Assembly: GCF_000020585.3 (NCBI RefSeq) | Contig: NC_011138.3 | Coordinates: forward strand, 1,643,193-1,707,192 | Origin: Alteromonas mediterranea DE | Lineage (GTDB): Bacteria > Pseudomonadota > Gammaproteobacteria > Enterobacterales > Alteromonadaceae | DNA length: 64,000 bases | Reading direction: 5' to 3' | In this document: piece by piece, positions 1 to 64,000 of the stretch | Position numbering within the stretch: the first letter of the stretch is position 1 | Layout of the letters: each line of letters starts with the position of its first letter | Made by a program: the position numbers and the translations under genes | The notes under the pieces: model-generated | Seen by the model: the letters and a program-made list of their open reading frames with translations, nothing else | The model's database searches: none | Told to the model about the DNA's origin: nothing

Positions 1-8
1 CTAATGGT

Positions 9-33
9 GTGGGTTTTTGCGACCAAAACCCAC
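9..33. other. Inverted-repeat hairpin at left edge
   Basis: Two 9-base arms (GTGGGTTTT at 9-17 and AAAACCCAC at 25-33) enclose a 7-base loop. No T-run follows on either strand, so a terminator call is weak. It may mark the end of a gene lying left of the window. Nothing else recognisable is seen in bases 1-245. Confidence 0.3.
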
Positions 34-246
34 TGTTAATTGGCGTTGAAAGCACTTAAATGAAACGCTTATAAAGCAAATTCACTCATTTAAAAGCACA
101 ATAAAACACCACCCCAAAATTCAAGGGCGGCGAATTCTAACACCACCTATAAAAACATACAATTATTACGTTTATAAAAAATACAGTTTGGCTTTGTACG
201 CATGCTGTAATATGCATGCTCCAGAACAACAATTAATATGCCAATA

Positions 247-275
247 CAAAAAAGCACGCCAAAGCGTGCTTTAGT
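247..275 (-). terminator. Rho-independent terminator of the alcohol dehydrogenase gene
   Basis: Read on the minus strand, the arms GCACGC and GCGTGC flank a short loop and run into six T residues (plus-strand A-run at 248-253). It sits about 15 bases past the stop codon at 291, as expected for a single-gene terminator. Confidence 0.75.
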
Positions 276-290
276 TGTTTCAATATCCGT

Positions 291-1292
291 TTAGCGGGTA
301 AGTACAATGCGATAGTGCGCTTTACCTTCACGTAATCTGTCTATGGCCTTATTAACGTCTTCAAACTTGAATGTCTCGGTGACAGGCTCAATATCGTGAT
401 GCGCCGCAAAGTCTAGCATGGTCTTGATAGTAGCAGGGCTGCCCACCGGCGAACCTGAAACGCTTTTCTGCCCGCCAATTAGATTAAATGCGCCAATGTC
501 CAGCGGCTCCAACGTTGCACCAACGAAATGTAAGCGACCTTTAGGCGCAAGCGTAGACAGGTATAGGTTCCAATCAAGCTTTACGTTTACCGTTGAAATA
601 ATTAAATCGAATCGCCCCTGAGCCTTTTTAATTTCATCTTCATCGCGACTATTAATCGTTTCTGACGCACCTAGCGATAGCGCCTCTTTTTCTTTTGACT
701 CGCTAGAGGTGAAGGCTACGACTTTACAGCCCCATGCATTTAAAAATTGCAGGGCAAGGTGTCCTAATCCGCCGATACCCACAACGCCAACCTCGCTTGT
801 CGGGCTAATATTAAATTGTACCAGGGGGTTAAATACGGTAATGCCACCGCAAAATAAAGGTCCAGCTTTGGTGCTGTCTATCGATTCAGGTAAGGGGATA
901 ACAGCACGTGCCTGAGCGCGAACTTTGTCGGCGAAGCCACCGTGACGACCGCCAATGGTCATAGTCGCGCCGGCACATAAGTTGTGGTCACCCGCTTCAC
1001 ATGTTCGACAGCTATTGCAATAACTCGCGTGCCACCCTAACCCTACTCGCTGACCCACTTTCAATGATGTGACGTGGTCACCAATCTTACTTACTGTACC
1101 CACTACTTCATGTCCTGGTACGAAAGGAAACTCTGTTATCCCCCATTCATTATCCAGCATGCTTAAATCACTATGGCATATGCCACAGCTTTCAACGTCT
1201 ATTTCAACGTCATGAGCACCAAGCTCACCGGGGTCGTATTCAAACTTCTCTAGCTTTCCACCGGCTTCTTTCGCTGCATATGCGTATATCAT
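291..1292 (-). CDS. Zinc-dependent NAD(P) alcohol dehydrogenase (YahK/CAD-like)
   Basis: A 333-residue medium-chain dehydrogenase that should interconvert an alcohol and an aldehyde in the cytosol. The catalytic zinc motif is visible (Cys36 in CGICHSD, then PGHE around residue 60). So is the four-cysteine structural zinc site (Cys92, 95, 98, 106) and the Rossmann motif GIGGLG near residue 173. Length and motif order match the YahK/cinnamyl-alcohol-dehydrogenase branch, which usually prefers NADPH and aldehyde reduction; the true substrate cannot be read from sequence. It appears monocistronic, with its own terminator and no functional link to its neighbours. Confidence 0.9.
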
Positions 1293-1406
1293 TAATCTGT
1301 CCTTTTAGTGTTGATAAGGTCCTGCTGAGCAAAATGGCCCGCAGGTCCTCGGTACTCAGCGTACAATTCAGTTATCAAATTGCTACACTGCTCTCTAAAA
1401 ACTCGA

Positions 1407-1862
1407 TCACTTAGTGGGTAGGCTATCAATGACCTTACTGGTATCCAATACCTTTACCGACGTCACTTGTAATACGGTGCCAAATTGAGTGAAGGTCATC
1501 AAATCAGGTTTGGGCGTGCCTTTAACTTCAACAATAAGACCATTCTTTTGATATGTTTCATCTAGACCGTGCAGGGTGTAACGGTCACCGTTCTCGGCAA
1601 TAAAGGCATAAAAGCCGCCTTCAAGATCTTTATAAAAAATGCTGCCCTTCATTGTTACTTCACCTTTTGCATCGGCTTCCACAGCTTCCGCCTGCGTTAC
1701 TGGCTCAGCGACGAGCTCTTTAGGTAAATCTTCACTGTTTTGCTGAATTTGTTCTTTTTTGTCAGTCATCGCAAGGTTCTCTTTCTTTTCTTCTTCTGCG
1801 CATGCGCCTAGCAATGTCATAGACGTCAAGATAAGTACTAAGTTGAGTCGGTTAGTTTTCAT
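1407..1862 (-). CDS. Small lipoprotein, function unknown
   Basis: A 151-residue protein with a basic start, hydrophobic stretch and lipobox LLGAC, so it should be lipidated and exported. The start at 1862 is chosen over an upstream in-frame one because the signal sequence begins here and an AAGGAA ribosome site lies just upstream. A Glu/Lys-rich tether of about 50 residues follows. The C-terminal half (GSIFYKDLEGGFYAFIAENG onward) alternates beta-strand-like segments and could be a small OB-like barrel; that is inference from pattern only. No family recognised with confidence and no operon partner. Confidence 0.7.
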   Translation of the reverse strand: MKTNRLNLVLILTSMTLLGACAEEEKKENLAMTDKKEQIQQNSEDLPKELVAEPVTQAEAVEADAKGEVTMKGSIFYKDLEGGFYAFIAENGDRYTLHGLDETYQKNGLIVEVKGTPKPDLMTFTQFGTVLQVTSVKVLDTSKVIDSLPTK

Positions 1863-2530
1863 TTTTTTATTTCCTTTACCACGTAGTAGTACATTTACAA
1901 TTTGTTGGGCTTGCAAAACGCAATTAACAAGCGCAACGTAATGCCGATCATTTATCTTTACTATGCTGCCTAGTCTTCCACGACGCCTAAGTAATTTCTA
2001 CAAAAAATAAGTTGATTCATACACTTTTTTCACATTACTGATTTTACAAATCGTCTCCTACCCCAACGCTTTTACGTTTACCTTATACTCGGTTAGAGGT
2101 CGCTAAAATGCGCTAATCGACCCCGAGGTTTATTGTGACTATAAAGTGTTTTAACAACCTATGAATAGTCGGCTTAAACATATCGCAAAGCAAGATAAGT
2201 ATATGATTTTATTTATTTATTAAAGGCTTTCTTTTTTAAGTGAGTTTTCAATGAAAAATAGGCAATAATGTTGACGCGAAGTGATAGAGAAAAGCGTTTG
2301 TTTGCTTCAACATTAACGCCGCATTATTGCTACCTTTGTGGTTGGCATAGAGTCTGCTTCAACCTAAGTGAGTAATGACAACGAAAGCGTGTAAAAGGTT
2401 ACATACTTTGTTGTCCGATAACGTACTAGTCGTTTTACGTTAGGCTAAACGCCTAAATGAAGTGTATACCGTTAATAGCTGAAATGCTGTTAGCAGTTAA
2501 CTGGTACGGCAACGTTTTTAAGGAGAGAAA
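1863..2530. other. Intergenic region without a recognised gene
   Basis: 668 bases between two divergently oriented small lipoprotein genes. AT-rich, with no convincing coding frame. A small hairpin (TTAGGC/GCCTAA, 2440-2456) and a ribosome site just before 2531 are the only elements noted. Promoters for both flanking genes presumably lie here but no clear -35/-10 pair could be chosen. Confidence 0.4.
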
Positions 2531-2767
2531 ATGAAGCATTTAAGCAAAATTTTAGCAGTATCGAGTTTGGCTCTTGCTGCAAGCGCCTGTGATGTGAATA
2601 AGACAGAGGAAGGCGAAATGCCTGAGGCCGATATTGACGGTGGTGAACTACCGGAATATGAGGTAGATACAATGGATGTTGACGTGGATACAGAAACGAA
2701 GGAAGTTGAAGTGCCCGTGGTTGACGTTGAAATGCCTGAAGAAGACGACGATGACTCAGGTAATTAA
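2531..2767 (+). CDS. Very acidic 78-residue lipoprotein
   Basis: The first 20 residues form a lipoprotein signal ending in the lipobox LAASAC (Cys20). The mature part is about 58 residues, dominated by Asp and Glu with periodic Val (VDVDVDTETKEVEVPVVDVE), ending in EEDDDDSGN. A good ribosome site (AAGGAGAG) precedes the ATG. No known domain. The alternating acid/Val pattern suggests an extended or cation-binding surface peptide, but this is inference. It is followed by a terminator shared with convergent prs. Confidence 0.7.
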   Translation: MKHLSKILAVSSLALAASACDVNKTEEGEMPEADIDGGELPEYEVDTMDVDVDTETKEVEVPVVDVEMPEEDDDDSGN

Positions 2768-2814
2768 TTAGCGACCGTGCATAGACATTTTAGCGCCTGT
2801 GCATAGACATATGT

Positions 2815-2865
2815 AAAAAAGCGAGTGAAGTGGTCCGTTATAAGTGCCAGTTCACTCGCTTTTTA
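2815..2865. terminator. Bidirectional terminator between the acidic lipoprotein gene and prs
   Basis: Long arms AAGCGAGTGAA and TTCACTCGCTT with flanking A-run (left) and T-run (right) give a hairpin with a U-tail in both directions, between convergent genes ending at 2767 and 2884. Confidence 0.85.
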
Positions 2866-2883
2866 AATCTTATCGTTTGATGT

Positions 2884-3831
2884 TTAGTATTCAAACATCG
2901 CTGAAATTGATTCTTCGTTGCTAATACGACGAATAGTTTCAGCAAGCATTTCAGATAGTGTAAGCTGTTTAACTTTACCGATTTGCTTCATATCTGCGCT
3001 TAAAGGAATAGAGTCAGTCACGATAATCTCGTCAATAACCGATTCTTTAAGGTTGTTTGCCGCATTACCAGAGAAAATAGCGTGGGTAGCGTATGCATAA
3101 ACGCGACGAGCGCCATGTGCTTTAAGCGCTTCTGCTGCTTTCGCTAGCGTGCCGCCCGTATCAATCATGTCATCCACAATAATACAGTCTCTGTCTTTAA
3201 CGTCACCGATAATATTCATTACCTGAGCTACGTTCGCCTTCGGACGACGCTTATCGATAATTGCTAGATCTGTGTCATTAAGAAGTTTAGCCGTAGCACG
3301 CGCACGTACAACACCGCCAATATCTGGAGAAACAACAACAGGATCGGCGAAATCACGTCTTACCATATCAGCAAGAAGGATAGGCGTACCGAACGCGTTA
3401 TCTACAGGAACGTCAAAGAAACCCTGAATCTGTTCAGCGTGTAGGTCGATAGTCAATACGCGGTCTACGCCCACATTCGACAGGAAATCAGCCACTACTT
3501 TTGCAGTAATTGGCACCCTAGCTGAACGAACACGACGGTCTTGGCGTGCATAACCAAAGTATGGAATTACCGCTGTAATACGACCAGCTGATGCGCGACG
3601 CAATGCATCGATCATCACAATAAGTTCCATTAGGTTATCGTTAGTAGGCGCGCACGTAGATTGGATAATAAAAACGTCCGAGCCACGGACGTTTTCATGA
3701 ATTTCTACGCTGATTTCACCGTCACTGAAACGGCCAACTTTGGCATTTCCAAGTTTGGTGTAGAGGCGATCGGCAACTTTCTGGGCAAGTTCTGGTACGG
3801 CATTACCTGCAAAGAGCTTCATATCTGGCAC
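2884..3831 (-). CDS. prs: Ribose-phosphate pyrophosphokinase
   Basis: 315 residues, the usual class I PRPP synthetase length. It makes phosphoribosyl pyrophosphate from ribose 5-phosphate and ATP for purine, pyrimidine, His, Trp and NAD synthesis in the cytosol. Visible signatures include [10 protein letters not shown] near residue 36, the flexible catalytic-loop region with the KRR motif ([12 protein letters not shown], about residues 193-204) and the PRPP-binding loop DDMIDTGGT near residue 220. It lies downstream of ispE with tRNA-Gln between them, the common gammaproteobacterial order. Confidence 0.98.
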
Positions 3832-3864
3832 AAGTGGTTCCTCAGTGCGTTGATAAAAGAGGTT

Positions 3865-3940
3865 TGGCTGGGGTAGCAGGACTCGAACCTACGAATGGCG
3901 GGATCAAAACCCGCTGCCTTACCAACTTGGCTATACCCCA
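3865..3940 (-). tRNA. tRNA-Gln (anticodon TTG)
   Basis: A 76-base cloverleaf on the minus strand. The acceptor 5' side is TGGGGTA paired with TACCCCA, a genomic CCA is encoded (plus strand TGG at 3865-3867), the T-arm reads GGTTCGAGTCC and the anticodon loop TTTTGAT gives TTG (plus strand 3905-3907). It sits between ispE and prs, so it may be co-transcribed and processed out of the mRNA. Confidence 0.97.
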
Positions 3941-3973
3941 ATTTTTAAGTTCTTGTCCGATGTGGCGTACACG

Positions 3974-4891
3974 CTATCTTTGTTGTTCTAATTTGTCTAA
4001 TAGTGGTGAGCGATTTACACCTTTTGCGACAAAACTCTGCCAAGTATCAGGCATTTTGGCCCTAACTTGTTCGGCTAAAGTATAGTCAGAAAAAGTGGCA
4101 AACACGCTTGCACCTGTGCCCGTCATTCGCGACGGTGCGTAGTGTACCAACCACTGTAATAATTTTGCAACTTCAGGATAGCGATTAACGACTAATTGCT
4201 GACAATCATTGCGAGTTTTTTCAAATTCGTAGTCTTCCCAACGTATTGCCGGTGTATTTCTCGGCAAATCTGGCGAGGTGAAAACGTCAGCAGTGCTGAT
4301 ATGAACATTAGGCGTTGCAACTAAAAAGTAGTGTTCCTGTTGTGGGGCAGGGGTAATGTCTTCACCTACGCCAGCGGCAAATGCGGTTAAACCACGCACG
4401 AAAATGGGAACGTCAGCGCCAAGCGTTAACCCTAACGCCGACAATTCATCTTCACTAAGGCCGGTTTGCCACAGGTGATTAAGGGCAACCAAGGTAGTAG
4501 CAGCATTAGACGACCCGCCGCCAATGCCACCGCCCATAGGAAGGCGCTTATTCAACGAGATAACCGCACCTTTATTACATTGTGTTTTCTGTGCAAGTAA
4601 TCGGGCCGCCTTGATAATGAGATTATCGTCGTCCGGTACACCTTTTAACGGTATATCCATACGAATGGTTGGCGCATTTCCCTCGGTACGTTCTTTGTCT
4701 GTGTCACTTGCCGCACTACAAGTAACGTCAAACGCCAGCTCATCGCCGTAATCAAGCATTTGAAACAAGCTTTGTAGCTGATGATATCCGTTGTCGTATC
4801 GGCCAAGTATATGCAGGAAAAGGTTTAGTTTTGCTGGGGAAGGCCACCAATCTTTTTGTTTTGTTTCTGATGAATTCACTACAGATTCCAC
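3974..4891 (-). CDS. ispE: 4-diphosphocytidyl-2-C-methyl-D-erythritol kinase
   Basis: 305 residues, GHMP kinase family. It phosphorylates CDP-methylerythritol in the MEP route to isoprenoids. The N-terminal WPSPAKLNLFLHI carries the substrate-binding Lys-Asn. The GHMP ATP loop PMGGGIGGGSSNAA lies near residue 120, and a C-terminal MTGTGASVFA motif is present. The start overlaps the end of lolB by 13 bases, indicating translational coupling. About 20 residues longer than E. coli IspE, mainly at the N-terminus and in an acidic insertion near residue 60. Confidence 0.97.
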   Translation of the reverse strand: MESVVNSSETKQKDWWPSPAKLNLFLHILGRYDNGYHQLQSLFQMLDYGDELAFDVTCSAASDTDKERTEGNAPTIRMDIPLKGVPDDDNLIIKAARLLAQKTQCNKGAVISLNKRLPMGGGIGGGSSNAATTLVALNHLWQTGLSEDELSALGLTLGADVPIFVRGLTAFAAGVGEDITPAPQQEHYFLVATPNVHISTADVFTSPDLPRNTPAIRWEDYEFEKTRNDCQQLVVNRYPEVAKLLQWLVHYAPSRMTGTGASVFATFSDYTLAEQVRAKMPDTWQSFVAKGVNRSPLLDKLEQQR

Positions 4892-5505
4892 TGATATATT
4901 TTAATTTTTAGCTGGGTATGCGCTGTGCTCGAAGCGGCGTCTTGCGTAAGGCTGATACTGTGGGGAAGCCAAACTGCGTCACCGTTGGCCATTTTAACGC
5001 TGCCGTAGTTTCCATAGGAAACTTTCCAGTTTTGACATGTTTTACAGTCGCTTTCTAACGTATCAACCAGCCCTTTTTCCGTTAGGGTAAATTTGTCGCC
5101 CTCAATAGGCAAACCCTTAACCCAAGATAAAAGTGGTTTAACGGGAATAACCATGCCGGTTATTTGATAGATGAGCGGTTCGGGAAGGGCGTCCACATAG
5201 GTTTCGCCGTCGGCTTCCAAGGTAGAGCCTTTATCCGACACATTTAATGAAACTAAGCTCACACCAAGAAAATTGGTTAATCGGAAATCAAAATCACCAG
5301 AATCGTTTTTCCAGACTAAATTAAGACTGGCCGCCTCTTTACCTTGGCGAAAGGCAATTTTTCCACGCATTTGCCACTGGTGCACATCGGCAACTTTTTC
5401 TAGCTGAGCCGTGAGGTTTACCGCATTTTCAGGGCCTTTGGGGGCAGTGGTACACGCGCTCAGAACAAAGCAAAGGGTGAACAAAATCGAAAATAAGCGA
5501 ATCAT
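4879..5505 (-). CDS. lolB: Outer-membrane lipoprotein insertase LolB
   Basis: 208 residues. LolB is the outer-membrane receptor that accepts lipoproteins from LolA and inserts them. The chosen start gives a classic lipoprotein signal with lipobox FVLSAC. An upstream in-frame start would place 26 polar residues before the signal, which is implausible. The mature region shows WQMRGKIAFRQGKEAASLNLVW, a typical LolB opening strand pattern. First gene of the leftward lolB-ispE-tRNA-prs unit, divergent from hemA across about 130 bases. Confidence 0.93.
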   Translation of the reverse strand: MIRLFSILFTLCFVLSACTTAPKGPENAVNLTAQLEKVADVHQWQMRGKIAFRQGKEAASLNLVWKNDSGDFDFRLTNFLGVSLVSLNVSDKGSTLEADGETYVDALPEPLIYQITGMVIPVKPLLSWVKGLPIEGDKFTLTEKGLVDTLESDCKTCQNWKVSYGNYGSVKMANGDAVWLPHSISLTQDAASSTAHTQLKIKIYQWNL

Positions 5506-5636
5506 TAAGGCCGAGTACCTGTTTAAAAATAAAACACATTTAGTTGTGCCATTATGGGAACACAGTTTCACCAACACTTTCAATCATTTTGGGTTTTTCG
5601 TACAATGCCGCTCCGACGTTGCCAGCACAGATTTTA

Positions 5637-6911
5637 ATGACTTTACTCGCCCTCGGTATTAACCACAAAACAGCACCAGTAGCACTTCGCGAAAAAGTGG
5701 CTTTTACACCAGATTCTCTGGTGGAAGCGCTTGCGAGCTTAAAAAAGTTAGACGGTGTAGAAGAGTCGGTCATTGTTTCTACTTGTAATCGCACCGAACT
5801 TTATGTCAACACGCAAGACGAAAGCGGCCAAAAGCTTCTACAATGGTTAAGTGACTTTCACCATTTAGATGTAGAGGACATAGCAAACAACAGCTATGTT
5901 TTAACGCAAGATGAAGCCGTGAAGCATATTATGCGGGTGGCCAGCGGTTTAGACTCGCTTATTCTGGGTGAGCCGCAAATTTTAGGGCAAGTAAAACAAG
6001 CTTTCGGCGATGCCAAGCATTCAGGCATGATAAACAGTGAGTTTGATAAGCTGTTTCAGCATACGTTTTCCGTTGCCAAGCGCGTGCGAAGCGAAACGGA
6101 TATTGGTGCAAATGCAGTGAGTGTGGCTTATGCCGCAGTACAGCTGGCAAAACACATCTTCGCCGAGTTACCTAAACGCTCGGTATTATTAGTGGGTGCG
6201 GGTGAAACCATAGAGTTGGTCGCGCAGCATTTGAAAGAGCAGGGCGTTAGTTGTTTGGCCGTGGCAAACCGAACGGTGGCGCGCGCAGAGGCGTTAGCAG
6301 AAACGTTAGACGCCAGTGTGTATACCTTGTCACAAGTGCCAGAGCATCTTAAAGACTTCGATATTGTGATAAGCTCGACGGCTAGCCAACTGCCGCTGAT
6401 AGGCAAAGGCATGGTAGAAAAAGCACTTAAACAGCGCAGAAATATGCCGATGTTTTTGGTTGACCTTGCTGTTCCACGGGATATTGAATCGGAAGTTAAC
6501 GAGTTAGGCGATGCCTATCTTTATACCGTTGATGACTTACAGCACATTGTTCAAAAGAACTTAGAAAACCGCGAACAAGCCGCAAAAGAAGCGGAAAAAC
6601 TCATCGACAAACAAGCTGGCGACTACATGACATGGAAACAGTCGCAGCAATCGATAGATTTAGTTAGACAATATCGCCAAAAAGGCATGGCACAGCGTGA
6701 CGATATTGTAGAAAAAGCCAAGGCGCAGTTAGCAGAAGGCAAAAATGCCGAAACAGTACTAGAAGAAATGGCGTATAAACTAACCAATACGCTGTTGCAC
6801 CCTACGACGTTGGCGTTACGCGAAGCTGCCATGCACGATGACCCGGCATTAAGCCGCTGGATGGGACAGGCATTAGATTTATCTGACTTTTCGTCAGACA
6901 ATAATAAATAA
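5637..6911 (+). CDS. hemA: Glutamyl-tRNA reductase
   Basis: 424 residues. It reduces Glu-tRNA(Glu) to glutamate-1-semialdehyde, the first step of C5 haem synthesis, using NADPH. The start at 5637 gives the canonical MTLLALGINHKTAPV opening; an earlier in-frame start would add 31 non-homologous residues. The catalytic Cys sits in VSTCNRTELY (near residue 50), followed by GLDSLILGEPQILGQVK and the nucleotide-binding motif VLLVGAGE. Haem regulation through the N-terminus is known for this family. First gene of hemA-prfA-prmC. Confidence 0.98.
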   Translation: MTLLALGINHKTAPVALREKVAFTPDSLVEALASLKKLDGVEESVIVSTCNRTELYVNTQDESGQKLLQWLSDFHHLDVEDIANNSYVLTQDEAVKHIMRVASGLDSLILGEPQILGQVKQAFGDAKHSGMINSEFDKLFQHTFSVAKRVRSETDIGANAVSVAYAAVQLAKHIFAELPKRSVLLVGAGETIELVAQHLKEQGVSCLAVANRTVARAEALAETLDASVYTLSQVPEHLKDFDIVISSTASQLPLIGKGMVEKALKQRRNMPMFLVDLAVPRDIESEVNELGDAYLYTVDDLQHIVQKNLENREQAAKEAEKLIDKQAGDYMTWKQSQQSIDLVRQYRQKGMAQRDDIVEKAKAQLAEGKNAETVLEEMAYKLTNTLLHPTTLALREAAMHDDPALSRWMGQALDLSDFSSDNNK

Positions 6912-6926
6912 GGTAATAAAAAGCAT

Positions 6927-8012
6927 ATGAAAGAGTCGGTAGTTAGGAAACTCGAACACTTAGTCGAGCGTTTCGAAGAAGTTCAGGCGCTGTTAGGCGA
7001 CCCTGAAGTTATCGGCGATCAAGATAAGTTTCGCAACTTGTCCAAAGAGTTTAGCCAGTTAGAAGATGTTGTTGCCGGGTTTAATGCCTATCAACAGGCA
7101 CAAGAAAACTTGGCATCTGCGCAAGAAATGCTAAATGAAGACGACGCCGAGATGCGCGAAATGGCACAAGAAGAGATGAAAGAAGCGAAGGGCGAAATAG
7201 AGCGCCTTGAAACTGAACTTCAAGTCTTGCTTTTGCCTAAAGATCCTAACGACGATAATAACTGCTTCTTGGAAATCCGCGCTGGGGCGGGTGGTGATGA
7301 GGCGGCTATTTTCGCCGGTGACCTTTTCCGTATGTACAGTCGTTATGCTGAGAGTCGCGGTTGGCGTGTAGAGTTGGTGAATGCAAACGAAAGCGAACAC
7401 GGCGGCTACAAAGAAGTAGTTGCTAATGTTAGTGGTGATGGTGTTTACGGTGTGTTGAAATTCGAATCAGGCGGTCACCGCGTACAGCGCGTACCTGAGA
7501 CCGAGTCACAAGGGCGTATTCATACCTCCGCGTGTACCGTTGCGGTACTGCCAGAAATTCCTGAGTCAGAAGCCATTGAAATTAACCCAGCAGAGCTTCG
7601 AATCGATACATTTCGTGCATCTGGTGCTGGTGGTCAGCACGTTAATAAAACTGACTCAGCTATCCGTATTACTCACTTGCCAACAGGCTTAGTGGTTGAA
7701 TGTCAGGACGAGCGTTCGCAGCACAAAAACCGTGCTAAAGCGATGTCAGTACTGCAAGCTCGCCTAAACCAGATTGAAGAAGAAAAACGCGCTGCAGAAG
7801 AGGCGTCTACCCGTAAGAGCTTAGTGGGTAGCGGCGATCGTTCTGAGCGTATTCGCACTTATAACTTTCCCCAAGGTCGCGTTACCGATCATCGTATCAA
7901 CTTAACCATCTATCGATTAGATGAAGTGGTAGAAGGCGATTTGAAGCAGCTTGTCGACCCCATTCTGCAAGAGCATCAAGCCGACTTGTTGGCGTCACTG
8001 TCTGACGAATAA
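6927..8012 (+). CDS. prfA: Peptide chain release factor 1
   Basis: 361 residues. RF1 reads UAA and UAG and triggers peptide release on the ribosome. The GGQ motif is present in [11 protein letters not shown], and the codon-recognition tripeptide appears as PET in [13 protein letters not shown] (PAT in E. coli; PxT is the RF1 rule). It follows hemA by 15 bases and precedes prmC, whose product methylates the GGQ glutamine, so modifier and target are co-expressed. Confidence 0.98.
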
Positions 8013-8013
8013 C

Positions 8014-8871
8014 ATGCGTATAGACCAAGCCCTTGCTTGGGCGGTAAAGCAGTTAGAGGGTGGTGAGTCACCCTCTGTCGATGCGAAAGTTATGTTGGCT
8101 GACATTCTGGGTAAGTCCCAAACCTACCTTTTTACCTGGCCTGATAAAACCCTAACCCCCTCCCAAATTGCGGAATTTGAAGACGCAATTGAAAGACGCA
8201 AAGCCGGTGAGCCTGTTGCCTACATTATTGGTAAACGAGACTTTTGGACTCTCTCGTTGTTTACGTCGTCTCATACACTTATTCCACGCCCTGATACCGA
8301 GGTGTTGGTTGAACACGTGATTAACTGGGCGACAGGCAATGTCAGCGCCAACACGCCGAATAAACCACCGTTGTCTATTTGTGATTTAGGGACCGGAACA
8401 GGGGCCATTGCACTGGCGCTAGCCAGTGAATTACCCCAAGCATCGGTTATTGGTGTGGACTTCTTATCAGATGCGGTGGCGCTCGCCAAACGCAATGCAA
8501 ATAGTAACAAGATAAATAATGCTCGTTTTATGCAAAGCGATTGGTTTAGCGCATTACGGGGCCATACGTTTGACATTATCGTTTCCAACCCGCCTTACAT
8601 CGACGAAACCAGCCCTTATCTGAATGAAGGGGACGTACGTTTTGAACCGAAAAGCGCGTTAACGTCTGGCGATTCGGGGCTAAGCGACATCAAGCACATC
8701 ATATCTCATGCTTCCACATACCTTAATAGTAATGGGTTGTTAGCTTTTGAGCATGGTTTTGACCAAGGCGATGCGGTGAAAGCGCTGCTTCAAACATCAG
8801 GTTTTGTAAACGTGAAAACAATCAAAGACTACGGTAACAATGACCGGGTTACCTTAGGCCAGTGGCCGTAA
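8014..8871 (+). CDS. prmC: Release factor glutamine methyltransferase
   Basis: 285 residues. It uses S-adenosylmethionine to methylate the GGQ glutamine of RF1 and RF2. The SAM-binding motif DLGTGTGAIALALA and the catalytic NPPY motif (near residue 192) are clear. The start ATG lies one base after the prfA stop; in-frame codons upstream are inside prfA and are rejected because MRIDQALAWA matches the family N-terminus. Coupled translation with prfA is likely. Confidence 0.97.
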   Translation: MRIDQALAWAVKQLEGGESPSVDAKVMLADILGKSQTYLFTWPDKTLTPSQIAEFEDAIERRKAGEPVAYIIGKRDFWTLSLFTSSHTLIPRPDTEVLVEHVINWATGNVSANTPNKPPLSICDLGTGTGAIALALASELPQASVIGVDFLSDAVALAKRNANSNKINNARFMQSDWFSALRGHTFDIIVSNPPYIDETSPYLNEGDVRFEPKSALTSGDSGLSDIKHIISHASTYLNSNGLLAFEHGFDQGDAVKALLQTSGFVNVKTIKDYGNNDRVTLGQWP

Positions 8872-9021
8872 TAGGTTATTGTCTTTTCTCATCGCTACCC
8901 CGTTGTGGCTACTTTAAATGTGCAAACTTGCTAATATTTCGTTTTGCATTAGTATTTGATAGTCAAACTGTTTGGCAAAAGCGCTAAGTTAAACAAAACC
9001 TTACACTACAGGACGTACCAG

Positions 9022-10587
9022 ATGAATGATGACTTTCTTTTCGCTGATGACGATGATGAAAACGAACAAGAAGATCTCGGTAGCTGGAAAGTCCTTATTG
9101 TTGACGATGAGCCAGAAGTGCATGCGGTTACCAAACTTGCGCTAAATGATTTTAGTTTAAACGGCAAAACGTTGGAATTTGTAAGTGCCTACAGCGGCGA
9201 AGAAGCTAAGGCTATTTTCAAAGCACATAACGACATAGCCGTTGTTTTACTTGATGTTGTAATGGAAGCCGACGACGCAGGCCTTCAGGTTGCAGACTAC
9301 ATTCGAAACGAACTTGATAATCACTTTACTCGCATCATTTTAAGAACCGGCCAGCCAGGTCAAGCCCCTGAAAAAGACGTCATCATCAACTACGATATTA
9401 ACGACTACAAATCTAAGACAGAACTCACTGCACAAAAGCTTTTTACCGTTATTATCGCGGCCCTTCGCTCGTATCGAGACATTATTGTTATCGAAGAAAA
9501 CCGGCGGGGACTAGAGAAAATCATCGATGCTTCAGTGGATTTATTTTCGTCTCGTTCACTTGAAAGGTTCATGCAGGGCATTATTCAACAGCTCGCCTCT
9601 ATTCTTGGATGTTCAAAGGACGCGGCTTACATTACAACAGCTGTAGCGACAACATCGCGCACAATAAACGCGTTCAATAATCACATTGGCGAAGACGAAT
9701 TGTATGTATTTGCCGGAAATGGCGAGTATGCCAGTAAAGAGGGCGTGCCGCTCAAAGAGGCGATCAACGCGCAAGAGTATGCCCTATGTGTGAAAGCAAT
9801 GCGGGAAAAGCAGATTGTTTATGCTGACGATCACGTGGTCGCATACTGCAATAGTAAAAGTCACAACGGTGCGCTTCTGTATCTTTCCGGGCTGCCGCGC
9901 CGAATAGGCGAGAGTGACCGACATTTAGTAAAACGTTTTTCTGATAGCGTGCAGCTGGCCTTCGACAATGTGTTAAAAACTGTTGATGTGGAAGCCACGC
10001 AAAAAGAGATTATAGAGCGTTTAGGCAAAGCGCTAGAACATGAGGCCCATGGCTCGAATAATTTAACAAGAATGGTAGAAATGGCCCAAGTGCTAGCGCA
10101 AAAGGTAGGGCTTAATGAACCCGAGGCACATGCATTACGTCTTGCGGTACCACTTCTTGATATTGGTACCTCAATAGTACCTAAGTCTATACTTCAGAAA
10201 TCGTCGCCTTTATCCGACGAGGAAGTGTTTAAAATTAGGCAACACGCCGAATTCGGTTATCAAATCTTACAAGATTCAAGTCGTCCTACCATCCAGATGG
10301 CGGCCATGCTTGCCAAGCAACACCATGAAAGGTGGGACGGTAAAGGCTATCCAGAGGGGCTAAAAGGGGAAGAAATCGACATTAGAAGTCGTATTGCCAC
10401 CTTAGTTGATGTATTTGATGCGCTGTTAAATGAGCGCCCTTACAAGCCTGCGTGGACCATAGATAAAGTAGCAGCTGTATTACAAGAGGAAAGCGGTAAA
10501 CACTTTGACCCGCAGCTCGTCGAGTACTTACTTGAAGACTTACCTGCATTTATGGCAATACAAGCGCGTTATCCCAATAAGAGGTAG
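9022..10587 (+). CDS. Response regulator with DUF3369 and a degenerate HD-GYP-like output domain
   Basis: 521 residues: an acidic N-terminus, a receiver domain (acidic pair Asp28/Asp29, phospho-acceptor Asp78), a middle DUF3369-type sensory region, and a C-terminal HD-GYP-like domain. The GYP half is well kept (HHERWDGKGYPEGL, RIATLVDVFDAL). The metal-binding HD pair is replaced by Leu379-Asp380 (PLLDIG where active enzymes have HDIGK), so c-di-GMP hydrolysis is doubtful. The start at 9022 has an AGGACG ribosome site; an upstream alternative adds 22 unlikely residues. It interrupts the usual prmC-sirB run and has its own terminator. Confidence 0.85.
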   Translation: MNDDFLFADDDDENEQEDLGSWKVLIVDDEPEVHAVTKLALNDFSLNGKTLEFVSAYSGEEAKAIFKAHNDIAVVLLDVVMEADDAGLQVADYIRNELDNHFTRIILRTGQPGQAPEKDVIINYDINDYKSKTELTAQKLFTVIIAALRSYRDIIVIEENRRGLEKIIDASVDLFSSRSLERFMQGIIQQLASILGCSKDAAYITTAVATTSRTINAFNNHIGEDELYVFAGNGEYASKEGVPLKEAINAQEYALCVKAMREKQIVYADDHVVAYCNSKSHNGALLYLSGLPRRIGESDRHLVKRFSDSVQLAFDNVLKTVDVEATQKEIIERLGKALEHEAHGSNNLTRMVEMAQVLAQKVGLNEPEAHALRLAVPLLDIGTSIVPKSILQKSSPLSDEEVFKIRQHAEFGYQILQDSSRPTIQMAAMLAKQHHERWDGKGYPEGLKGEEIDIRSRIATLVDVFDALLNERPYKPAWTIDKVAAVLQEESGKHFDPQLVEYLLEDLPAFMAIQARYPNKR

Positions 10588-10672
10588 CCCGTCTTTAAAA
10601 CCAAGGAAAGTGCGTTATTTACATTATTTTATACGCTACAATATGCCCTGAAACAGGCGCTAAACAAACAAT

Positions 10673-10702
10673 AAAACAGGTGCTGAAAGCACCTGTTTTT
10701 AT
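10673..10702. terminator. Terminator after the response regulator gene
   Basis: Arms AACAGGTGCT and AGCACCTGTT with a GAA loop, preceded by A residues and followed by five T residues. Separates the response regulator from sirB2. Confidence 0.85.
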
Positions 10703-10807
10703 TTGAAGCTGACTGCACATAAATTGTAACTTCATTAGGCTTACGCCTTATAAAGACACAATTTATATCAGTAATAGGCCGCATACTTATAAAAATAGGA
10801 ATTAGAT

Positions 10808-11179
10808 ATGTACATGATGGCAAAACACCTCCACTTGACTGCTGTAGGCTTAAGTATCTTATTTTTTATCTTCCGCTTTATTTGGAGTCAGTTCGACGCC
10901 ACGGCGTTGTCTAAAAAATGGGTTAAAATTCTTCCCCACATTATTGATACCGTTTTACTCGCCAGCGCGATATGGCTGTGCTTTATCCTGTCTCAGTACC
11001 CAATAGTTAACCCGTGGCTTACGTTTAAAGTTATAGGCGTAGTGCTTTACATTGTTTTTGGCTTGTTTGCGCTTAAAAAAGCCAAAACAGCCCTGGCTAA
11101 ATGGGGCTTTTTCGTGGCAGCACTGGCTGTACTCATGGCAACGGCCATGGTCGCGGTTACCAAACAACCTCTTTTTTAA
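10808..11179 (+). CDS. sirB2: SirB2-family membrane protein
   Basis: A 123-residue inner-membrane protein with four predicted transmembrane helices (starting near residues 8, 47, 70 and 96) and the family pattern HLTAVGLSILFFIFR and HIIDTVLLASAIWL. SirB2 proteins are small and of unclear biochemical role; the name comes from a Salmonella invasion-gene effect. The position between prmC and kdsA is the conserved gammaproteobacterial one, although sirB1, which normally sits between sirB2 and kdsA, is missing here. Confidence 0.88.
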   Translation: MYMMAKHLHLTAVGLSILFFIFRFIWSQFDATALSKKWVKILPHIIDTVLLASAIWLCFILSQYPIVNPWLTFKVIGVVLYIVFGLFALKKAKTALAKWGFFVAALAVLMATAMVAVTKQPLF

Positions 11180-11196
11180 GATTAAAGGGAAAATAA

Positions 11197-12054
<858 letters not shown>

Positions 12055-12071
12055 GCAAAACATGATGGCGT

Positions 12072-12093
12072 ATGCCGGTGCAAGCACCGGCAT
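12072..12093. terminator. Hairpin between convergent kdsA and a small secreted-protein gene
   Basis: Perfect 9-base arms (ATGCCGGTG and CACCGGCAT) with a CAAG loop. No clear T-run follows on either strand, so it may stabilise a 3' end rather than terminate by itself. Confidence 0.5.
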
Positions 12094-12115
12094 GCGTATC
12101 AGGTGTGTGAGTAGC

Positions 12116-12403
12116 TTATTCTGCTTCCGTTGCCTCTGTAGCGATTAAGCGCTCTTCACTTTTTGTCATAGCTAACAGGTTCTTGTGAAGCTGAACCTGA
12201 ATCTCTTCAGCAAGAATTGCTTTCGACTGTTTTTTCACAACGATGTGCGCATCGTTTTCTGGCAAAACATCAGCCATTTTAACGCTGGTCATTGCCGTGT
12301 TGATTAATGATTGTAGATTGATCTTTTCTGGCTGTGCGTTAGCATTTGCAGCAGCACTTGCGAAAGCCATTACCGAAACACTGGCAAGTAGTAGTTTTTT
12401 CAT
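12116..12403 (-). CDS. Small exported protein, function unknown
   Basis: 95 residues. The N-terminus MKKLLLASVSVMAFASAAAN is a Sec signal peptide with a likely cut after an ANA motif near residue 23. The remaining roughly 70 residues are Lys/Glu-rich and helical in character, with no cysteine and no recognised domain. The ATG at 12403 is chosen over an in-frame GTG two codons upstream because an AGGTG ribosome site is spaced correctly for it. Convergent with kdsA, and divergent from the LysR gene across 216 bases. Confidence 0.7.
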   Translation of the reverse strand: MKKLLLASVSVMAFASAAANANAQPEKINLQSLINTAMTSVKMADVLPENDAHIVVKKQSKAILAEEIQVQLHKNLLAMTKSEERLIATEATEAE

Positions 12404-12619
12404 TTTCACACCTAATAAAAATAATTAATAAATTGTTGGTTAATGTTAATGCGTTTAACAATTAATCATCATAAAATGCTGAAATTAAATGTCGTTTCTT
12501 AATTTCGGGTAAATTATAGACAGTTGGTGGTGAAAAATAAAACGAGTAAAAGTATGGGGTGTCATTAGAAAAACTAATGCATCTGTCATGCTTCGGTCAC
12601 ACTGGATTAAAAACATTTT

Positions 12620-13522
12620 ATGCACCGACGTTTACCCCCTCTAAACGCTTTGAAAGCATTTGAAGCGGCGGCCCGCCACTTGAGCTTTACCAAAGCGGCA
12701 GATGAGCTGTTTGTTACGCAAGCTGCCGTAAGTCATCAGATAAAGGCACTTGAAGATTTTTTATCGATGAAGCTGTTTTTGCGACGCAATAGAACGCTGC
12801 TATTAACTGAAGAGGGGCAGGCGTACTTTTTAGAACTCAAAGACATCTTTAAAAACTTGCAAGACGCTACCGAAAGGCTACTTGCTAAAGGAAGTAAGGG
12901 CGCTATTACTGTTGCTATGCCACCGAGCTTTGCAAGCCAATGGCTGGTGCCGCGCATTCATAAGTTTAGTTTGGCGCACCCAGATATTGACGTTCGTATA
13001 AAAGCCGTCGACTTTGACGAGGGCTTTTTGGAAGATGACGTAGACGTGGCGATATACTACGGCAAGGGACGCTGGGCTGGGCTTCAAGCCGACCAGCTGC
13101 ACAAGGAATTTCTAACGCCGCTATGCTCACCATTGCTTTTTCAAGGCCCTAAGCCGTTGTCGAGCTTGTCTGATTTACGCCATCACGTATTGCTTCACGA
13201 CTTAAGCCGCACGGCTTGGAAAAATTGGTTAAAGCACGTGGGTGTGGTTGGCGTTAATGTAAACCAAGGCCCAGTTTTCAGCCACTCAATGCTGGTATTG
13301 CAAGCTGCCGCGCTAGGTCAAGGCATTGCGTTAGGGAATACGGTTTTAGCAAGGCCAGAAATTGAAGCAGGTCGCCTAGTCATGCCGTTTGAAGAAAGAG
13401 TAGAGAGTCGAGATGCATTCTATTTAGTGTGCGAAGAATCACAAGCTGAACTGGGTAAGATTGCGGCATTCAGAGACTGGATCTTAGCGTTAGTGGAAGC
13501 AGAACAAGAGGACCTGTTGTAA
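12620..13522 (+). CDS. LysR-family regulator, GcvA-like
   Basis: A 300-residue DNA-binding regulator. The N-terminal winged helix-turn-helix (RRLPPLNALKAFEAAARHLS, then FTKAADELFVTQAAVSHQIK) is very close to the GcvA type, which controls glycine cleavage in enterics. The effector domain follows from about residue 90. Gene order regulator, ygdD, rlmM matches gcvA-ygdD-rlmM of E. coli apart from the hydrolase inserted between, supporting GcvA orthology. The glycine cleavage genes themselves are not in the window, so the target is inferred. The next gene starts 2 bases after its stop. Confidence 0.88.
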   Translation: MHRRLPPLNALKAFEAAARHLSFTKAADELFVTQAAVSHQIKALEDFLSMKLFLRRNRTLLLTEEGQAYFLELKDIFKNLQDATERLLAKGSKGAITVAMPPSFASQWLVPRIHKFSLAHPDIDVRIKAVDFDEGFLEDDVDVAIYYGKGRWAGLQADQLHKEFLTPLCSPLLFQGPKPLSSLSDLRHHVLLHDLSRTAWKNWLKHVGVVGVNVNQGPVFSHSMLVLQAAALGQGIALGNTVLARPEIEAGRLVMPFEERVESRDAFYLVCEESQAELGKIAAFRDWILALVEAEQEDLL

Positions 13523-13524
13523 TT

Positions 13525-14205
13525 ATGACAACTGTGGACAACAAAGCCGAATCACACACTTTCGATATTGAAGTGCATCACGCGAATAATCCTGTTGCCT
13601 GTCTCGTTTTAGGGCATGGTGCTGGCGCGGGCAAAGAGCATGACTTTATGCAAGATATGGCGCAAGCACTTGTTTCAAAGGGGATCGCTGTGGTGCTTTT
13701 TAACTTCCCTTACATGCAAACTATTAGGTCAACAGGTAAGCGCAGGCCCCCAGATAAGGCAGAAAAGCTTATGGCCCACTTCGATGCGCTGATAGAGCAT
13801 TGCAGTAAACGTATTGAGGCGCTGCATAATATGCCTGTGTTCATCGGGGGCAAATCGATGGGCGGGCGAATGGCCACCATGGTGTATGAATCGGTAAGCA
13901 ATGTGAAAGGGGCGATAGCATTAGGCTACCCATTTCACCCCCCAGGCAAGCCTGACAAAACTCGAACGGAACATTTATTAACTGCTACTAAACCCCTTAT
14001 TATTATTCAAGGCGAACGAGATACGTTTGGAACAAAAGCTGAAGTAGAAAGTTACGCATTGCCATCAGAAATCCAATGCGCGTTTTTAGAAGATGGCGAT
14101 CACAGTTTCAAGCCGCGAAAGGCCAGCGGCAAGACGCAACAAGAACATATTGAAAAGGCGGCCACACTTACGGCGGCGTTTATTAACCAAGTAGTGAACA
14201 CATAA
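13525..14205 (+). CDS. Alpha/beta hydrolase, Tex30/KANL3-like
   Basis: 226 residues. The fold begins with VACLVLGHGAGAGKEHDFMQ, and the nucleophile elbow is GGKSMGGRMA (Ser near residue 115). A late Asp and His (GERDTFGT; DGDHSFKPRK) complete a plausible triad. This Tex30/YqiA-like dienelactone-hydrolase branch has no firmly assigned substrate. It is 2 bases behind the LysR gene and 4 bases before ygdD, so part of a tight operon. Confidence 0.85.
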   Translation: MTTVDNKAESHTFDIEVHHANNPVACLVLGHGAGAGKEHDFMQDMAQALVSKGIAVVLFNFPYMQTIRSTGKRRPPDKAEKLMAHFDALIEHCSKRIEALHNMPVFIGGKSMGGRMATMVYESVSNVKGAIALGYPFHPPGKPDKTRTEHLLTATKPLIIIQGERDTFGTKAEVESYALPSEIQCAFLEDGDHSFKPRKASGKTQQEHIEKAATLTAAFINQVVNT

Positions 14206-14209
14206 TTTG

Positions 14210-14662
14210 ATGAAAAATGAGAATCTCAGAGGAGGCGTGCTGGCCAAGCCGTTTCTTTTAGCTGGCGCACTCTTCGCAGGGCTGGCGGTTATATTAGGCG
14301 CTTTTGCAGCCCACGGATTAAAAGGGGTGTTAACGGCACAACAGCTAAGTACCTTTGAAACTGGCGTACGCTATCAAATGTACCACGCTTTAGCAGTGCT
14401 TCTATTGCCTGCATTATCTAACTATATTTCAAGTAAATGGGTTAATCGTGTCGCGCTATGTTTTGTTATTGGCTGCGTTTTATTTAGCGGAAGTTTATAC
14501 GCCTTATCAATTAGCGGCATAAAATGGTTTGGACCGATAACGCCACTAGGCGGTTTGTTTTTTATCATTGGATGGGCGCTATTACTGGTGGGTCTTTTAG
14601 TTACGGGAAATACGGATAGCCAGGGCCATGGGAGTAACCTGGAAGGAGGCGATGATGTCTGA
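14210..14662 (+). CDS. ygdD: DUF423 inner-membrane protein (YgdD-like)
   Basis: 150 residues with about four transmembrane helices and the family hallmark GAFAAHGLKG followed by FETGVRYQMYHALAVL. DUF423/YgdD proteins are conserved beside gcvA and rlmM but lack a known biochemical role. The ATG at 14210 is preferred to an adjacent in-frame TTG. The last 8 bases overlap the rlmM start, so the two are coupled. Confidence 0.88.
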   Translation: MKNENLRGGVLAKPFLLAGALFAGLAVILGAFAAHGLKGVLTAQQLSTFETGVRYQMYHALAVLLLPALSNYISSKWVNRVALCFVIGCVLFSGSLYALSISGIKWFGPITPLGGLFFIIGWALLLVGLLVTGNTDSQGHGSNLEGGDDV

Positions 14663-15752
14663 TACCAGTATTTTAGCTTATTGCCGCCCAGGCTATGAAA
14701 ATGACACGGCGAATGAACTTACGTCACGTTATGGCGAAGCCGGTTTTTACGGTTATCCAGTATCAAAGAAAAACAGCGGCTTTGCACACTATCACTTGTA
14801 TGACGCTGCCCAGCTTGAGCAAACGGTGACACAGTTTGCCGTTCACGACAGTATTTTTCCTCGCCAGCTAGTGGCTGTATTTGCTGCAATTAATGATGTG
14901 GAAAAAGAAGATAGGGTGGGCCAAGTGCTTGATGCCCTGAAAGAGGTAGAAAAGCCGTTTTCTATCTTTGGCGCTGTTGATGTGGAATACCCTGACACCG
15001 AGGAAGGGAAAACCCTTGCTAAATTTTGCCGCAAGTTTACTGTGCCACTTCGCCAAGCTTTAAGGAAAGCGGGGTGGCTAACCGCTAAAGAAAATTTGGG
15101 CAAACCTAAACTACATATTTTCTTTGCGTCATTTGAAATTTGTTATATTGGCTTTACATTACCCAGTCACGCAAGCCGCGACCATTTAGGCATTTGCCGT
15201 TTAAAGTTTCCCAGTGACTCGCCAAGTCGCTCTACGCTTAAGTTAGAAGATGCACTGGTTAACATGCTAAGCAATAAACAACAATCTAAGGTACTTCGAA
15301 GTGGTGGGCGAGCTGTAGACTTAGGGGCGTGCCCGGGCGGCTGGACGTATCAGCTGGTTAAACGAGGGATGTATGTTGAAGCCATTGACAATGGGCTAAT
15401 TGCCGATAGTTTAATGAGCACAGGGTTAGTTGAACATCATGCAGCAGACGGCTTTACTTATCGACCACAATTTGGTCGTGTAGATCTACTTGTATGTGAT
15501 ATGATAGAACAACCCGATAGAGTAGCGAAGCTGATGGGTGATTGGTTGGTAAAACACTGGGCCACTCATGCTATCTTTAACATAAAGCTACCTATGAAGC
15601 GGCGTTATGAAACAGTAGTTGAAGCCATGACGTCGTTAAATAGCCGTTTAGATGCCCTAGACGATGCATTTGCGGTGAAGGTGAGACATCTCTACCACGA
15701 CAGAGATGAAGTTACAGTAACAATTGTTCGCACTTCAAAAGATGAGGTGTGA
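14655..15752 (+). CDS. rlmM: 23S rRNA 2'-O-ribose C2498 methyltransferase
   Basis: 365 residues. RlmM methylates the ribose of C2498 in 23S rRNA using S-adenosylmethionine. It has an N-terminal THUMP-like part and a C-terminal Rossmann methyltransferase with the SAM motif DLGACPGGWTYQL (near residue 223). A strong AAGGAGG site sits 5 bases before the ATG at 14655 and only 2 before the tandem ATG at 14652, so 14655 is used. Last gene of the gcvA-like operon. Confidence 0.96.
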   Translation: MSDTSILAYCRPGYENDTANELTSRYGEAGFYGYPVSKKNSGFAHYHLYDAAQLEQTVTQFAVHDSIFPRQLVAVFAAINDVEKEDRVGQVLDALKEVEKPFSIFGAVDVEYPDTEEGKTLAKFCRKFTVPLRQALRKAGWLTAKENLGKPKLHIFFASFEICYIGFTLPSHASRDHLGICRLKFPSDSPSRSTLKLEDALVNMLSNKQQSKVLRSGGRAVDLGACPGGWTYQLVKRGMYVEAIDNGLIADSLMSTGLVEHHAADGFTYRPQFGRVDLLVCDMIEQPDRVAKLMGDWLVKHWATHAIFNIKLPMKRRYETVVEAMTSLNSRLDALDDAFAVKVRHLYHDRDEVTVTIVRTSKDEV

Positions 15753-15867
15753 TTTTGTTATTTTTCAAAAAAGTGTCATAACTATTTAAGTTTTTGATAT
15801 TTATAGAAAAGAATTAATGCTGGTACGGATTTTAGTAAACGTATTTAAGGTTTATGCTAAAAAAGGT

Positions 15868-15896
15868 GTAAATCTGGTACAGAAATCCTTTATAAT
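15868..15896 (+). promoter_or_regulatory. Likely promoter of the EF-G gene
   Basis: A near-perfect -10 element TATAAT at 15891-15896 followed by a GC-rich discriminator (CCGGCCG). The -35 is weak (GTAAAT at 15868-15873, 17-base spacing). It lies about 40 bases before the start codon. Confidence 0.55.
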
Positions 15897-15935
15897 CCGG
15901 CCGTTTTTTTACTCTGAACCAATGAAAGTGAACTA

Positions 15936-18023
15936 ATGTCAGACTTATCTCATTACAGAAACATTGGTATTTTCGCCCACGTAGACGCGGGTAAAACTAC
16001 CACAACAGAACGTATCTTGAAGCTTACTGGTAAAATCCATAAAACTGGTGAGGTTCACGATGGTGAATCAACAACTGACTTCATGGAGCAGGAAGCTGAG
16101 CGTGGTATTACCATCCAGTCAGCGGCAACAACCTGTTTCTGGAAAGATCATCGCATGAACATCATCGATACTCCGGGACACGTTGACTTTACAGTTGAAG
16201 TATATCGTTCACTTAAAGTACTAGACGGCGGTATCGGTGTATTCTGTGGTTCTGGCGGTGTTGAGCCTCAGTCAGAAACTAACTGGCGTTATGCTAACGA
16301 ATCTGGCGTAGCACGCTGTATTTTCGTTAACAAACTAGACCGTATGGGTGCAGACTTCTACCGTGTTGTTGGCCAAGTTAAGAAAGTACTTGCTGCTAAC
16401 CCACTAGTAATGACGCTTCCAATCGGTATCGAAGACGAGTTTAAAGGTGTTGTTAACCTTCTAGACATGAAAGCGTACATCTGGGATGACACAGGCCTTC
16501 CTGAGAACTACGAAGTAGTAGATATCCCAGAAGATATGGTTGAGAAAGCGAACGAGTACCGTGAGCAACTAATCGAGACTGCTGTTGAGCAAGACGACGA
16601 CCTAATGATGGCTTACATGGATGGCGAAGAGCCGTCTCTAGAAGACATCAAGCGTTGTATCCGTAAGGGTACTCGTGACCTAGCGTTCTTCCCAACATAC
16701 TGTGGTTCTGCATTTAAGAACAAAGGTATTCAGCTAGTTCTTGATGCGGTTATCGACTTCCTACCTTCTCCAACAGAAGTAGACCCACAGCCTCTTACAG
16801 ATGAAGAGACTGGTGAACCTACTGGTGAAGTAGCAACAGTATCTACTGACGAGCCGTTCCGTGCGCTTGCGTTCAAAATCATGGACGACCGTTTCGGTGC
16901 CCTAACGTTTATCCGTATCTACTCTGGTGTGCTTAACAAGGGTGACACTATCCTTAACAGCGCCACTGGTAAGACTGAGCGTATCGGCCGTATGGTTGAG
17001 ATGCACGCTGATGAGCGTACTGAACTTACTTCTGCACAAGCGGGTGACATCCTAGCTGTTGTTGGTATGAAGAACGTTCAAACTGGTCACACGCTATGTG
17101 ATCCGAAGAATGCTTGTACACTAGAGCCAATGATCTTCCCTGAGCCAGTAATCTCGATTGCTGTTAAGCCAAAAGACAAAGGCGCTAACGAGAAGATGTC
17201 TATCGCTATCGGTAAACTAGTAGCAGAAGATCCATCTTTCCAAGTTGAAACAGACGAAGATTCAGGCGAAACCATCCTTAAAGGTATGGGTGAGCTTCAC
17301 CTTGACATCAAAGTAGACATCTTGAAGCGTACTTACGGCGTTGAACTAGAAGTGGGTCAGCCTCAGGTTGCATACCGTGAAACTATCACGCTACCTGTTG
17401 AAGACAGCTACACGCACAAGAAGCAGTCTGGTGGTTCTGGTCAGTTCGGTAAGATTGATTACCGCATCAAGCCAGGCGAAACTAACTCTGGCTTCAAGTT
17501 CACATCTACAGTTGTGGGCGGTAACGTACCTAAAGAATTCTTCCCTGCAATCGAAAAAGGTTTCGCAGGTATGATGGAAGTAGGTCCTCTAGCGGGTTAC
17601 CCAGTACTAGACGTTGAAGTTGAACTATACGACGGTGGTTTCCACGCAGTTGACTCATCAGCAATCGCGTTTGAAATTGCAGCGAAAGGTGCATTCCGTC
17701 AGTCAATGCCAAAAGCAGGTCCTCAAATTCTTGAGCCTGTGATGAAAGTTGACGTATTCAGCCCAGAAGACAACGTGGGTGACGTAATCGGTGACCTTAA
17801 CCGTCGTCGTGGTATGATCAAAGACCAAGAAGCTGGCGCTACTGGCGTTCGCATCAAGGCTGACGTACCTCTATCTGAAATGTTTGGTTACATTGGTCAC
17901 CTACGTACTATTACATCTGGTCGTGGTCAGTTCTCTATGGAATTCAGCCACTACTCAGCATGTCCTCAGAACGTAGCTGATAAAGTTATTGAAGAAGCGA
18001 AAGCACGTAAAGCAGCTAAGTAA
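15936..18023 (+). CDS. fusA2: Elongation factor G, stand-alone FusA2-type
   Basis: A 695-residue translational GTPase that drives tRNA-mRNA translocation. G1 (AHVDAGKTT), G2 region ([10 protein letters not shown]), G3 (DTPGHVDF) and G4 (NKLD) are intact, and domains II-V follow without truncation. It is not in a str operon (no rpsL, rpsG or tuf nearby) and its length matches the second EF-G of Vibrio and Alteromonadales. Codon use is strikingly biased (GGT, CGT, AAC, CTA, GAC), unlike its neighbours, implying high expression. The copy number of fusA in this genome cannot be seen here. Own promoter and terminator. Confidence 0.93.
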
Positions 18024-18078
18024 TTAGCCTTTGCGAGCGTTAGTTAGCTTAAGTTGGCTAACGCTTCGAGATACACTA

Positions 18079-18107
18079 AAAAGCCGGTCAATAGACCGGC
18101 TTTTTTT
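18079..18107 (+). terminator. Terminator of the EF-G gene
   Basis: Arms AGCCGGTC and GACCGGCT with an AATA loop, followed by seven T residues. The A-run on the other side lets it also work for the leftward cynS operon ending at 18127. Confidence 0.92.
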
Positions 18108-18316
18108 ATGCCTGTAAAACCTACATTTAATACATCTTGTAGGGCAAAAACTTTCCTGACATTACCACGCTAACCCGGTCGCCTTTCGGGTCGTTTTCAC
18201 GTTGTAAGTCCATCGAAAAATCAATCGCGCTCATAATACCGTCGCCAAACTCTTCATGAATTAATTCCTTTAATGTAGTGCCATACACATTCACCAATTC
18301 ATACCAGCGGTAATTT

Positions 18317-18348
18317 ATACCAGTCCGCATAAATAATTACCCACTCAG
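18317..18348. repeat. Left terminal inverted repeat of the element in cynS
   Basis: Begins ATACCAGTCCGCATAAAT and ends CCCACTCAG. Matches the reverse complement of 18550-18581 at 30 of 32 positions (differences at A/G in ATAAAT versus ATAGAT and A/G in TTACC versus TTGCC). Confidence 0.92.
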
Positions 18349-18460
18349 CGAGAGTTAAAATGTTCGTAATCGCGGCGTGTTGCCGCAGGTATAGTGGTTC
18401 TACATCAAGGTGACACAACAAAGAGTACGGACATTTTAAGCTCGCCCTTCGGGAAGGTCT

Positions 18461-18541
18461 GGCAAGCTTCCTAGCTTCATTCTGGGAATTTGAAAGGGAA
18501 CAGCCATTCCTGCATTCCCACGCTTTGCTAGGAAACTTGCC
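18461..18541. repeat. Nested foldback inside the element
   Basis: Outer arms GGCAAGCTTCCTAGC (18461-18475) and GCTAGGAAACTTGCC (18527-18541) pair with one mismatch; inner arms TGGGAAT (18483-18489) and ATTCCCA (18514-18520) pair perfectly. Together they form one long imperfect hairpin, so any transcript through the element would be strongly structured. Confidence 0.8.
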
Positions 18542-18549
18542 AGCGCCTT

Positions 18550-18581
18550 CTGAGTGGGCAATTATCTATGCGGACTGGTAT
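18550..18581. repeat. Right terminal inverted repeat of the element in cynS
   Basis: Ends ATGCGGACTGGTAT. The inverted partner of 18317-18348. Read on the minus strand it supplies the TAG that truncates the N-terminal cyanase fragment. Confidence 0.92.
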
Positions 18582-18871
18582 TCGGGGTCGGTGGGCACTT
18601 CTGTTGGCAACGAGCCTTTGTAGGGGACGAATTGAAGCCACGCAATCGCTTCGTCGGTAAGCGCTAGTAACGCACCCACAGCTTCAGCTTGTTGTTTCGT
18701 CATGGCCATTTGGCCTAAGCATGCCGCTGTACTCCATTCTTTCGACTGACCAACAACTTCTGCAATCTGGCTCCATTTTATGCCTTTTAAAATTTTGGCT
18801 GACTGGATCATGTCGGTGACTTGGGTTCTACATGTAATCATTGATTTTTCCTTGTAATGTTAAGTAAGTAC

Positions 18872-20689
18872 TTAAGTAAATAAGAACAGCGTAATTAGGT
18901 TGCTAAAGATAAGGGTTAGCACAAGCGCTTTATAAACAAGTAAAGGGTGACGCTTTACTAAGGGAATATAAGCCGAGTTATGACTAGGGTTAGGGTAGCG
19001 AAGTGAGTAAACAAATTCGGAAATAGAAGAGTAGCGCTTGTCAGGGTTAATATGCAGCGCTCGTTTTAGCGCGCTGTCTACCCATGTTGGAACAGGGCGC
19101 TTGGCATCTAACGCGCTTTCGTAATTTAATTTTCTTTGCGCTGCGTAAGTGCGGCAGTGAGCGAGTTTCGTTTGATAAGGGTAGCGCCCGCATAACAGGT
19201 AGTATGTCAGCACGGCAAGGGAAAACATATCCGAACGCTCGCTACCCATGTTTCCTAAGAAATACTCGGGGGCCGCAAAAAGTGCCGTACCAGGTATAGT
19301 CGCCTCACTATACAAACTGGGCGCTTCAATCAAAGCCGCCGCACCAAAATCGATAATCGTGCAGTGCCCTTGGGGGCTAATCATAATATTTTCTAAACGA
19401 ATATCACGATGCAAAATGCCTTGGCGATGCATGGCCTGCAGGCCTTTTGCAATTTGTTCAACGATATCTCTTACTTGTTCTAATGTTGGTGTTGGGTTAT
19501 CGATAGCCCATTGTGCGAGGGTCTGCCCGCGAACATATTCGCAAATACTATAAAAAGCCGTGGGGGACGGTGCTAAACCTAAATCGGTAAATTGGGGGCT
19601 TTTAATGACGTGGGGAGAGTTTACACGTCGCGCCAGCCAGTTTTCTAGCACAAAAGCGCTAAGGGCCTCGGGCGTTTGCGTAAAGTCGGTCGCGGGTGTT
19701 TTTATCACTACTTGCGGGCTTAGGTTTGTTTCATTCAATGCTTGGCTATGTAAAGTAGCGGGGGTGGCTAAAAATACATGGCTACGCGCCGATGTATAGA
19801 GTTGTCTAGTGATAGTGAGCCCGTCAATTTTATCGCCTGTATGTAACTGGGCGATTGTCAAAGGCGCTGTCGTAGCATAGGTAGAGCGCTTATCGCCCCC
19901 CAGCGCGTCTGTTGTTGTGTCTTGCTGGAATGCAGCTTTGATAAGAATAAGGGTAAGGTTGTCGTCGCTTCCTTTGTTAAATGCGTCATGAACGACCATC
20001 GCCGCTTTATTCTCTTGTAATTCCTCCCCTTCGTTTACAGTTCTCAATAGGGGGGATAACGCTATAAACTCGTGAACACCATCGGTACTTATCGCTATGG
20101 AGCTTGAAGCGGTAAGTTTCTTATAAGTATGGTCTATATCAATGTGAGCTTTAATGCCTATAGCATTTGAAAGGTAGGAATGAGACGGGTTTTCACGTGA
20201 GGTTTCTCGATGAGGCCGGGTAAGCGATGTCGATGTTTTATCGCCCGAAGAGAAGAGTGTTACATCACCGTCTCCTACATGGAAAACATCTAGCTGATTG
20301 CCGGTTAATATAACAACGGTTAGCGTGCATACGTACCCTTTTTCGGGCGTGTAGGCAAAGGGGCTTTTCTGCGTTCGCGTATAAAGCAGCCCGTTAATTT
20401 CTTTTATAATGGTTTCAGCGCAGGTCTTTATCGAGAATTGTTCAGGCGCTATTTTAAATAGCTTAATAAATTGGCGAGTGGCGAAATCACTCGCCATTTG
20501 GCTTACCGTACTGCTGCTAACGCCATCTGCAATAACAAAAACACTGCTCGCTTCAGGTTGGCTTGTATCTATGTGATAACTGTATGCATCCTGATTTACA
20601 GGCTTCGCACCACGCGCTGAATAAGCACTTACACTCAGCGCAAGGGGCTGGGGATACGTAGACGTGTGTAATGTTACTGGCTCATTCAT
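18872..20689 (-). CDS. Bifunctional PP2C phosphatase - Ser/Thr protein kinase, membrane anchored
   Basis: 605 residues. The N-terminal PP2C phosphatase (about residues 10-255) has VIADGVSSS, HVGDGDV and STDGVHEF metal-site motifs. The kinase (about 270-570) has the Lys of VVIKTPA, the catalytic HRDIRLENIMI (near residue 426) and DFGAA. A single C-terminal hydrophobic helix (ALVLTLIFSNLITLFLF) anchors it. Such fusions are known next to nitrate/nitrite assimilation genes, with undefined substrates. It lies between the formate/nitrite channel and cynS, so a role in controlling that uptake or nitrogen pathway is inferred. Both catalytic halves look intact. Confidence 0.9.
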   Translation of the reverse strand: MNEPVTLHTSTYPQPLALSVSAYSARGAKPVNQDAYSYHIDTSQPEASSVFVIADGVSSSTVSQMASDFATRQFIKLFKIAPEQFSIKTCAETIIKEINGLLYTRTQKSPFAYTPEKGYVCTLTVVILTGNQLDVFHVGDGDVTLFSSGDKTSTSLTRPHRETSRENPSHSYLSNAIGIKAHIDIDHTYKKLTASSSIAISTDGVHEFIALSPLLRTVNEGEELQENKAAMVVHDAFNKGSDDNLTLILIKAAFQQDTTTDALGGDKRSTYATTAPLTIAQLHTGDKIDGLTITRQLYTSARSHVFLATPATLHSQALNETNLSPQVVIKTPATDFTQTPEALSAFVLENWLARRVNSPHVIKSPQFTDLGLAPSPTAFYSICEYVRGQTLAQWAIDNPTPTLEQVRDIVEQIAKGLQAMHRQGILHRDIRLENIMISPQGHCTIIDFGAAALIEAPSLYSEATIPGTALFAAPEYFLGNMGSERSDMFSLAVLTYYLLCGRYPYQTKLAHCRTYAAQRKLNYESALDAKRPVPTWVDSALKRALHINPDKRYSSISEFVYSLRYPNPSHNSAYIPLVKRHPLLVYKALVLTLIFSNLITLFLFT

Positions 20690-20750
20690 CGTTGACAGTC
20701 AGTCTTTTTAAATCAGTTTTTTCAAATCAGCCTGTTCAGTCACTGGAACA

Positions 20751-20804
20751 CGCGCAGTACCACCATGTATCGAAACGTGAGCATATACATGGTGGGTAGC
20801 GCGC
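20751..20804 (-). other. Intercistronic stem-loop between the channel and kinase genes
   Basis: Long imperfect arms (GCGCAGTACCACCATGTAT at 20752-20770 and ATACATGGTGGGTAGCGCGC at 20785-20804) with a 14-base loop. No T-run, so probably an RNA-stability or processing element that would favour the upstream channel mRNA over the downstream kinase and cynS. Confidence 0.6.
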
Positions 20805-20824
20805 TTGAGAAACATTAAGCGTTT

Positions 20825-21673
20825 CTATATCGGTAGTGTTTCTGACGCCGCCGCTTTGTTTACAGGAATGGTGCGCTTAGGTAGCGTTTTTACGTGAGTG
20901 GTGTAAAGCGTAAGACCAGTAAATGCCAAGCCACCTACCAAGTTCCCCAGTGCCGTTGGAATTTCATTCCAGATGAAATAATCCATAACCGAAAAGTCGC
21001 CACCCATGATAAGACCAAATGGGAAAAGGAACATATTTACCACAGAGTGTTCAAAGCCCATGAAGAAAAACAGCATGATAGGCATCCACATGGCGAGCAC
21101 TTTACCGCTAACATGAGTAGATATCATCGCGCCAACCACACCTAGCGAAACCATCCAGTTACACAGCATGCCGCGAATGAAAATGGTAAACCACCCAGCC
21201 GCGCCGTGCTCTGCGTAGCCCAACGTACGGGCTTCACCAATGCTGGCCACTTTAGTCGCAATCGCGCCGCCATCTACGTTGTAACCCATGGTAAAGATAA
21301 ATGACATCATAAACGCAACCGTCAATGCGCCGCCAAAGTTCCCTAAGAACACCAGGCCCCAATTACGAAGAATTTGTTTAGGGGTTACGCCGGGCCGTTG
21401 GGCAAGCCATGCGAGTGGGGTAAGTACAAAGACACCGGTTAATAGGTCGAAACCCATAAGGTAAAGCATACAAAAGCCCACCGGGAACAACACGGCACCT
21501 AAAAGAAAAATGCCAGTTTGCACCGCAATGGTAATAGCAAAAACAGCGGCCAGCGCAAGAATGGCACCTGCCATATAAGCACGAATTAGGGTATCGCGAG
21601 TAGACATATAAATCTTTGCTTCGCCTGCATCTACCATTTTGGTAGCGAATTCAGCGGGGAGTAGATAAGCCAT
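20825..21673 (-). CDS. Formate/nitrite transporter (FNT) family channel
   Basis: A 282-residue inner-membrane protein with six predicted helices in the FNT pattern: AGAILALAAVFAITIAVQTG, then a GAVLFPVGFCM segment, NWGLVFLGNFGGALTVAF and GMLCNWMVSLG. FNT pentamers pass formate, nitrite or other small monovalent anions; FocA and NirC cannot be told apart here. Being first in an operon with a PP2C-kinase and cyanase, nitrite or cyanate are reasonable candidates (inference). It is preceded by a long structured leader with a terminator and a sigma-54-like promoter. Confidence 0.9.
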   Translation of the reverse strand: MAYLLPAEFATKMVDAGEAKIYMSTRDTLIRAYMAGAILALAAVFAITIAVQTGIFLLGAVLFPVGFCMLYLMGFDLLTGVFVLTPLAWLAQRPGVTPKQILRNWGLVFLGNFGGALTVAFMMSFIFTMGYNVDGGAIATKVASIGEARTLGYAEHGAAGWFTIFIRGMLCNWMVSLGVVGAMISTHVSGKVLAMWMPIMLFFFMGFEHSVVNMFLFPFGLIMGGDFSVMDYFIWNEIPTALGNLVGGLAFTGLTLYTTHVKTLPKRTIPVNKAAASETLPI

Positions 21674-21754
21674 GTTTTCACCTCATATTATCGTTGTAAA
21701 TAAGTTGCCGTTCATGCGTTGTGGTATACGCGCTTTCAAGTGTTCCTAAAGATC

Positions 21755-21803
21755 AAAAAAAGGCGTCCGCAGCACGCTCAAAAGAAAGTGCTGGGGACGC
21801 CTT
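21755..21803 (-). terminator. Intrinsic terminator within the FNT operon leader (attenuator candidate)
   Basis: On the minus strand the arms AGGCGTCCCCAGCAC and GTGCTGCGGACGCCT, one mismatch, lead into seven T residues. It lies about 80 bases upstream of the FNT start codon and downstream of the sigma-54-like promoter, so transcripts must read through it to reach the operon. It could also stop leakage from the operon ending at 22268, but that is almost 470 bases away. Confidence 0.8.
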
Positions 21804-21861
21804 TGTCCTGTTTATCTATTTTGTGTAAATTTGCTTACATCACCGACTAGTGGGCATTGAT

Positions 21862-21912
21862 ATACCCCAAACCTATTGTTCGGCTTTATTGCTCGGTCAA
21901 TAGTTTCGGTAT
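21862..21912 (-). promoter_or_regulatory. Extended leader stem-loop upstream of the FNT terminator
   Basis: In the minus-strand RNA, AUACCGAAACUAUUG (plus 21898-21912) can pair with CAAUAGGUUUGGGGUAU (plus 21862-21878), leaving a 19-base loop. Its position just before the terminator hairpin is what a regulated leader would show. The two-hairpin ANTAR signature is not clearly present. Confidence 0.45.
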
Positions 21913-21928
21913 GTCTCCATTAAGACAA

Positions 21929-21945
21929 AGCCAAAAGAGTGCCAA
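21929..21945 (-). promoter_or_regulatory. Candidate sigma-54 (-24/-12) promoter of the FNT-kinase-cynS operon
   Basis: Minus-strand TTGGCACTCTTTTGGCT: the -24 element TTGGCAC is exact, the -12 GC dinucleotide is at the obligatory 10-base spacing from GG, and only the -12 context (TGGC instead of TTGC) departs from consensus. The nitrogen-type operon downstream makes RpoN/NtrC control plausible. No NtrC palindrome was found upstream by eye. Confidence 0.6.
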
Positions 21946-22267
21946 TCGCTAAATATAATGAATTGAATGGCGAAATATCATTTAATTACAGTAAGATAGG
22001 TGAAGTCTGACGCAGTGAGGTCATTCATATTGTCTACAAGCTACTATTTTTAAATGCACTAAAAAGGTGGGACAATGTTTGTTTGAGGTGCAATACCTGT
22101 TTGAAGTGTCATCTTTATCCTTAATGTCAGTGACCGATGCTTTTAAACTATAAGAATAGGGCCAACTCGTTATCTGCAGCTCGTCGCGGCAAAGGGGTTA
22201 GTAGATACACAAATGCAGCGCTAAGGAACAAAAAAGTTTACGATAACTATTTCTACGATAACCATTA

Positions 22268-24331
22268 CTATAACGCTTTTTTTAGCTTGCGTAAGTCATG
22301 CTTAATTTTCGCTTTGATACTATTATCGCCAGATTGAGATGCATAGTTTTCCCGTTCAAACTGCTCACAAATCTGATTGAAAGCTACTAACGCTTCGCTG
22401 TTTAATTGTGGGGATACGTCTTTGCGAAAGGCAGAAAGACTTTTATTGCCCCTCACTGTTTTCGTTTTAGATTCTATGTGTTTTATTGCTTTTAATAGGG
22501 CACGATGAGAAGACGTTTGCGTTTGTTTTTGTCTTTTCGGTAAGAAGTAAAGCGCAAGAATAAGCGCGATCAAGCCTATCGCTGATAAAAACACCACGCG
22601 CATTTTCTGAGGTGAGAGTGCACCAAGCAGGTCTTCGAGCATGCTGGTTTGCGCTGCATTATCAAACCCTAATACCCATTTACTCCATGAGTAGTCGAGC
22701 TGTTGAAACCAATTTTGAAGCGTTGTAAAGAACTTAGCGTTGCCGAATCTTTCTAAAACACTGGATTGACGAGACTCCCCAAGTTCTTCTAGGGCCTCTT
22801 CTAAGCCAAGGGTTAAACGCGATGGCGCTACCGCGCTCGTGGGGTCATAGCGAACCCAATCGTTGTCTATCAAAACTTCAACCCAGGCATGGGCGTCGTA
22901 TTGTCTTATTTGCAGAACACGGTCGCTAAGTGTACTGCCACCTTGGTAGCCAGTTACCATTCTTGCTGGCACATTTGCAGCACGTAATGCGTAGACCATA
23001 GCGCCCGCATAGTGAGCACAGAAGCCAGCGCGCGCTTCAAATAAAAAGCGGTCGATAGGATCCGTTGGCATCGCATTCGGTGACAGGGTATACCTAAAGC
23101 CGCCTTGTTGAAATTCACGCATTATGGCGTTGGCGATGTCCCGAGGTGAAGTGTATTGAGCTGCTAGCCTCTTTCCCCACGCCCGGGTTTTCTCGTTGCC
23201 GTTCTTTGACATTTGCAAATTAAGCTGGGCTTCAAAGTTACCCATGCCATTGGTTATCTTTTCATTGGGAAAGTACCGTAAATAAAACGCTTTTTTACTC
23301 GCGATTGGCGTATTTGCGCGAAGGGTGAAGTCGAATCGACTGTTAACATTAATACTGTTTGCGCGGTTGTCCGGCGCCGATGGCGAAAGCGCAAACAGCC
23401 AGGTTTGCGAGGTGGGCTCAACAATAAGCTCGTATGCAGTGGCGTAAGATGTATCTTTACTGGCCATTGTGGAAAGAGGAGTAGGTCTACCCATATAAGC
23501 TAACTGCTGTTCAGCTTGCTTTCGTTTAGCGCTAATTGACCACGTCTTGCCATCGAAATGCTCAAGGGTCATGGCGCGCCAATAGCGTGATGTGGTATCA
23601 GGGACTTGTGCCGCGCTCTCAAAGGTGGCGCTAAACGCAAGTGACGAAGAGGTAGCTAACGATGCAATATCACCTGGAGTCACCGTGTCTGAGAGCCCCG
23701 TTTGTGTAGATTTAGACGTTGGCATTTGCCACAGCGGCGGCAATTGGGGCAGCAGTAAAAATAGCAGCAATGCTATGGGAGAGGCTTGCAAAATAAGCAC
23801 GCCAACAAATGTAATGCTTTTTTTTGTGGGAACGCCCGCGCCATGGTAAATAGCGGTAGAAAAAAGCAATAGGGCCAAAATGCCCGTGTAACCAAACCAT
23901 GCAAATACGCTAAGCGACGAAATAAAGCCGCACCCTATTAAAAACAAACAGGCACAAATGAGAAGGTGAAAATCACGCTTTTTTTCAACCAGCATTACCT
24001 TTAGGGCGCATGCCACAGTAAGAAGGTTGATCATGCTATCTAATAGCCCGATTGAAAAACCAAACCAGGTTAAAGTGAAGACCGCCAGCACCGCAAGTAA
24101 GTTAACCGTGCGCGTGGTCGGTAGGCTGTGTAACGCGCTAAGGCCCGCTATTCTTACTACGATTGCGCAGCCTCCAAGCATAAGGACCCACGTCATTAGC
24201 GGTGCAGTAAGCGAAAAGAGCAGGCAGGAAAATGCAAAACACAGAAGCAATATTGCCACCGCGCGAGGTTGATGCAGCGCAGTACTAAAAACGTTGAACG
24301 GGTAAGTACGGTTAAGTGTATCTCGTATCAT
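22268..24331 (-). CDS. TgpA-type transglutaminase-like membrane protein (DUF3488)
   Basis: 687 residues. The N-terminal membrane domain (about six helices to residue 195) is DUF3488-like. The periplasmic transglutaminase core has the catalytic Cys (EARAGFCAHYAGAM), His (YDAHAWVEV) and Asp (RYDPTSAV). A further helix near residue 575 precedes a cytosolic tail. TgpA proteins occur with a MoxR ATPase and a DUF58 protein, exactly the arrangement here. The substrate is unknown. The start overlaps the DUF58 stop by 4 bases. Confidence 0.92.
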   Translation of the reverse strand: MIRDTLNRTYPFNVFSTALHQPRAVAILLLCFAFSCLLFSLTAPLMTWVLMLGGCAIVVRIAGLSALHSLPTTRTVNLLAVLAVFTLTWFGFSIGLLDSMINLLTVACALKVMLVEKKRDFHLLICACLFLIGCGFISSLSVFAWFGYTGILALLLFSTAIYHGAGVPTKKSITFVGVLILQASPIALLLFLLLPQLPPLWQMPTSKSTQTGLSDTVTPGDIASLATSSSLAFSATFESAAQVPDTTSRYWRAMTLEHFDGKTWSISAKRKQAEQQLAYMGRPTPLSTMASKDTSYATAYELIVEPTSQTWLFALSPSAPDNRANSINVNSRFDFTLRANTPIASKKAFYLRYFPNEKITNGMGNFEAQLNLQMSKNGNEKTRAWGKRLAAQYTSPRDIANAIMREFQQGGFRYTLSPNAMPTDPIDRFLFEARAGFCAHYAGAMVYALRAANVPARMVTGYQGGSTLSDRVLQIRQYDAHAWVEVLIDNDWVRYDPTSAVAPSRLTLGLEEALEELGESRQSSVLERFGNAKFFTTLQNWFQQLDYSWSKWVLGFDNAAQTSMLEDLLGALSPQKMRVVFLSAIGLIALILALYFLPKRQKQTQTSSHRALLKAIKHIESKTKTVRGNKSLSAFRKDVSPQLNSEALVAFNQICEQFERENYASQSGDNSIKAKIKHDLRKLKKAL

Positions 24332-25452
24332 TTTACCGCCCTTATCCGATTTGAATCTTGTTGTAAGGAAGATGAACCTGCGTTGTTAAAGGGAGTACTA
24401 TTTTCGAAACAGGCGAGCGCCGCTAGGCATTCATGCCTATGCTTTACGCCGTGATTAGGGGGAATATGAATACCTTTATAAGAGAGGCCAAATACGCGGT
24501 TAGCCTCAGAAAATGTGATCGTGGCGTGGGTCAGTGCAGCAAGTGCGGCTTCCGTGTCGGTAGCGGATGATAGGCTAATAACATAACTATTGCTTTTTAG
24601 CGCGGTAAAAGACTTTGTAACCCAGTTACCGTTTTTAGCCACATGTTTCCACGATACTCGGTTTAAAGGCTGACCCACTTCATAGTCGTTTAATGCATAG
24701 AAATCTTCGTTACCGTTATGCTTATCTTTCGACGCAGTAGACGCTTCATCAGTAGCGATGTTGTTAACAACGACAGGGCCCTCCTGAGACTTAGGGTAAA
24801 CCGTCACCGCTTGGTTAAAATCCAGATGGGTCCAACACTTATAAAGACCAAGAGGAAAGTCACAGGCAATCGTCAGTCGCCCTAATTCATAGTGCCCTCG
24901 CGTTTTTATCTGAAAAGGGATGCGCAGTGTTTGTTTTTGTTGACTATTGATACTAGCTGATAGCTGAGCGCTAAAAGACGTGTGATGATTACGCGTTGCT
25001 GCCTCGACAGCAAGTGGGTGCGCGTCACGCTTTGAAAGGCGGGTAGTACTTAACCATTTAAACGACAATACACCATAACAGTTTTTAGTTGGTGCCTTCG
25101 TATGGGGCACAACCTGCACCAGCAGTTCGCCGTTTTGATTGCAGTGAAAAGGCCTGGGAGGAAGCGACTTTAACGCTAAGCGTGCGAAGTTTTGATGGGT
25201 ATAAAATAATGTCAGCAGCATAATGCTTAAACACAGGTAGCTAAGCAGCAGCATTAAGTTATTTTGATAGTTGGTTCCAAGTAAAAACAAACATAACGAC
25301 AAGATGATAAAAGACCAGCCAAACCCACTTGGCAATATAAAGATGCTGTTTAGGTTAAGGTGATGCTCGTTCGCGGCCGGAACTCTATTATCTAGCCAAC
25401 CTAACAGACGTTGGTGAAAGTAATGGGAAAGGGACCAGCGTGCTCTACCCAT
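24328..25452 (-). CDS. DUF58-family protein
   Basis: 374 residues. Two N-terminal helices (SFIILSLCLFLLGTNY and a following hydrophobic stretch) precede a beta-rich part. The DUF58 core is centred on FYALNDYEVGQPLNRVSWKH near residue 240 and ends in a vWA-like tail. DUF58 proteins partner MoxR ATPases, often in envelope or complex assembly. Middle gene of the leftward moxR-DUF58-tgpA operon. Confidence 0.9.
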   Translation of the reverse strand: MGRARWSLSHYFHQRLLGWLDNRVPAANEHHLNLNSIFILPSGFGWSFIILSLCLFLLGTNYQNNLMLLLSYLCLSIMLLTLFYTHQNFARLALKSLPPRPFHCNQNGELLVQVVPHTKAPTKNCYGVLSFKWLSTTRLSKRDAHPLAVEAATRNHHTSFSAQLSASINSQQKQTLRIPFQIKTRGHYELGRLTIACDFPLGLYKCWTHLDFNQAVTVYPKSQEGPVVVNNIATDEASTASKDKHNGNEDFYALNDYEVGQPLNRVSWKHVAKNGNWVTKSFTALKSNSYVISLSSATDTEAALAALTHATITFSEANRVFGLSYKGIHIPPNHGVKHRHECLAALACFENSTPFNNAGSSSLQQDSNRIRAVK

Positions 25453-25524
25453 GGCAAACGTTCCTGCTACTACTAAAAGTGCGAAAACACGGTGATAAGA
25501 CCTTAATGCACAACCCCATCACGG

Positions 25525-26472
25525 TTACGCCGCAAGGGGGTCAACGCTGTCTAACAGTTTTTGACTCAGTTTCTCCCCGTCAAACGCGCTCATTTGCATA
25601 CTATGGGTGGATTGATGGGCGGGCGCTGTCAATCTGTGAGCAGTAATTGCCACAAAGACCGCTTGCACATCTTCTGGTGTTACGTAGTCTCTTCCTGTGA
25701 CAAACGCCCAAGCCTTTGCCCCTTGAAGGAGCGCGCGACTGGCACGTGGTGAGAGGGGGTTGGGATACTCGTTACTTTCCCTACTTTCGCTCACTAGCCG
25801 CAGAATGTAGTGGATAATGGCATCGCTGGTGTGAATACGTGTCACTGCCTGCTGCATTTGGTCTAAATCTTCCTCATTAAGTATTTGAGCAAGGGGCGCA
25901 GACACGTCTTTTTGTAAAAGCATGGCTTTTTCAGCTTCCCAAGCCGGGTAACCTAAGGAAATGCGCATGAAAAAACGGTCCAGTTGAGATTCAGGCAAGG
26001 GGTAAGTCCCTGACTGAGAGCTAGGGTTTTGGGTGGCAATGACAAAAAAAGGTGTCGGAAGCGCGTGGGTTGTGCCATCAATACTGACTTGCCGCTCTTC
26101 CATTGCTTCTAGCAGCGCGCTTTGCGTTTTAGGGCTTGCACGGTTAAGTTCGTCGGCAAGTACCACTTGGCTAAAAATGGGGCCGTGCCTGAAGCTAAAT
26201 CTTTTGGTTTCGTCCTGCTCATGACTGTGGAAAATATTAACGCCCAACATATCTGATGGGAGTAAATCAGAGGTAAACTGAATACGGGAGTATTGAAGCC
26301 CGAATACTTGTGAAAGCGCGTGAGATAAGGTGGTTTTACCCATGCCCGGTAAGTCTTCAATTAGTAAGTGACCATTTGCCAGTAAACAGGTAATTGCCAG
26401 TGTTAACTGGTGGTCTTTACCAATAATCTTCTGATTAAGAGCCTGCTGTACCTTTTTTAGTTCTTGGCGCAT
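25525..26472 (-). CDS. MoxR-family AAA ATPase
   Basis: 315 residues. Walker A is DLPGMGKTTL near residue 45, Walker B is VVLADELNRA, and sensor 1 is ATQNPSSQSGTYPLPESQLD. MoxR ATPases act as chaperones that mature or activate partner complexes, here presumably the DUF58/transglutaminase pair. The start at MRQELKKVQQ is chosen as the conserved family beginning; an upstream in-frame start would add 29 residues, and the ribosome site is weak for both. Confidence 0.92.
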   Translation of the reverse strand: MRQELKKVQQALNQKIIGKDHQLTLAITCLLANGHLLIEDLPGMGKTTLSHALSQVFGLQYSRIQFTSDLLPSDMLGVNIFHSHEQDETKRFSFRHGPIFSQVVLADELNRASPKTQSALLEAMEERQVSIDGTTHALPTPFFVIATQNPSSQSGTYPLPESQLDRFFMRISLGYPAWEAEKAMLLQKDVSAPLAQILNEEDLDQMQQAVTRIHTSDAIIHYILRLVSESRESNEYPNPLSPRASRALLQGAKAWAFVTGRDYVTPEDVQAVFVAITAHRLTAPAHQSTHSMQMSAFDGEKLSQKLLDSVDPLAA

Positions 26473-26778
26473 AAAACTGTCACTTTTGTTTAAACATTCT
26501 TTGTCACAATGAAATATATCTGCGTGTAAGCGATCTCTGCTTAAATTTAATAGTAGCAACGATAGCTTAAAGCTTTCTATTGTATTGCCTGTTAATTTTT
26601 ATACGCAGGTATATAACGTAATAGATTCAATAAAACGCGAAAGAATTAAACACGTGTGAATAGGGAAATGGCAAAGTATTCGCGTAATCTACTTAGGAAA
26701 CCCTAAAACAACTGTTATTAAGTGCTGCGTAGTTTATCTGTGTTGTCTATAATGGTGCCTCTTAAAAAGGAAGTAGTT

Positions 26779-27570
26779 ATGAAAAGCATTGAAATAGATG
26801 ACGATTTATATGCCTTCATCGCCAGCCAGACTAAGCATATTGGTGAGAGTGCATCACAAATTTTAAGACGTTTACTGTTACCAGAAGACGGCGCAATATC
26901 AGGCAGCGCTGAAGCAAGCGGTAACGAATCAAAAGGTGACGCTTCAGACCAAGCAAAAACAAGTGAAATAAAAAGCGCTGGTGGGGAAGAGAAAACGAAC
27001 GAGCCCAGTGTTGAAGTCAAGGCTGCACCGAAGGCTCAGGCTCAAACTGTGAGTACTGCTAAAAAAGCGCCAGCCAAACCCGCGGCGAGAAAAACTACCG
27101 CGAAAACGACGGCGAAGAAAACACCTGTGAGAGCGGCGGCAACAAAAGCCCCAGCCAAGCCTGCTACAAAAGCGTCGTCGACCGTGGCATCGTCGGTAGA
27201 AACAGAAACCCACAACAAGCGCGACATTCTTGATGCTGTATCTAAAGATGCGTTAGCCACGTTTACTAAACGGGTCGATCAGTTTCTGTTTGTTTTAAGT
27301 GCAGCGCACAAGCTTAATGCAGAAAACTTCTCTAGCGTAGAAAGTATCAAAGGTAAAAACCGTACGTACTTTGCAACAAGTAAAGAAGCCTTGCTTGAAA
27401 ATGGCAGCAGTACAAACCCTAAAGCCATTCCCGATAGCCCTTTCTGGGTAGTAACAAACAACAATACTGCCAAGAAAACGAATATGCTGGAACAAGTTTT
27501 GCGTAACTTGGGTTATCAGCCCGATGTTGTTGAGACGGTAACAGCGCGTTTTACATCAGAGGGTAAGTAA
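26779..27570 (+). CDS. seqA: SeqA, replication initiation regulator, with a long basic linker
   Basis: 263 residues against 181 in E. coli. The N-terminal oligomerisation domain (MKSIEIDDDLYAFIASQTKH onward, to residue 36) and the C-terminal hemimethylated-GATC-binding domain (about residues 155-258, with NRTYFA, NPKAIPDSPFWVVTN and NMLEQVL) are clear. SeqA sequesters newly replicated oriC. The roughly 115-residue linker is first acidic/Ser-rich, then histone-H1-like (repeated AKPA, TTAK, KKTP). The start at 26779 has AAGGAAG upstream. It precedes pgm, the E. coli order. Confidence 0.95.
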   Translation: MKSIEIDDDLYAFIASQTKHIGESASQILRRLLLPEDGAISGSAEASGNESKGDASDQAKTSEIKSAGGEEKTNEPSVEVKAAPKAQAQTVSTAKKAPAKPAARKTTAKTTAKKTPVRAAATKAPAKPATKASSTVASSVETETHNKRDILDAVSKDALATFTKRVDQFLFVLSAAHKLNAENFSSVESIKGKNRTYFATSKEALLENGSSTNPKAIPDSPFWVVTNNNTAKKTNMLEQVLRNLGYQPDVVETVTARFTSEGK

Positions 27571-27615
27571 TTAGGTTATTAAACCTCAACACGACTTCTA
27601 AATAAGGACTTTTTC

Positions 27616-29268
27616 ATGGCACTACATCCGCAGGCCGGAGAGCATGCAGCAAAAGAACAGCTTATTAACGTAGCGCAGCTAGTAAGCCAATATTATAGCT
27701 TTAAGCCGGATATGAATGACCCAGGGCAAGCCGTTTCTTTTGGCACTTCAGGCCACCGAGGTACCGCGTCTAATGCCACGTTCACCGATAGCCATATCAG
27801 TGCAATTTGCCAAGCATTGGTTGAATATCGCAAGCAAGAAGGCATTAGCGGCCCGCTATTTGTTGGTAAAGATACCCACGCGCTGTCTGAGCCTGCCATG
27901 ATAACCGCTATTGAAGTGCTGTGTGCCAACGGCGTTGATGTTGTCATACAACGTGCAGATAACGAAAGTATGGGGTATACGCCTACGCCCGTCATTTCTC
28001 GTACTATTATCCGTTACAACCGCGCAGGGAATGCTGATAAGGCCGATGGTATTGTCATCACCCCTTCTCATAACCCGCCGTCAGACGGTGGTTTCAAATA
28101 TAACCCTCCTCACGGTGGCCCGGCTGACAGTGACGTAACTAAGCAAATACAAGAACGTGCCAATGCATTAATTGCCGATGGTAATAAAGACGTTCAGCGA
28201 ATTGATATTCGCCAGGCCACGGCCCGTAAGTTGGTTCGTGAAGAAGACTTTATGGAACCTTATATTGATGATTTAGCACGGGTCATTGATATGGAGGCCA
28301 TTGCAAATGCCAATTTAAAATTAGGTACCGACCCGTTAGGGGGCGCAGGGGTAGGATACTGGTCACGTATTTCACAAAAGTATGGCCTTGATATCACAGT
28401 TGTGAACGACGCTGTCGACCCGCAGTTTGGCTTTATGCGTCGCGATAAAGACGGCAAGCTTCGTATGGACTGTTCGTCAGCTTACGCAATGGCAGGGCTT
28501 ATCGAGCTAAAAGATAATTTCGATTTAGCGTGGGGGAACGACCCTGACTTTGACCGTCACGGAATCGTATGTAAAAGCGCAGGGCTAATGAACCCTAATC
28601 ACTATCTAGCGGTAGCGATTAATTATCTCTATACCCATCGCCCAGACTGGCCGAGCGACCTTAATATTGGCAAAACGTTAGTGTCGAGCAGCATGATTGA
28701 CCGCGTGGCCAATAGCCTTGATAAACCGTTAGCAGAGATGCCAGTAGGCTTTAAGTGGTTTGTAGAGGGTTTGTCGAACAGCACAATAGGGTTTGCTGGC
28801 GAAGAAAGTGCCGGCGGTATTTTCTTAGAGCGCAACGGCAGTACGTGGGCGACAGACAAAGACGGCTTTATTCTTTGTTTACTTGCGGCAGAAATATTGG
28901 CGGTAACGGGCAAAGACCCTGGCGAACACTATAAAGCGCTAACCGAAAAGTTTGCTGCACCGGTGTACAGTCGAGTTGATGTAGCGGCAACTCTTGAGCA
29001 AAAACAAAAACTTTCGGCCATGGACGCATCTGTAGTAACAAGCGATACGCTAGCAGGCGAGCCTATTACTAGTGTGCAAACGCATGCGCCAGGCAATAAC
29101 GCAGCTATAGGCGGCGTTAAAGTATCTACCGAAAATGGGTGGTTTGCCGCACGACCGTCTGGCACTGAACAGATTTATAAGATCTATGCCGAAAGCTTCA
29201 ATGGTGAAAGTCACTTACAAGAACTTATTGCCGAAGCTGAAGCGTTAGTCGGTAAAATCATTAAATAA
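27616..29268 (+). CDS. pgm: Phosphoglucomutase (alpha-D-glucose phosphate specific)
   Basis: 550 residues, typical length. It interconverts glucose 1- and 6-phosphate. The phosphoserine loop is TPSHNPPSDGGFKYNPPHGG (Ser near residue 150), the metal site is DPDFDRHG, and the sugar-binding GEESAGG and phosphate-binding RPSGTEQIYKIY are present. Follows seqA closely; its glucose 1-phosphate would connect to the glycogen phosphorylase gene downstream. Confidence 0.97.
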   Translation: MALHPQAGEHAAKEQLINVAQLVSQYYSFKPDMNDPGQAVSFGTSGHRGTASNATFTDSHISAICQALVEYRKQEGISGPLFVGKDTHALSEPAMITAIEVLCANGVDVVIQRADNESMGYTPTPVISRTIIRYNRAGNADKADGIVITPSHNPPSDGGFKYNPPHGGPADSDVTKQIQERANALIADGNKDVQRIDIRQATARKLVREEDFMEPYIDDLARVIDMEAIANANLKLGTDPLGGAGVGYWSRISQKYGLDITVVNDAVDPQFGFMRRDKDGKLRMDCSSAYAMAGLIELKDNFDLAWGNDPDFDRHGIVCKSAGLMNPNHYLAVAINYLYTHRPDWPSDLNIGKTLVSSSMIDRVANSLDKPLAEMPVGFKWFVEGLSNSTIGFAGEESAGGIFLERNGSTWATDKDGFILCLLAAEILAVTGKDPGEHYKALTEKFAAPVYSRVDVAATLEQKQKLSAMDASVVTSDTLAGEPITSVQTHAPGNNAAIGGVKVSTENGWFAARPSGTEQIYKIYAESFNGESHLQELIAEAEALVGKIIK

Positions 29269-29314
29269 GCTCAAAAATAAATCGCTTTTCGCGTATTTTT
29301 GTAACAATAATGTT

Positions 29315-29353
29315 AAAAATCGCATGAGTGCATACGAATTCATGCGATTTTTT
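29315..29353 (+). terminator. Terminator of the seqA-pgm unit
   Basis: Arms AAAATCGCATGA and TCATGCGATTTT with a 12-base loop and a run of six T residues. Confidence 0.85.
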
Positions 29354-29485
29354 GTAATTTTAACAAAATAATTACAACATAATCGTTTTAGTACTGCTAT
29401 ATTGCTGTCATATTCTTAAGATATTCTGTAATTAAATTACGTTTTTGGTGTGAAAGCACCGCTTACATTAAGAGTGAGACGCAAA

Positions 29486-31963
29486 ATGAACGCAAAAGCG
29501 ACCAAAACGCAACCCTCTCCAGCTATCGATAAGGCAGCTTTTAAGTCTGCGGTTATCAAACACTTACACTGCACGCTAGGTACTGACGAAAACAAGGCGA
29601 ATAATCACGCTTGGTGGAAAGCAACGTGTGCGGCAATTCAAGAGCAAGTACTCGAAGGACTGCGCAAAACTCAAAAAAGTCACTATCTCAATGACACCCG
29701 TGCTGTCCACTATTTTTCTGCTGAATTCTTGATGGGACGTTTGTTATCAAACAACCTGCAAAATTTTGGTTTATTCGATGTAGCAAGTGGAGCTCTGAAA
29801 GAGCTGGGCGTAGAAATCTCAGATATCCTTGAAGAAGAGCCAGATATGGCTCTGGGTAACGGCGGTTTGGGCCGACTTGCAGCGTGTTTCATAGACTCAC
29901 TCGCCACCATGGAATTACCTGCCATTGGTTATGGTATCCACTATGAAAATGGTCTATTCCGTCAAGAAATTAAAAGCGGTGCGCAAATTGAGCGTCCCGA
30001 CAGCTGGCGCGACTATGGTAACCCGTGGGAAATTTGCCGCCCAGAATCTATTCAAGAAGTATCGCTCTATGGTTACGTTGAAACCAAATACGGTGAAAAC
30101 GGCCGCGTTCTTAAAGAATGGCACCCAGGTTCAATTGTAAAAGGTGTGCCTTGGGATATTCCTGTTGTAGGTTATGAAGGTAAAACCGTAAACGTGCTTC
30201 GTTTATGGCAGTCAGAATCTTCTGGTTACTTCAACTGGGACGTGTTCAACGCAGGTGGTTATGTTGATGCACAGCGCGAGAACGTGCAGGCAGAAACCAT
30301 TTCTAAAGTACTTTATCCGAATGATGAAACTGAAGCGGGTAAAGAACTACGCCTAATTCAGCAGTATTTCTTCTGCTCGTGCTCACTGAAGGATATTATT
30401 CGCCGTTATAAGCGAGCCCACGGTGATGACTGGAGCCGCTTTGCAGATCAGGTCGTGATTCAGCTTAACGACACGCACCCCGCCATTTCAGTACCAGAGC
30501 TAATGCGTATTCTTGTTGACCGCGCAGAGCTTGGTTGGGATGAAGCATGGGGTATCTGTACTAAGGTATTTGCGTACACAAACCATACCCTATTGCCAGA
30601 GGCACTTGAGAAGTGGCCGGCACGTATGATTGAGAAGATCCTTCCACGTCACCTTGAGATCATTTACGAAATCAACCACCGCTTCATGGCCGAGGTTGAT
30701 AAGAAATGGCCGGGCGACAATGCAATGAAAGCGAAACTTTCAATTATCGAAGAAGGTAACGAGAAGATGGTACGTATGGGTCATCTATCTGTTATCGGCT
30801 CATTTGCAGTGAACGGTGTCGCAGAGATGCACTCACGCTTGGTTAAATCGTCGCTATTCCCTGAGTTCGACGAATTGTACCCAGGTAAGCTAACTAACGT
30901 GACAAACGGTATTACGCCTCGTCGTTGGTTGAAGGCCTGTAACCCTGCGCTTTCTAAGTTGATTGATAAGAAAATTGGCGATGATTGGCCGCGAGATTTA
31001 GATAAACTTCAGGGTTTAACGAAGTTTGCTACGAATAAAACGTTCCAAAAACAGTTCATGAAAGTGAAGCTGGAGAACAAGGAACTGTTGGCTGATGAAA
31101 TTCGCAAGTCGCTAGACTTAGAAGTAGACGTAAATGCCATTTTTGATGTGCAAATTAAGCGACTTCACGAGTACAAGCGTCAACATTTAGCGTTACTACA
31201 CATTATGGCGTTGTACCGTCGTATTCTGGAAAACCCAGATTACGATATGCACCCTCGCGTGTTCGTATTTGGCGCGAAAGCCGCACCGGGTTATAAGCTT
31301 GCTAAAGACATTATCTACGCAATTAACAAAGTGGCTGACAAGGTTAATAACGACCCTCGCGTAAACAACAAGATTAAAATTGCGTTCTTGCCGAACTACC
31401 GTGTATCGCTAGCTGAGAAGATGATTCCAGCGGCTGATGTGTCTGAACAAATCAGTACAGCAGGTAAAGAAGCATCGGGTACAGGTAACATGAAGTTAGC
31501 GCTTAACGGTGCAGTGACTATCGGTACACTAGATGGAGCTAACGTTGAAATTGCTGAAGAAGTAGGCGACGACAACATCTTTATTTTCGGTTTAACAGTA
31601 GAAGAGGTGAACGAGCTTAAAGCGACGGGTTACAACCCTCACGACTACTACTACAAAGACCCTGAAATTAAAGCGGTACTGGATTGGTTAGAAACCGATT
31701 ACTTTACGCCGGGCAAACCAGGGGCGTTAGTATCTATTAAGCAAAGCTTACTTGATAATGGCGACCCGTACATGGTACTTGCAGATTTCCGCGCATACTC
31801 TGACGCACAAATTGCAGTAGATGCTGCTTACCGCGACAAAGAGCGCTGGGCGGAAATGGCGATAATTAATACGGCTAAAATGGGTAAATTTACCTCAGAT
31901 CGCTCAATACGTGACTACGTAGATCGCGTTTGGAAACTTTCGTCGTGTAAGATAGAAAGCTAA
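29486..31963 (+). CDS. glgP: Glycogen/starch/alpha-glucan phosphorylase
   Basis: 825 residues. It releases glucose 1-phosphate from alpha-1,4-glucans using pyridoxal phosphate. The N-terminal [13 protein letters not shown] and [26 protein letters not shown], and the PLP lysine in [15 protein letters not shown] are all present. The ATG at 29486 is preferred to an in-frame GTG 12 codons upstream because a purine-rich GAGTGAG lies just before it. No other glycogen genes are adjacent, so it stands alone with its own terminator. Confidence 0.96.
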
Positions 31964-31983
31964 TCGCAGAACGAGAAAGAAAT

Positions 31984-32016
31984 AGCCCGGCGGTGATAAA
32001 CTTGTCGGGCTTTTTT
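31984..32016 (+). terminator. Terminator of glgP
   Basis: Arms AGCCCG and CGGGCT with a 16-base interior and six T residues, 20 bases after the stop codon. Confidence 0.75.
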
Positions 32017-32234
32017 ATTGCTTTAAATTAAGCGAACTTGCTGTGAATATGCACTAACAACAGGTTTTTTGCCCATTCTTACCATTAGTTAATCAAATAT
32101 AAAAAAATGTTGTTTCATGGTATAAGCGGGTATGCAAATTAATACGTAACTGTCGTTGCGCCATCCGTAACGCCATGGTTTTATATAAGCAGTTGTTTTT
32201 AGTACCTCGAAGCGTAAAGCTCAAGGAAAACATC

Positions 32235-33539
32235 ATGAGCCAACATACATCACTGGCAACCATTCCAAATCGATATGCGTTTATTGACAGCATTTCAAAA
32301 CAGGCGTCTCGTAGCGGCGCTATTTCTTTGATGCTGGTGGATGTGGTGCGCTTTTCTGATGTAACAACCAGTCTGGGCATACATGTTGGCGATCGCTTCT
32401 TACTGGAAATTGCCAACCGTATACAGCTTCTATTTGGACAATCAGTTTACATTGGTCGCATTAGCGGGGATGTGTTTGGTATTGTTTTCCCCAATGAGAG
32501 TAACGAAGGCGTAATGCGTAAAATGTTCGAACGTCTAGTCGAACATTTTAAAACCCCTATGCACTACGAAGGTACAGCCTTCATCGCAGACTTTAATGTG
32601 GGTGTGGTATGCAGTGATAAACGGGAGTTTGAAATAACCCGCTTTGTGTCTCGAGCAGAAACCGCGTTAAAACAAGCCAAAGAAAATAAGTACGAAAACT
32701 ACTTCGCACTGACCAAAACAGATAAGGCAGATACGGGTAGAAGCTTAGCACTGAAAGCCGACTTAAAGCGCGCCTTAGCCCAAAATGAACTTGAACTTTA
32801 TTATCAACCTAAAGTGAATTTAGCTACGCTTGAGGTGATAGGGGCAGAGTGCTTACTGAGATGGAACCACCCCCTTGATGGTGTACTATTTCCCGGCCCG
32901 CTTATCGAAGCGGCAGAGTCGTATAACATGATGAACGAGCTGGGCTACTGGACTCTTGAACAGGCTTTCAGAGCGCTAGTAGAGCTTAACGCTTTGAAAA
33001 TGCCTATTGTCTTATCCGTTAACATCTCGCCTACCCAGCTTTACGACAATCAGTTAGTGCCCACGCTTACCATGCTAAGCGAAACTTACGCCATGCCCTT
33101 AACGCTCATAGAGTTAGAGTTGACCGAAGACGTGGCGTTATCAAATTCACTTATGGTGAAAAAGCAGCTAGACGAGTTACGTAGCTTTGGCGTGTCGGTC
33201 TCCGTCGATGACTTTGGAAAAGGCTATTCTAATCTTGCCTACATTCGCGATTTAGATTTAGATGCTCTTAAAGTAGATAAGTCGTTTGTCATGGAGTTAG
33301 AAGCTCACCCTGTTAACCGCGCTATTATCGAAGCCGCAAAAGTGATAGGTCATGCTAAAGGCTGTAGCGTGGTTGCCGAAGGTATTGAAACCATAGAGCA
33401 ACTTCATATATTAAGAGAGGTTGGTGTTGCTCAGGGGCAGGGCTACCTGTTCTCTCGCGCTATTCCTTTTAAAAGCTTTGTTGCCCTTGCTCAGCAAGAA
33501 ATTATTGTGGGTAACTCTCCTGCGCGAGGAAAAGCCTAG
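32235..33539 (+). CDS. c-di-GMP phosphodiesterase with degenerate GGDEF and intact EAL
   Basis: 434 residues, no membrane segment or sensor domain. The GGDEF domain (about residues 15-165) has SGDVF in place of GGDEF, so cyclase activity is unlikely. The EAL domain (about 175-425) reads ECLLRW at the signature and keeps the catalytic set: NISPTQL, ELTED, VDDFGKGYSNL, the Lys of LKVDKSF, VAEGIET and the final Gln of GYLFSRAI. It should hydrolyse c-di-GMP. The start at 32235 follows an AAGGAAAA site. Single gene. Confidence 0.9.
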   Translation: MSQHTSLATIPNRYAFIDSISKQASRSGAISLMLVDVVRFSDVTTSLGIHVGDRFLLEIANRIQLLFGQSVYIGRISGDVFGIVFPNESNEGVMRKMFERLVEHFKTPMHYEGTAFIADFNVGVVCSDKREFEITRFVSRAETALKQAKENKYENYFALTKTDKADTGRSLALKADLKRALAQNELELYYQPKVNLATLEVIGAECLLRWNHPLDGVLFPGPLIEAAESYNMMNELGYWTLEQAFRALVELNALKMPIVLSVNISPTQLYDNQLVPTLTMLSETYAMPLTLIELELTEDVALSNSLMVKKQLDELRSFGVSVSVDDFGKGYSNLAYIRDLDLDALKVDKSFVMELEAHPVNRAIIEAAKVIGHAKGCSVVAEGIETIEQLHILREVGVAQGQGYLFSRAIPFKSFVALAQQEIIVGNSPARGKA

Positions 33540-33753
33540 TCTCTTCTCTGCCCCCGTTGAGTTACCTGCTCGCTCCGCGCGTTTTCTAGCCCTTTCTCTA
33601 CTATTTATCTGCGAAAAAGATACTGCAGCGCCTTAATTAATCACGTTAAAGCGTTGTATATTGCTTACAGGCGGTTGTAATAAATCCCTGAGAACGCGTG
33701 ATTTTAGCCCTGTGCCTCGTTAAACTGTGTTTATTCTAGATTAGACTGGTTAT

Positions 33754-34797
33754 ATGCAGAACTTCATGCAAGAACTTATCGAAAGTGGCGAATTTTTAAC
33801 ACTATCTCGCCGGGAACCCGCACTATTTGAACAACCTCTACAATTTGACCTGTCAAACGGCATAGGTGTGCAAATTTCAGGGCCTGGAATTATCAGTTTC
33901 TCTGCGCAAACGAACAGTGAGCACACCAAGCGTATCGTTTTATCGTGTGGCGTTCACGGTAACGAAACGGCGCCTATTGAAATATGTGATGACCTAGTAA
34001 AACGTATTTTAACTGGCACACTAGTACTGTCTCACGACGTGCTTTTTTTATTCGGTAATCTACCCGCCATGGATATTGCGGAGCGATTTGTTGAAGAAAA
34101 TATGAATCGCTTGTTCAGCGGGGCTCACTCAAAAGGTGAAGGCTTAGTTAACCAAGAACGTGTTCGTGCTAAGCAGTTAGAAGAGGCCGTTGCGTCTTTT
34201 TTTGAAGCGGCTGACGGAGAGCGTTACCACTACGACTTACATACCGCTATCCGTGCATCAAAGAATGAAAAGTTTGCGGTATACCCGTATTTACACGACA
34301 GAGTTCACAGCGAAGGTCAGCTTGCGTTTTTGTCGGCTTGTGGGGTAAAAACAATTTTGCTTTCTGAAAGTCCAACCACCACTTTTAGCTATTTCTCGTC
34401 GCACCTGTTCAATGCTCATGCGTTCACCGTCGAGTTAGGAAAAGTTCGTCCGTTTGGACAAAACGATATGCGCCGCTTTGAAGATGCCAAACAGGCCATT
34501 ACGCAACTGATCACGCAAGAAAACTATGCCCCTTCGGTAGACATTCGCGAACTTGATATTTACCGGGTTAATCAGGTCATTAACCGCAATGAAGAAGCCT
34601 TTAAACTGCACTTTGACGACGATACACCTAACTTTACTGATTATCCAAAAGGCACGGTATTGGCATCAGAGCCAGGTACAGACTACGTAGCCGAGCAAGA
34701 CGGTGAAGCGATTGTATTCCCCAATGCAAAGGTTGCTATTGGGCAGCGCGCACTACTCACGGTAGTGCCTACTACTCTGGAAAAGCTAGATGTTTAG
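33754..34797 (+). CDS. astE: Succinylglutamate desuccinylase
   Basis: 347 residues. It cleaves succinylglutamate to succinate and glutamate, the last step of the arginine succinyltransferase pathway. Zinc ligands are visible in GVHGNETAP and YDLHTAIR, with the late catalytic Glu in FTVELGK. Other ast genes are not adjacent, so its operon context is broken here. The stop overlaps the next gene's start by 8 bases. Confidence 0.93.
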   Translation: MQNFMQELIESGEFLTLSRREPALFEQPLQFDLSNGIGVQISGPGIISFSAQTNSEHTKRIVLSCGVHGNETAPIEICDDLVKRILTGTLVLSHDVLFLFGNLPAMDIAERFVEENMNRLFSGAHSKGEGLVNQERVRAKQLEEAVASFFEAADGERYHYDLHTAIRASKNEKFAVYPYLHDRVHSEGQLAFLSACGVKTILLSESPTTTFSYFSSHLFNAHAFTVELGKVRPFGQNDMRRFEDAKQAITQLITQENYAPSVDIRELDIYRVNQVINRNEEAFKLHFDDDTPNFTDYPKGTVLASEPGTDYVAEQDGEAIVFPNAKVAIGQRALLTVVPTTLEKLDV

Positions 34798-35200
34798 TCT
34801 TGATAGCCGTTTACACAATGATACATTTTTTGTCTGCGATCTTTCTCTATGTCGTGTACTGTTAATGAACGACAGACAATTTCCGTGGTTAATATTAGTA
34901 CCAATGAAAAATGATATTGCGGAAATTATCGACTTAACTGAAAAAGAGCAAATTACCTTACTTAAAGAGTCTGCGCTTGCATCGAAAGCAATGATGAATT
35001 TGTTCTCACCGCTTAAGCTAAACGTGGCCGCATTGGGCAATGTGGTGCGTCAGTTACATGTTCACCACGTTGCTAGGTTTGATACCGATTGCGCGTGGCC
35101 TAAGCCGGTATGGGGTAACCAGCCAACGGTGGCTTACGAGACAAGTGACGCCCAAGCTCGCGTAGCGTCTATTAGAGAATGGTTTGAACAAAACGCGTAA
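34790..35200 (+). CDS. HIT-domain nucleotide hydrolase-like protein
   Basis: 136 residues. The histidine-triad motif appears as QLHVHHVAR near residue 86, followed by RFDTDCAWPKPVWG. HIT proteins hydrolyse or transfer nucleotides; the exact substrate is unknown. The start lies inside astE, suggesting coupled translation. Confidence 0.9.
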   Translation: MFSLDSRLHNDTFFVCDLSLCRVLLMNDRQFPWLILVPMKNDIAEIIDLTEKEQITLLKESALASKAMMNLFSPLKLNVAALGNVVRQLHVHHVARFDTDCAWPKPVWGNQPTVAYETSDAQARVASIREWFEQNA

Positions 35201-35258
35201 AGCGTATTGTAATGGCTTGAATTTGTGAAAAAACGGGTTTTATTAAAAGGAGTTACCT

Positions 35259-35585
35259 ATGATTGTTTCAACAACCCCCACGCTAGAAGGGCATAAAATC
35301 GATGCATACTACGGCATTGTTGTCGGTGAAGCGGTAATGGGCGCAAACGTATTTAAAGACTTATTTGCCTCTATTCGAGATATTGTGGGTGGTCGCTCTG
35401 GCTCTTACGAAGAAGAGCTAACCACAGCGCGTAAGCTTGCTTTTACTGAGTTAGAACATGAAGCAAGAAGCATGGGAGCAAACGCTGTTGTAGGTATCGA
35501 TTTAGATTATCAAGTCATTGGTGATAAAGGCAGTATGCTGATGGTAAGTATTAGCGGCACAGCGGTTAAAACAAGCCCGCTGTAG
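35259..35585 (+). CDS. YbjQ/UPF0145 family protein
   Basis: 108 residues with the family pattern ITPTLEG-like start, [20 protein letters not shown], and [20 protein letters not shown]. YbjQ proteins form pentameric, putative heavy-metal-binding assemblies; no established function. A strong AAGGAG site precedes the ATG. Confidence 0.9.
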
Positions 35586-35666
35586 TTTTAACCGCGACCA
35601 TTCGAGACAAGATAAAAAGCGCGTACCTAGAAACGTGCGCTTGCGCTGACTAGCTCTAAAATAACA

Positions 35667-35691
35667 AGGTGGCCGATAGGCCACCTTTTTT
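35667..35691. terminator. Terminator between ybjQ-like and the symporter gene
   Basis: Perfect arms AGGTGGCC and GGCCACCT with a GATA loop and six T residues. A second, imperfect hairpin lies just before it (about 35617-35642). It separates two convergent genes. Confidence 0.88.
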
Positions 35692-35713
35692 ATGCCCGCT
35701 AAATAACGCACGG

Positions 35714-36967
35714 TTAGCTTTGCTTCACCTCACTTTCAGTAAGGTCAGACGCTTCAATAGCAATGTTATCGATAATGACTGCGCACGCTGCGTCGCCAGT
35801 GATATTAAGCGCAGTACGAATCATGTCGAAAATACGGTCGAGAGCGAATAAAAGTGGTAAGCCTTCAATAGGAATGCCGGCGGCTAGGAGTACCGCAACC
35901 ACAAGAAAAGACGGGCCTGGTACGCCAGCTTGTCCCACGGCGCCTAAGGTTGAAGTAAGGATAATGGCAACGTAAGCCCCCATGGATAAGTCGATATTAA
36001 AAAGCTGAGCGAAAAACACGGCAACTAAGCCATAGTAAATAGCATTACCGCTCATGTTTATCGTGGCCCCTAAAGGTAATACAAACGACGCAGTTGCATT
36101 TCTTACGCCCAGTTCGTTTTCTACCGTATTCATAGTGACGGGCAGGGTGGCCATAGATGACGCGGTAGAAAGCGCCACCGCTTGAGGCTTTTTCATTGCC
36201 ACTAAGAACGACTTGGCAGAGGTTTTGGTAAACAGCTGTACTAACAGTGGGTAAATGACAAAACCAAAAACGAGAATAGCGGCGATAAAGACTAAGAAAA
36301 GCTTGAAGACAACCATAAGTGCGCTAAAGCCAAAGGTGCCGACCGCTTCGGCCATTAGGCCAAATACACCGATAGGGGCAATTTTCATAACGCAGTTAAT
36401 CATCCATACCATCGCATCTACAATGGTGTTTACGCCCTGAAGAATAGGCTCGCGGTTCTTTTTAGGCTGCTTAGAAAGGGCAAGGCCAAAGAACAGGCAA
36501 AACACTAGAATTTGAAGAATATTCGCATTGGTTAGAGAAGCAAAGACGTTAGTAGGTATCATGCCCGTCACCGTCGCCCAAAACGATGGCAGCTCGCCTT
36601 TCGACGCGTACTCGCCAGAAAACATTCCCTCTACAGATGAAACATCGATACCCACACCAGGCTTGAAAATTTCACCCATAATCAGCGCAAGCGCCACGGC
36701 TAGCGCGGATGTCAACGCGAAATAGGCAAGGGTTGAAAAGCCCACTTTACCTGCGTTGGTACTGTTACCTAAACCCGCAGCGCCCGAAATAAGCGCAACC
36801 GCAACCAGTGGGATAACCAACATCTTAATGAGGTTAATAAAAATTGCGCCTAAGGGGGCAAACATAGCGGCGCTGTGACCCATAAAAGCACCTACGGCGG
36901 TGCCGATGATCATGGCAATAACAACTTGTACGCCGATATTAGCCAGTAAAGATTTACTTTGAGACAC
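35714..36967 (-). CDS. Dicarboxylate/amino acid:cation symporter (DAACS family)
   Basis: A 417-residue inner-membrane carrier of the GltP/DctA type, coupling uptake of glutamate, aspartate or C4-dicarboxylates to Na+ or H+. Family marks include the Ser-rich hairpin loop ALSTASSMATLPVTM, the NMSGNAIYYG motif in TM7 and the GVPGPSFLVVAV hairpin 2. Its substrate cannot be fixed by eye. Single gene. Confidence 0.9.
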   Translation of the reverse strand: MSQSKSLLANIGVQVVIAMIIGTAVGAFMGHSAAMFAPLGAIFINLIKMLVIPLVAVALISGAAGLGNSTNAGKVGFSTLAYFALTSALAVALALIMGEIFKPGVGIDVSSVEGMFSGEYASKGELPSFWATVTGMIPTNVFASLTNANILQILVFCLFFGLALSKQPKKNREPILQGVNTIVDAMVWMINCVMKIAPIGVFGLMAEAVGTFGFSALMVVFKLFLVFIAAILVFGFVIYPLLVQLFTKTSAKSFLVAMKKPQAVALSTASSMATLPVTMNTVENELGVRNATASFVLPLGATINMSGNAIYYGLVAVFFAQLFNIDLSMGAYVAIILTSTLGAVGQAGVPGPSFLVVAVLLAAGIPIEGLPLLFALDRIFDMIRTALNITGDAACAVIIDNIAIEASDLTESEVKQS

Positions 36968-37117
36968 GTCTAGAACCTCTTAGAGTGTGATTAAATAAAA
37001 AGTGATAGTGGTGTTGTTGCGAATATCGCCTTTGGCGAGCAAGCCTTCCATGGTCCAGAACTCCAACCATTCACAGTACCCTGTGAGTACAAGTGAATAG
37101 TTGAGTAAGGAGGGGGG

Positions 37118-37417
37118 TTACTTTTTAGCCTTGTCGCTGTGGCTGTTTAGGCTATTTAGCGCATCGTCACTGATAGTGCTTGTGCCATTATTACGCTCAG
37201 ACGTTGGCGAGTTAGCCGTGGGGTTATCACCGGGTTGGGTGTCGGATAACGTATCAGCAGACGACGGGGGGTTATCGCTGTGCGACTCTTCAACATCATC
37301 AAACGGTTTCGAGGGCGTTGGAAATTTAAACTTCGCACTGTATTTCAGCAGCGTGATATTGCCAATTACCACACCTAACACTAATACAATGATTATAACT
37401 ACCCAAGTTGTACTCAT
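37118..37417 (-). CDS. DUF2897-type small membrane protein
   Basis: 99 residues. One N-terminal transmembrane helix (WVVIIIVLVLGVVIGNITLL), a short KYSAKFKFP motif, then a Ser/Asp/Asn-rich disordered tail ending in lysines. DUF2897 proteins are small and uncharacterised. The ATG overlaps the M15 peptidase stop by 4 bases, so the pair is coupled. Confidence 0.75.
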   Translation of the reverse strand: MSTTWVVIIIVLVLGVVIGNITLLKYSAKFKFPTPSKPFDDVEESHSDNPPSSADTLSDTQPGDNPTANSPTSERNNGTSTISDDALNSLNSHSDKAKK

Positions 37418-38112
37418 ACAGTTTCCGTTGGCGAAACGCCGTTGTTTAAAACATACCGACTATACAGTGTGGGCAGCTGCGACAAAATACACGATTTACC
37501 TTCTATGTCGCTTTGCTCAATAGCAGCGGTTAAACCTTGTAAATTTCTTGCTTTTTCAAACGTATCGGCGGTCTCTTTAAAGCTTAAGTGCCAAGGTTCT
37601 GCTGCCACGCCACCACGGCTTACTGAAAACGGCCGATAAAAACCAAAACGCGACATATTTTCACCAAGCCAGCAGGCTAGAGCGTAACAAGGGCCGCCAG
37701 CCTCGTATTCAGTTTCTACAAGATTGAATTGACCACCCCAATGCTTAACAGATGCCCTGTCATACACGTCAATGTCGGTACCCCAGTGATGACGACTCCC
37801 ACCGGGTAAGGCAGACCATGTAAGAATAGCGTGGAGCTTTTCGTCATCACGTAAACTATCAAACGACAAGAGACTACCGTTAACATCAAGCAGTTGAGCC
37901 TTTCCTGTCCACTTGCGGTTGAAAATAGCGGTCTGCCGGTCAAAGTCGCGATAGCTGCTGACAAGCTGCAGGTCTATCCCGTCTTTGTGTGCGGCATCTT
38001 GCATAGCCAGAAAAGGGGAAATCACATCGATGTGAAGCCTGTGGCCGTTACCTGCATCAACTAAATCTTCATTAAGCTGGCCCAGCCACGCTTTTTCTGT
38101 AACGGTAGTCAT
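37414..38112 (-). CDS. M15-family D-Ala-D-Ala carboxypeptidase-like protein
   Basis: 232 residues. The zinc peptidase motifs SSYRDFDRQTAIF, SRHHWGTDIDVYD (His and Asp ligands) and EPWHLSF (final His) are in order, as in VanY-type enzymes acting on peptidoglycan stem peptides. No clear signal peptide is visible, which is unusual for this role. The ATG at 38112 is chosen over an in-frame TTG two codons upstream. It lies 15 bases behind dapE. Confidence 0.88.
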   Translation of the reverse strand: MTTVTEKAWLGQLNEDLVDAGNGHRLHIDVISPFLAMQDAAHKDGIDLQLVSSYRDFDRQTAIFNRKWTGKAQLLDVNGSLLSFDSLRDDEKLHAILTWSALPGGSRHHWGTDIDVYDRASVKHWGGQFNLVETEYEAGGPCYALACWLGENMSRFGFYRPFSVSRGGVAAEPWHLSFKETADTFEKARNLQGLTAAIEQSDIEGKSCILSQLPTLYSRYVLNNGVSPTETV

Positions 38113-38127
38113 GGTCAACAGCCTACG

Positions 38128-39264
38128 CTAGTTGGCTAGCAAGCGCTCAAGGATACCGAAATACATATCCGCAAGCTGTTCTAAGTCGGCCATTTTTACG
38201 CACTCGTCAATTTTGTGAATAGTGGCATTTACTGGCCCTAGCTCTATGACCTGTGCACCCGTTGGTGCAATGAACCGACCGTCTGATGTACCGCCTGCGG
38301 TAGATAGCACAGTCGGCGTACCTTTAACGGCCTCTATCGCACCTTGTGTGGCGTCTAACAGCGCACCGGTGTCGGTTAAAAATGGCTGGCCGTTAAACGT
38401 CCACTTAATGTCATAATCTAATTCATGGGCATCAAGAATAGTGGTTACCCGCTCAATCAATATCTGATCGGTTACCTCTGTTGAAAAACGGAAGTTAAAG
38501 CAAACGTGCAGTTCGCCTGGGATCACGTTACCCGCGCCAGTACCCGCATGAATATTTGAGATCTGAAAGCTCGTGGGCGGGAAGAAATCGTTACCGTTAT
38601 CCCAATGGGATTTGGCCAGCTCATCTAAGGCGGCCATAGCGCTATGAACGGGGTTCTTCGCCAAATGCGGGTAAGCAACGTGACCCTGCACACCTTTAAC
38701 CACCAGGTCACCGGTTAACGAGCCTCGACGGCCATTTTTCACGATGTCGCCCACTTCATCGGTAGACGAGGGCTCGCCAACAATACACCAATCAATTTTT
38801 TCATTGCGTGCTTCAAGGGTATCAATAACGCGGGTTGTGCCATTAATAAAGGGGCCTTCCTCGTCACTGGTAATAAGATAAGCAATGCTACCTTTGTGCT
38901 GCGGATACTGATTAACGAATTCACGAGTGGCAACAAGCATAGCAGCAAGACTGCCTTTCATATCTGCTGCCCCACGACCATGTAAGTAACCGTTCACTTC
39001 AGTGGCAGTAAATGGCGGGGTTTTCCACGCGTCTTCTGGGCCACTTGGCACTACATCGGTGTGCCCTGCAAAACAAAACACCGGGCCCTCTTTGCCTCGG
39101 CGAGACCACAAGTTAGTGGTATCTTCAAACACCATGGTTTCATTGTCGAAGCCAAGTGCCCCTAAAAATTCACACATGGCTTCTTGGCAGCCGGCATCTT
39201 CAGGCGTAACGGAGCGGCGGTTAATTAATTGCTTTGCAATGTCAATAACAGAGTCGTTTAACAA
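38128..39264 (-). CDS. dapE: Succinyl-diaminopimelate desuccinylase
   Basis: 378 residues. It releases LL-diaminopimelate in lysine and peptidoglycan synthesis. Zinc ligands appear in [11 protein letters not shown] and [10 protein letters not shown], the catalytic Glu in TSDEEGP, and the later His in the C-terminal [11 protein letters not shown]. It overlaps the yffB stop by 7 bases, and the dapE-yffB pairing is conserved in E. coli. Confidence 0.97.
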
Positions 39265-39605
39265 AATATTTCCTCATACTGTGCCGGTTTGAAACCAATG
39301 TGGAAGGTATTGTTGTGAAAAAGGATAGGGCGCTTAACCATGGCTGGGTGAAGTTCAAGCAAAGCAAGGGCTTTATCTTTATTCAATGTTGCCTTTTCTT
39401 GTTCTTCTAACTGGCGAAACGTCGTTCCGCGCTTGTTTAGCATGGTTTCCCAACCTAGCTCAGCTTCTGCACGTGAAAGAAAGTTGTTATCTATGCCGTC
39501 TTTACGATAGTCGTGAAATGAAAACGGAATATCGTTCTCGGTTAACCATTTTTTCGCTTTTTTAATGGTGTCACAGTTTGGGATCCCGTAAAGGATTGTG
39601 CTCAT
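39258..39605 (-). CDS. yffB: ArsC-family (Spx/YffB-like) protein
   Basis: 115 residues, thioredoxin fold. The active-site-like Cys lies in [16 protein letters not shown] near residue 12, with KRPIL near residue 92. YffB binds glutathione in some species; its role beside dapE is unclear. First gene of the yffB-dapE-M15-DUF2897 unit. Confidence 0.92.
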
Positions 39606-39789
39606 GTGAATGCTTCCGTATTACTTGTTGTATCTAAAAGGTGAGACCGCGCTTCGCGATCTACGCAATGACGCAACCCCATCGCGCTTTAATCATGCTT
39701 TAGAAGCAATGCGCCACTAGGGTTAGTTAAACTTTGTCGTACATCATACAAGCTGTTGATACGATGATAAACTGACTTGCGATGTGTTT

Positions 39790-40308
39790 TTAAAGGTAAA
39801 GGGTTAAAAGCGGGTCGGTAGCCGCGTCTACGAACTTCTGACGGGTAGGCACTATGCCAATGAGGGCATTAGCATTAAGCAAAGTGAGCGCACAAACATT
39901 GCTGACACCCTGCTGCTTAAGCCAGGCCGAATTTACAGTAAACAGTGTTTGACTGACGTTAAAAGTGTCGCCGCGCTTAAGGGCGCACTTAAACTGTGCG
40001 CCATGAAGGTGACATGTGTCACCACCGTATTTTATTCGGCACTTTAACCCCACTTTTGACTGTATATCAATAGCATAGTCCAGTGGCGAAACATTGAGTA
40101 CTTTACCAACAAAAGGCGCAACTATGGTGTTGGAGGTAGAAGTTACCGCAGCACCTGGCCCCATGTAACCGTTTTTAAAAAACGGGTCGTCCGTTTGGGC
40201 AAGTGGAACGACTTGCCCGGAAAACGGGGTCAGTGTTTCAAACTGTTTCGAGAATGTATCGGGGGCATATTGTAATTGTTTGGCGTTCACGGGGTTAGTT
40301 GTCCACAT
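39790..40308 (-). CDS. PTS EIIA(Glc)-like protein lacking both active-site histidines
   Basis: 172 residues. The Crr/EIIA fold is recognisable: PFSGQVVPLAQTDDPFF, GYMGPGAAV, APFVGKVLNV, GGDTCHLHGAQF. The two histidines that bind and accept the phosphoryl group (His75 and His90 in E. coli EIIAGlc) align with Tyr78 (LDYAIDI) and Lys93 (RIKYGGDT). It therefore cannot act as a phosphocarrier and may be a docking or sensory relic. No other PTS gene is nearby. It overlaps the ACT-protein gene by 14 bases. Confidence 0.8.
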   Translation of the reverse strand: MWTTNPVNAKQLQYAPDTFSKQFETLTPFSGQVVPLAQTDDPFFKNGYMGPGAAVTSTSNTIVAPFVGKVLNVSPLDYAIDIQSKVGLKCRIKYGGDTCHLHGAQFKCALKRGDTFNVSQTLFTVNSAWLKQQGVSNVCALTLLNANALIGIVPTRQKFVDAATDPLLTLYL

Positions 40309-40684
40309 TCACCGAATAACCCGCTTTTTTCAAAGCGTTGATTGCGTCTTTCAATTTGTTGTCTTTTACTAAGAAAAAGTCAGTATCGAATGTGGACACA
40401 ACGAAGATAGCAACCTTCACAGAGGCAAGTACATCACCAATTTGTGCCATAATTCCAACCATTGACAGATGTAACGGCCCCAATAGTTCAAGGGCTCGCC
40501 AACCTTCATCACTATCAAGGGAATCTACCTTGATTGAGTCAGGAACGACAATAGACAATTCATCTTCTGTTTTACCTAGGAAAAAAAGCGGGCTGTTTAG
40601 AACTGAGGCCGGGATATCGCTTTGCGGATCTAAGCTGTGAATAGTGAATAAAGATTCTCTGACTAAAAGTGTTTGTTTGGGCAT
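40295..40684 (-). CDS. ACT-domain (CASTOR/ACT_7-like) protein
   Basis: 129 residues. The pattern LVRESLFTIHSLDPQSDIPA, then LGPLHLSMVGIMAQIGDVLA and FVVSTFDTDFFLVK matches small ACT proteins of the CASTOR-like group, which bind amino acids. The C-terminal LKDAINALKKAGYSV helix-strand is typical. No ligand can be assigned. Translationally coupled to the EIIA-like gene. Confidence 0.85.
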   Translation of the reverse strand: MPKQTLLVRESLFTIHSLDPQSDIPASVLNSPLFFLGKTEDELSIVVPDSIKVDSLDSDEGWRALELLGPLHLSMVGIMAQIGDVLASVKVAIFVVSTFDTDFFLVKDNKLKDAINALKKAGYSVNVDN

Positions 40685-40754
40685 GAGAAACCGAAAAAAA
40701 GAATACGTCGAAGATATTCACATTAAACCATTAACTGTGAGCAAGTGCCACGTG

Positions 40755-40890
40755 TTATCCACTTAATCTGTGGATAAGTTTGTTGAGTAGTTTGGGGTCT
40801 TATTCTAAGTGTTTGATAATAAGTAATAAAATAAACTGTACAAACAATGGTCAGTGGATAACATTATCAAAAATGCAAGCATTTTCCACA
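40755..40890. promoter_or_regulatory. Cluster of DnaA-box-like 9-mers in a 498-bp intergenic region
   Basis: TTATCCACT at 40755-40763, TTATCCACA on the minus strand at 40769-40777, TTATCCACT on the minus strand at 40853-40861 and the one-mismatch TTTTCCACA at 40882-40890. All fall in the AT-rich gap 40685-41182 between divergent genes, where no coding sequence is seen. One box is an exact E. coli-type strong site. Confidence 0.6.
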
Positions 40891-41182
40891 GGCTGTGTCT
40901 ACCATTAAAATAAAAAATGTTTGGTCTTTTTGCAATTTCTTCCCTTGACAACGGTCTCTTTTATAGGGAATTGATGCCAAAAAAAATAGCAAACAACCTG
41001 CGATCATTTTAGAAAAATGAGCTAAGTTTTATTAGTGCCTAAGCATAATTATGACGCAAGTTTTGAAGTAACAGCCACTGCAAGCTATTTTTAAAACGGG
41101 CAACGTCAACATCACTAGCGCAATAATAAACGCCTAAAAAAGCGAGTTGCGCCTATAAGTATAACGACAAGAGGATAAGACG

Positions 41183-41548
41183 ATGTCAGATGCGTCATGG
41201 TGTGATATTACAACAGAAAATGCCGACGAGCTTGTGAGCTTCTACGAGGCTGTTATGGGCTGGAAGAAGGAAGCAATCGACATGGGCGGATACAGTGACT
41301 TCGTCATGATGAAAAGCGACGGTACGCCAGTAGGCGGCATTTGTCATAAGCGCGGGGTGAATGAAAATTACCCAAGCGGGTGGATTAACTACTTTACTGT
41401 TGAAAGCTTAGATAATGCCCTACGTGCGGTTGTTGATAAAGGGGGCAAACAGGTGGGTGAAGTCCGGCACCATGGAAACGACAGCTTCTGCGTAATCATT
41501 GATCCAAGCGGAGCGGCGTGTGCACTATATGAAAAAGGGCAGGGTTGA
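41183..41548 (+). CDS. VOC-family (glyoxalase-like) protein
   Basis: 121 residues with a single beta-alpha-beta VOC module: WCDITTENADELVSFYEAVM, then GGICHKRG, and a final DPSGAACALYEK with a metal-ligand-like Glu. The fold covers glyoxalases, dioxygenases and resistance proteins; the substrate is unknown. Single gene with an AGAGGAT ribosome site. Confidence 0.88.
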   Translation: MSDASWCDITTENADELVSFYEAVMGWKKEAIDMGGYSDFVMMKSDGTPVGGICHKRGVNENYPSGWINYFTVESLDNALRAVVDKGGKQVGEVRHHGNDSFCVIIDPSGAACALYEKGQG

Positions 41549-41591
41549 AACCAAAGCTTAGTCATTGCATTTACTAGGGCTTTTTTGAAGT

Positions 41592-41630
41592 AAAGGCAGT
41601 GCATCTTTGCGATGTACTGCCTTTATTTTT
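41592..41630 (+). terminator. Terminator of the VOC gene
   Basis: Arms AAAGGCAGTGCATC and GATGTACTGCCTTT, one mismatch, with a short TTTGC loop and a trailing T-run. Confidence 0.8.
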
Positions 41631-41693
41631 ATCTTAGGTTTAACGAGAAAACGGCCTTAATGCTGCTAAGCTTAGCTAGGCTAGCATTTTGCT

Positions 41694-41738
41694 TCTCTCG
41701 TTAATGCATCTCTCGTAAATGCATCTCTCGTAAATGCA
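41694..41738. repeat. Tandem repeat, three 15-bp units
   Basis: Units at 41694-41708, 41709-41723 and 41724-41738 read TCTCTCGTWAATGCA; the last two are identical and the first differs by one base. It lies 30-75 bases downstream of the hpd stop codon (minus strand). Not coding. Confidence 0.85.
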
Positions 41739-41770
41739 TCGTGACGACAAATTCACCATTTGCTTAAGAG

Positions 41771-42844
41771 CTATTTGTTTAAAACTCCGCGATTTACTTG
41801 GTCGCGTTCAATAGACTCAAACAGTGCTTTGAAGTTACCTTCGCCGAAGCCATCATCTTGCTTACGTTGAATAAATTCAAAGAAAACAGGGCCGAAAACC
41901 GTTTCAGAGAAAATTTGAAGCAGCAATCGAGGCTCGCCATTTTCCGTTGTGCCGTCTAATAAAATGCCGCGCTTTTGTAATTCATCTACATTTTCGCCAT
42001 GCCCTGGAAGGCGGTCTTCAAGCATTTCATAATACGTATTTGGTGGCGGTGTCATAAACTTCATGCCTTTTGCCTTAAGCTTATCTAAACACGCAATTAA
42101 ATCATCACAAGCAAACGCGATGTGCTGAATGCCTTCACCGTTATACTTCATTAAAAACTCTTCAATTTGGCCACCACCGCCCACGGCTTCTTCGTTTAGC
42201 GGAATACGGATTTTGCCATCAGGTGCGGTCATTGCTTTTGAAAGCAGCCCAGTATATTCACCTTTAATATCGAAATAGCGAATTTCTCTGAAGTTAAATA
42301 GCTTTTCATAGAAGCCAGCCCAGAAATCCATGCGCCCTCGATACACATTGTGGGTAAGGTGATCCAGGGTATGGAAGCCACAGCCTTCGGGGTGGCGGTC
42401 AACGCCTTCAATCCAGTTGAAGTCAATATCGTATATGGTGTTTTCACCTTGATACCTGTCGATAAGGTAAAGCATGGCACCACCAATACCTTTAATGGCA
42501 GGCAGTTTAAGTTCCATTGGCCCTGTGTAGGTGTCCATTGGCTGTGCACCACGGGCCAGCACTTCTTTGTAGGCATGCTGTGAATCTTTTACGCGAAAAG
42601 CCATCCCGCATGCTGATGGGCCGTGCTCTTCTGCGTAGTATGCGGCATGGCAGTTCTTTTCATAATTGCTCAATAAGTTGATATCGCCTTGACGCCACAA
42701 CTCTACGTCTTTCGATTTGTGGCGAGCAACAAGGGTAAAGCCCATCGCTTCAAAGATAGGCTCTAACATGCCCTTTTCAGGCGCTGTGAATTCTAAAAAC
42801 TCAAACCCATCTAACCCAATTGGGTTTTCAAATAAATCAGCCAT
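41771..42844 (-). CDS. hpd: 4-hydroxyphenylpyruvate dioxygenase
   Basis: 357 residues. It converts 4-hydroxyphenylpyruvate to homogentisate, the second step of tyrosine breakdown. Iron ligands are visible as His in [11 protein letters not shown], His in GIQHIAFA and Glu in FFEFIQRK. Its product is the substrate of HmgA, encoded about 200 bases upstream on the same strand. Confidence 0.97.
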
Positions 42845-42991
42845 AGCAATACATCCTCAACGTAAATCATATTTTATAATTGTTAGCTGATTGTAAGGTT
42901 GTAGTGAAAATGCAAGCAATAGAGGTAGGCGCAACACATTTTTAGGATGGAAAGAACAGCTGTAACGTTTTGTTTTCAGCGGTACGTCAAA

Positions 42992-43029
42992 CATACGGTT
43001 AGGGGAGGCGTATTTTTCCTAACCGTATG
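42992..43029 (-). terminator. Hairpin between hmgA and hpd
   Basis: Perfect 12-base arms (CATACGGTTAGG and CCTAACCGTATG) with a 14-base loop, 11 bases after the hmgA stop. The T-run on the minus strand is short (TTTG), so it may attenuate rather than abolish read-through into hpd. Confidence 0.65.
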
Positions 43030-43039
43030 ATTTTAGTAG

Positions 43040-44392
43040 TCAATAATAGATTTGCGTATTGTGCAAGGTGTTCACAAATCCGTACAGGTATCGTGGAGTA
43101 CTACTTTTCACCATCGTAGTGTTTTGTAGGCCCTTCCAGCAAGAAAGATAATCATTCTGCGAAGTCGCTATGCATAGCAAACGCCGTGGCGCAATGGGAT
43201 AACGAGATTCAAACATGAACGCTAGGGTGTTTTCATAGCGCTGGGGAGTAAGTTCGGCATTCGATGCCTTATCGAACACTTCAGCTTCAGGGCCATGGGG
43301 CGTCATACAATTATGCAAGCTCATCCCGCCCGGCACAAAACCATGCTCTTTTGCATCGTACATGCCCTCTATTAGCCCCATAAACTCACTCATCACATTT
43401 CTATGATAATAGGGTGGACGGAAGGTGTTCTCGGCTACCATCCACCTCGGTGGGAAGATAACAAAGTCAACGTTAGCTGTGCCTTCAAGATCGGATGGGG
43501 AAGTCAGCACAGTAAAAATCGAGGGGTCGGGGTGATCAAAGCTTACTGTGTTTATTACGTTAAAGCGCGATAGGTTGTATTTGTAAGGTGCAGAGTTACC
43601 TACCCAAGCCACTACGTCAAACGGAGAATGATCAAGGGGGGCCTCAAATAGGTTGCCGCAAAACTTGTTTACCATGGTGTGTGGCGTGTCATTATCCTCG
43701 AACCACGCCGTGGGATAGCAAAAGTCCCGCTGATTAGCGTAGCCGTTAGCACCAACAGGGCCGCGTTCTGGTAAAACAAACGGATGCCCGTAATTTTCAC
43801 AAATGTAACCCCGTATGGGGCCGCCTAATGGTTTGACAGCAAAGCGTACACCGCGAGGGATCACCACTATTTCACCTACCGAGACATGAAGCTTTCCAAA
43901 CTCAGTGGTAATCAGCATGTCACCTAATTGGGGGACGATAAGCATCTCACCGTCAGATGAATAGAACACACGATTTTGCATATCCATATTGGCGCTGTAA
44001 CAGTGTATTCCCATACCCGTTTGTGTTTTAGCGTCGCCGTTAGTGGCGATAGTGACAAGCGAATCAATAAAGTCACACTCGCTGTCAGGCAATGGAATTG
44101 GGTCCCATCTCATCACATTGGGTGGGCAGGGGATATCCGTTTCAGGTGCCGTGCGCACAAGGCCATTATCTATTTTTTTAAAGTCGCCCATGGCAATAGA
44201 AGGGCGTAGTCGGTACGTCCAGCTTCGACGGTTGTCTGCCCGTGGTGCAGTAAAAGCGGTACTGCTAAATTGCTCAGCATAAAGCTTATAATTAACTTTC
44301 TGTGGGCTAAATTGCCCTTTAGGAAGAGCGCCGGGCAGGGCTTCAGTTTCGTGCTCGTTATTAAAGCCAGTTAAATAAGATAAATTATCCAT
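43040..44392 (-). CDS. hmgA: Homogentisate 1,2-dioxygenase
   Basis: 450 residues. It opens the homogentisate ring to maleylacetoacetate. The family opening YLTGFNNEHETEALPGALP fixes the start at 44392 (an upstream in-frame start adds 14 residues). FVIFPPRWMVAENTFRPPYYH and GGMSLHNCMTPHGPE hold the iron ligands. Loss of this enzyme typically leads to pyomelanin; it looks intact here. The later pathway genes (maiA, fahA) are not in the window. Confidence 0.97.
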   Translation of the reverse strand: MDNLSYLTGFNNEHETEALPGALPKGQFSPQKVNYKLYAEQFSSTAFTAPRADNRRSWTYRLRPSIAMGDFKKIDNGLVRTAPETDIPCPPNVMRWDPIPLPDSECDFIDSLVTIATNGDAKTQTGMGIHCYSANMDMQNRVFYSSDGEMLIVPQLGDMLITTEFGKLHVSVGEIVVIPRGVRFAVKPLGGPIRGYICENYGHPFVLPERGPVGANGYANQRDFCYPTAWFEDNDTPHTMVNKFCGNLFEAPLDHSPFDVVAWVGNSAPYKYNLSRFNVINTVSFDHPDPSIFTVLTSPSDLEGTANVDFVIFPPRWMVAENTFRPPYYHRNVMSEFMGLIEGMYDAKEHGFVPGGMSLHNCMTPHGPEAEVFDKASNAELTPQRYENTLAFMFESRYPIAPRRLLCIATSQNDYLSCWKGLQNTTMVKSSTPRYLYGFVNTLHNTQIYY

Positions 44393-44716
44393 ACAGGTTT
44401 CCGTTATTGGCGCTACTTTAGCTGCGCTTAGCAATAGATTTAGTTACAAATGAAACTATATGCTTTAGGCTAGAGGTAAAATAATTGTAAATCAATGGTG
44501 GATGGTTTGTGGTGCATTTGATGCGCAGGCGCTTTTGGTAAGCTAGGTTTACAGTCGTGCTAATTGATAAGCCAATGTTGATTGAAGCCAAGCCTTTAAA
44601 GGAGTTAGGTATATTGGGCCAAGCTATTACGCTTTTTGTAAGGTTTACGTCAACTCGCCTTTTTAAGTCATCATTGATAAACAAAAAAGAGAAAGTGAAA
44701 GAGAAAGGGAAACACT

Positions 44717-45145
44717 GTGCAATTAAATGACATGCTTGCCTATAAGGTGGCAATGCTGGCTAGCGACTTAAGTGACTCTCTTGCAAGGGAATATGCCACT
44801 TACCAGCTTACAATGCCCGAGTGGCGAATTGTAGCAACACTTGGCACGTGCCAAGAAGACGCACAGCAGCCTTATATGACCGCAAAAGCCATCGCCGCAG
44901 CAACCCGCCTAGACAAGGTGCAAGTTTCTCGCGCGTTAGACCGCTTAGTGAACAAGGGCGCTGTGTTAAAATGTATGTGTGAGGAAGATAAAAGGGCAAG
45001 CCTTATTGCATTATCAAGTGAAGGTGTGGCGATGTATGAGCAAATCACACCGCGGGTGGTCGCGTGGCAAAATAGGCAATTAAAGAATATCACTGATGAT
45101 GAGTATCGCGTATTTCTAAAAGTGATAGATGCACTCAGCCCTTAG
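44717..45145 (+). CDS. MarR-family regulator, likely of tyrosine catabolism
   Basis: 142 residues with a winged helix: LTMPEWRIVATLGTC, AIAAATRLDKVQVSRALDRL as recognition helix region, and the wing CEEDKRASLIALS. The GTG start at 44717 is supported by an AAGGGA site 7 bases away. It is divergent from hmgA across about 325 bases, an arrangement suggesting it controls hmgA/hpd; that is inference from position. Confidence 0.85.
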   Translation: MQLNDMLAYKVAMLASDLSDSLAREYATYQLTMPEWRIVATLGTCQEDAQQPYMTAKAIAAATRLDKVQVSRALDRLVNKGAVLKCMCEEDKRASLIALSSEGVAMYEQITPRVVAWQNRQLKNITDDEYRVFLKVIDALSP

Positions 45146-45304
45146 TTTTCCCCGCTTACGCGTTTAAAGGTGTGGTCTGAGCAGAAGGCGCGTAAAGCCC
45201 AAGAAGGTTACTTTTACCTAGTTAACTGTTAAATTTCTCCGAATTAGTCAAATTAAGGGGTTTTATGCATAAATGCTGGCCCTTTAAAATAGCAAGGAAT
45301 GTAA

Positions 45305-46381
45305 GTGGCACCGTTAGACGTATACGCAGGTAAAAAAGCCCGTGAAACTATAATGAAAAATGGGTTTAACCCAGACCTGTTCAGTTATTTTTTAGGCGCA
45401 TCGGGCGGCCCTAAATGGTTTACTTTAGCAGGGCTTGATCGGGTACTTTTTCCCGAGTGGTTCGCGAATGTAAATCATCAAATACATGTCATTGGTTCCT
45501 CCGCGGGTGCTTTTCGCGCAATTTGTGCGGTGCAAAACGACCCCTTTGCCGCAATAAACCGGCTAGCATCATCGTACTCAACCACAACTTATAGCAGTAA
45601 CAAACCTACCCCAAGGGAAATTACCGCGAAAGCTGAAGACCTGTTGAAGGAAATGGTCAATGACACCGGCAAACAAGAAGTCTTGTCTAATTCCCGTTTT
45701 AAGGCGCACCTTATTGTAGCCAAATGTTTAGGCGCAACCCGCTTTGAAAGTAAATTTAGGCAGCTTTCTGGCCTTGCTATGAGCGCGGCGGCCAATACAG
45801 TAAATCGAAAAAACCTTTCTCGGTTATACACCCGCTATATTTTTTCTTCGCCAAATACGAATTTTGAAATTAACGACCCCTATCAGCTCCCAACGCAATA
45901 TCACGATTTAACCCAAGGCAATATTCACAGTGCGCTATTAGCGTCTGGCTCTATTCCTATTGTTATAGAAGGTGTGCAGAACATAGAAGGGGCGCCAGCT
46001 GGCATGTATCGCGACGGTGGAATTATTGACTACCACTTCGATTTATCCTTTGGCCCTGACAAGGGGTTAGTGTTATACCCTCACTTTTACGATAAACCCA
46101 TTCCTGGTTGGTTTGATAAAGGGCTAAAAAACAGAGTACCGCATCGCTCAAGCTACGATAATGTGGTGATGTTAGTGCCCTCGGCGTCATTTGTGGCGAA
46201 CCTGCCTTACAGTAAAATACCAGACCGTAAAGACTTTGAAGTGCTTGATGCCAAAACCCGCATTCAATACTGGCAAACGGTGTTAAAAGAAACTGATAGG
46301 TTAGGGGAGTATTTTATGCGTGCGGTGAACGACGGTACACTAGTCGACGCCATTAAGCCGCTACCCTTTAATATGGTGTAA
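45305..46381 (+). CDS. Patatin-like phospholipase
   Basis: 358 residues. The patatin dyad is visible: nucleophile Ser66 in GSSAG and Asp237 in RDGGIIDYH, with the oxyanion motif ASGGPKW near residue 33. It should act as a lipid acyl hydrolase. No signal peptide. The GTG start at 45305 is supported by AAGGAA 6 bases upstream; the next Met is 17 codons in and would cut the fold. Confidence 0.88.
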   Translation: MAPLDVYAGKKARETIMKNGFNPDLFSYFLGASGGPKWFTLAGLDRVLFPEWFANVNHQIHVIGSSAGAFRAICAVQNDPFAAINRLASSYSTTTYSSNKPTPREITAKAEDLLKEMVNDTGKQEVLSNSRFKAHLIVAKCLGATRFESKFRQLSGLAMSAAANTVNRKNLSRLYTRYIFSSPNTNFEINDPYQLPTQYHDLTQGNIHSALLASGSIPIVIEGVQNIEGAPAGMYRDGGIIDYHFDLSFGPDKGLVLYPHFYDKPIPGWFDKGLKNRVPHRSSYDNVVMLVPSASFVANLPYSKIPDRKDFEVLDAKTRIQYWQTVLKETDRLGEYFMRAVNDGTLVDAIKPLPFNMV

Positions 46382-46459
46382 GTAAGCGTCTTTAAAAGAC
46401 AAAAAGCAATCGAATTGCTGCGAAATTAGTCACTTGAACGGGCTTTTGTTAAGTTTTTC

Positions 46460-46488
46460 TTGCAGGCAGCGCCGGTGCTGAGTATTAT
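46460..46488 (+). promoter_or_regulatory. tRNA-Val promoter
   Basis: TTGCAG at 46460-46465 and TATTAT at 46483-46488 with exactly 17 bases between, followed by a GC-rich discriminator (ACGCGCCG) as in growth-rate-controlled stable-RNA promoters. Confidence 0.75.
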
Positions 46489-46540
46489 ACGCGCCGTTGT
46501 CTGGCATTCGCCCACCTATCTGGTGCAACACAGTTTTTAT

Positions 46541-46617
<77 letters not shown>

Positions 46618-46940
46618 TCTATTTATTCTCCTAGTAAAACATTTTCATCCTGCTTTAAGAAAATATAACGTTATTTTCTCAGTACCCTAATTTCATAAAC
46701 TCAAAGCCTAGTAGTTTTTCCACAAAACACCTGATATTCATATCCTTAAACTGGCTGTCGAGCGGCCAACACAGCATGTGGATAGCAGTGATGCTGTTCA
46801 GTAAACATAAAGCCGTGAGTAAATTTGGTGTCTAAAGCGGTTACGACAGTCACCTGATATACGGCTCCCAATCCTATACGTCACTTTTTGCCGCACAGTT
46901 GTTTCATGCTTACAAAACGTCAGTTTTCCAGAGTAAGCGC
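46618..46940 (+). other. Intergenic region before the ftsZ-like gene
   Basis: 323 bases with no coding frame and no tRNA terminator of clear form. The promoter of the FtsZ-like gene must lie here but no confident -35/-10 pair was found. Confidence 0.4.
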
Positions 46941-48026
46941 ATGCAAAACATTCGAACCGAACAAATTAATATTCACGTTATTGGCGTGGGAGGCTGTGGC
47001 GGTAATGCAGTAAGCAACATGGCCAGTCTTTGCTCACATGAAAATATTAGGTTTAGCTCTGTTAACACCGATATCGCCGCTTTGCATAGATGCACAAATC
47101 ATGAAGTGGTATTGATAGGGGAGGCGACAACAAAGGGTTATGGAGCGGGGGCCGACCCGTGTGTAGCAAGCGATGCAGCCATTCAGAGTAAAGATGCCTT
47201 AAAGGCGTTAATAGAAGACGCCGACCTTATCATCATTATCGCAGGGCTAGGAGGCGGAACGGGAAGCGGTGCATCACCAATTCTTATTGATTTAGCTAAA
47301 GAGAGCGACATCGATGTGATGTGTTTTGTTACTCTACCTTTCAAAACAGAGGGGGGAAAGCGAAGCGACATTGCAAGGAACGCACTAGAGACAATACGAA
47401 GCAAAGCGAACGCAACATTAGTGATGTCTAACGATTCATTGCTTTCTGCACTAGATGAAACCGTAGGCCTTCTCTCTGCATTTCGTCACTGTGATACGCA
47501 AATGCACAGAATTGTTGAAGCCATTATCGTAATGCTAACCAATACTGGCTATATTAATGTTGATATCAATGATTTTAGCCACATTCTTTCTTTAGAGGGA
47601 GACACTGCGCTAGGTGTGGGTATAGCTGAAGATGACAGTTCATTAAGCAAAGCATTAAAGCATGCTCTAGAAAACCCATTAGTTGATAAGCAGAATATTA
47701 TCGGGGCGCAAGGTGTTATTGCGCAGCTTACGTGCAGAGAAGAGCCCAGCTTAGCAATGTATGAAGAAATGCTAGCGACACTCCAATCTTTAGTCGATGG
47801 CCCTCAAACTCTTATTATTACAGGCGTAACCTTATCGCCAGAATTACCGCACTTTGGTGAAGTCTTGGTTATCGCTACAGGTGTGCCTTCGACGATTCAA
47901 AACTTCGAACAAGAGAAAAATGTGATACCCATGAAGCAAGCATCTGTGCCGGGCTCATCAAAAAAAGATGCGGCATACTTGGATATACCTGCCTTTGTTA
48001 GGCTGCAGGGCAGAGAGTTACCTTAG
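46941..48026 (+). CDS. FtsZ paralogue (second tubulin-like division GTPase)
   Basis: 361 residues outside any dcw cluster. The GTP-binding tubulin signature GGGTGSG is at residues 104-110, the T7-loop aspartates that catalyse GTP hydrolysis are kept as Asp208 and Asp211 (NVDINDF), and the extreme C-terminus carries YLDIPAFVR, the conserved peptide by which FtsZ binds FtsA, ZipA and others. The core is divergent from housekeeping FtsZ, and the linker before the peptide is only about 35 residues. It may co-assemble with or modulate the main FtsZ (inference). The start at 46941 gives a normal FtsZ lead-in. Confidence 0.88.
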   Translation: MQNIRTEQINIHVIGVGGCGGNAVSNMASLCSHENIRFSSVNTDIAALHRCTNHEVVLIGEATTKGYGAGADPCVASDAAIQSKDALKALIEDADLIIIIAGLGGGTGSGASPILIDLAKESDIDVMCFVTLPFKTEGGKRSDIARNALETIRSKANATLVMSNDSLLSALDETVGLLSAFRHCDTQMHRIVEAIIVMLTNTGYINVDINDFSHILSLEGDTALGVGIAEDDSSLSKALKHALENPLVDKQNIIGAQGVIAQLTCREEPSLAMYEEMLATLQSLVDGPQTLIITGVTLSPELPHFGEVLVIATGVPSTIQNFEQEKNVIPMKQASVPGSSKKDAAYLDIPAFVRLQGRELP

Positions 48027-49063
48027 TCAGTAAACATCTGATTATTTTGCACGGCTTTTTCCTGATAAGCGAAGTACAGCCTTTCAGAAAGCTCAACAAA
48101 ATACTGCCTCAGCTTTTGAGGGGCGATGACCTCTATGTTGTCGCCTAAACCTCTTAAGAAAGCGCGTAATTTATTAGTATCTTTCACCGTGGCGGTAAGC
48201 AGAGATTTATCTGCCTGAATAGATTGCGTAATTACCTGGTCGTTACTTAGCCTATAACCGTGAAGTAAAAATAAAGAGTTGTTTTTAACCAATAACTTAA
48301 GCTCTATATCTTCTTTGTTGTTAGCCGACAGGGTCTGGACACTTTCTAATTCACCAAATTCCTGCTGGCAGTCTTCATCGGTTACGGTAACGTTTCTAAT
48401 AAATTGTAGCGGCAATGCATAGCGCCTTTTGTGCAGTGAACCAAAGGTACATACAAAGAGTTGCCGACCATCCTGTTTCACCAGCCCCATAGGGTTAACT
48501 CTGTCGTAATGTTTCCATACCATTTCATTACCGCCACTAAAAATACGCTTAATATCGGCAGAGATTTGCTTCTTGAAAAAGATCGCACTTTTTAATCGTT
48601 CAAACGAAGCTGCGTCTATTTCTGGTGGTATAAGCGGCTGGGAAACTTGTGAATCGGCCACCGACCTTAGCCAGTTTGTAAGCAAGGAATCACTGTCTTG
48701 CTGTAAGACCTGACTTGCTTTTGTAAAGTAAGGCTGCATTTCTTTGAGTGTAGAGTTTGGAAGCGTAGCACCGGATTGTTCAAGCACCTTAAAAGCCAGA
48801 GCGGTATTGCCGTCCATTAAGCTTAAGTTGAGCTTCTTAAAGTTGGCGTTAATAAACCAGCCGTAGGGTTTCGAACGCTTATCAACGTCTAAGCCAAATA
48901 GTCCAATGTTTTCTAGGCTGACTAAGTCCCGCTGTACCGTGCGCATGTCGATGTTGTGGTGGCCGCAGTTTTGTAAGTTCTCAAAAATTTGGCGGCTAGA
49001 AACCTTTCTAGGCGCGGAAGGCACAAATTGAAGAATGTCGAGCTTGCGTTGAAATGCACTCAT
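48023..49063 (-). CDS. WYL-domain transcriptional regulator
   Basis: 346 residues. The N-terminal winged helix (RKLDILQFVPSAPRKVSSRQ, then MRTVQRDLVSLENIGLFG) is followed by a WYL domain around residues 150-225 (GGNEMVWKHYDRVNPMGLVK, GRQLFVCTFGSLHKRRYALP) and a WCX-like C-terminus. WYL regulators sense nucleic-acid or nucleotide ligands, often in stress settings. It is convergent with the FtsZ-like gene and their stop codons overlap by 4 bases. Confidence 0.88.
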   Translation of the reverse strand: MSAFQRKLDILQFVPSAPRKVSSRQIFENLQNCGHHNIDMRTVQRDLVSLENIGLFGLDVDKRSKPYGWFINANFKKLNLSLMDGNTALAFKVLEQSGATLPNSTLKEMQPYFTKASQVLQQDSDSLLTNWLRSVADSQVSQPLIPPEIDAASFERLKSAIFFKKQISADIKRIFSGGNEMVWKHYDRVNPMGLVKQDGRQLFVCTFGSLHKRRYALPLQFIRNVTVTDEDCQQEFGELESVQTLSANNKEDIELKLLVKNNSLFLLHGYRLSNDQVITQSIQADKSLLTATVKDTNKLRAFLRGLGDNIEVIAPQKLRQYFVELSERLYFAYQEKAVQNNQMFTD

Positions 49064-49421
49064 AGTGGCGAACTGGCTTCTGCGATTATGACTTCACCAT
49101 AGCATAGAGATAGCTTGCGACAAAAAGTGTCGCATGTTGAAATGTTTTTCGACTTATTAGCGAGGCTATCGAGCGAAGTATACTCTTAAAAGCCCTGCGG
49201 CTGCGAACACCTAGTCAAAGGTGCTATAAAGACAGACCTCAAACGGTAATATGAATAGACCATGTCCTACTAGACAGGGCTTCCTTTGTATATTTTGTCA
49301 CAATTATTTTGTGGTTTGCCTCTAGTTTGCGCTAAGCATAAATTTTATAGGCTACACTTAAATGGTGGTGGTCATTTTTTTACATTGACGCTATCCAACA
49401 ATTAGCACTCGCGGGAGTAAG
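49064..49421. other. Intergenic region between the WYL and PAS-GGDEF-EAL genes
   Basis: 358 bases between divergent genes. No coding frame seen. A GGGAG-type ribosome site lies just before 49422; no confident promoter could be assigned. Confidence 0.4.
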
Positions 49422-51143
49422 ATGAGCTTAACAAAATACCAAGAGCCCCCGTTATTTGAACAGCATGGAGCAGCCGAACGGCGGTTCCTTCAGCTTATTA
49501 GTGCGCTGCCAAAAGTATCGGTGCAAGGTTACGATAAGCACCGCAACGTTATCTACTGGAACAAATCAAGTGAAGACATGTATGGCTATAGCAAGGACGA
49601 AGCCTTAGGTCAAAAGCTTGAGGACCTCATTATTCCTAACTTCATGAGAGATGAGGTTGTTAAATTTCATCAGCGTTGGATTGAGTTTGACGAAGCCATT
49701 CCCTCTAATGAATTAGTGCTGAAAAAAAAGGACGGGCAACCCATTCATGTTTTTTCGTCTCATGTAATGTTAAAACAAGGTTCGGACTCGCCAGAGATGT
49801 ACTGTGTTGATATTGACTTAAGTGAACAGCACGAGATACGTCTAGAGCTCGAGCGTATGGCGTCTACTGACTTACTGACCGATTTACCCAATAGACGCGT
49901 GCTTGAACAGACGTTAATCTCTATTATCGAAGACGTGACGCATTCCAACTCAGGCTTTGCGCTGTTCTTTATCGACCTTGATATGTTCAAAGAAATTAAC
50001 GATACATTAGGGCATACATGGGGCGATGAATTGCTAAAAGCAGTAGCGAAACGTTTGGTTAGCTGTATTGATAGCGCAAATGGCATGCTAGCTCGATTTG
50101 GTGGCGATGAATTTGTTTATGTTGCGAATAACATAACCGACGAAATTCAGTGTGAAGAAATCGCAAAAAAGCTTACCGACTGTTTCAAAAAGAGCTTTGA
50201 GCTTAGTACTGAAAGCGTACACATAACATCGAGTATCGGTATTAGCATATTTCCAAGGGATGGGGATGGCATTGACGACCTTTTAAAGCACGCTGATGCG
50301 GCTATGTATCAAGCGAAGGCTGAAGGGCGTAATAGGTACCACTTTTTTACCAAGACGTTAAGTCAGAGGTTGCGGCAGCAGCGAAGTATTGCTGCTCGTC
50401 TACGTGAATCGTTGAAAAAGGACGAATTTGAGCTTTTATTCCAGCCCCAAATAGATGTCAAAACCGGCAAGTTTACATCCTGTGAAGCCTTACTTAGGTG
50501 GCGCCCTTTGGATGAAGAAAGCGCTGTACCGCCAAATATCTTCATACCTATTGCTGAGCGCAGCGAACTGATAGCAGACATAGGGCGTTGGGTATTAGAA
50601 AAAACCTGCCAGCAGTCGAAAAAATGGAAACAAAAAGGTATAGGAGTTCGCATCGATATAAATGTTTCAGGCAAAGAGTTGGAAAAAAGTTCCTTCTTTG
50701 AGCGTTTAACTGCCTGTCGGTCGCATTATGGGTTATCGCCTGAAGATATTGGTTTAGAGCTTACTGAAAACGTTCTGATCAAATCGGATAATGCAATTTT
50801 GGAAAATTTACGTGCTCAGCGAGACTTAGGTGTTGAAATATCGATAGACGATTTTGGTACTGGCTACTCTTCACTGAGTTATTTGAAGCAGTTCCCCGTG
50901 AGTCATTTAAAAATCGATCGCTCGTTCTTAAAAGGCGCGCCTGAAAACGCCTACGACAGCGCCCTGATGGAGGCCATTGTAAACGTGGGTCACAAACTCG
51001 ATTTGAAGATAGTGGTGGAAGGGGTAGAGACACAAAGCCAATCTGACTACTGTAAATCGTTGAATGTCGAATTTGTTCAAGGCTTTTTGTATTCAAGACC
51101 CATTAGCGCCGAGGCCATTGAAGCTCTGCTTGAAAAGCAATAA
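49422..51143 (+). CDS. PAS-GGDEF-EAL c-di-GMP enzyme
   Basis: 573 residues, soluble. A PAS sensor (about 20-130, with YDKHRNVIYWNKSSEDMYGY), a GGDEF domain with intact GGDEF at residues 227-231, and an EAL domain with intact EAL at 355-357 plus DDFGTGYSSLSYL and VVEGVET. Both synthesis and hydrolysis motifs are complete, so its net direction cannot be told. Ends just before a terminator and a group II intron. Confidence 0.93.
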   Translation: MSLTKYQEPPLFEQHGAAERRFLQLISALPKVSVQGYDKHRNVIYWNKSSEDMYGYSKDEALGQKLEDLIIPNFMRDEVVKFHQRWIEFDEAIPSNELVLKKKDGQPIHVFSSHVMLKQGSDSPEMYCVDIDLSEQHEIRLELERMASTDLLTDLPNRRVLEQTLISIIEDVTHSNSGFALFFIDLDMFKEINDTLGHTWGDELLKAVAKRLVSCIDSANGMLARFGGDEFVYVANNITDEIQCEEIAKKLTDCFKKSFELSTESVHITSSIGISIFPRDGDGIDDLLKHADAAMYQAKAEGRNRYHFFTKTLSQRLRQQRSIAARLRESLKKDEFELLFQPQIDVKTGKFTSCEALLRWRPLDEESAVPPNIFIPIAERSELIADIGRWVLEKTCQQSKKWKQKGIGVRIDINVSGKELEKSSFFERLTACRSHYGLSPEDIGLELTENVLIKSDNAILENLRAQRDLGVEISIDDFGTGYSSLSYLKQFPVSHLKIDRSFLKGAPENAYDSALMEAIVNVGHKLDLKIVVEGVETQSQSDYCKSLNVEFVQGFLYSRPISAEAIEALLEKQ

Positions 51144-51152
51144 GCCTGATAT

Positions 51153-51181
51153 AAAAAGAGGCGCTTTTGCGCCTCTTTTTT
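51153..51181 (+). terminator. Terminator of the PAS-GGDEF-EAL gene
   Basis: Perfect arms GAGGCGC and GCGCCTC with a TTTT loop, A-run before and six T residues after. The group II intron begins directly at its 3' end. Confidence 0.93.
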
Positions 51182-52032
51182 GTTTGCCCAGCGAAGCTGG
51201 CAAACCCGTCAGGTTGAAAGAAACCTGAATCACCCTGACTGAGGGGAAGATAATCCGAATGGCAAGGGCGTTGTTGGCCAACGACAGGGTCCGAAGGAAG
51301 CCATAGGAAGTTAGAGGTACACAATGAAAGTGAACCTGATTCGGCAAGGCAGGTGGGTAAGCGTGCAAAATAGCGCGAAGCCCGATACTCAGTCAGACCT
51401 GTTTTGTGTTTGAGGGTGGAATTTCTAACAGGGAGCCAGTGCAGTAACTGGGGAAGCCTGGCATTGGATCCAATCAAATGGTTGGACGTATCGTTCAAGG
51501 AGTGATCCAAGAATGTTGCGAGTGTGAGGTGGCAGATGAACCCGTAGTAGTGAGTAAGGCTAGGCCGATGAAAGCCAGTAATGGTGTGGAGGGTAAAACC
51601 AAGCCGACTATCAGCATTGTGTTTGATAGGATCCATTTTAGCCAAAAGCTTAAATGGATTGCGAAGGGGGGAAGCAGACTTTAAGACTCTGATGAGTTGT
51701 GAGTTTTTTTATCATTGATACACAAGCCGCCTGATCAGCGGGACAAGTCGAATCGGTGCGCTAGGAATAGTGATGTCTGGTGAGACAGGCCGTATATGGG
51801 AAGTAATTGTAGTCAAATTTGGTAGATTGCCTCAGTGCTAGAACGCCAAACCCTGCAATGAAAGTTACCACAATGTTAGAAAATGAACGATGTCCATAGG
51901 GCGCACGATACTAGATTGCAAATTAGCATTGTGTCACTTAGCAAGTGATATGAAGTATGCAGGAGCCGTATACGAGGCCCGTACGTACGGTTCTGTGAGA
52001 GGGATGAGGCGCAAGCCTCACCCCTACTCGAT
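51182..52032 (+). mobile_element. ORF-less group II intron (about 850 bases)
   Basis: Non-coding region beginning GTTTG (near the GUGYG consensus) immediately after a terminator T-run. It continues through hairpin-rich domain I-like sequence (for example GTTTGC...GCAAAC and CAGGTT/AACCTG), a recognisable domain V (51963-51993), and a domain VI hairpin with GCAA tetraloop ending CTACTCGAT at 52032. No reverse transcriptase/maturase frame is present; intact introns with one are 2-3 kb. Boundaries are approximate. Insertion behind a terminator is a known habit of some bacterial group II introns (class C), but the class is not assigned here. Confidence 0.78.
51963..51993 (+). ncRNA. Group II intron domain V
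   Basis: The 5' arm GAGCCGTA (containing the AGC catalytic triad) pairs with TACGGTTC across a CG bulge, the hallmark of domain V. The distal helix is TACG/CGTA with an AGGCC loop instead of the usual GNRA tetraloop, making it 31 instead of 34 bases, a sign of decay or divergence. Confidence 0.8.
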
Positions 52033-52125
52033 GCATTTATTACTTGGAAAGCTTCAATTTCTTACCTGCAAAACCCCATGTGCAGGTGCGCCTAACTCCC
52101 CCTACGTTGCAACAGTATGTGAACC

Positions 52126-54060
52126 TTAATACACATTCCAAAGTGCAGGTTTAGCAAAATAATAGCCTTGCTGATGTTCTACACCTAGCTTGTTCAAAGC
52201 CACAGATTCGGCTTCGGTTTCCACCATTTCTGCAATTACTTTTATATTCAGGCCAGTCGCTATATTGATAAGGCTAGACACGAACAGCTGGTTTTCTTTA
52301 TTGGTATGAATACCTTGGGTCAGTCTTCCGGAAATTTTAACAAACTGCGGTTTAATCGCGCGTAGGCCAGAGAGGGATGCAAAGTGATCGCCAAAGTGTT
52401 CAATAGTGACTCGACAACCCAGGTTGATCAATTGTCTGCACAGCGATTCCGCGTAGTCTCGATACTGTATTAGCGCGGCATCTTCAACTTCGAAAAGAAG
52501 CCTAGGGCACAGCGCTTGTCGCTGGGTTAATTCGTTAACCAACCAAGCTCTAAATTCACCATTGGCAATTGACGTAATACTTAAATTGACGGCGACTTGC
52601 TGAGAGGTCACTTCCATCTTTTTAAACACGATGCTGGTAACCAGTCTGTCGACTTGTGGTATTAGGTCTAATCGCTCAGAAGCAGGGATAAGCTGCGACA
52701 TGGGTATGACTTCGTTGGTATCTTTGTCTTTAAAGCGCCCAAATGTCTCATAGTAAGCGGGAATATTTTGCTCTATATTCATAACCGGCTGAATCATAAT
52801 GTCGGCATACTGCTGAGCGACAATATAGTTAAGTCGTTCGCGCCATCGCGTATTGCTGTGTACGTGAGATATTTCCGAGGCCAACTCCCAACCGCTTTGG
52901 GTTTTCATGGCAGCGATAAGCGCACTATCCACACTTTCCATGACTTGCGGCATAGACATAGTGCCGGTAAAGCGAGTAATACCGATATACGTGGCTTTGG
53001 TGCCATCGCGTAATGGCGAGGCGCTAGCGCATTGTTTTGATATGTTAGTCAGCATGAGATCTCTTACTGGCTTTTCCATGGCCTCGCAAATTAATGCGAA
53101 ATCTCCGCCAGTCAATCGAAACACAAAGCGCACGTTACTGTTGTTTTTGGTTTCTTCAACCAAGATGTTCGCTATCGCTTTAACATAGTTATCACCCGGC
53201 ACCATACCTAACTTGGTATTAATACTGGCCAGTTGCGCTAGCCGTACAATAATAAGCTCTTTTTCTTGTGAGGTTGCGTTTTCGTTTAATAGCGCACGCA
53301 TGTGGCGCTCAAACGCCCCTCTGTTGGCTAGTTTAGTTAGTGAATCTTTGCTCGCTTCTTTTTTAAATAGCTCAGACTGGCGTGTAAGTTCATCGAACTT
53401 CGAGGCTAGCGTGCTTGAAAGGGTATTAACGGTACTTGTCAACTGTTCACAGTCGCCAGAAGAGGCACTCACTTGGGGTGACGTGAAATTATGGCTCCCC
53501 ATGTCGTTAAGTTTTCTAACGGTATCTTCGATAGGTCGCTTAAATCGTCGATTCATTACTGCAACCAACAATGAAACAAGCAGTGAAAGCGCGACAAAGG
53601 CGATAATATTCCTTAGTAGTACGTTAGTGAACCTGGTGTATACCTCAACCTTATTTGATGTGAGTACGAGCGCGCGCTGACTATCACCTAAAGGTACGCG
53701 TTTTTCCAATTCTGAATTGGAATCGATTGACGTGAACCACGATGGTACAGCGTTCTGAACTGCCGCTTCTCTTTTGGCTACCACACTACCGCTTGCGTCA
53801 ACAATTGCGGCGTAAGATATATGGGGCTGCGATACTGTACTTTCTAGAAGGGTGCTAAGGACTAGCTCCTCTGTCTGCGGTGACAGAGAGGAGAGCTGAT
53901 CAATGTTTTTTCTATAATTTGCCGCGCTTTTTTCAGCCTGTAGCGTGACCGCCTCAGACGTGTTTAATTGTAACTCACGTAGTTCGGCGACAGACAATGC
54001 AGTAAACGCTAAAAACAAAAGGGCAACAATACCCCAATTAGTTTGATTAGTTAGCTTCAT
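52126..54060 (-). CDS. LapD-like c-di-GMP receptor (degenerate GGDEF-EAL)
   Basis: 644 residues. An N-terminal helix, a periplasmic LapD/MoxY-N-like domain (about 30-145, with VPSWF), a second helix (about 150-168), HAMP, then GGDEF and EAL-like domains. GGDEF reads GGDFA and the EAL position reads ETF in PAYYETFGRF, so both enzyme activities should be lost while binding may remain, as in LapD. LapD relays c-di-GMP outward by holding the protease LapG; no lapG or adhesin gene is in view. Confidence 0.82.
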   Translation of the reverse strand: MKLTNQTNWGIVALLFLAFTALSVAELRELQLNTSEAVTLQAEKSAANYRKNIDQLSSLSPQTEELVLSTLLESTVSQPHISYAAIVDASGSVVAKREAAVQNAVPSWFTSIDSNSELEKRVPLGDSQRALVLTSNKVEVYTRFTNVLLRNIIAFVALSLLVSLLVAVMNRRFKRPIEDTVRKLNDMGSHNFTSPQVSASSGDCEQLTSTVNTLSSTLASKFDELTRQSELFKKEASKDSLTKLANRGAFERHMRALLNENATSQEKELIIVRLAQLASINTKLGMVPGDNYVKAIANILVEETKNNSNVRFVFRLTGGDFALICEAMEKPVRDLMLTNISKQCASASPLRDGTKATYIGITRFTGTMSMPQVMESVDSALIAAMKTQSGWELASEISHVHSNTRWRERLNYIVAQQYADIMIQPVMNIEQNIPAYYETFGRFKDKDTNEVIPMSQLIPASERLDLIPQVDRLVTSIVFKKMEVTSQQVAVNLSITSIANGEFRAWLVNELTQRQALCPRLLFEVEDAALIQYRDYAESLCRQLINLGCRVTIEHFGDHFASLSGLRAIKPQFVKISGRLTQGIHTNKENQLFVSSLINIATGLNIKVIAEMVETEAESVALNKLGVEHQQGYYFAKPALWNVY

Positions 54061-54391
54061 TACTAGCAGTTATCTCCTTTAACTGAGAAATTAAGTCTTT
54101 GCTCAATAAATAGATGAAACGTTAATAGGCATAATTGTAGCCTACAGAATATGCGCATGCTATTTATGAACAATAATACTCATAAATGTATAGCAAAACA
54201 TAACGTTAAGCGAGAAGTAATGACGCTTTGGTATGGCCTTTAGTGTTTATTATATGTCTAACCACCACGCCCTATTGAGTGCTTTATCAGCGTTTGGAGA
54301 TGCTTCCTGTCGCTGACTGTTTAGGCAGTTGAAAGTAGCGCCATTTTGGCGCTACTCGTTACAACGTACTAAACAGAGCGAAATGTCTAGG
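54061..54391. other. Intergenic region between LapD-like and RND genes
   Basis: 331 bases upstream of the LapD-like gene and downstream of the RND permease. It contains the hairpin at 54334-54356 and otherwise AT-rich sequence with no gene. Confidence 0.4.
54334..54356 (-). terminator. Probable terminator of the RND operon
   Basis: Perfect 9-base arms AGTAGCGCC and GGCGCTACT with a 5-base loop, 36 bases beyond the permease stop. The following T-run on the minus strand is short. Confidence 0.65.
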
Positions 54392-57300
54392 CTATTCAGA
54401 TTTAATACCATGGAAGGTACAGTGCAGTACTGGCAAAATAAGCAGCGTAAGTACGGTTGCCACTGTCAGGCCAAACACAATCACTACCGCCATTGATGCG
54501 AAGAAGGCATCAGAAAATAGCGGTATCATGCCTAATATGGTGGTAATGGCCGCCATAGACACAGGGCGTACACGAGAGACCGACGCTGCGACAACTGCGT
54601 CAAACGCGCCGCTATTGCCTTTGGCCTGTACGTTAATCTCTTCCATTAACACAATGCCGTTTTTAAGCACCATACCAATAAGGCTTAAGCTTCCCAGCAG
54701 GGCCATAAAGGTAAAGGGGGCGCCAACTAACACTAAACCGCCAATAATACCAATGGTAGTCAGTGGAATAACGCCCCAAATGGCTAGCGCTTGACGCAGC
54801 TTTCCAAACAGCAACACGGTAATAATAAACATGCCTAGAATACCAATAGGCATACTCGCAAACAGGGCGCTTTGCGCATCGCGAGAGGTTTCGTATTCGC
54901 CCCCCCATTCAATGCGATATCCATCGGGCAGCGATAGTTCTTCTACTAATGGGCGTACCTTAGCTTGAACGCTGGCAGCGGTTTCGCCAGAAAGGGGAAG
55001 GGGCTCAGCGTAAACCGCTAGCATACGCACCCGATTACGGCGCTTGATAATAGGGTCAACAAGGGTAACATCTACATTGCTGACTACGTCAGCCATGCTG
55101 ATATATTTCCCTTGTTCTTGACTCCACACATTCAGAGAAGCGAGGTTGTCAATATCATAGCGTTGGTTAAGGTCGTTGCGCATGACAATAGGAATTAAGT
55201 CACTGCCCTCGCGGTATAACCCTACCGTTTCACCTTCGTTATTGAGCAGAAAGGCGGTGTGAACGGCATCTCGGGTTACGCCGATGCGACGCGCTTGTTC
55301 TTCAAGAAAGACCGGCTCCACAAAAGGCACCTTGTTACTCCAAGACAAACGCACGCTGTCCATGGTTTCCTCTGCTTGGAATATCGCTTCAATATCACTG
55401 CTTATCTCCCTTAATACGTCGGGCTCAGGGCCATAAATTCGGGCTTCAATGGCCGCTTTAGCCGATGGGCCTACTTGAAGCGCCTTCACTTTGTACTGCG
55501 CGTTAGGGAAATCTTTGCGTACCAGTTCTATGATTTCTCGCATACGCGCATCCCGCGATTCAACCGTGTTGGTTTCCACAATTAGCTGACCGTAGCTGGC
55601 GTACCTGTCTTCAGGGGCGTAGGTGAGGGTTAGCCTTTGCGCGCCACTGCCAATAACACTGGTGACATTGGCAATGTCTTGCATGCCCAACACGTTAGCC
55701 TCTAAGCGGCGTATTGATTGCTCAGTGGTTAATATGTCGCTGCCCTCAGGTAGCCATAAATCTACAAAAAAGAGCGGCGTTGACGAGTCGGGGAAGAAGG
55801 CGTTTTTAACAAACTTGCCTGATGCCAAGCTGCCCCCAAGAGCAAGGAGTACCACACCTATGGTAATGTAGCGGTGGTTAATGGCACTCGTGAGTACGCG
55901 CTTATACGTAGTAAAAATAATGCCTTTGTATGGGTCGTCGTTTTCGTCGCTTGAACCGCGCTCTTTTTCGGTATTAAACAATAAATCAAAAAAGAACGGG
56001 GTAATGGTAAGCGCGGTGATCCAGCTTAAAAACAAAGAAAAGCACAATACCCAGAACAGGGAACCCACAAACTCGCCCGTTGCGTCAGGAGAAAGCCCTA
56101 TAGGTGCAAAAGCGGTAATGGCGATAACCGTAGCACCTAACAAGGGGAGCCCATTTTGACTCACTACATCTTTCGCCGCTTGTAGTTTGGTCTGGCCTTT
56201 TTTCACACCAATAAGCATGCCTTCGGTAACCACGATCGCATTATCCACTAACATACCTAGCGCAATAATAAGCGCGCCCAAAGATATTTTCTGCAGCTCT
56301 ATCCCTTTTACCGACATTAATATGAACGTGCCAAGAATAGTAAGCACTAATATCAGCCCCATAAGCACGCCGCTGCGCCAGCCCATGAATAGCAGTAAGA
56401 CGAAAATAACAATGGCAACGGCTTCGGCAAGATTAATTAAAAAGCCGGTTACAGAGTCGTCTACCACGGAAGGTTGGTTGTAGACGGTATTAAGGCTCAT
56501 ACCCAGCGGCATTCGCTGCTCGAGTTCGGCAATTTTGGTATCTAAGCGCTTACCAACATCAACAACGTTAACCGCCGATGCGAAAGAAACGCCAATCGAC
56601 AGCGCCGGCGTGCTATCGCTGTGATAAAGATTAGAAGGCGTGTCATTTAATGTGCGCTCGATGGTAGCAATATCTGTTAAGCGAATAAGTCCACTCGCCG
56701 GAGACCCAATCACTACTTGGCCAAGGGCTTCTAAATTATCGAATTCGCCGGTTGGCTGTATAGACAAACGTTTACCTTGAACTTTAATTGACCCTGCATT
56801 ACCCACCACATTTTGAGCCGTTAACAGGCCGGCAATAGACTCGGCTGATACATTCAGCGTTTTCATTTTATCGTGATCAAGAGAAACGATAATTTGCTCG
56901 TTTACCGTACCTGCAATAGAGACTTTTTTAACGCCTTCCACAAGCTGGATTTCGCGCTGCATTAAATCAGCAAAGTCTTCCATTTGTTTTAAGGTGTAAT
57001 CTTCGCTTTGAAGCGTCATCAAAAGACCAAACACATCGCCAAAGTCGTCGTTCACGATAGACGTACCGGTACCCGGCGGAAGCGAGGCTTGCGCATCACC
57101 CACTTTGCGGCGTAGGTTGTCCCAGTATTGCTCTAAATCTTTGGCTTGAACGCTAGTTTTTAACTCAACGGTAATTTGCGATAGCCCCACCATGTTTACG
57201 GAACTAATGCGCTTTACATTAGGTATTCGCTGAATGGCTTTCTCAAGCTGCAGAGTTACCTCCTCTTCCACTTGTTCAGGCGTGGCCCCAGGGTATTGGG

Positions 57301-57439
57301 TAATGACAAGGGCATTTCTTATAGTAAATTCTGGGAATTCTAGCTGCCCTAAGCCTAAGAAGGTAACGATGCCGCCAACACCTAAAATGATGGCAACCAT
57401 CCAGCTAATAACTTTTTGACGAAAAAAATACTCGACCAT
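54392..57439 (-). CDS. RND-family efflux permease
   Basis: A 1015-residue inner-membrane pump of the AcrB-like (HAE1) superfamily, 12 helices with two large periplasmic loops. The N-terminal RQKVISWMVAIILGVGGIVT and repeated porter motifs (ALVITQYPGATPEQVEEEVT) are typical. In TM4 the motif is GMLVDNAIVV, with one Asp where AcrB has two. It expels drugs or other solutes using the proton gradient, with the adaptor gene just upstream (3-base gap). No outer-membrane channel gene is adjacent. Confidence 0.94.
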   Translation of the reverse strand: MVEYFFRQKVISWMVAIILGVGGIVTFLGLGQLEFPEFTIRNALVITQYPGATPEQVEEEVTLQLEKAIQRIPNVKRISSVNMVGLSQITVELKTSVQAKDLEQYWDNLRRKVGDAQASLPPGTGTSIVNDDFGDVFGLLMTLQSEDYTLKQMEDFADLMQREIQLVEGVKKVSIAGTVNEQIIVSLDHDKMKTLNVSAESIAGLLTAQNVVGNAGSIKVQGKRLSIQPTGEFDNLEALGQVVIGSPASGLIRLTDIATIERTLNDTPSNLYHSDSTPALSIGVSFASAVNVVDVGKRLDTKIAELEQRMPLGMSLNTVYNQPSVVDDSVTGFLINLAEAVAIVIFVLLLFMGWRSGVLMGLILVLTILGTFILMSVKGIELQKISLGALIIALGMLVDNAIVVTEGMLIGVKKGQTKLQAAKDVVSQNGLPLLGATVIAITAFAPIGLSPDATGEFVGSLFWVLCFSLFLSWITALTITPFFFDLLFNTEKERGSSDENDDPYKGIIFTTYKRVLTSAINHRYITIGVVLLALGGSLASGKFVKNAFFPDSSTPLFFVDLWLPEGSDILTTEQSIRRLEANVLGMQDIANVTSVIGSGAQRLTLTYAPEDRYASYGQLIVETNTVESRDARMREIIELVRKDFPNAQYKVKALQVGPSAKAAIEARIYGPEPDVLREISSDIEAIFQAEETMDSVRLSWSNKVPFVEPVFLEEQARRIGVTRDAVHTAFLLNNEGETVGLYREGSDLIPIVMRNDLNQRYDIDNLASLNVWSQEQGKYISMADVVSNVDVTLVDPIIKRRNRVRMLAVYAEPLPLSGETAASVQAKVRPLVEELSLPDGYRIEWGGEYETSRDAQSALFASMPIGILGMFIITVLLFGKLRQALAIWGVIPLTTIGIIGGLVLVGAPFTFMALLGSLSLIGMVLKNGIVLMEEINVQAKGNSGAFDAVVAASVSRVRPVSMAAITTILGMIPLFSDAFFASMAVVIVFGLTVATVLTLLILPVLHCTFHGIKSE

Positions 57440-57442
57440 GAC

Positions 57443-58576
57443 TTACAGGCCTCCTTCTTTCGTCCACTCCGATACAGACTGGCCCTCTTTGACAAGGTGC
57501 GCGCCTGCCGCAACTATCTTATCATCATCCTTTAGCGGCCCTTCCACTAATAAGCCATTTGAAATGCCACGGGTAATTGTTACTTCAACGGCTTCAACAC
57601 TGCCTTTTTGGGCATCATCAGCGCTAGGTTTAAAGCGCCATACAATGGCTTTTTCTGGTTGTGCGTTATCAGTCACTACCGCGCCGAAGGGCACTAGCCA
57701 CAGCTTGGTGTCAGACTCAATCAGTTTAGACATATCCAGCAAAACGGTTGCACTCATACCAGAGAGCACATTGATATCGTCAGGCTCTGGCAGGGTAACC
57801 GTAACTTCGTAACTTAACTCACCTTGTCGGGTGGAGCTTTCGTGGTCTTTATACATTGCGCCGTAGCGCTTTTCTGGCATACCCGAGAAGGTCACCCAAG
57901 CCATTTCCGAACTACGGTTTTTACGTGCCCGCGAACGGTCAATCATACGCATTTTTTGTTCTGGCAGTTGAAAACTAACGTCAATGGCGCCCGGCATATG
58001 AAGCTCAGCAATGGTCTGTTGAGGCACTATAACTTGATAGTTCTCTACAGGAACAGACGCAATCAGACCAGCAAAGGGGGCGCGAAGTTCGGTATAGCTC
58101 AGCTGGTCTTGGGCGTTAGTGAGGCTGGCTTTAGCGGCTAAAAAGTTTGCCTTGGCTTCATCAAAGGTCGAGCGGCTTACGGCACCTTTTTCAACAGACG
58201 CTTCCATGCGCTCAAACATAGCCGACGACACATCAAACTGTGATTGGGCGGTAGCAAGCTGCGCTTTCGCATCTCTGTCATCTAGCCGCGCAATAAGCTG
58301 GTTTTCTTTAACTTCTTCGCCAGCTTTTACGTTTAGTTCCTGTAGCTTTCCGCCAATGCGAAATGAGAGGTTTGAGTATTCAGAAGCTTCAACTTGGCCG
58401 GGGAATTTGGCAATGGTCTCGTCAGAATGCTGTACGTTATAAAGGGTCACTGGCGCGTAGGGCACCGTTTTAGGTGGTGTCGGGGCATCTTCACAAGCAC
58501 TCACCCCAATAAGCGCTACAAACGTAATCACGGCACGAAGAATTGCGCGGTGAAACAGACTTCTTTCAGTCGACAT
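57443..58576 (-). CDS. RND periplasmic adaptor lipoprotein
   Basis: 377 residues. A lipoprotein signal ending in the lipobox LIGVSAC, then lipoyl, alpha-hairpin and beta-barrel segments (VSEFRIGG-like FRIGGKLQELNVKAGEEVKE near the barrel-sandwich). It links the RND permease to an outer-membrane channel. The start at 58576 is chosen for its GGAGAG site and proper signal; an in-frame upstream start adds 26 odd residues. Confidence 0.93.
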   Translation of the reverse strand: MSTERSLFHRAILRAVITFVALIGVSACEDAPTPPKTVPYAPVTLYNVQHSDETIAKFPGQVEASEYSNLSFRIGGKLQELNVKAGEEVKENQLIARLDDRDAKAQLATAQSQFDVSSAMFERMEASVEKGAVSRSTFDEAKANFLAAKASLTNAQDQLSYTELRAPFAGLIASVPVENYQVIVPQQTIAELHMPGAIDVSFQLPEQKMRMIDRSRARKNRSSEMAWVTFSGMPEKRYGAMYKDHESSTRQGELSYEVTVTLPEPDDINVLSGMSATVLLDMSKLIESDTKLWLVPFGAVVTDNAQPEKAIVWRFKPSADDAQKGSVEAVEVTITRGISNGLLVEGPLKDDDKIVAAGAHLVKEGQSVSEWTKEGGL

Positions 58577-58822
58577 GGTGACTCTCCATTTAAATAAACC
58601 ATTACTGCACCCCATAGTTAACCACGGGTTTGTTATCGTTTTACTAAAGCGCACGTTTTTCCCCTAACGGCCTGTATGTTAAAAACGCGCTCACCTAGTT
58701 TTAAGAACACACAGGTTATAGGTTTTTTTTTCCCATTTCGATCAGGTTTTTAGTTATTTCTTCAATGACATGACAGTGAAAATGCGAAGTAACGAGTACG
58801 CGGCGAACGTCAAAAGCCCGTA

Positions 58823-60772
58823 TTACCTTTTCGTGTTATTTGGCTTTTCATCTGGCTGAAGCTCTTCGGCATAGCCTTTTGGTGGCGGTGTCCAGCCACG
58901 CATTTTAGAGTGCTTGTCGTGTAAATCGGCCTTTAAGGCATTTTCAATAAGCGCTTCTAACTCAATAAATAGCTTAAGGTAGTTGTTATCGACGCGTTCG
59001 CCGCTCGAATCGTCAGCCCACGCGTGATACAGCACGTCATTTTGTTGCGACTCAATATTCTTGTATGCCATTTTTTGTCGCTCTACTTGAAAGGGGTGAA
59101 CATTGAGCGAACGCAGGGCTTCTGCCCCCATTTCTAACGCGCTATGGTAAGTTTCAGACACAACGTAGTCAGCGCCAAGCTGGCGTAAACGGTAGCCGTG
59201 GCCGCGGTCAAAGGCACGGGCTAGCACCATAATGTTTGGGTAAGCGTGCTTGGCGTATTTGACCATTTTGGCTGCGGTTTCCCTGTTGTCTATGGCAATA
59301 ACCATTAACGAGGCTTCATGAATACCCGCCGTATGCAGTATGTCTGGCTTAGATGCATCACCAAAGTACGATTTTGTACCAACGCGGCTCATTAGGTCTA
59401 TTTGCTCTGAACGTATATCAAGCACCACAGTTTCAACGTCGTTGGCCATTAACAATCGATTGATGATTTGTCCGAATCGGCCAATGCCCGCAATAACCTC
59501 GGTACCTTTTTCATCAATGGTATCTTGGTCGCGTTTTGACTTTTTATTTCGATAACGAGGAATAATGGCTTTGTCGAATAAAATGAAAAGCCCAGGGGTT
59601 AAAAACATCGAAATTGCCACTACTAGGGAAAGTAGTGAGATAATATCTTTTGGCAATACATAGTTTTGAGACGCGAAACTAAGCAAGACAAAGCCGAATT
59701 CACCGGCCTGCGCAAGGCTTAAAGTAAACAGCCACTTGTTGGTGCCTTTAATTTTAAAGATAAGCGCAATAAGGAATAGCACGGCGGCTTTTGTTAGCAT
59801 AACGGCAAGGGTTAAACCTGCAATAAGCATGGGGTTTTCAGATAAGACTGAAAAGTTAATGCCTGCGCCCACTGTGATAAAGAAAAGGCCTAGCAATAAA
59901 CCTTTAAACGGTTCTATGTTTGCTTCTAACTCGTGCCTGAATTCACTGTTAGCCAATACCACCCCTGCTAAGAATGCGCCAAGCGCAGGAGATAGGCCCA
60001 CAAGCCCCATAAGCGCAGCAATGCCGATAATAAGCATAAGTGCGGTAGCGGTGAAAATTTCTCTTAACCCAGACGCTGCCACAAACTTAAACAGCGGGCG
60101 GCTTAAGTAATGGCCACCAATGGTGAGAAAGGCAACCGAACTAATAATAACAAGCCCATAGGCCCAAGGCGCCAAGCCGTCTACCAAGTTAAAGCTGTCG
60201 TGTGCCTCGCCGCCTCCTTGCTCACCGCCGGCTGCAACCAGTTCAGGTATGGCTAAAAGAGGAATAAGCGCAAGCATAGGAATAACCGCAATATCTTGAA
60301 ATAGCAGGGCGGAAAAAGCACTTTTTCCTCCTTCAGATTTCTGAAGCCCTTTCTCTTGTAAGGTTTGCAGTACAATCGCGGTTGAAGAAAGAGCGAAAAT
60401 AAGGCCGATAGTGAGTGATATACCAAACGGCTGCCCCAGCGCCAGTGCGGTAGCGGTTATAAGCGCAGTGGTTAACGTTAGCTGCAGGCCGCCAAGGCCC
60501 AAAAGTTTCGATTTCATGGCCCACAGAGAACGAGGCTCGAGCTCTAAACCAACTAAAAATAGCATCATTACAACGCCAAACTCTGCAAAGTGCTGTATGG
60601 CAACGGTTTCATCACCAACAAGGCCGAATATAGGGCCAATCACTAACCCGGCAATTAAATAACCTAAAACAGAGCCTAGCCCTAGTCGCTTGGCTATAGG
60701 CACGGCAATAACCGCGGCCACCAAGTAGACAAATGCGTATAAAAAATAACCCGTCACATTAGTTTCCTTCAC
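58823..60772 (-). CDS. Kef-type K+/H+ antiporter (CPA2) with RCK/TrkA-N domain
   Basis: 649 residues. About twelve helices of the CPA2 exchanger (HFAEFGVVMMLFLVGLELEP, LFFITVGAGIN), then a nucleotide-binding RCK domain (IAGIGRFGQIINRLLM, near residue 430) with the GDAS element. Matches KefB/KefC, the glutathione-gated potassium efflux systems that acidify the cytosol during electrophile stress. The start overlaps the stop of the upstream oxidoreductase gene by 14 bases. Confidence 0.92.
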   Translation of the reverse strand: MKETNVTGYFLYAFVYLVAAVIAVPIAKRLGLGSVLGYLIAGLVIGPIFGLVGDETVAIQHFAEFGVVMMLFLVGLELEPRSLWAMKSKLLGLGGLQLTLTTALITATALALGQPFGISLTIGLIFALSSTAIVLQTLQEKGLQKSEGGKSAFSALLFQDIAVIPMLALIPLLAIPELVAAGGEQGGGEAHDSFNLVDGLAPWAYGLVIISSVAFLTIGGHYLSRPLFKFVAASGLREIFTATALMLIIGIAALMGLVGLSPALGAFLAGVVLANSEFRHELEANIEPFKGLLLGLFFITVGAGINFSVLSENPMLIAGLTLAVMLTKAAVLFLIALIFKIKGTNKWLFTLSLAQAGEFGFVLLSFASQNYVLPKDIISLLSLVVAISMFLTPGLFILFDKAIIPRYRNKKSKRDQDTIDEKGTEVIAGIGRFGQIINRLLMANDVETVVLDIRSEQIDLMSRVGTKSYFGDASKPDILHTAGIHEASLMVIAIDNRETAAKMVKYAKHAYPNIMVLARAFDRGHGYRLRQLGADYVVSETYHSALEMGAEALRSLNVHPFQVERQKMAYKNIESQQNDVLYHAWADDSSGERVDNNYLKLFIELEALIENALKADLHDKHSKMRGWTPPPKGYAEELQPDEKPNNTKR

Positions 60773-61397
60773 TCGTATAAAGGTCGGCGAGATTTTCCAT
60801 ACGCTTAGCTTTTTCTGTATCCAGCGTATTGGTGGTCAGTTGAGTAAGCAAGGTTCTCCACTTTTCTTTGTGTTCCGCTACCCGATGCTCTTCTTGCGCT
60901 GTGCGAGAGCCAAATATGGCAAAGGGCGCGATATAGTTCATATGAGTGATCTGTGCCATCTGTTCCAATGGCTGCAGCAACTGTCTAATGGTGTAGTGGT
61001 TAAACCCCTCGCTTTGGTAGGCTTTTTCTTTGCCTCCTGCGCTTATGGCACAAAGAAACAGCTTATCTTTAAGCGCTGTGCCTTCATGGCCATAGGCAAA
61101 GCCATATTCCAATACTAAATCTTGCCATTCTTTTAATATCGACGGTGTTGAATACCAGTAAAGTGGAAAGAGAAAAACAATCACATCGTGGTCAACTAAA
61201 CGTTGTTGCTCCCGTTCAATATTAATATTGAAGTCAGGGTACTGTGCGTACAGGTCGACAGCGGTTACATGTTTATTCAACTTCGCTTCGTTGAAAAGCG
61301 GGACGTTCACCTCCGAACGAGCTGGCGCCGGGTGAGCAAAAAGAACCAATACCTTCTTACTATGCTTGTTCCCTTCAGTGGTGTTTGTATCAGTCAT
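60759..61397 (-). CDS. NAD(P)H oxidoreductase, Kef ancillary subunit (KefF/KefG-like)
   Basis: 212 residues, flavodoxin-like fold: VLVLFAHPAPARSEVN, then FLFPLYWYSTPSILKEWQD and the GYAYG-like segment. KefF/KefG are required for full activity of their antiporters. The coupled overlap with the Kef gene makes the partnership very likely. Confidence 0.9.
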   Translation of the reverse strand: MTDTNTTEGNKHSKKVLVLFAHPAPARSEVNVPLFNEAKLNKHVTAVDLYAQYPDFNINIEREQQRLVDHDVIVFLFPLYWYSTPSILKEWQDLVLEYGFAYGHEGTALKDKLFLCAISAGGKEKAYQSEGFNHYTIRQLLQPLEQMAQITHMNYIAPFAIFGSRTAQEEHRVAEHKEKWRTLLTQLTTNTLDTEKAKRMENLADLYTSEGN

Positions 61398-61549
61398 ACA
61401 GCTTTACTCATTTATTCTTCCGCACCGAATATCAATAGTTTCACACGGCTTTTTGTTCGAGCACCAAGGCTGTTTCGATCAAATGTAATATGCCGTTTAG
61501 AGCAATTAATAATGTCTTTTTCCTCAAAGTTATAAGGTTACTAATTATC

Positions 61550-61574
61550 ATTAGGTTGAAAAAAGTAACCTAAT
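61550..61574. promoter_or_regulatory. Dyad in the divergent promoter region between kef and pagL-like genes
   Basis: Perfect 8-base inverted arms ATTAGGTT (61550-61557) and AACCTAAT (61567-61574) separated by 9 bases, with further AGGTTA/TAACC copies just outside. It looks like an operator for one or both divergent genes; the binding factor is unknown. Confidence 0.5.
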
Positions 61575-61657
61575 AACCATTATGAACTTACATGTAAAAT
61601 ACCAAATATAACGATGACGGAACGTTATTTTTAACTTTGACTTAAAACAGTATAACC

Positions 61658-62152
61658 ATGAAAACACCACTTAAAACACTCGCAGTTGCATTATCTTTAC
61701 TTTCTTCTTTTACATCACTTTCTACTCACGCCTTACCTCAGGGGAGTGAATTAAAAGCGGGGGCTGCGGCTTGGAACGTGTTCGATGATGTAGACCGATA
61801 CGCCATGCACGTCGCTTATATTCATAAACCGCTGACGTCGTTTTATGGCCTGCGGCCAACGGTACTTTTAGTTAATGCTGATAAAGGGCAGCACTATTAT
61901 GCGGCGGGTATAGCTAAAGATGTTTATGAATATGAAAGCTTTTCGGTACGCCTAGCCTTTCATGCTGGCATAGTTGATGAGTCGGAAAATTTAGGCGATA
62001 CCATAGAGTTTTACTCGTCAATTGCTGCGCTATATAACGTAACAGACGATGTATCGCTAGAAGCTGAAATCGGGCATATCTCTAACGGTGGGTTAGGCGA
62101 TACAAACCCGGGCTCTGAATCTTTTGTGCTAAGTGGGCACTATCGCTTTTAA
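61658..62152 (+). CDS. pagL: PagL-like lipid A 3-O-deacylase
   Basis: 164 residues. Signal peptide ending near THA (about residue 26), then an eight-strand outer-membrane barrel with C-terminal aromatic Phe. The catalytic set His140, Ser142 and Glu154 has the same spacing as in PagL of Pseudomonas aeruginosa (126, 128, 140), within GHISNGGLGDTNPGSES. It removes an acyl chain from lipid A in the outer membrane. Confidence 0.85.
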   Translation: MKTPLKTLAVALSLLSSFTSLSTHALPQGSELKAGAAAWNVFDDVDRYAMHVAYIHKPLTSFYGLRPTVLLVNADKGQHYYAAGIAKDVYEYESFSVRLAFHAGIVDESENLGDTIEFYSSIAALYNVTDDVSLEAEIGHISNGGLGDTNPGSESFVLSGHYRF

Positions 62153-62252
62153 ACCGTGGCGTGTCATTTCTCGCGGCGATGTTTTGCAACTTAGGTAGCG
62201 CTTCTCAACCAGTTAGCGAGCTTTGCAATCACAAGCCACACGGCAAAACGAT

Positions 62253-62287
62253 AGTAACCATCCCGCTTCATAGGCGGGATGGTTACT
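62253..62287. terminator. Hairpin between convergent pagL-like and iorB-like genes
   Basis: Perfect 14-base arms AGTAACCATCCCGC and GCGGGATGGTTACT with a 7-base loop. No T-run on either side, so it may be a shared 3'-end stabiliser or a factor-assisted stop. Confidence 0.6.
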
Positions 62288-62326
62288 CATGGCACTCGCC
62301 AAAAGCGCGTTTACATGGCTGGCGCT

Positions 62327-64000
62327 TTAGGCGGTCAATGCTTTCTTAACATCGTTTGCAAGCATTGGAAGGTGTCGCATGCGTACCCCAACGGCTTGAT
62401 AAACGGCGTTACCTACTGCTGGCGCCACGCCTATGACACCAGGTTCACCTAGGCCAACTGGAAATTCATCACTTTCAATGAATTCTATGTCCATATCCGG
62501 CACATCGGCCATGCGAAGCGGCTGGTAAGTGGTAAGGTTTTTCTTTGCGACGTAACCGTCTTTTATTTCGTTGTGTTCAAACAACGCCAAGCTGGTACCC
62601 CAAAGTAAAGCGCCTTCCATTTGCGCCATAGCACCGTCGGGGTGGATGATTATGCCCGCATCGGCCACTACCCAAAGCTTCTTAAGGGTAATTTTGCCAG
62701 TATTTTTGTCTACGTGAACATGCGCTGCGGTTGCCAGCCATGCAGGCATGGTGCGCTCTTGGCCTGCCGTCACGCTATAGCCAATACCTTCATTCTCACC
62801 TAAGCTTACATTCGCGGTTTTCTTTTTAAGTATTTCGAGGGTATTCGCTAATCGCTTAGCGCCGCCCACGCTTTCAGGGGCTTTTCCTGCTTGCTTACCT
62901 TTACCATCTAGCATGGCAAGTCTGAAGTCCACAGGGTTTTGCTTGGTCTTGTGCGCAATTTCGTCAATAAAGCTTTCAAGCCCCCATACTATCCAACCTT
63001 GGCCGACCGAGCGCAGCCACCCTGGGGTAAAGGTATCTTGGGCCACTTTGTTATTAATAACCCGTGCTCTGTGATGCTCCATGGTATACCAGTGGTCAGA
63101 ACCAGAAGCAGAAAACGGATCGACTTTACCTTTACCATCAACGCCGTCAGGCATAAAGCCTGGTGCCATAGCGAGCGTAGGCCAGCCTGCTGCTAGCGCA
63201 TGCTCCATGCCCATAAACTTTCCAGCCCCGTCAAAATACGCATTAAATAACGATGTTGACGCTGAGCGAGGTTGGTCAAACATCGTATCGTCTGGACGCA
63301 TAAATAGCATTTTAACCGGTTGACCAACCGCTTTTGCGGTAAGGATCGTGGGAATAACCCAATCACCAAAAAGACGGCGACCAAATCCGCCACCTAGATA
63401 GTATTGGTGAATGACAACATCAGAGTCTGGTACTTCGGCTGCTTTAGCGGCTGCAGGCAACGTTAGGCTTTGCCATTGGTTACCTGTGTGGATATGCCAT
63501 TTACCGTCTTTGAATTCTGCAATAGCATTAAGCGGCTCAAGCTGGAAGTGGCTTGCAGTAGCCGTGGTATACAGAGACTCAATGGAGTTTGCTGCCTGTT
63601 GTTGCGCATCACGAATGTCGCCTTCGTCAACAAAAAGCGTGCCTTCATCGCGGTCTCGGCAAATACGCTCTCCCTCTCGCTGGATGTCTGCTTCGCTGAC
63701 ATTAGCATTTTTGCCGGTGTTATAACTCACTTTCACCTTATCTACCGCTTTGATTGCGGTAGGATAATCGGTAGCAAGCACCGCCACCCAGCCTTCAATT
63801 GTGCCCGTCGGGTCGGTTAGTACTTTATACCCCTTGTAGCCAGATAAACCCTTGGCTTCGCTATCATCAACACCGGTAACTTTACTGCCGTAGCGGGTTG
63901 GCGGAAGAATAGGGCGGGCGTACAGCATGTTGTCTACTTCAACGTCGATACCGTAGACAGCGGTACCATTGGTCTTTGGAGGAATATCTAATGCTTTATA
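62327..64000 (-). CDS. Molybdopterin-binding large subunit of an IorB-type aldehyde/isoquinoline oxidoreductase, 5'-truncated by the window
   Basis: A xanthine-oxidase-family molybdenum hydroxylase subunit (aldehyde/isoquinoline 1-oxidoreductase beta type). The frame stays open through the right edge: 24 codons (KALDIPPKTNGTAVYGIDVE...) precede the first in-view Met at 63928, so the gene starts outside. GGGFGRRLFGDWV and the catalytic Glu in GLGEPGVIG near the C-terminus are intact. Such enzymes hydroxylate N-heterocycles or oxidise aldehydes in the periplasm with an iron-sulphur IorA partner, probably just right of the window. Confidence 0.88.
   Translation of the reverse strand, partial: YKALDIPPKTNGTAVYGIDVEVDNMLYARPILPPTRYGSKVTGVDDSEAKGLSGYKGYKVLTDPTGTIEGWVAVLATDYPTAIKAVDKVKVSYNTGKNANVSEADIQREGERICRDRDEGTLFVDEGDIRDAQQQAANSIESLYTTATASHFQLEPLNAIAEFKDGKWHIHTGNQWQSLTLPAAAKAAEVPDSDVVIHQYYLGGGFGRRLFGDWVIPTILTAKAVGQPVKMLFMRPDDTMFDQPRSASTSLFNAYFDGAGKFMGMEHALAAGWPTLAMAPGFMPDGVDGKGKVDPFSASGSDHWYTMEHHRARVINNKVAQDTFTPGWLRSVGQGWIVWGLESFIDEIAHKTKQNPVDFRLAMLDGKGKQAGKAPESVGGAKRLANTLEILKKKTANVSLGENEGIGYSVTAGQERTMPAWLATAAHVHVDKNTGKITLKKLWVVADAGIIIHPDGAMAQMEGALLWGTSLALFEHNEIKDGYVAKKNLTTYQPLRMADVPDMDIEFIESDEFPVGLGEPGVIGVAPAVGNAVYQAVGVRMRHLPMLANDVKKALTA

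Follow-up and report, generated by a model that had tools for sequence, protein, structure and literature searches.

A cyanase gene of Alteromonas mediterranea DE split by a MITE-like mobile element composed of two inverted half-units with covarying hairpins

REP and BIME sequences are palindromes repeated in bacterial genomes, and the Correia and NEMIS-type elements are also palindromic and small, with a T/A-rich target (TA) that is duplicated. In the accessible parts of the respective sources, REPs are given a length of 20-40 bp (PMC3733652), Correia elements are mentioned (PMC4853749), and prokaryotic MITEs are described as multicopy sequences of <500 bp with TIRs, the younger copies of which have short direct repeats and the transcripts of which are said to form stable stem-loops (PMC10969869). 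The accessible part of PMC2718517 includes (its Table 3) two repeats of Pseudomonas fluorescens, R178, of 101 bp with internal 11-bp inverted repeats, and R200, of 320 bp.

The element described here was found in the window, the 64,000-nucleotide stretch of the Alteromonas mediterranea DE genome that was analyzed, where it interrupts cynS. This gene runs on the minus strand from 18841 to 18127 and is broken into two open reading frames (ORFs). The N-terminal half (18566-18841, minus strand; 91 aa), which ends inside the element, matches the complete Pfam CYNS_N profile (69 of 69 positions, E 8.9e-26), and the catalytic C-terminal half (18127-18330, minus strand; 67 aa), which starts inside the element, matches positions 8-68 of the 69 in the Cyanate_lyase profile (E 9.7e-33). 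In 29 of 30 relatives fetched, cynS is 450 bp long and encodes 149 aa (the gene of the thirtieth, L039, was not extracted by the pattern used), as compared with 715 bp here, and the additional 265 bp form a single block in each of nine pairwise alignments of the split gene with intact relatives. The two ORFs, their domains, and the 265-bp excess bear out an earlier, sequence-only reading of the locus as a cynS gene split by an inverted-repeat element, and the relatives and alignments give a positive answer to the test proposed in that reading, namely whether the two halves are contiguous with intact cyanases. The cyanase C-terminal domain is present in 40 of 59 genomes of the genus; the 39 others with the domain match from profile position 2 in open frames of at least 150 aa, and the genome of this strain alone has a shortened form. 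It contains just one PF02560 match, and an uninterrupted 149-aa cynS frame is absent in this strain. Because the sole match is to the interrupted gene, loss of cyanase is likely here, which agrees with the loss of cyanate use that had been suggested. Upstream of cynS on the minus strand are an ORF (18872-20689) with matches to PP2C-type phosphatases and Ser/Thr kinases and an ORF (20825-21673) that resembles formate/nitrite transporters, all of these matches being below curated cut-offs; the two ORFs are a possible uptake and control group.

From TIR to TIR the element comprises 265 bp (18317-18581), as defined by its inverted arms, by full copies, and by the boundaries in 55 copies, but comparison of these copies indicates that the mobile unit is probably the 263 bp from 18318 to 18580, TACC...GGTA. 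The arms are 32 nt in length and 94% complementary, with 201 nt between them. As had been read from the sequence, the left TIR (18317-18348, plus strand) supplies the ATG of the C-half ORF and the right TIR (18550-18581, minus strand) supplies the TAG that ends the N-half ORF. The left 3-bp target copy is TTA (18315-18317, plus strand), and the right copy (18581-18583, plus strand), in comparison with the perfect TWA duplications found elsewhere, is altered to TTC. Two small ORFs located inside or mostly inside the element have no Pfam matches. The split gene is very probably a null allele that arose when a non-autonomous MITE-like element entered cynS at a TWA target. The TAG in the right TIR would halt translation past the N-terminal domain, and the catalytic half would have the ATG in the left TIR as its only start, for which inspection by eye shows no clear ribosome site; an active enzyme would not be expected. 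The C half does retain, together with this ATG, the sequences YRWYE and IMSAIDF, which we take to hold the catalytic R, E, and S by likeness to the Escherichia coli enzyme, and these features would suit a cyanase that is split yet active, with both halves made and cooperating. This is nevertheless very unlikely, in view of the location of the ATG inside a 32-bp inverted repeat and of the changes at conserved positions in other C halves, which are those expected without selection.

The other C halves belong to a group of database proteins that share the joint between gene and element, and for this reason the split allele is not confined to this strain, which it probably predates. P0001 is a 91-aa N half with the same joint and one change (longest contig 880 nt; its cluster of seven may include the protein of the window itself), and P0121 (contig of 10,252 nt) and P0122 (contig of 560 nt) are 67-aa C halves with the same joint and with three and four changes, respectively. 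One P0122 change, N to S, is seen in intact relatives too, but the other changes in P0121 and P0122 hit positions that are constant among the intact Alteromonas proteins listed. P0004 (91 aa; contig of 1,569 nt) also ends in the element but has a different joint residue and is from a lineage with S4, H25, E57, and E60. The split allele seems to drift, although it should be noted that these proteins are mostly from short contigs and that their changes may be single-contig sequencing errors. The differences S4C, E57A, and E60A were considered as decay and rejected, since they are present in the intact proteins P0002 and P0003; P0003 and P0013 are proteins named Alteromonas mediterranea and, with P0002, locate the strain within or close to this species. 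Apart from I71F and the joint, the N half of this strain is identical to that of P0002 (149 aa, 110 contigs), the closest intact protein. The earlier view that the insertion is recent is consistent with this closeness but conflicts with the presence of the same joint, accompanied by drift, in other proteins.

A second part of that reading was that exact removal of the element rescues the frame and that cynS may undergo phase-like inactivation. Cutting exactly 18317-18581 does generate a 149-aa frame, with EN replacing LI at the joint, and the arithmetic of the 265-bp excess was therefore right. However, this is not the expected product of excision, since copies elsewhere consist of a 263-bp unit with a 3-bp duplication; cutting the 263-bp unit alone, or together with either 3-bp target copy (266 bp in all), leaves cynS frameshifted. 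A reversible insertion, in which the element leaves and returns and cynS is phase-switched, could draw on the exact 265-bp net excess and on the coexistence of split and intact alleles among related sequences, but the frameshift produced by either clean excision and the changes at conserved residues in split alleles make it extremely unlikely, and phase-like inactivation is unsupported.

Sixteen matches to the element are present in the genome of this strain, a number that includes the copy in the window and cross-matches between ends; five are full length at 95-100% identity, and there are partial ones as well. Within the genus, 31 of 59 genomes have matches (E up to 0.001, some weak). With TACC...GGTA (263 bp) taken as the unit, 30 of 55 full-length copies have a perfect 3-bp duplication, which is always TAA or TTA, whereas 25, including the copy in cynS, have no perfect duplication. 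At one insertion site (L002), all three relatives that were read are empty and have a single TTA. At a second (L004), the element is absent in all six relatives read, five of which have TAA, and two genomes (G023 and G033) have split matches about an element apart and look occupied. At another of the four sites compared, 6 bp that are present in four of four relatives are lost beside the insertion in the occupied copy. The element moves or has moved, because it is repeated and has sharp ends, many 3-bp duplications, and empty sites in relatives. A TA duplication in Alteromonas was considered and rejected, as the comparison of copies and the empty sites give TWA. Among the Pseudomonas relatives, 12 of 23 pairs have TA at each flank, a count that is based on flanks as opposed to empty sites and in which several pairs are the same site in different genomes; these flanks hint that a different enzyme may act there.

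Element sequences of other forms are present as well. One-arm, mosaic, or truncated forms are found at L083 and L082 (both in G021), L084 and L085 (both in G000), and L147, and the short forms at L078, of 46-62 nt, have little beyond the ends. In L147 (130-1635), two one-arm copies bracket an ORF that by eye is pentapeptide-repeat-like, a layout resembling a small compound transposon; the half-units there are 1.24 kb apart and seem to be one-arm copies independent of each other. The copies at L016, L013, and L023 are at, or no more than 6 codons from, the end of a long ORF, and in copies near ORF ends the TAA target can be the stop codon, preserved by the duplication. At L022, L019, and L026, the joined flanks give long ORFs over the insertion (537, 235, and 232 aa, respectively), and these may be other genes broken by the same element; the flanks of L019 and L026 are near-identical and are from two genomes. 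Several contig ends in G040 (among C42, C46, C48, C53, C11, and C35) start 9-57 bases from an element end, and the element may disturb draft assembly. Among plasmids, the Alteromonas element matches one of 72,556 records and a Pseudomonas copy matches four plasmid records; the latter has no match in phage records. In two of three plasmids inspected, a transposase of another kind lies within about 4 kb of the copy but does not bracket it (IS1071/Tn3-like on one and of the IS1182 family on another), and the third has none listed.

The element would be moved in trans by a transposase that, in Alteromonas, cuts with a 3-bp stagger. Scans for the ends and searches with DDE_Tnp_1 and DDE_3 found no autonomous element and no transposase with the ends of the element; the end-pattern scans covered G033 and four genomes with site lists, which are full for G000 (32-mer, 9 sites), G012, and G021 and give 100 of 165 sites for G040. 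In two genomes, end-like sites form three convergent pairs with spacings of about 1.0-3.4 kb, none of which contains a transposase-like ORF by eye. DDE_Tnp_1 (PF01609) has matches at 11 loci in four of eight element-rich genomes, but none of these loci bears a pair of element ends, a single site with three mismatches being present in L315. In the same eight genomes, DDE_3 (PF13358) gave one match, below the cut-off, with no end pair at the locus. G040 has 162 end-like sites compared with 11 for the control pattern, and G021 has 64 compared with 17; neither genome has a DDE_Tnp_1 or DDE_3 match, and enzymes with those domains are therefore not needed there for the copies present.

On either strand, the element forms a three-way junction in which the TIR stem is joined by a pair of long hairpins, with an energy far below that of dinucleotide shuffles (z −11.7 for DNA and −13.4 and −13.7 for RNA; none of 200 shuffles as low). 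A chance origin of the element is excluded by its repeat copies, the matches in the genus, and this fold energy. These hairpins are homologues of each other on opposite strands, and the element consists of inverted half-units of ∼131 nt, each with a ∼100-nt hairpin. Half-unit B (18317-18447, canonical strand plus) contains a TIR and a hairpin and is separated by a 3-nt center (18448-18450, the TTC of CCC-TTC-GGG) from its inverted homologue, half-unit C (18451-18581, canonical strand minus). Covariance model R2 scores them at 113.8 bits (E 1.1e-26) and 117.4 bits (E 1.4e-27), respectively, but these scores are not independent, since the window copy (L009) belongs to the training set of the model; the second covariance model finds half-units B and C in the window and no others. 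The same fold is formed by a 264-bp copy, 66% identical, from another family of the order and by further relatives with unrelated stem letters; it is not kept in L110, an in-genus copy at 74% identity.

Each half-unit hairpin covaries, with stems that change in step and some fixed letters in the internal and apical loops. In an alignment of 11 half-units made with MAFFT without structure, 89.0% of cells are paired, two-sided changes are found at 27 of 29 pairs, and the covariation score is 0.843 as compared with no more than 0.248 for slid pairings; it should be recognized that five elements, each represented by both halves, account for 10 of the 11 and that the structure prediction drew on largely these same half-units. 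For 66 half-units from 35 loci the score is 1.007, in an alignment that was fitted to the model and is biased to it, with ten of the 66 in the training set; in controls for these 66 rows, two of five measures were reached by shuffles (3 of 500 and 15 of 500). A structure-blind alignment of the 66 arms has two-sided changes at 32 of 34 pairs and 90.0% paired cells at a mean identity of 0.49. All 66 arms are 98-102 nt in length, which is in part imposed, since the model cut them out. In the consensus, an internal loop has CAAGGC opposite AAC.C.G as constant letters and the apex has AT.G, whereas the stems vary; the unpaired AAGGC and AAC are kept at 80% or more in the 66 half-units. These observations bear on the alternative that the element is an ordinary decayed IS derivative, in which the fold is a by-product of long inverted repeats and the hairpins are unselected. 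Small size, TIRs, duplications, and the absence of a transposase ORF suit an ordinary MITE, and the one-arm forms (L083, L147) and 46-62-nt forms (L078) indicate that the arms are not strictly required for presence. In contrast, two-sided changes at nearly all pairs of such divergent arms are difficult to reconcile with unselected hairpins, neutral inverted repeats should not retain unpaired AAGGC and AAC, and G.T is in excess in arm B and in arm C when each is read on its respective strand; the decayed IS is thus an unlikely explanation. In the preferred model of a MITE-like insertion, a folded strand, as a short RNA or single-stranded DNA, would be needed by the element to spread or be tolerated.

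A G.T mismatch on one strand of a double-stranded cruciform corresponds to A.C on the opposite strand, and therefore neither should be favored. Class-wide, G.T and A.C number 109 and 16 (254 and 196 expected from column composition), and in the second set 180 and 37 (427 and 343 expected), both of these comparisons being biased by the model; a structure-blind alignment gives 164 and 46. In a count made without a model on 41 of the 55 copies, those of 265 bp with at least 94% identity, new G.T and A.C mismatches are 17 and 4 in arm B (plus strand) and 11 and 2 in arm C (minus strand). The totals of 28 and 6 become 18 and 5 as distinct events (p 0.011), a count that removes in part only the effect of shared ancestry among the copies. 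When a single strand is used for the complete element, with the TIR, the numbers are 30 and 31. Since G.T exceeds A.C with each arm read inward, selection, within the bias stated, acts in each arm on one folded strand (RNA or single-stranded DNA), namely the strand that runs inward from that arm's end of the element. In DNA, too, G.T is a milder mismatch than A.C, and the excess of G.T therefore does not separate RNA from single-stranded DNA. Promoter-like sites are at the level of chance (1 found, 1.3 expected).

Related half-units extend through a large part of the phylum Pseudomonadota. A covariance model built from 11 half-units has matches in 98 of 369 genomes sampled in the class and in 75 of 271 genera, in a search with rough E-values and stricter filters, and a second model has matches in 131 of 398 genomes sampled in the phylum. 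A pattern scan of named genomes gave at least 80 loci; those listed include Pseudomonas, Shewanella, Colwellia, Cognaticolwellia, Thalassotalea, and Microbulbifer, and also Dechloromonas, Gallionellaceae, Burkholderiales, and Zetaproteobacteria, and the second model has a match (E no higher than 0.01) in 77 of the 80 listed. When gaps of up to 40 nt are counted, 58 of 66 half-units in the first set are in convergent pairs, at 29 of 35 loci, with a spacing of exactly 3 nt in 28 of the 29 pairs; in the second set 112 of 141 are convergent, at 53 of 77 loci, with 3 or 4 nt in 50 of 56 pairs. The ends of the element differ between lineages. We tentatively suggest that the element could be the Alteromonas branch of a Pseudomonadota-wide, two-headed mobile class, in which each half would have an inward-read structured RNA or single-stranded DNA hairpin, the ends and perhaps the duplication length (TWA or TA-like) would vary, and the hairpin core would persist as the selfish, conserved part, able to pair with different transposases; this proposal is somewhat less probable than not.

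Rfam has no match at gathering score in 18000-19000, and for seven related loci there are five matches up to E 5, the best at E 0.32, all below gathering. Motif searches of the literature gave no relevant paper on the element, with most subscription papers outside the literature searched. The family is widespread and apparently uncatalogued. A gene-breaking repeat that is easily dismissed as a MITE bears a very clear covarying fold without a credible Rfam match. An RNA fold would make this a mobile element that disseminates structured RNA as mirrored pairs, whereas a fold of single-stranded DNA would point to a structure-reading route of transposition. On the host side, the locus is a natural, probably null, cyanase allele alongside intact alleles that are common.

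Like REP and BIME sequences, the element is a repeated palindrome, but it is of ∼265 bp, with half-units of ∼131 nt, TIRs, and duplications, and does not have the 20-40-bp unit size of REPs. With Correia and NEMIS-type elements, compared by general features, it shares palindromic structure, small size, and a T/A-rich duplicated target, and it differs in the 3-bp TWA in place of TA and in the three-way fold with two long arms. The TA duplication of an IS630/Tc1-type MITE is likewise not found in the Alteromonas copies, which duplicate TWA. R178 of P. fluorescens, as far as its description in the accessible part of PMC2718517 allows comparison, has the size of one arm of the element, and many Pseudomonas records contain related half-units; R178 may be this arm, listed earlier. 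The small size, TIRs, dispersed copies, target-site duplication (imperfect in the cynS copy), and lack of a transposase ORF place the element with the MITEs, except that no parent IS was found in the end-pattern scans and the two transposase-family searches. As prokaryotic MITEs are described in the accessible part of PMC10969869, the element resembles them in size, TIRs, short direct repeats, and multiple copies but is unlike them in its covarying hairpins, in loop letters that are fixed across classes, and in head-to-head half-units arranged about a 3-nt center.
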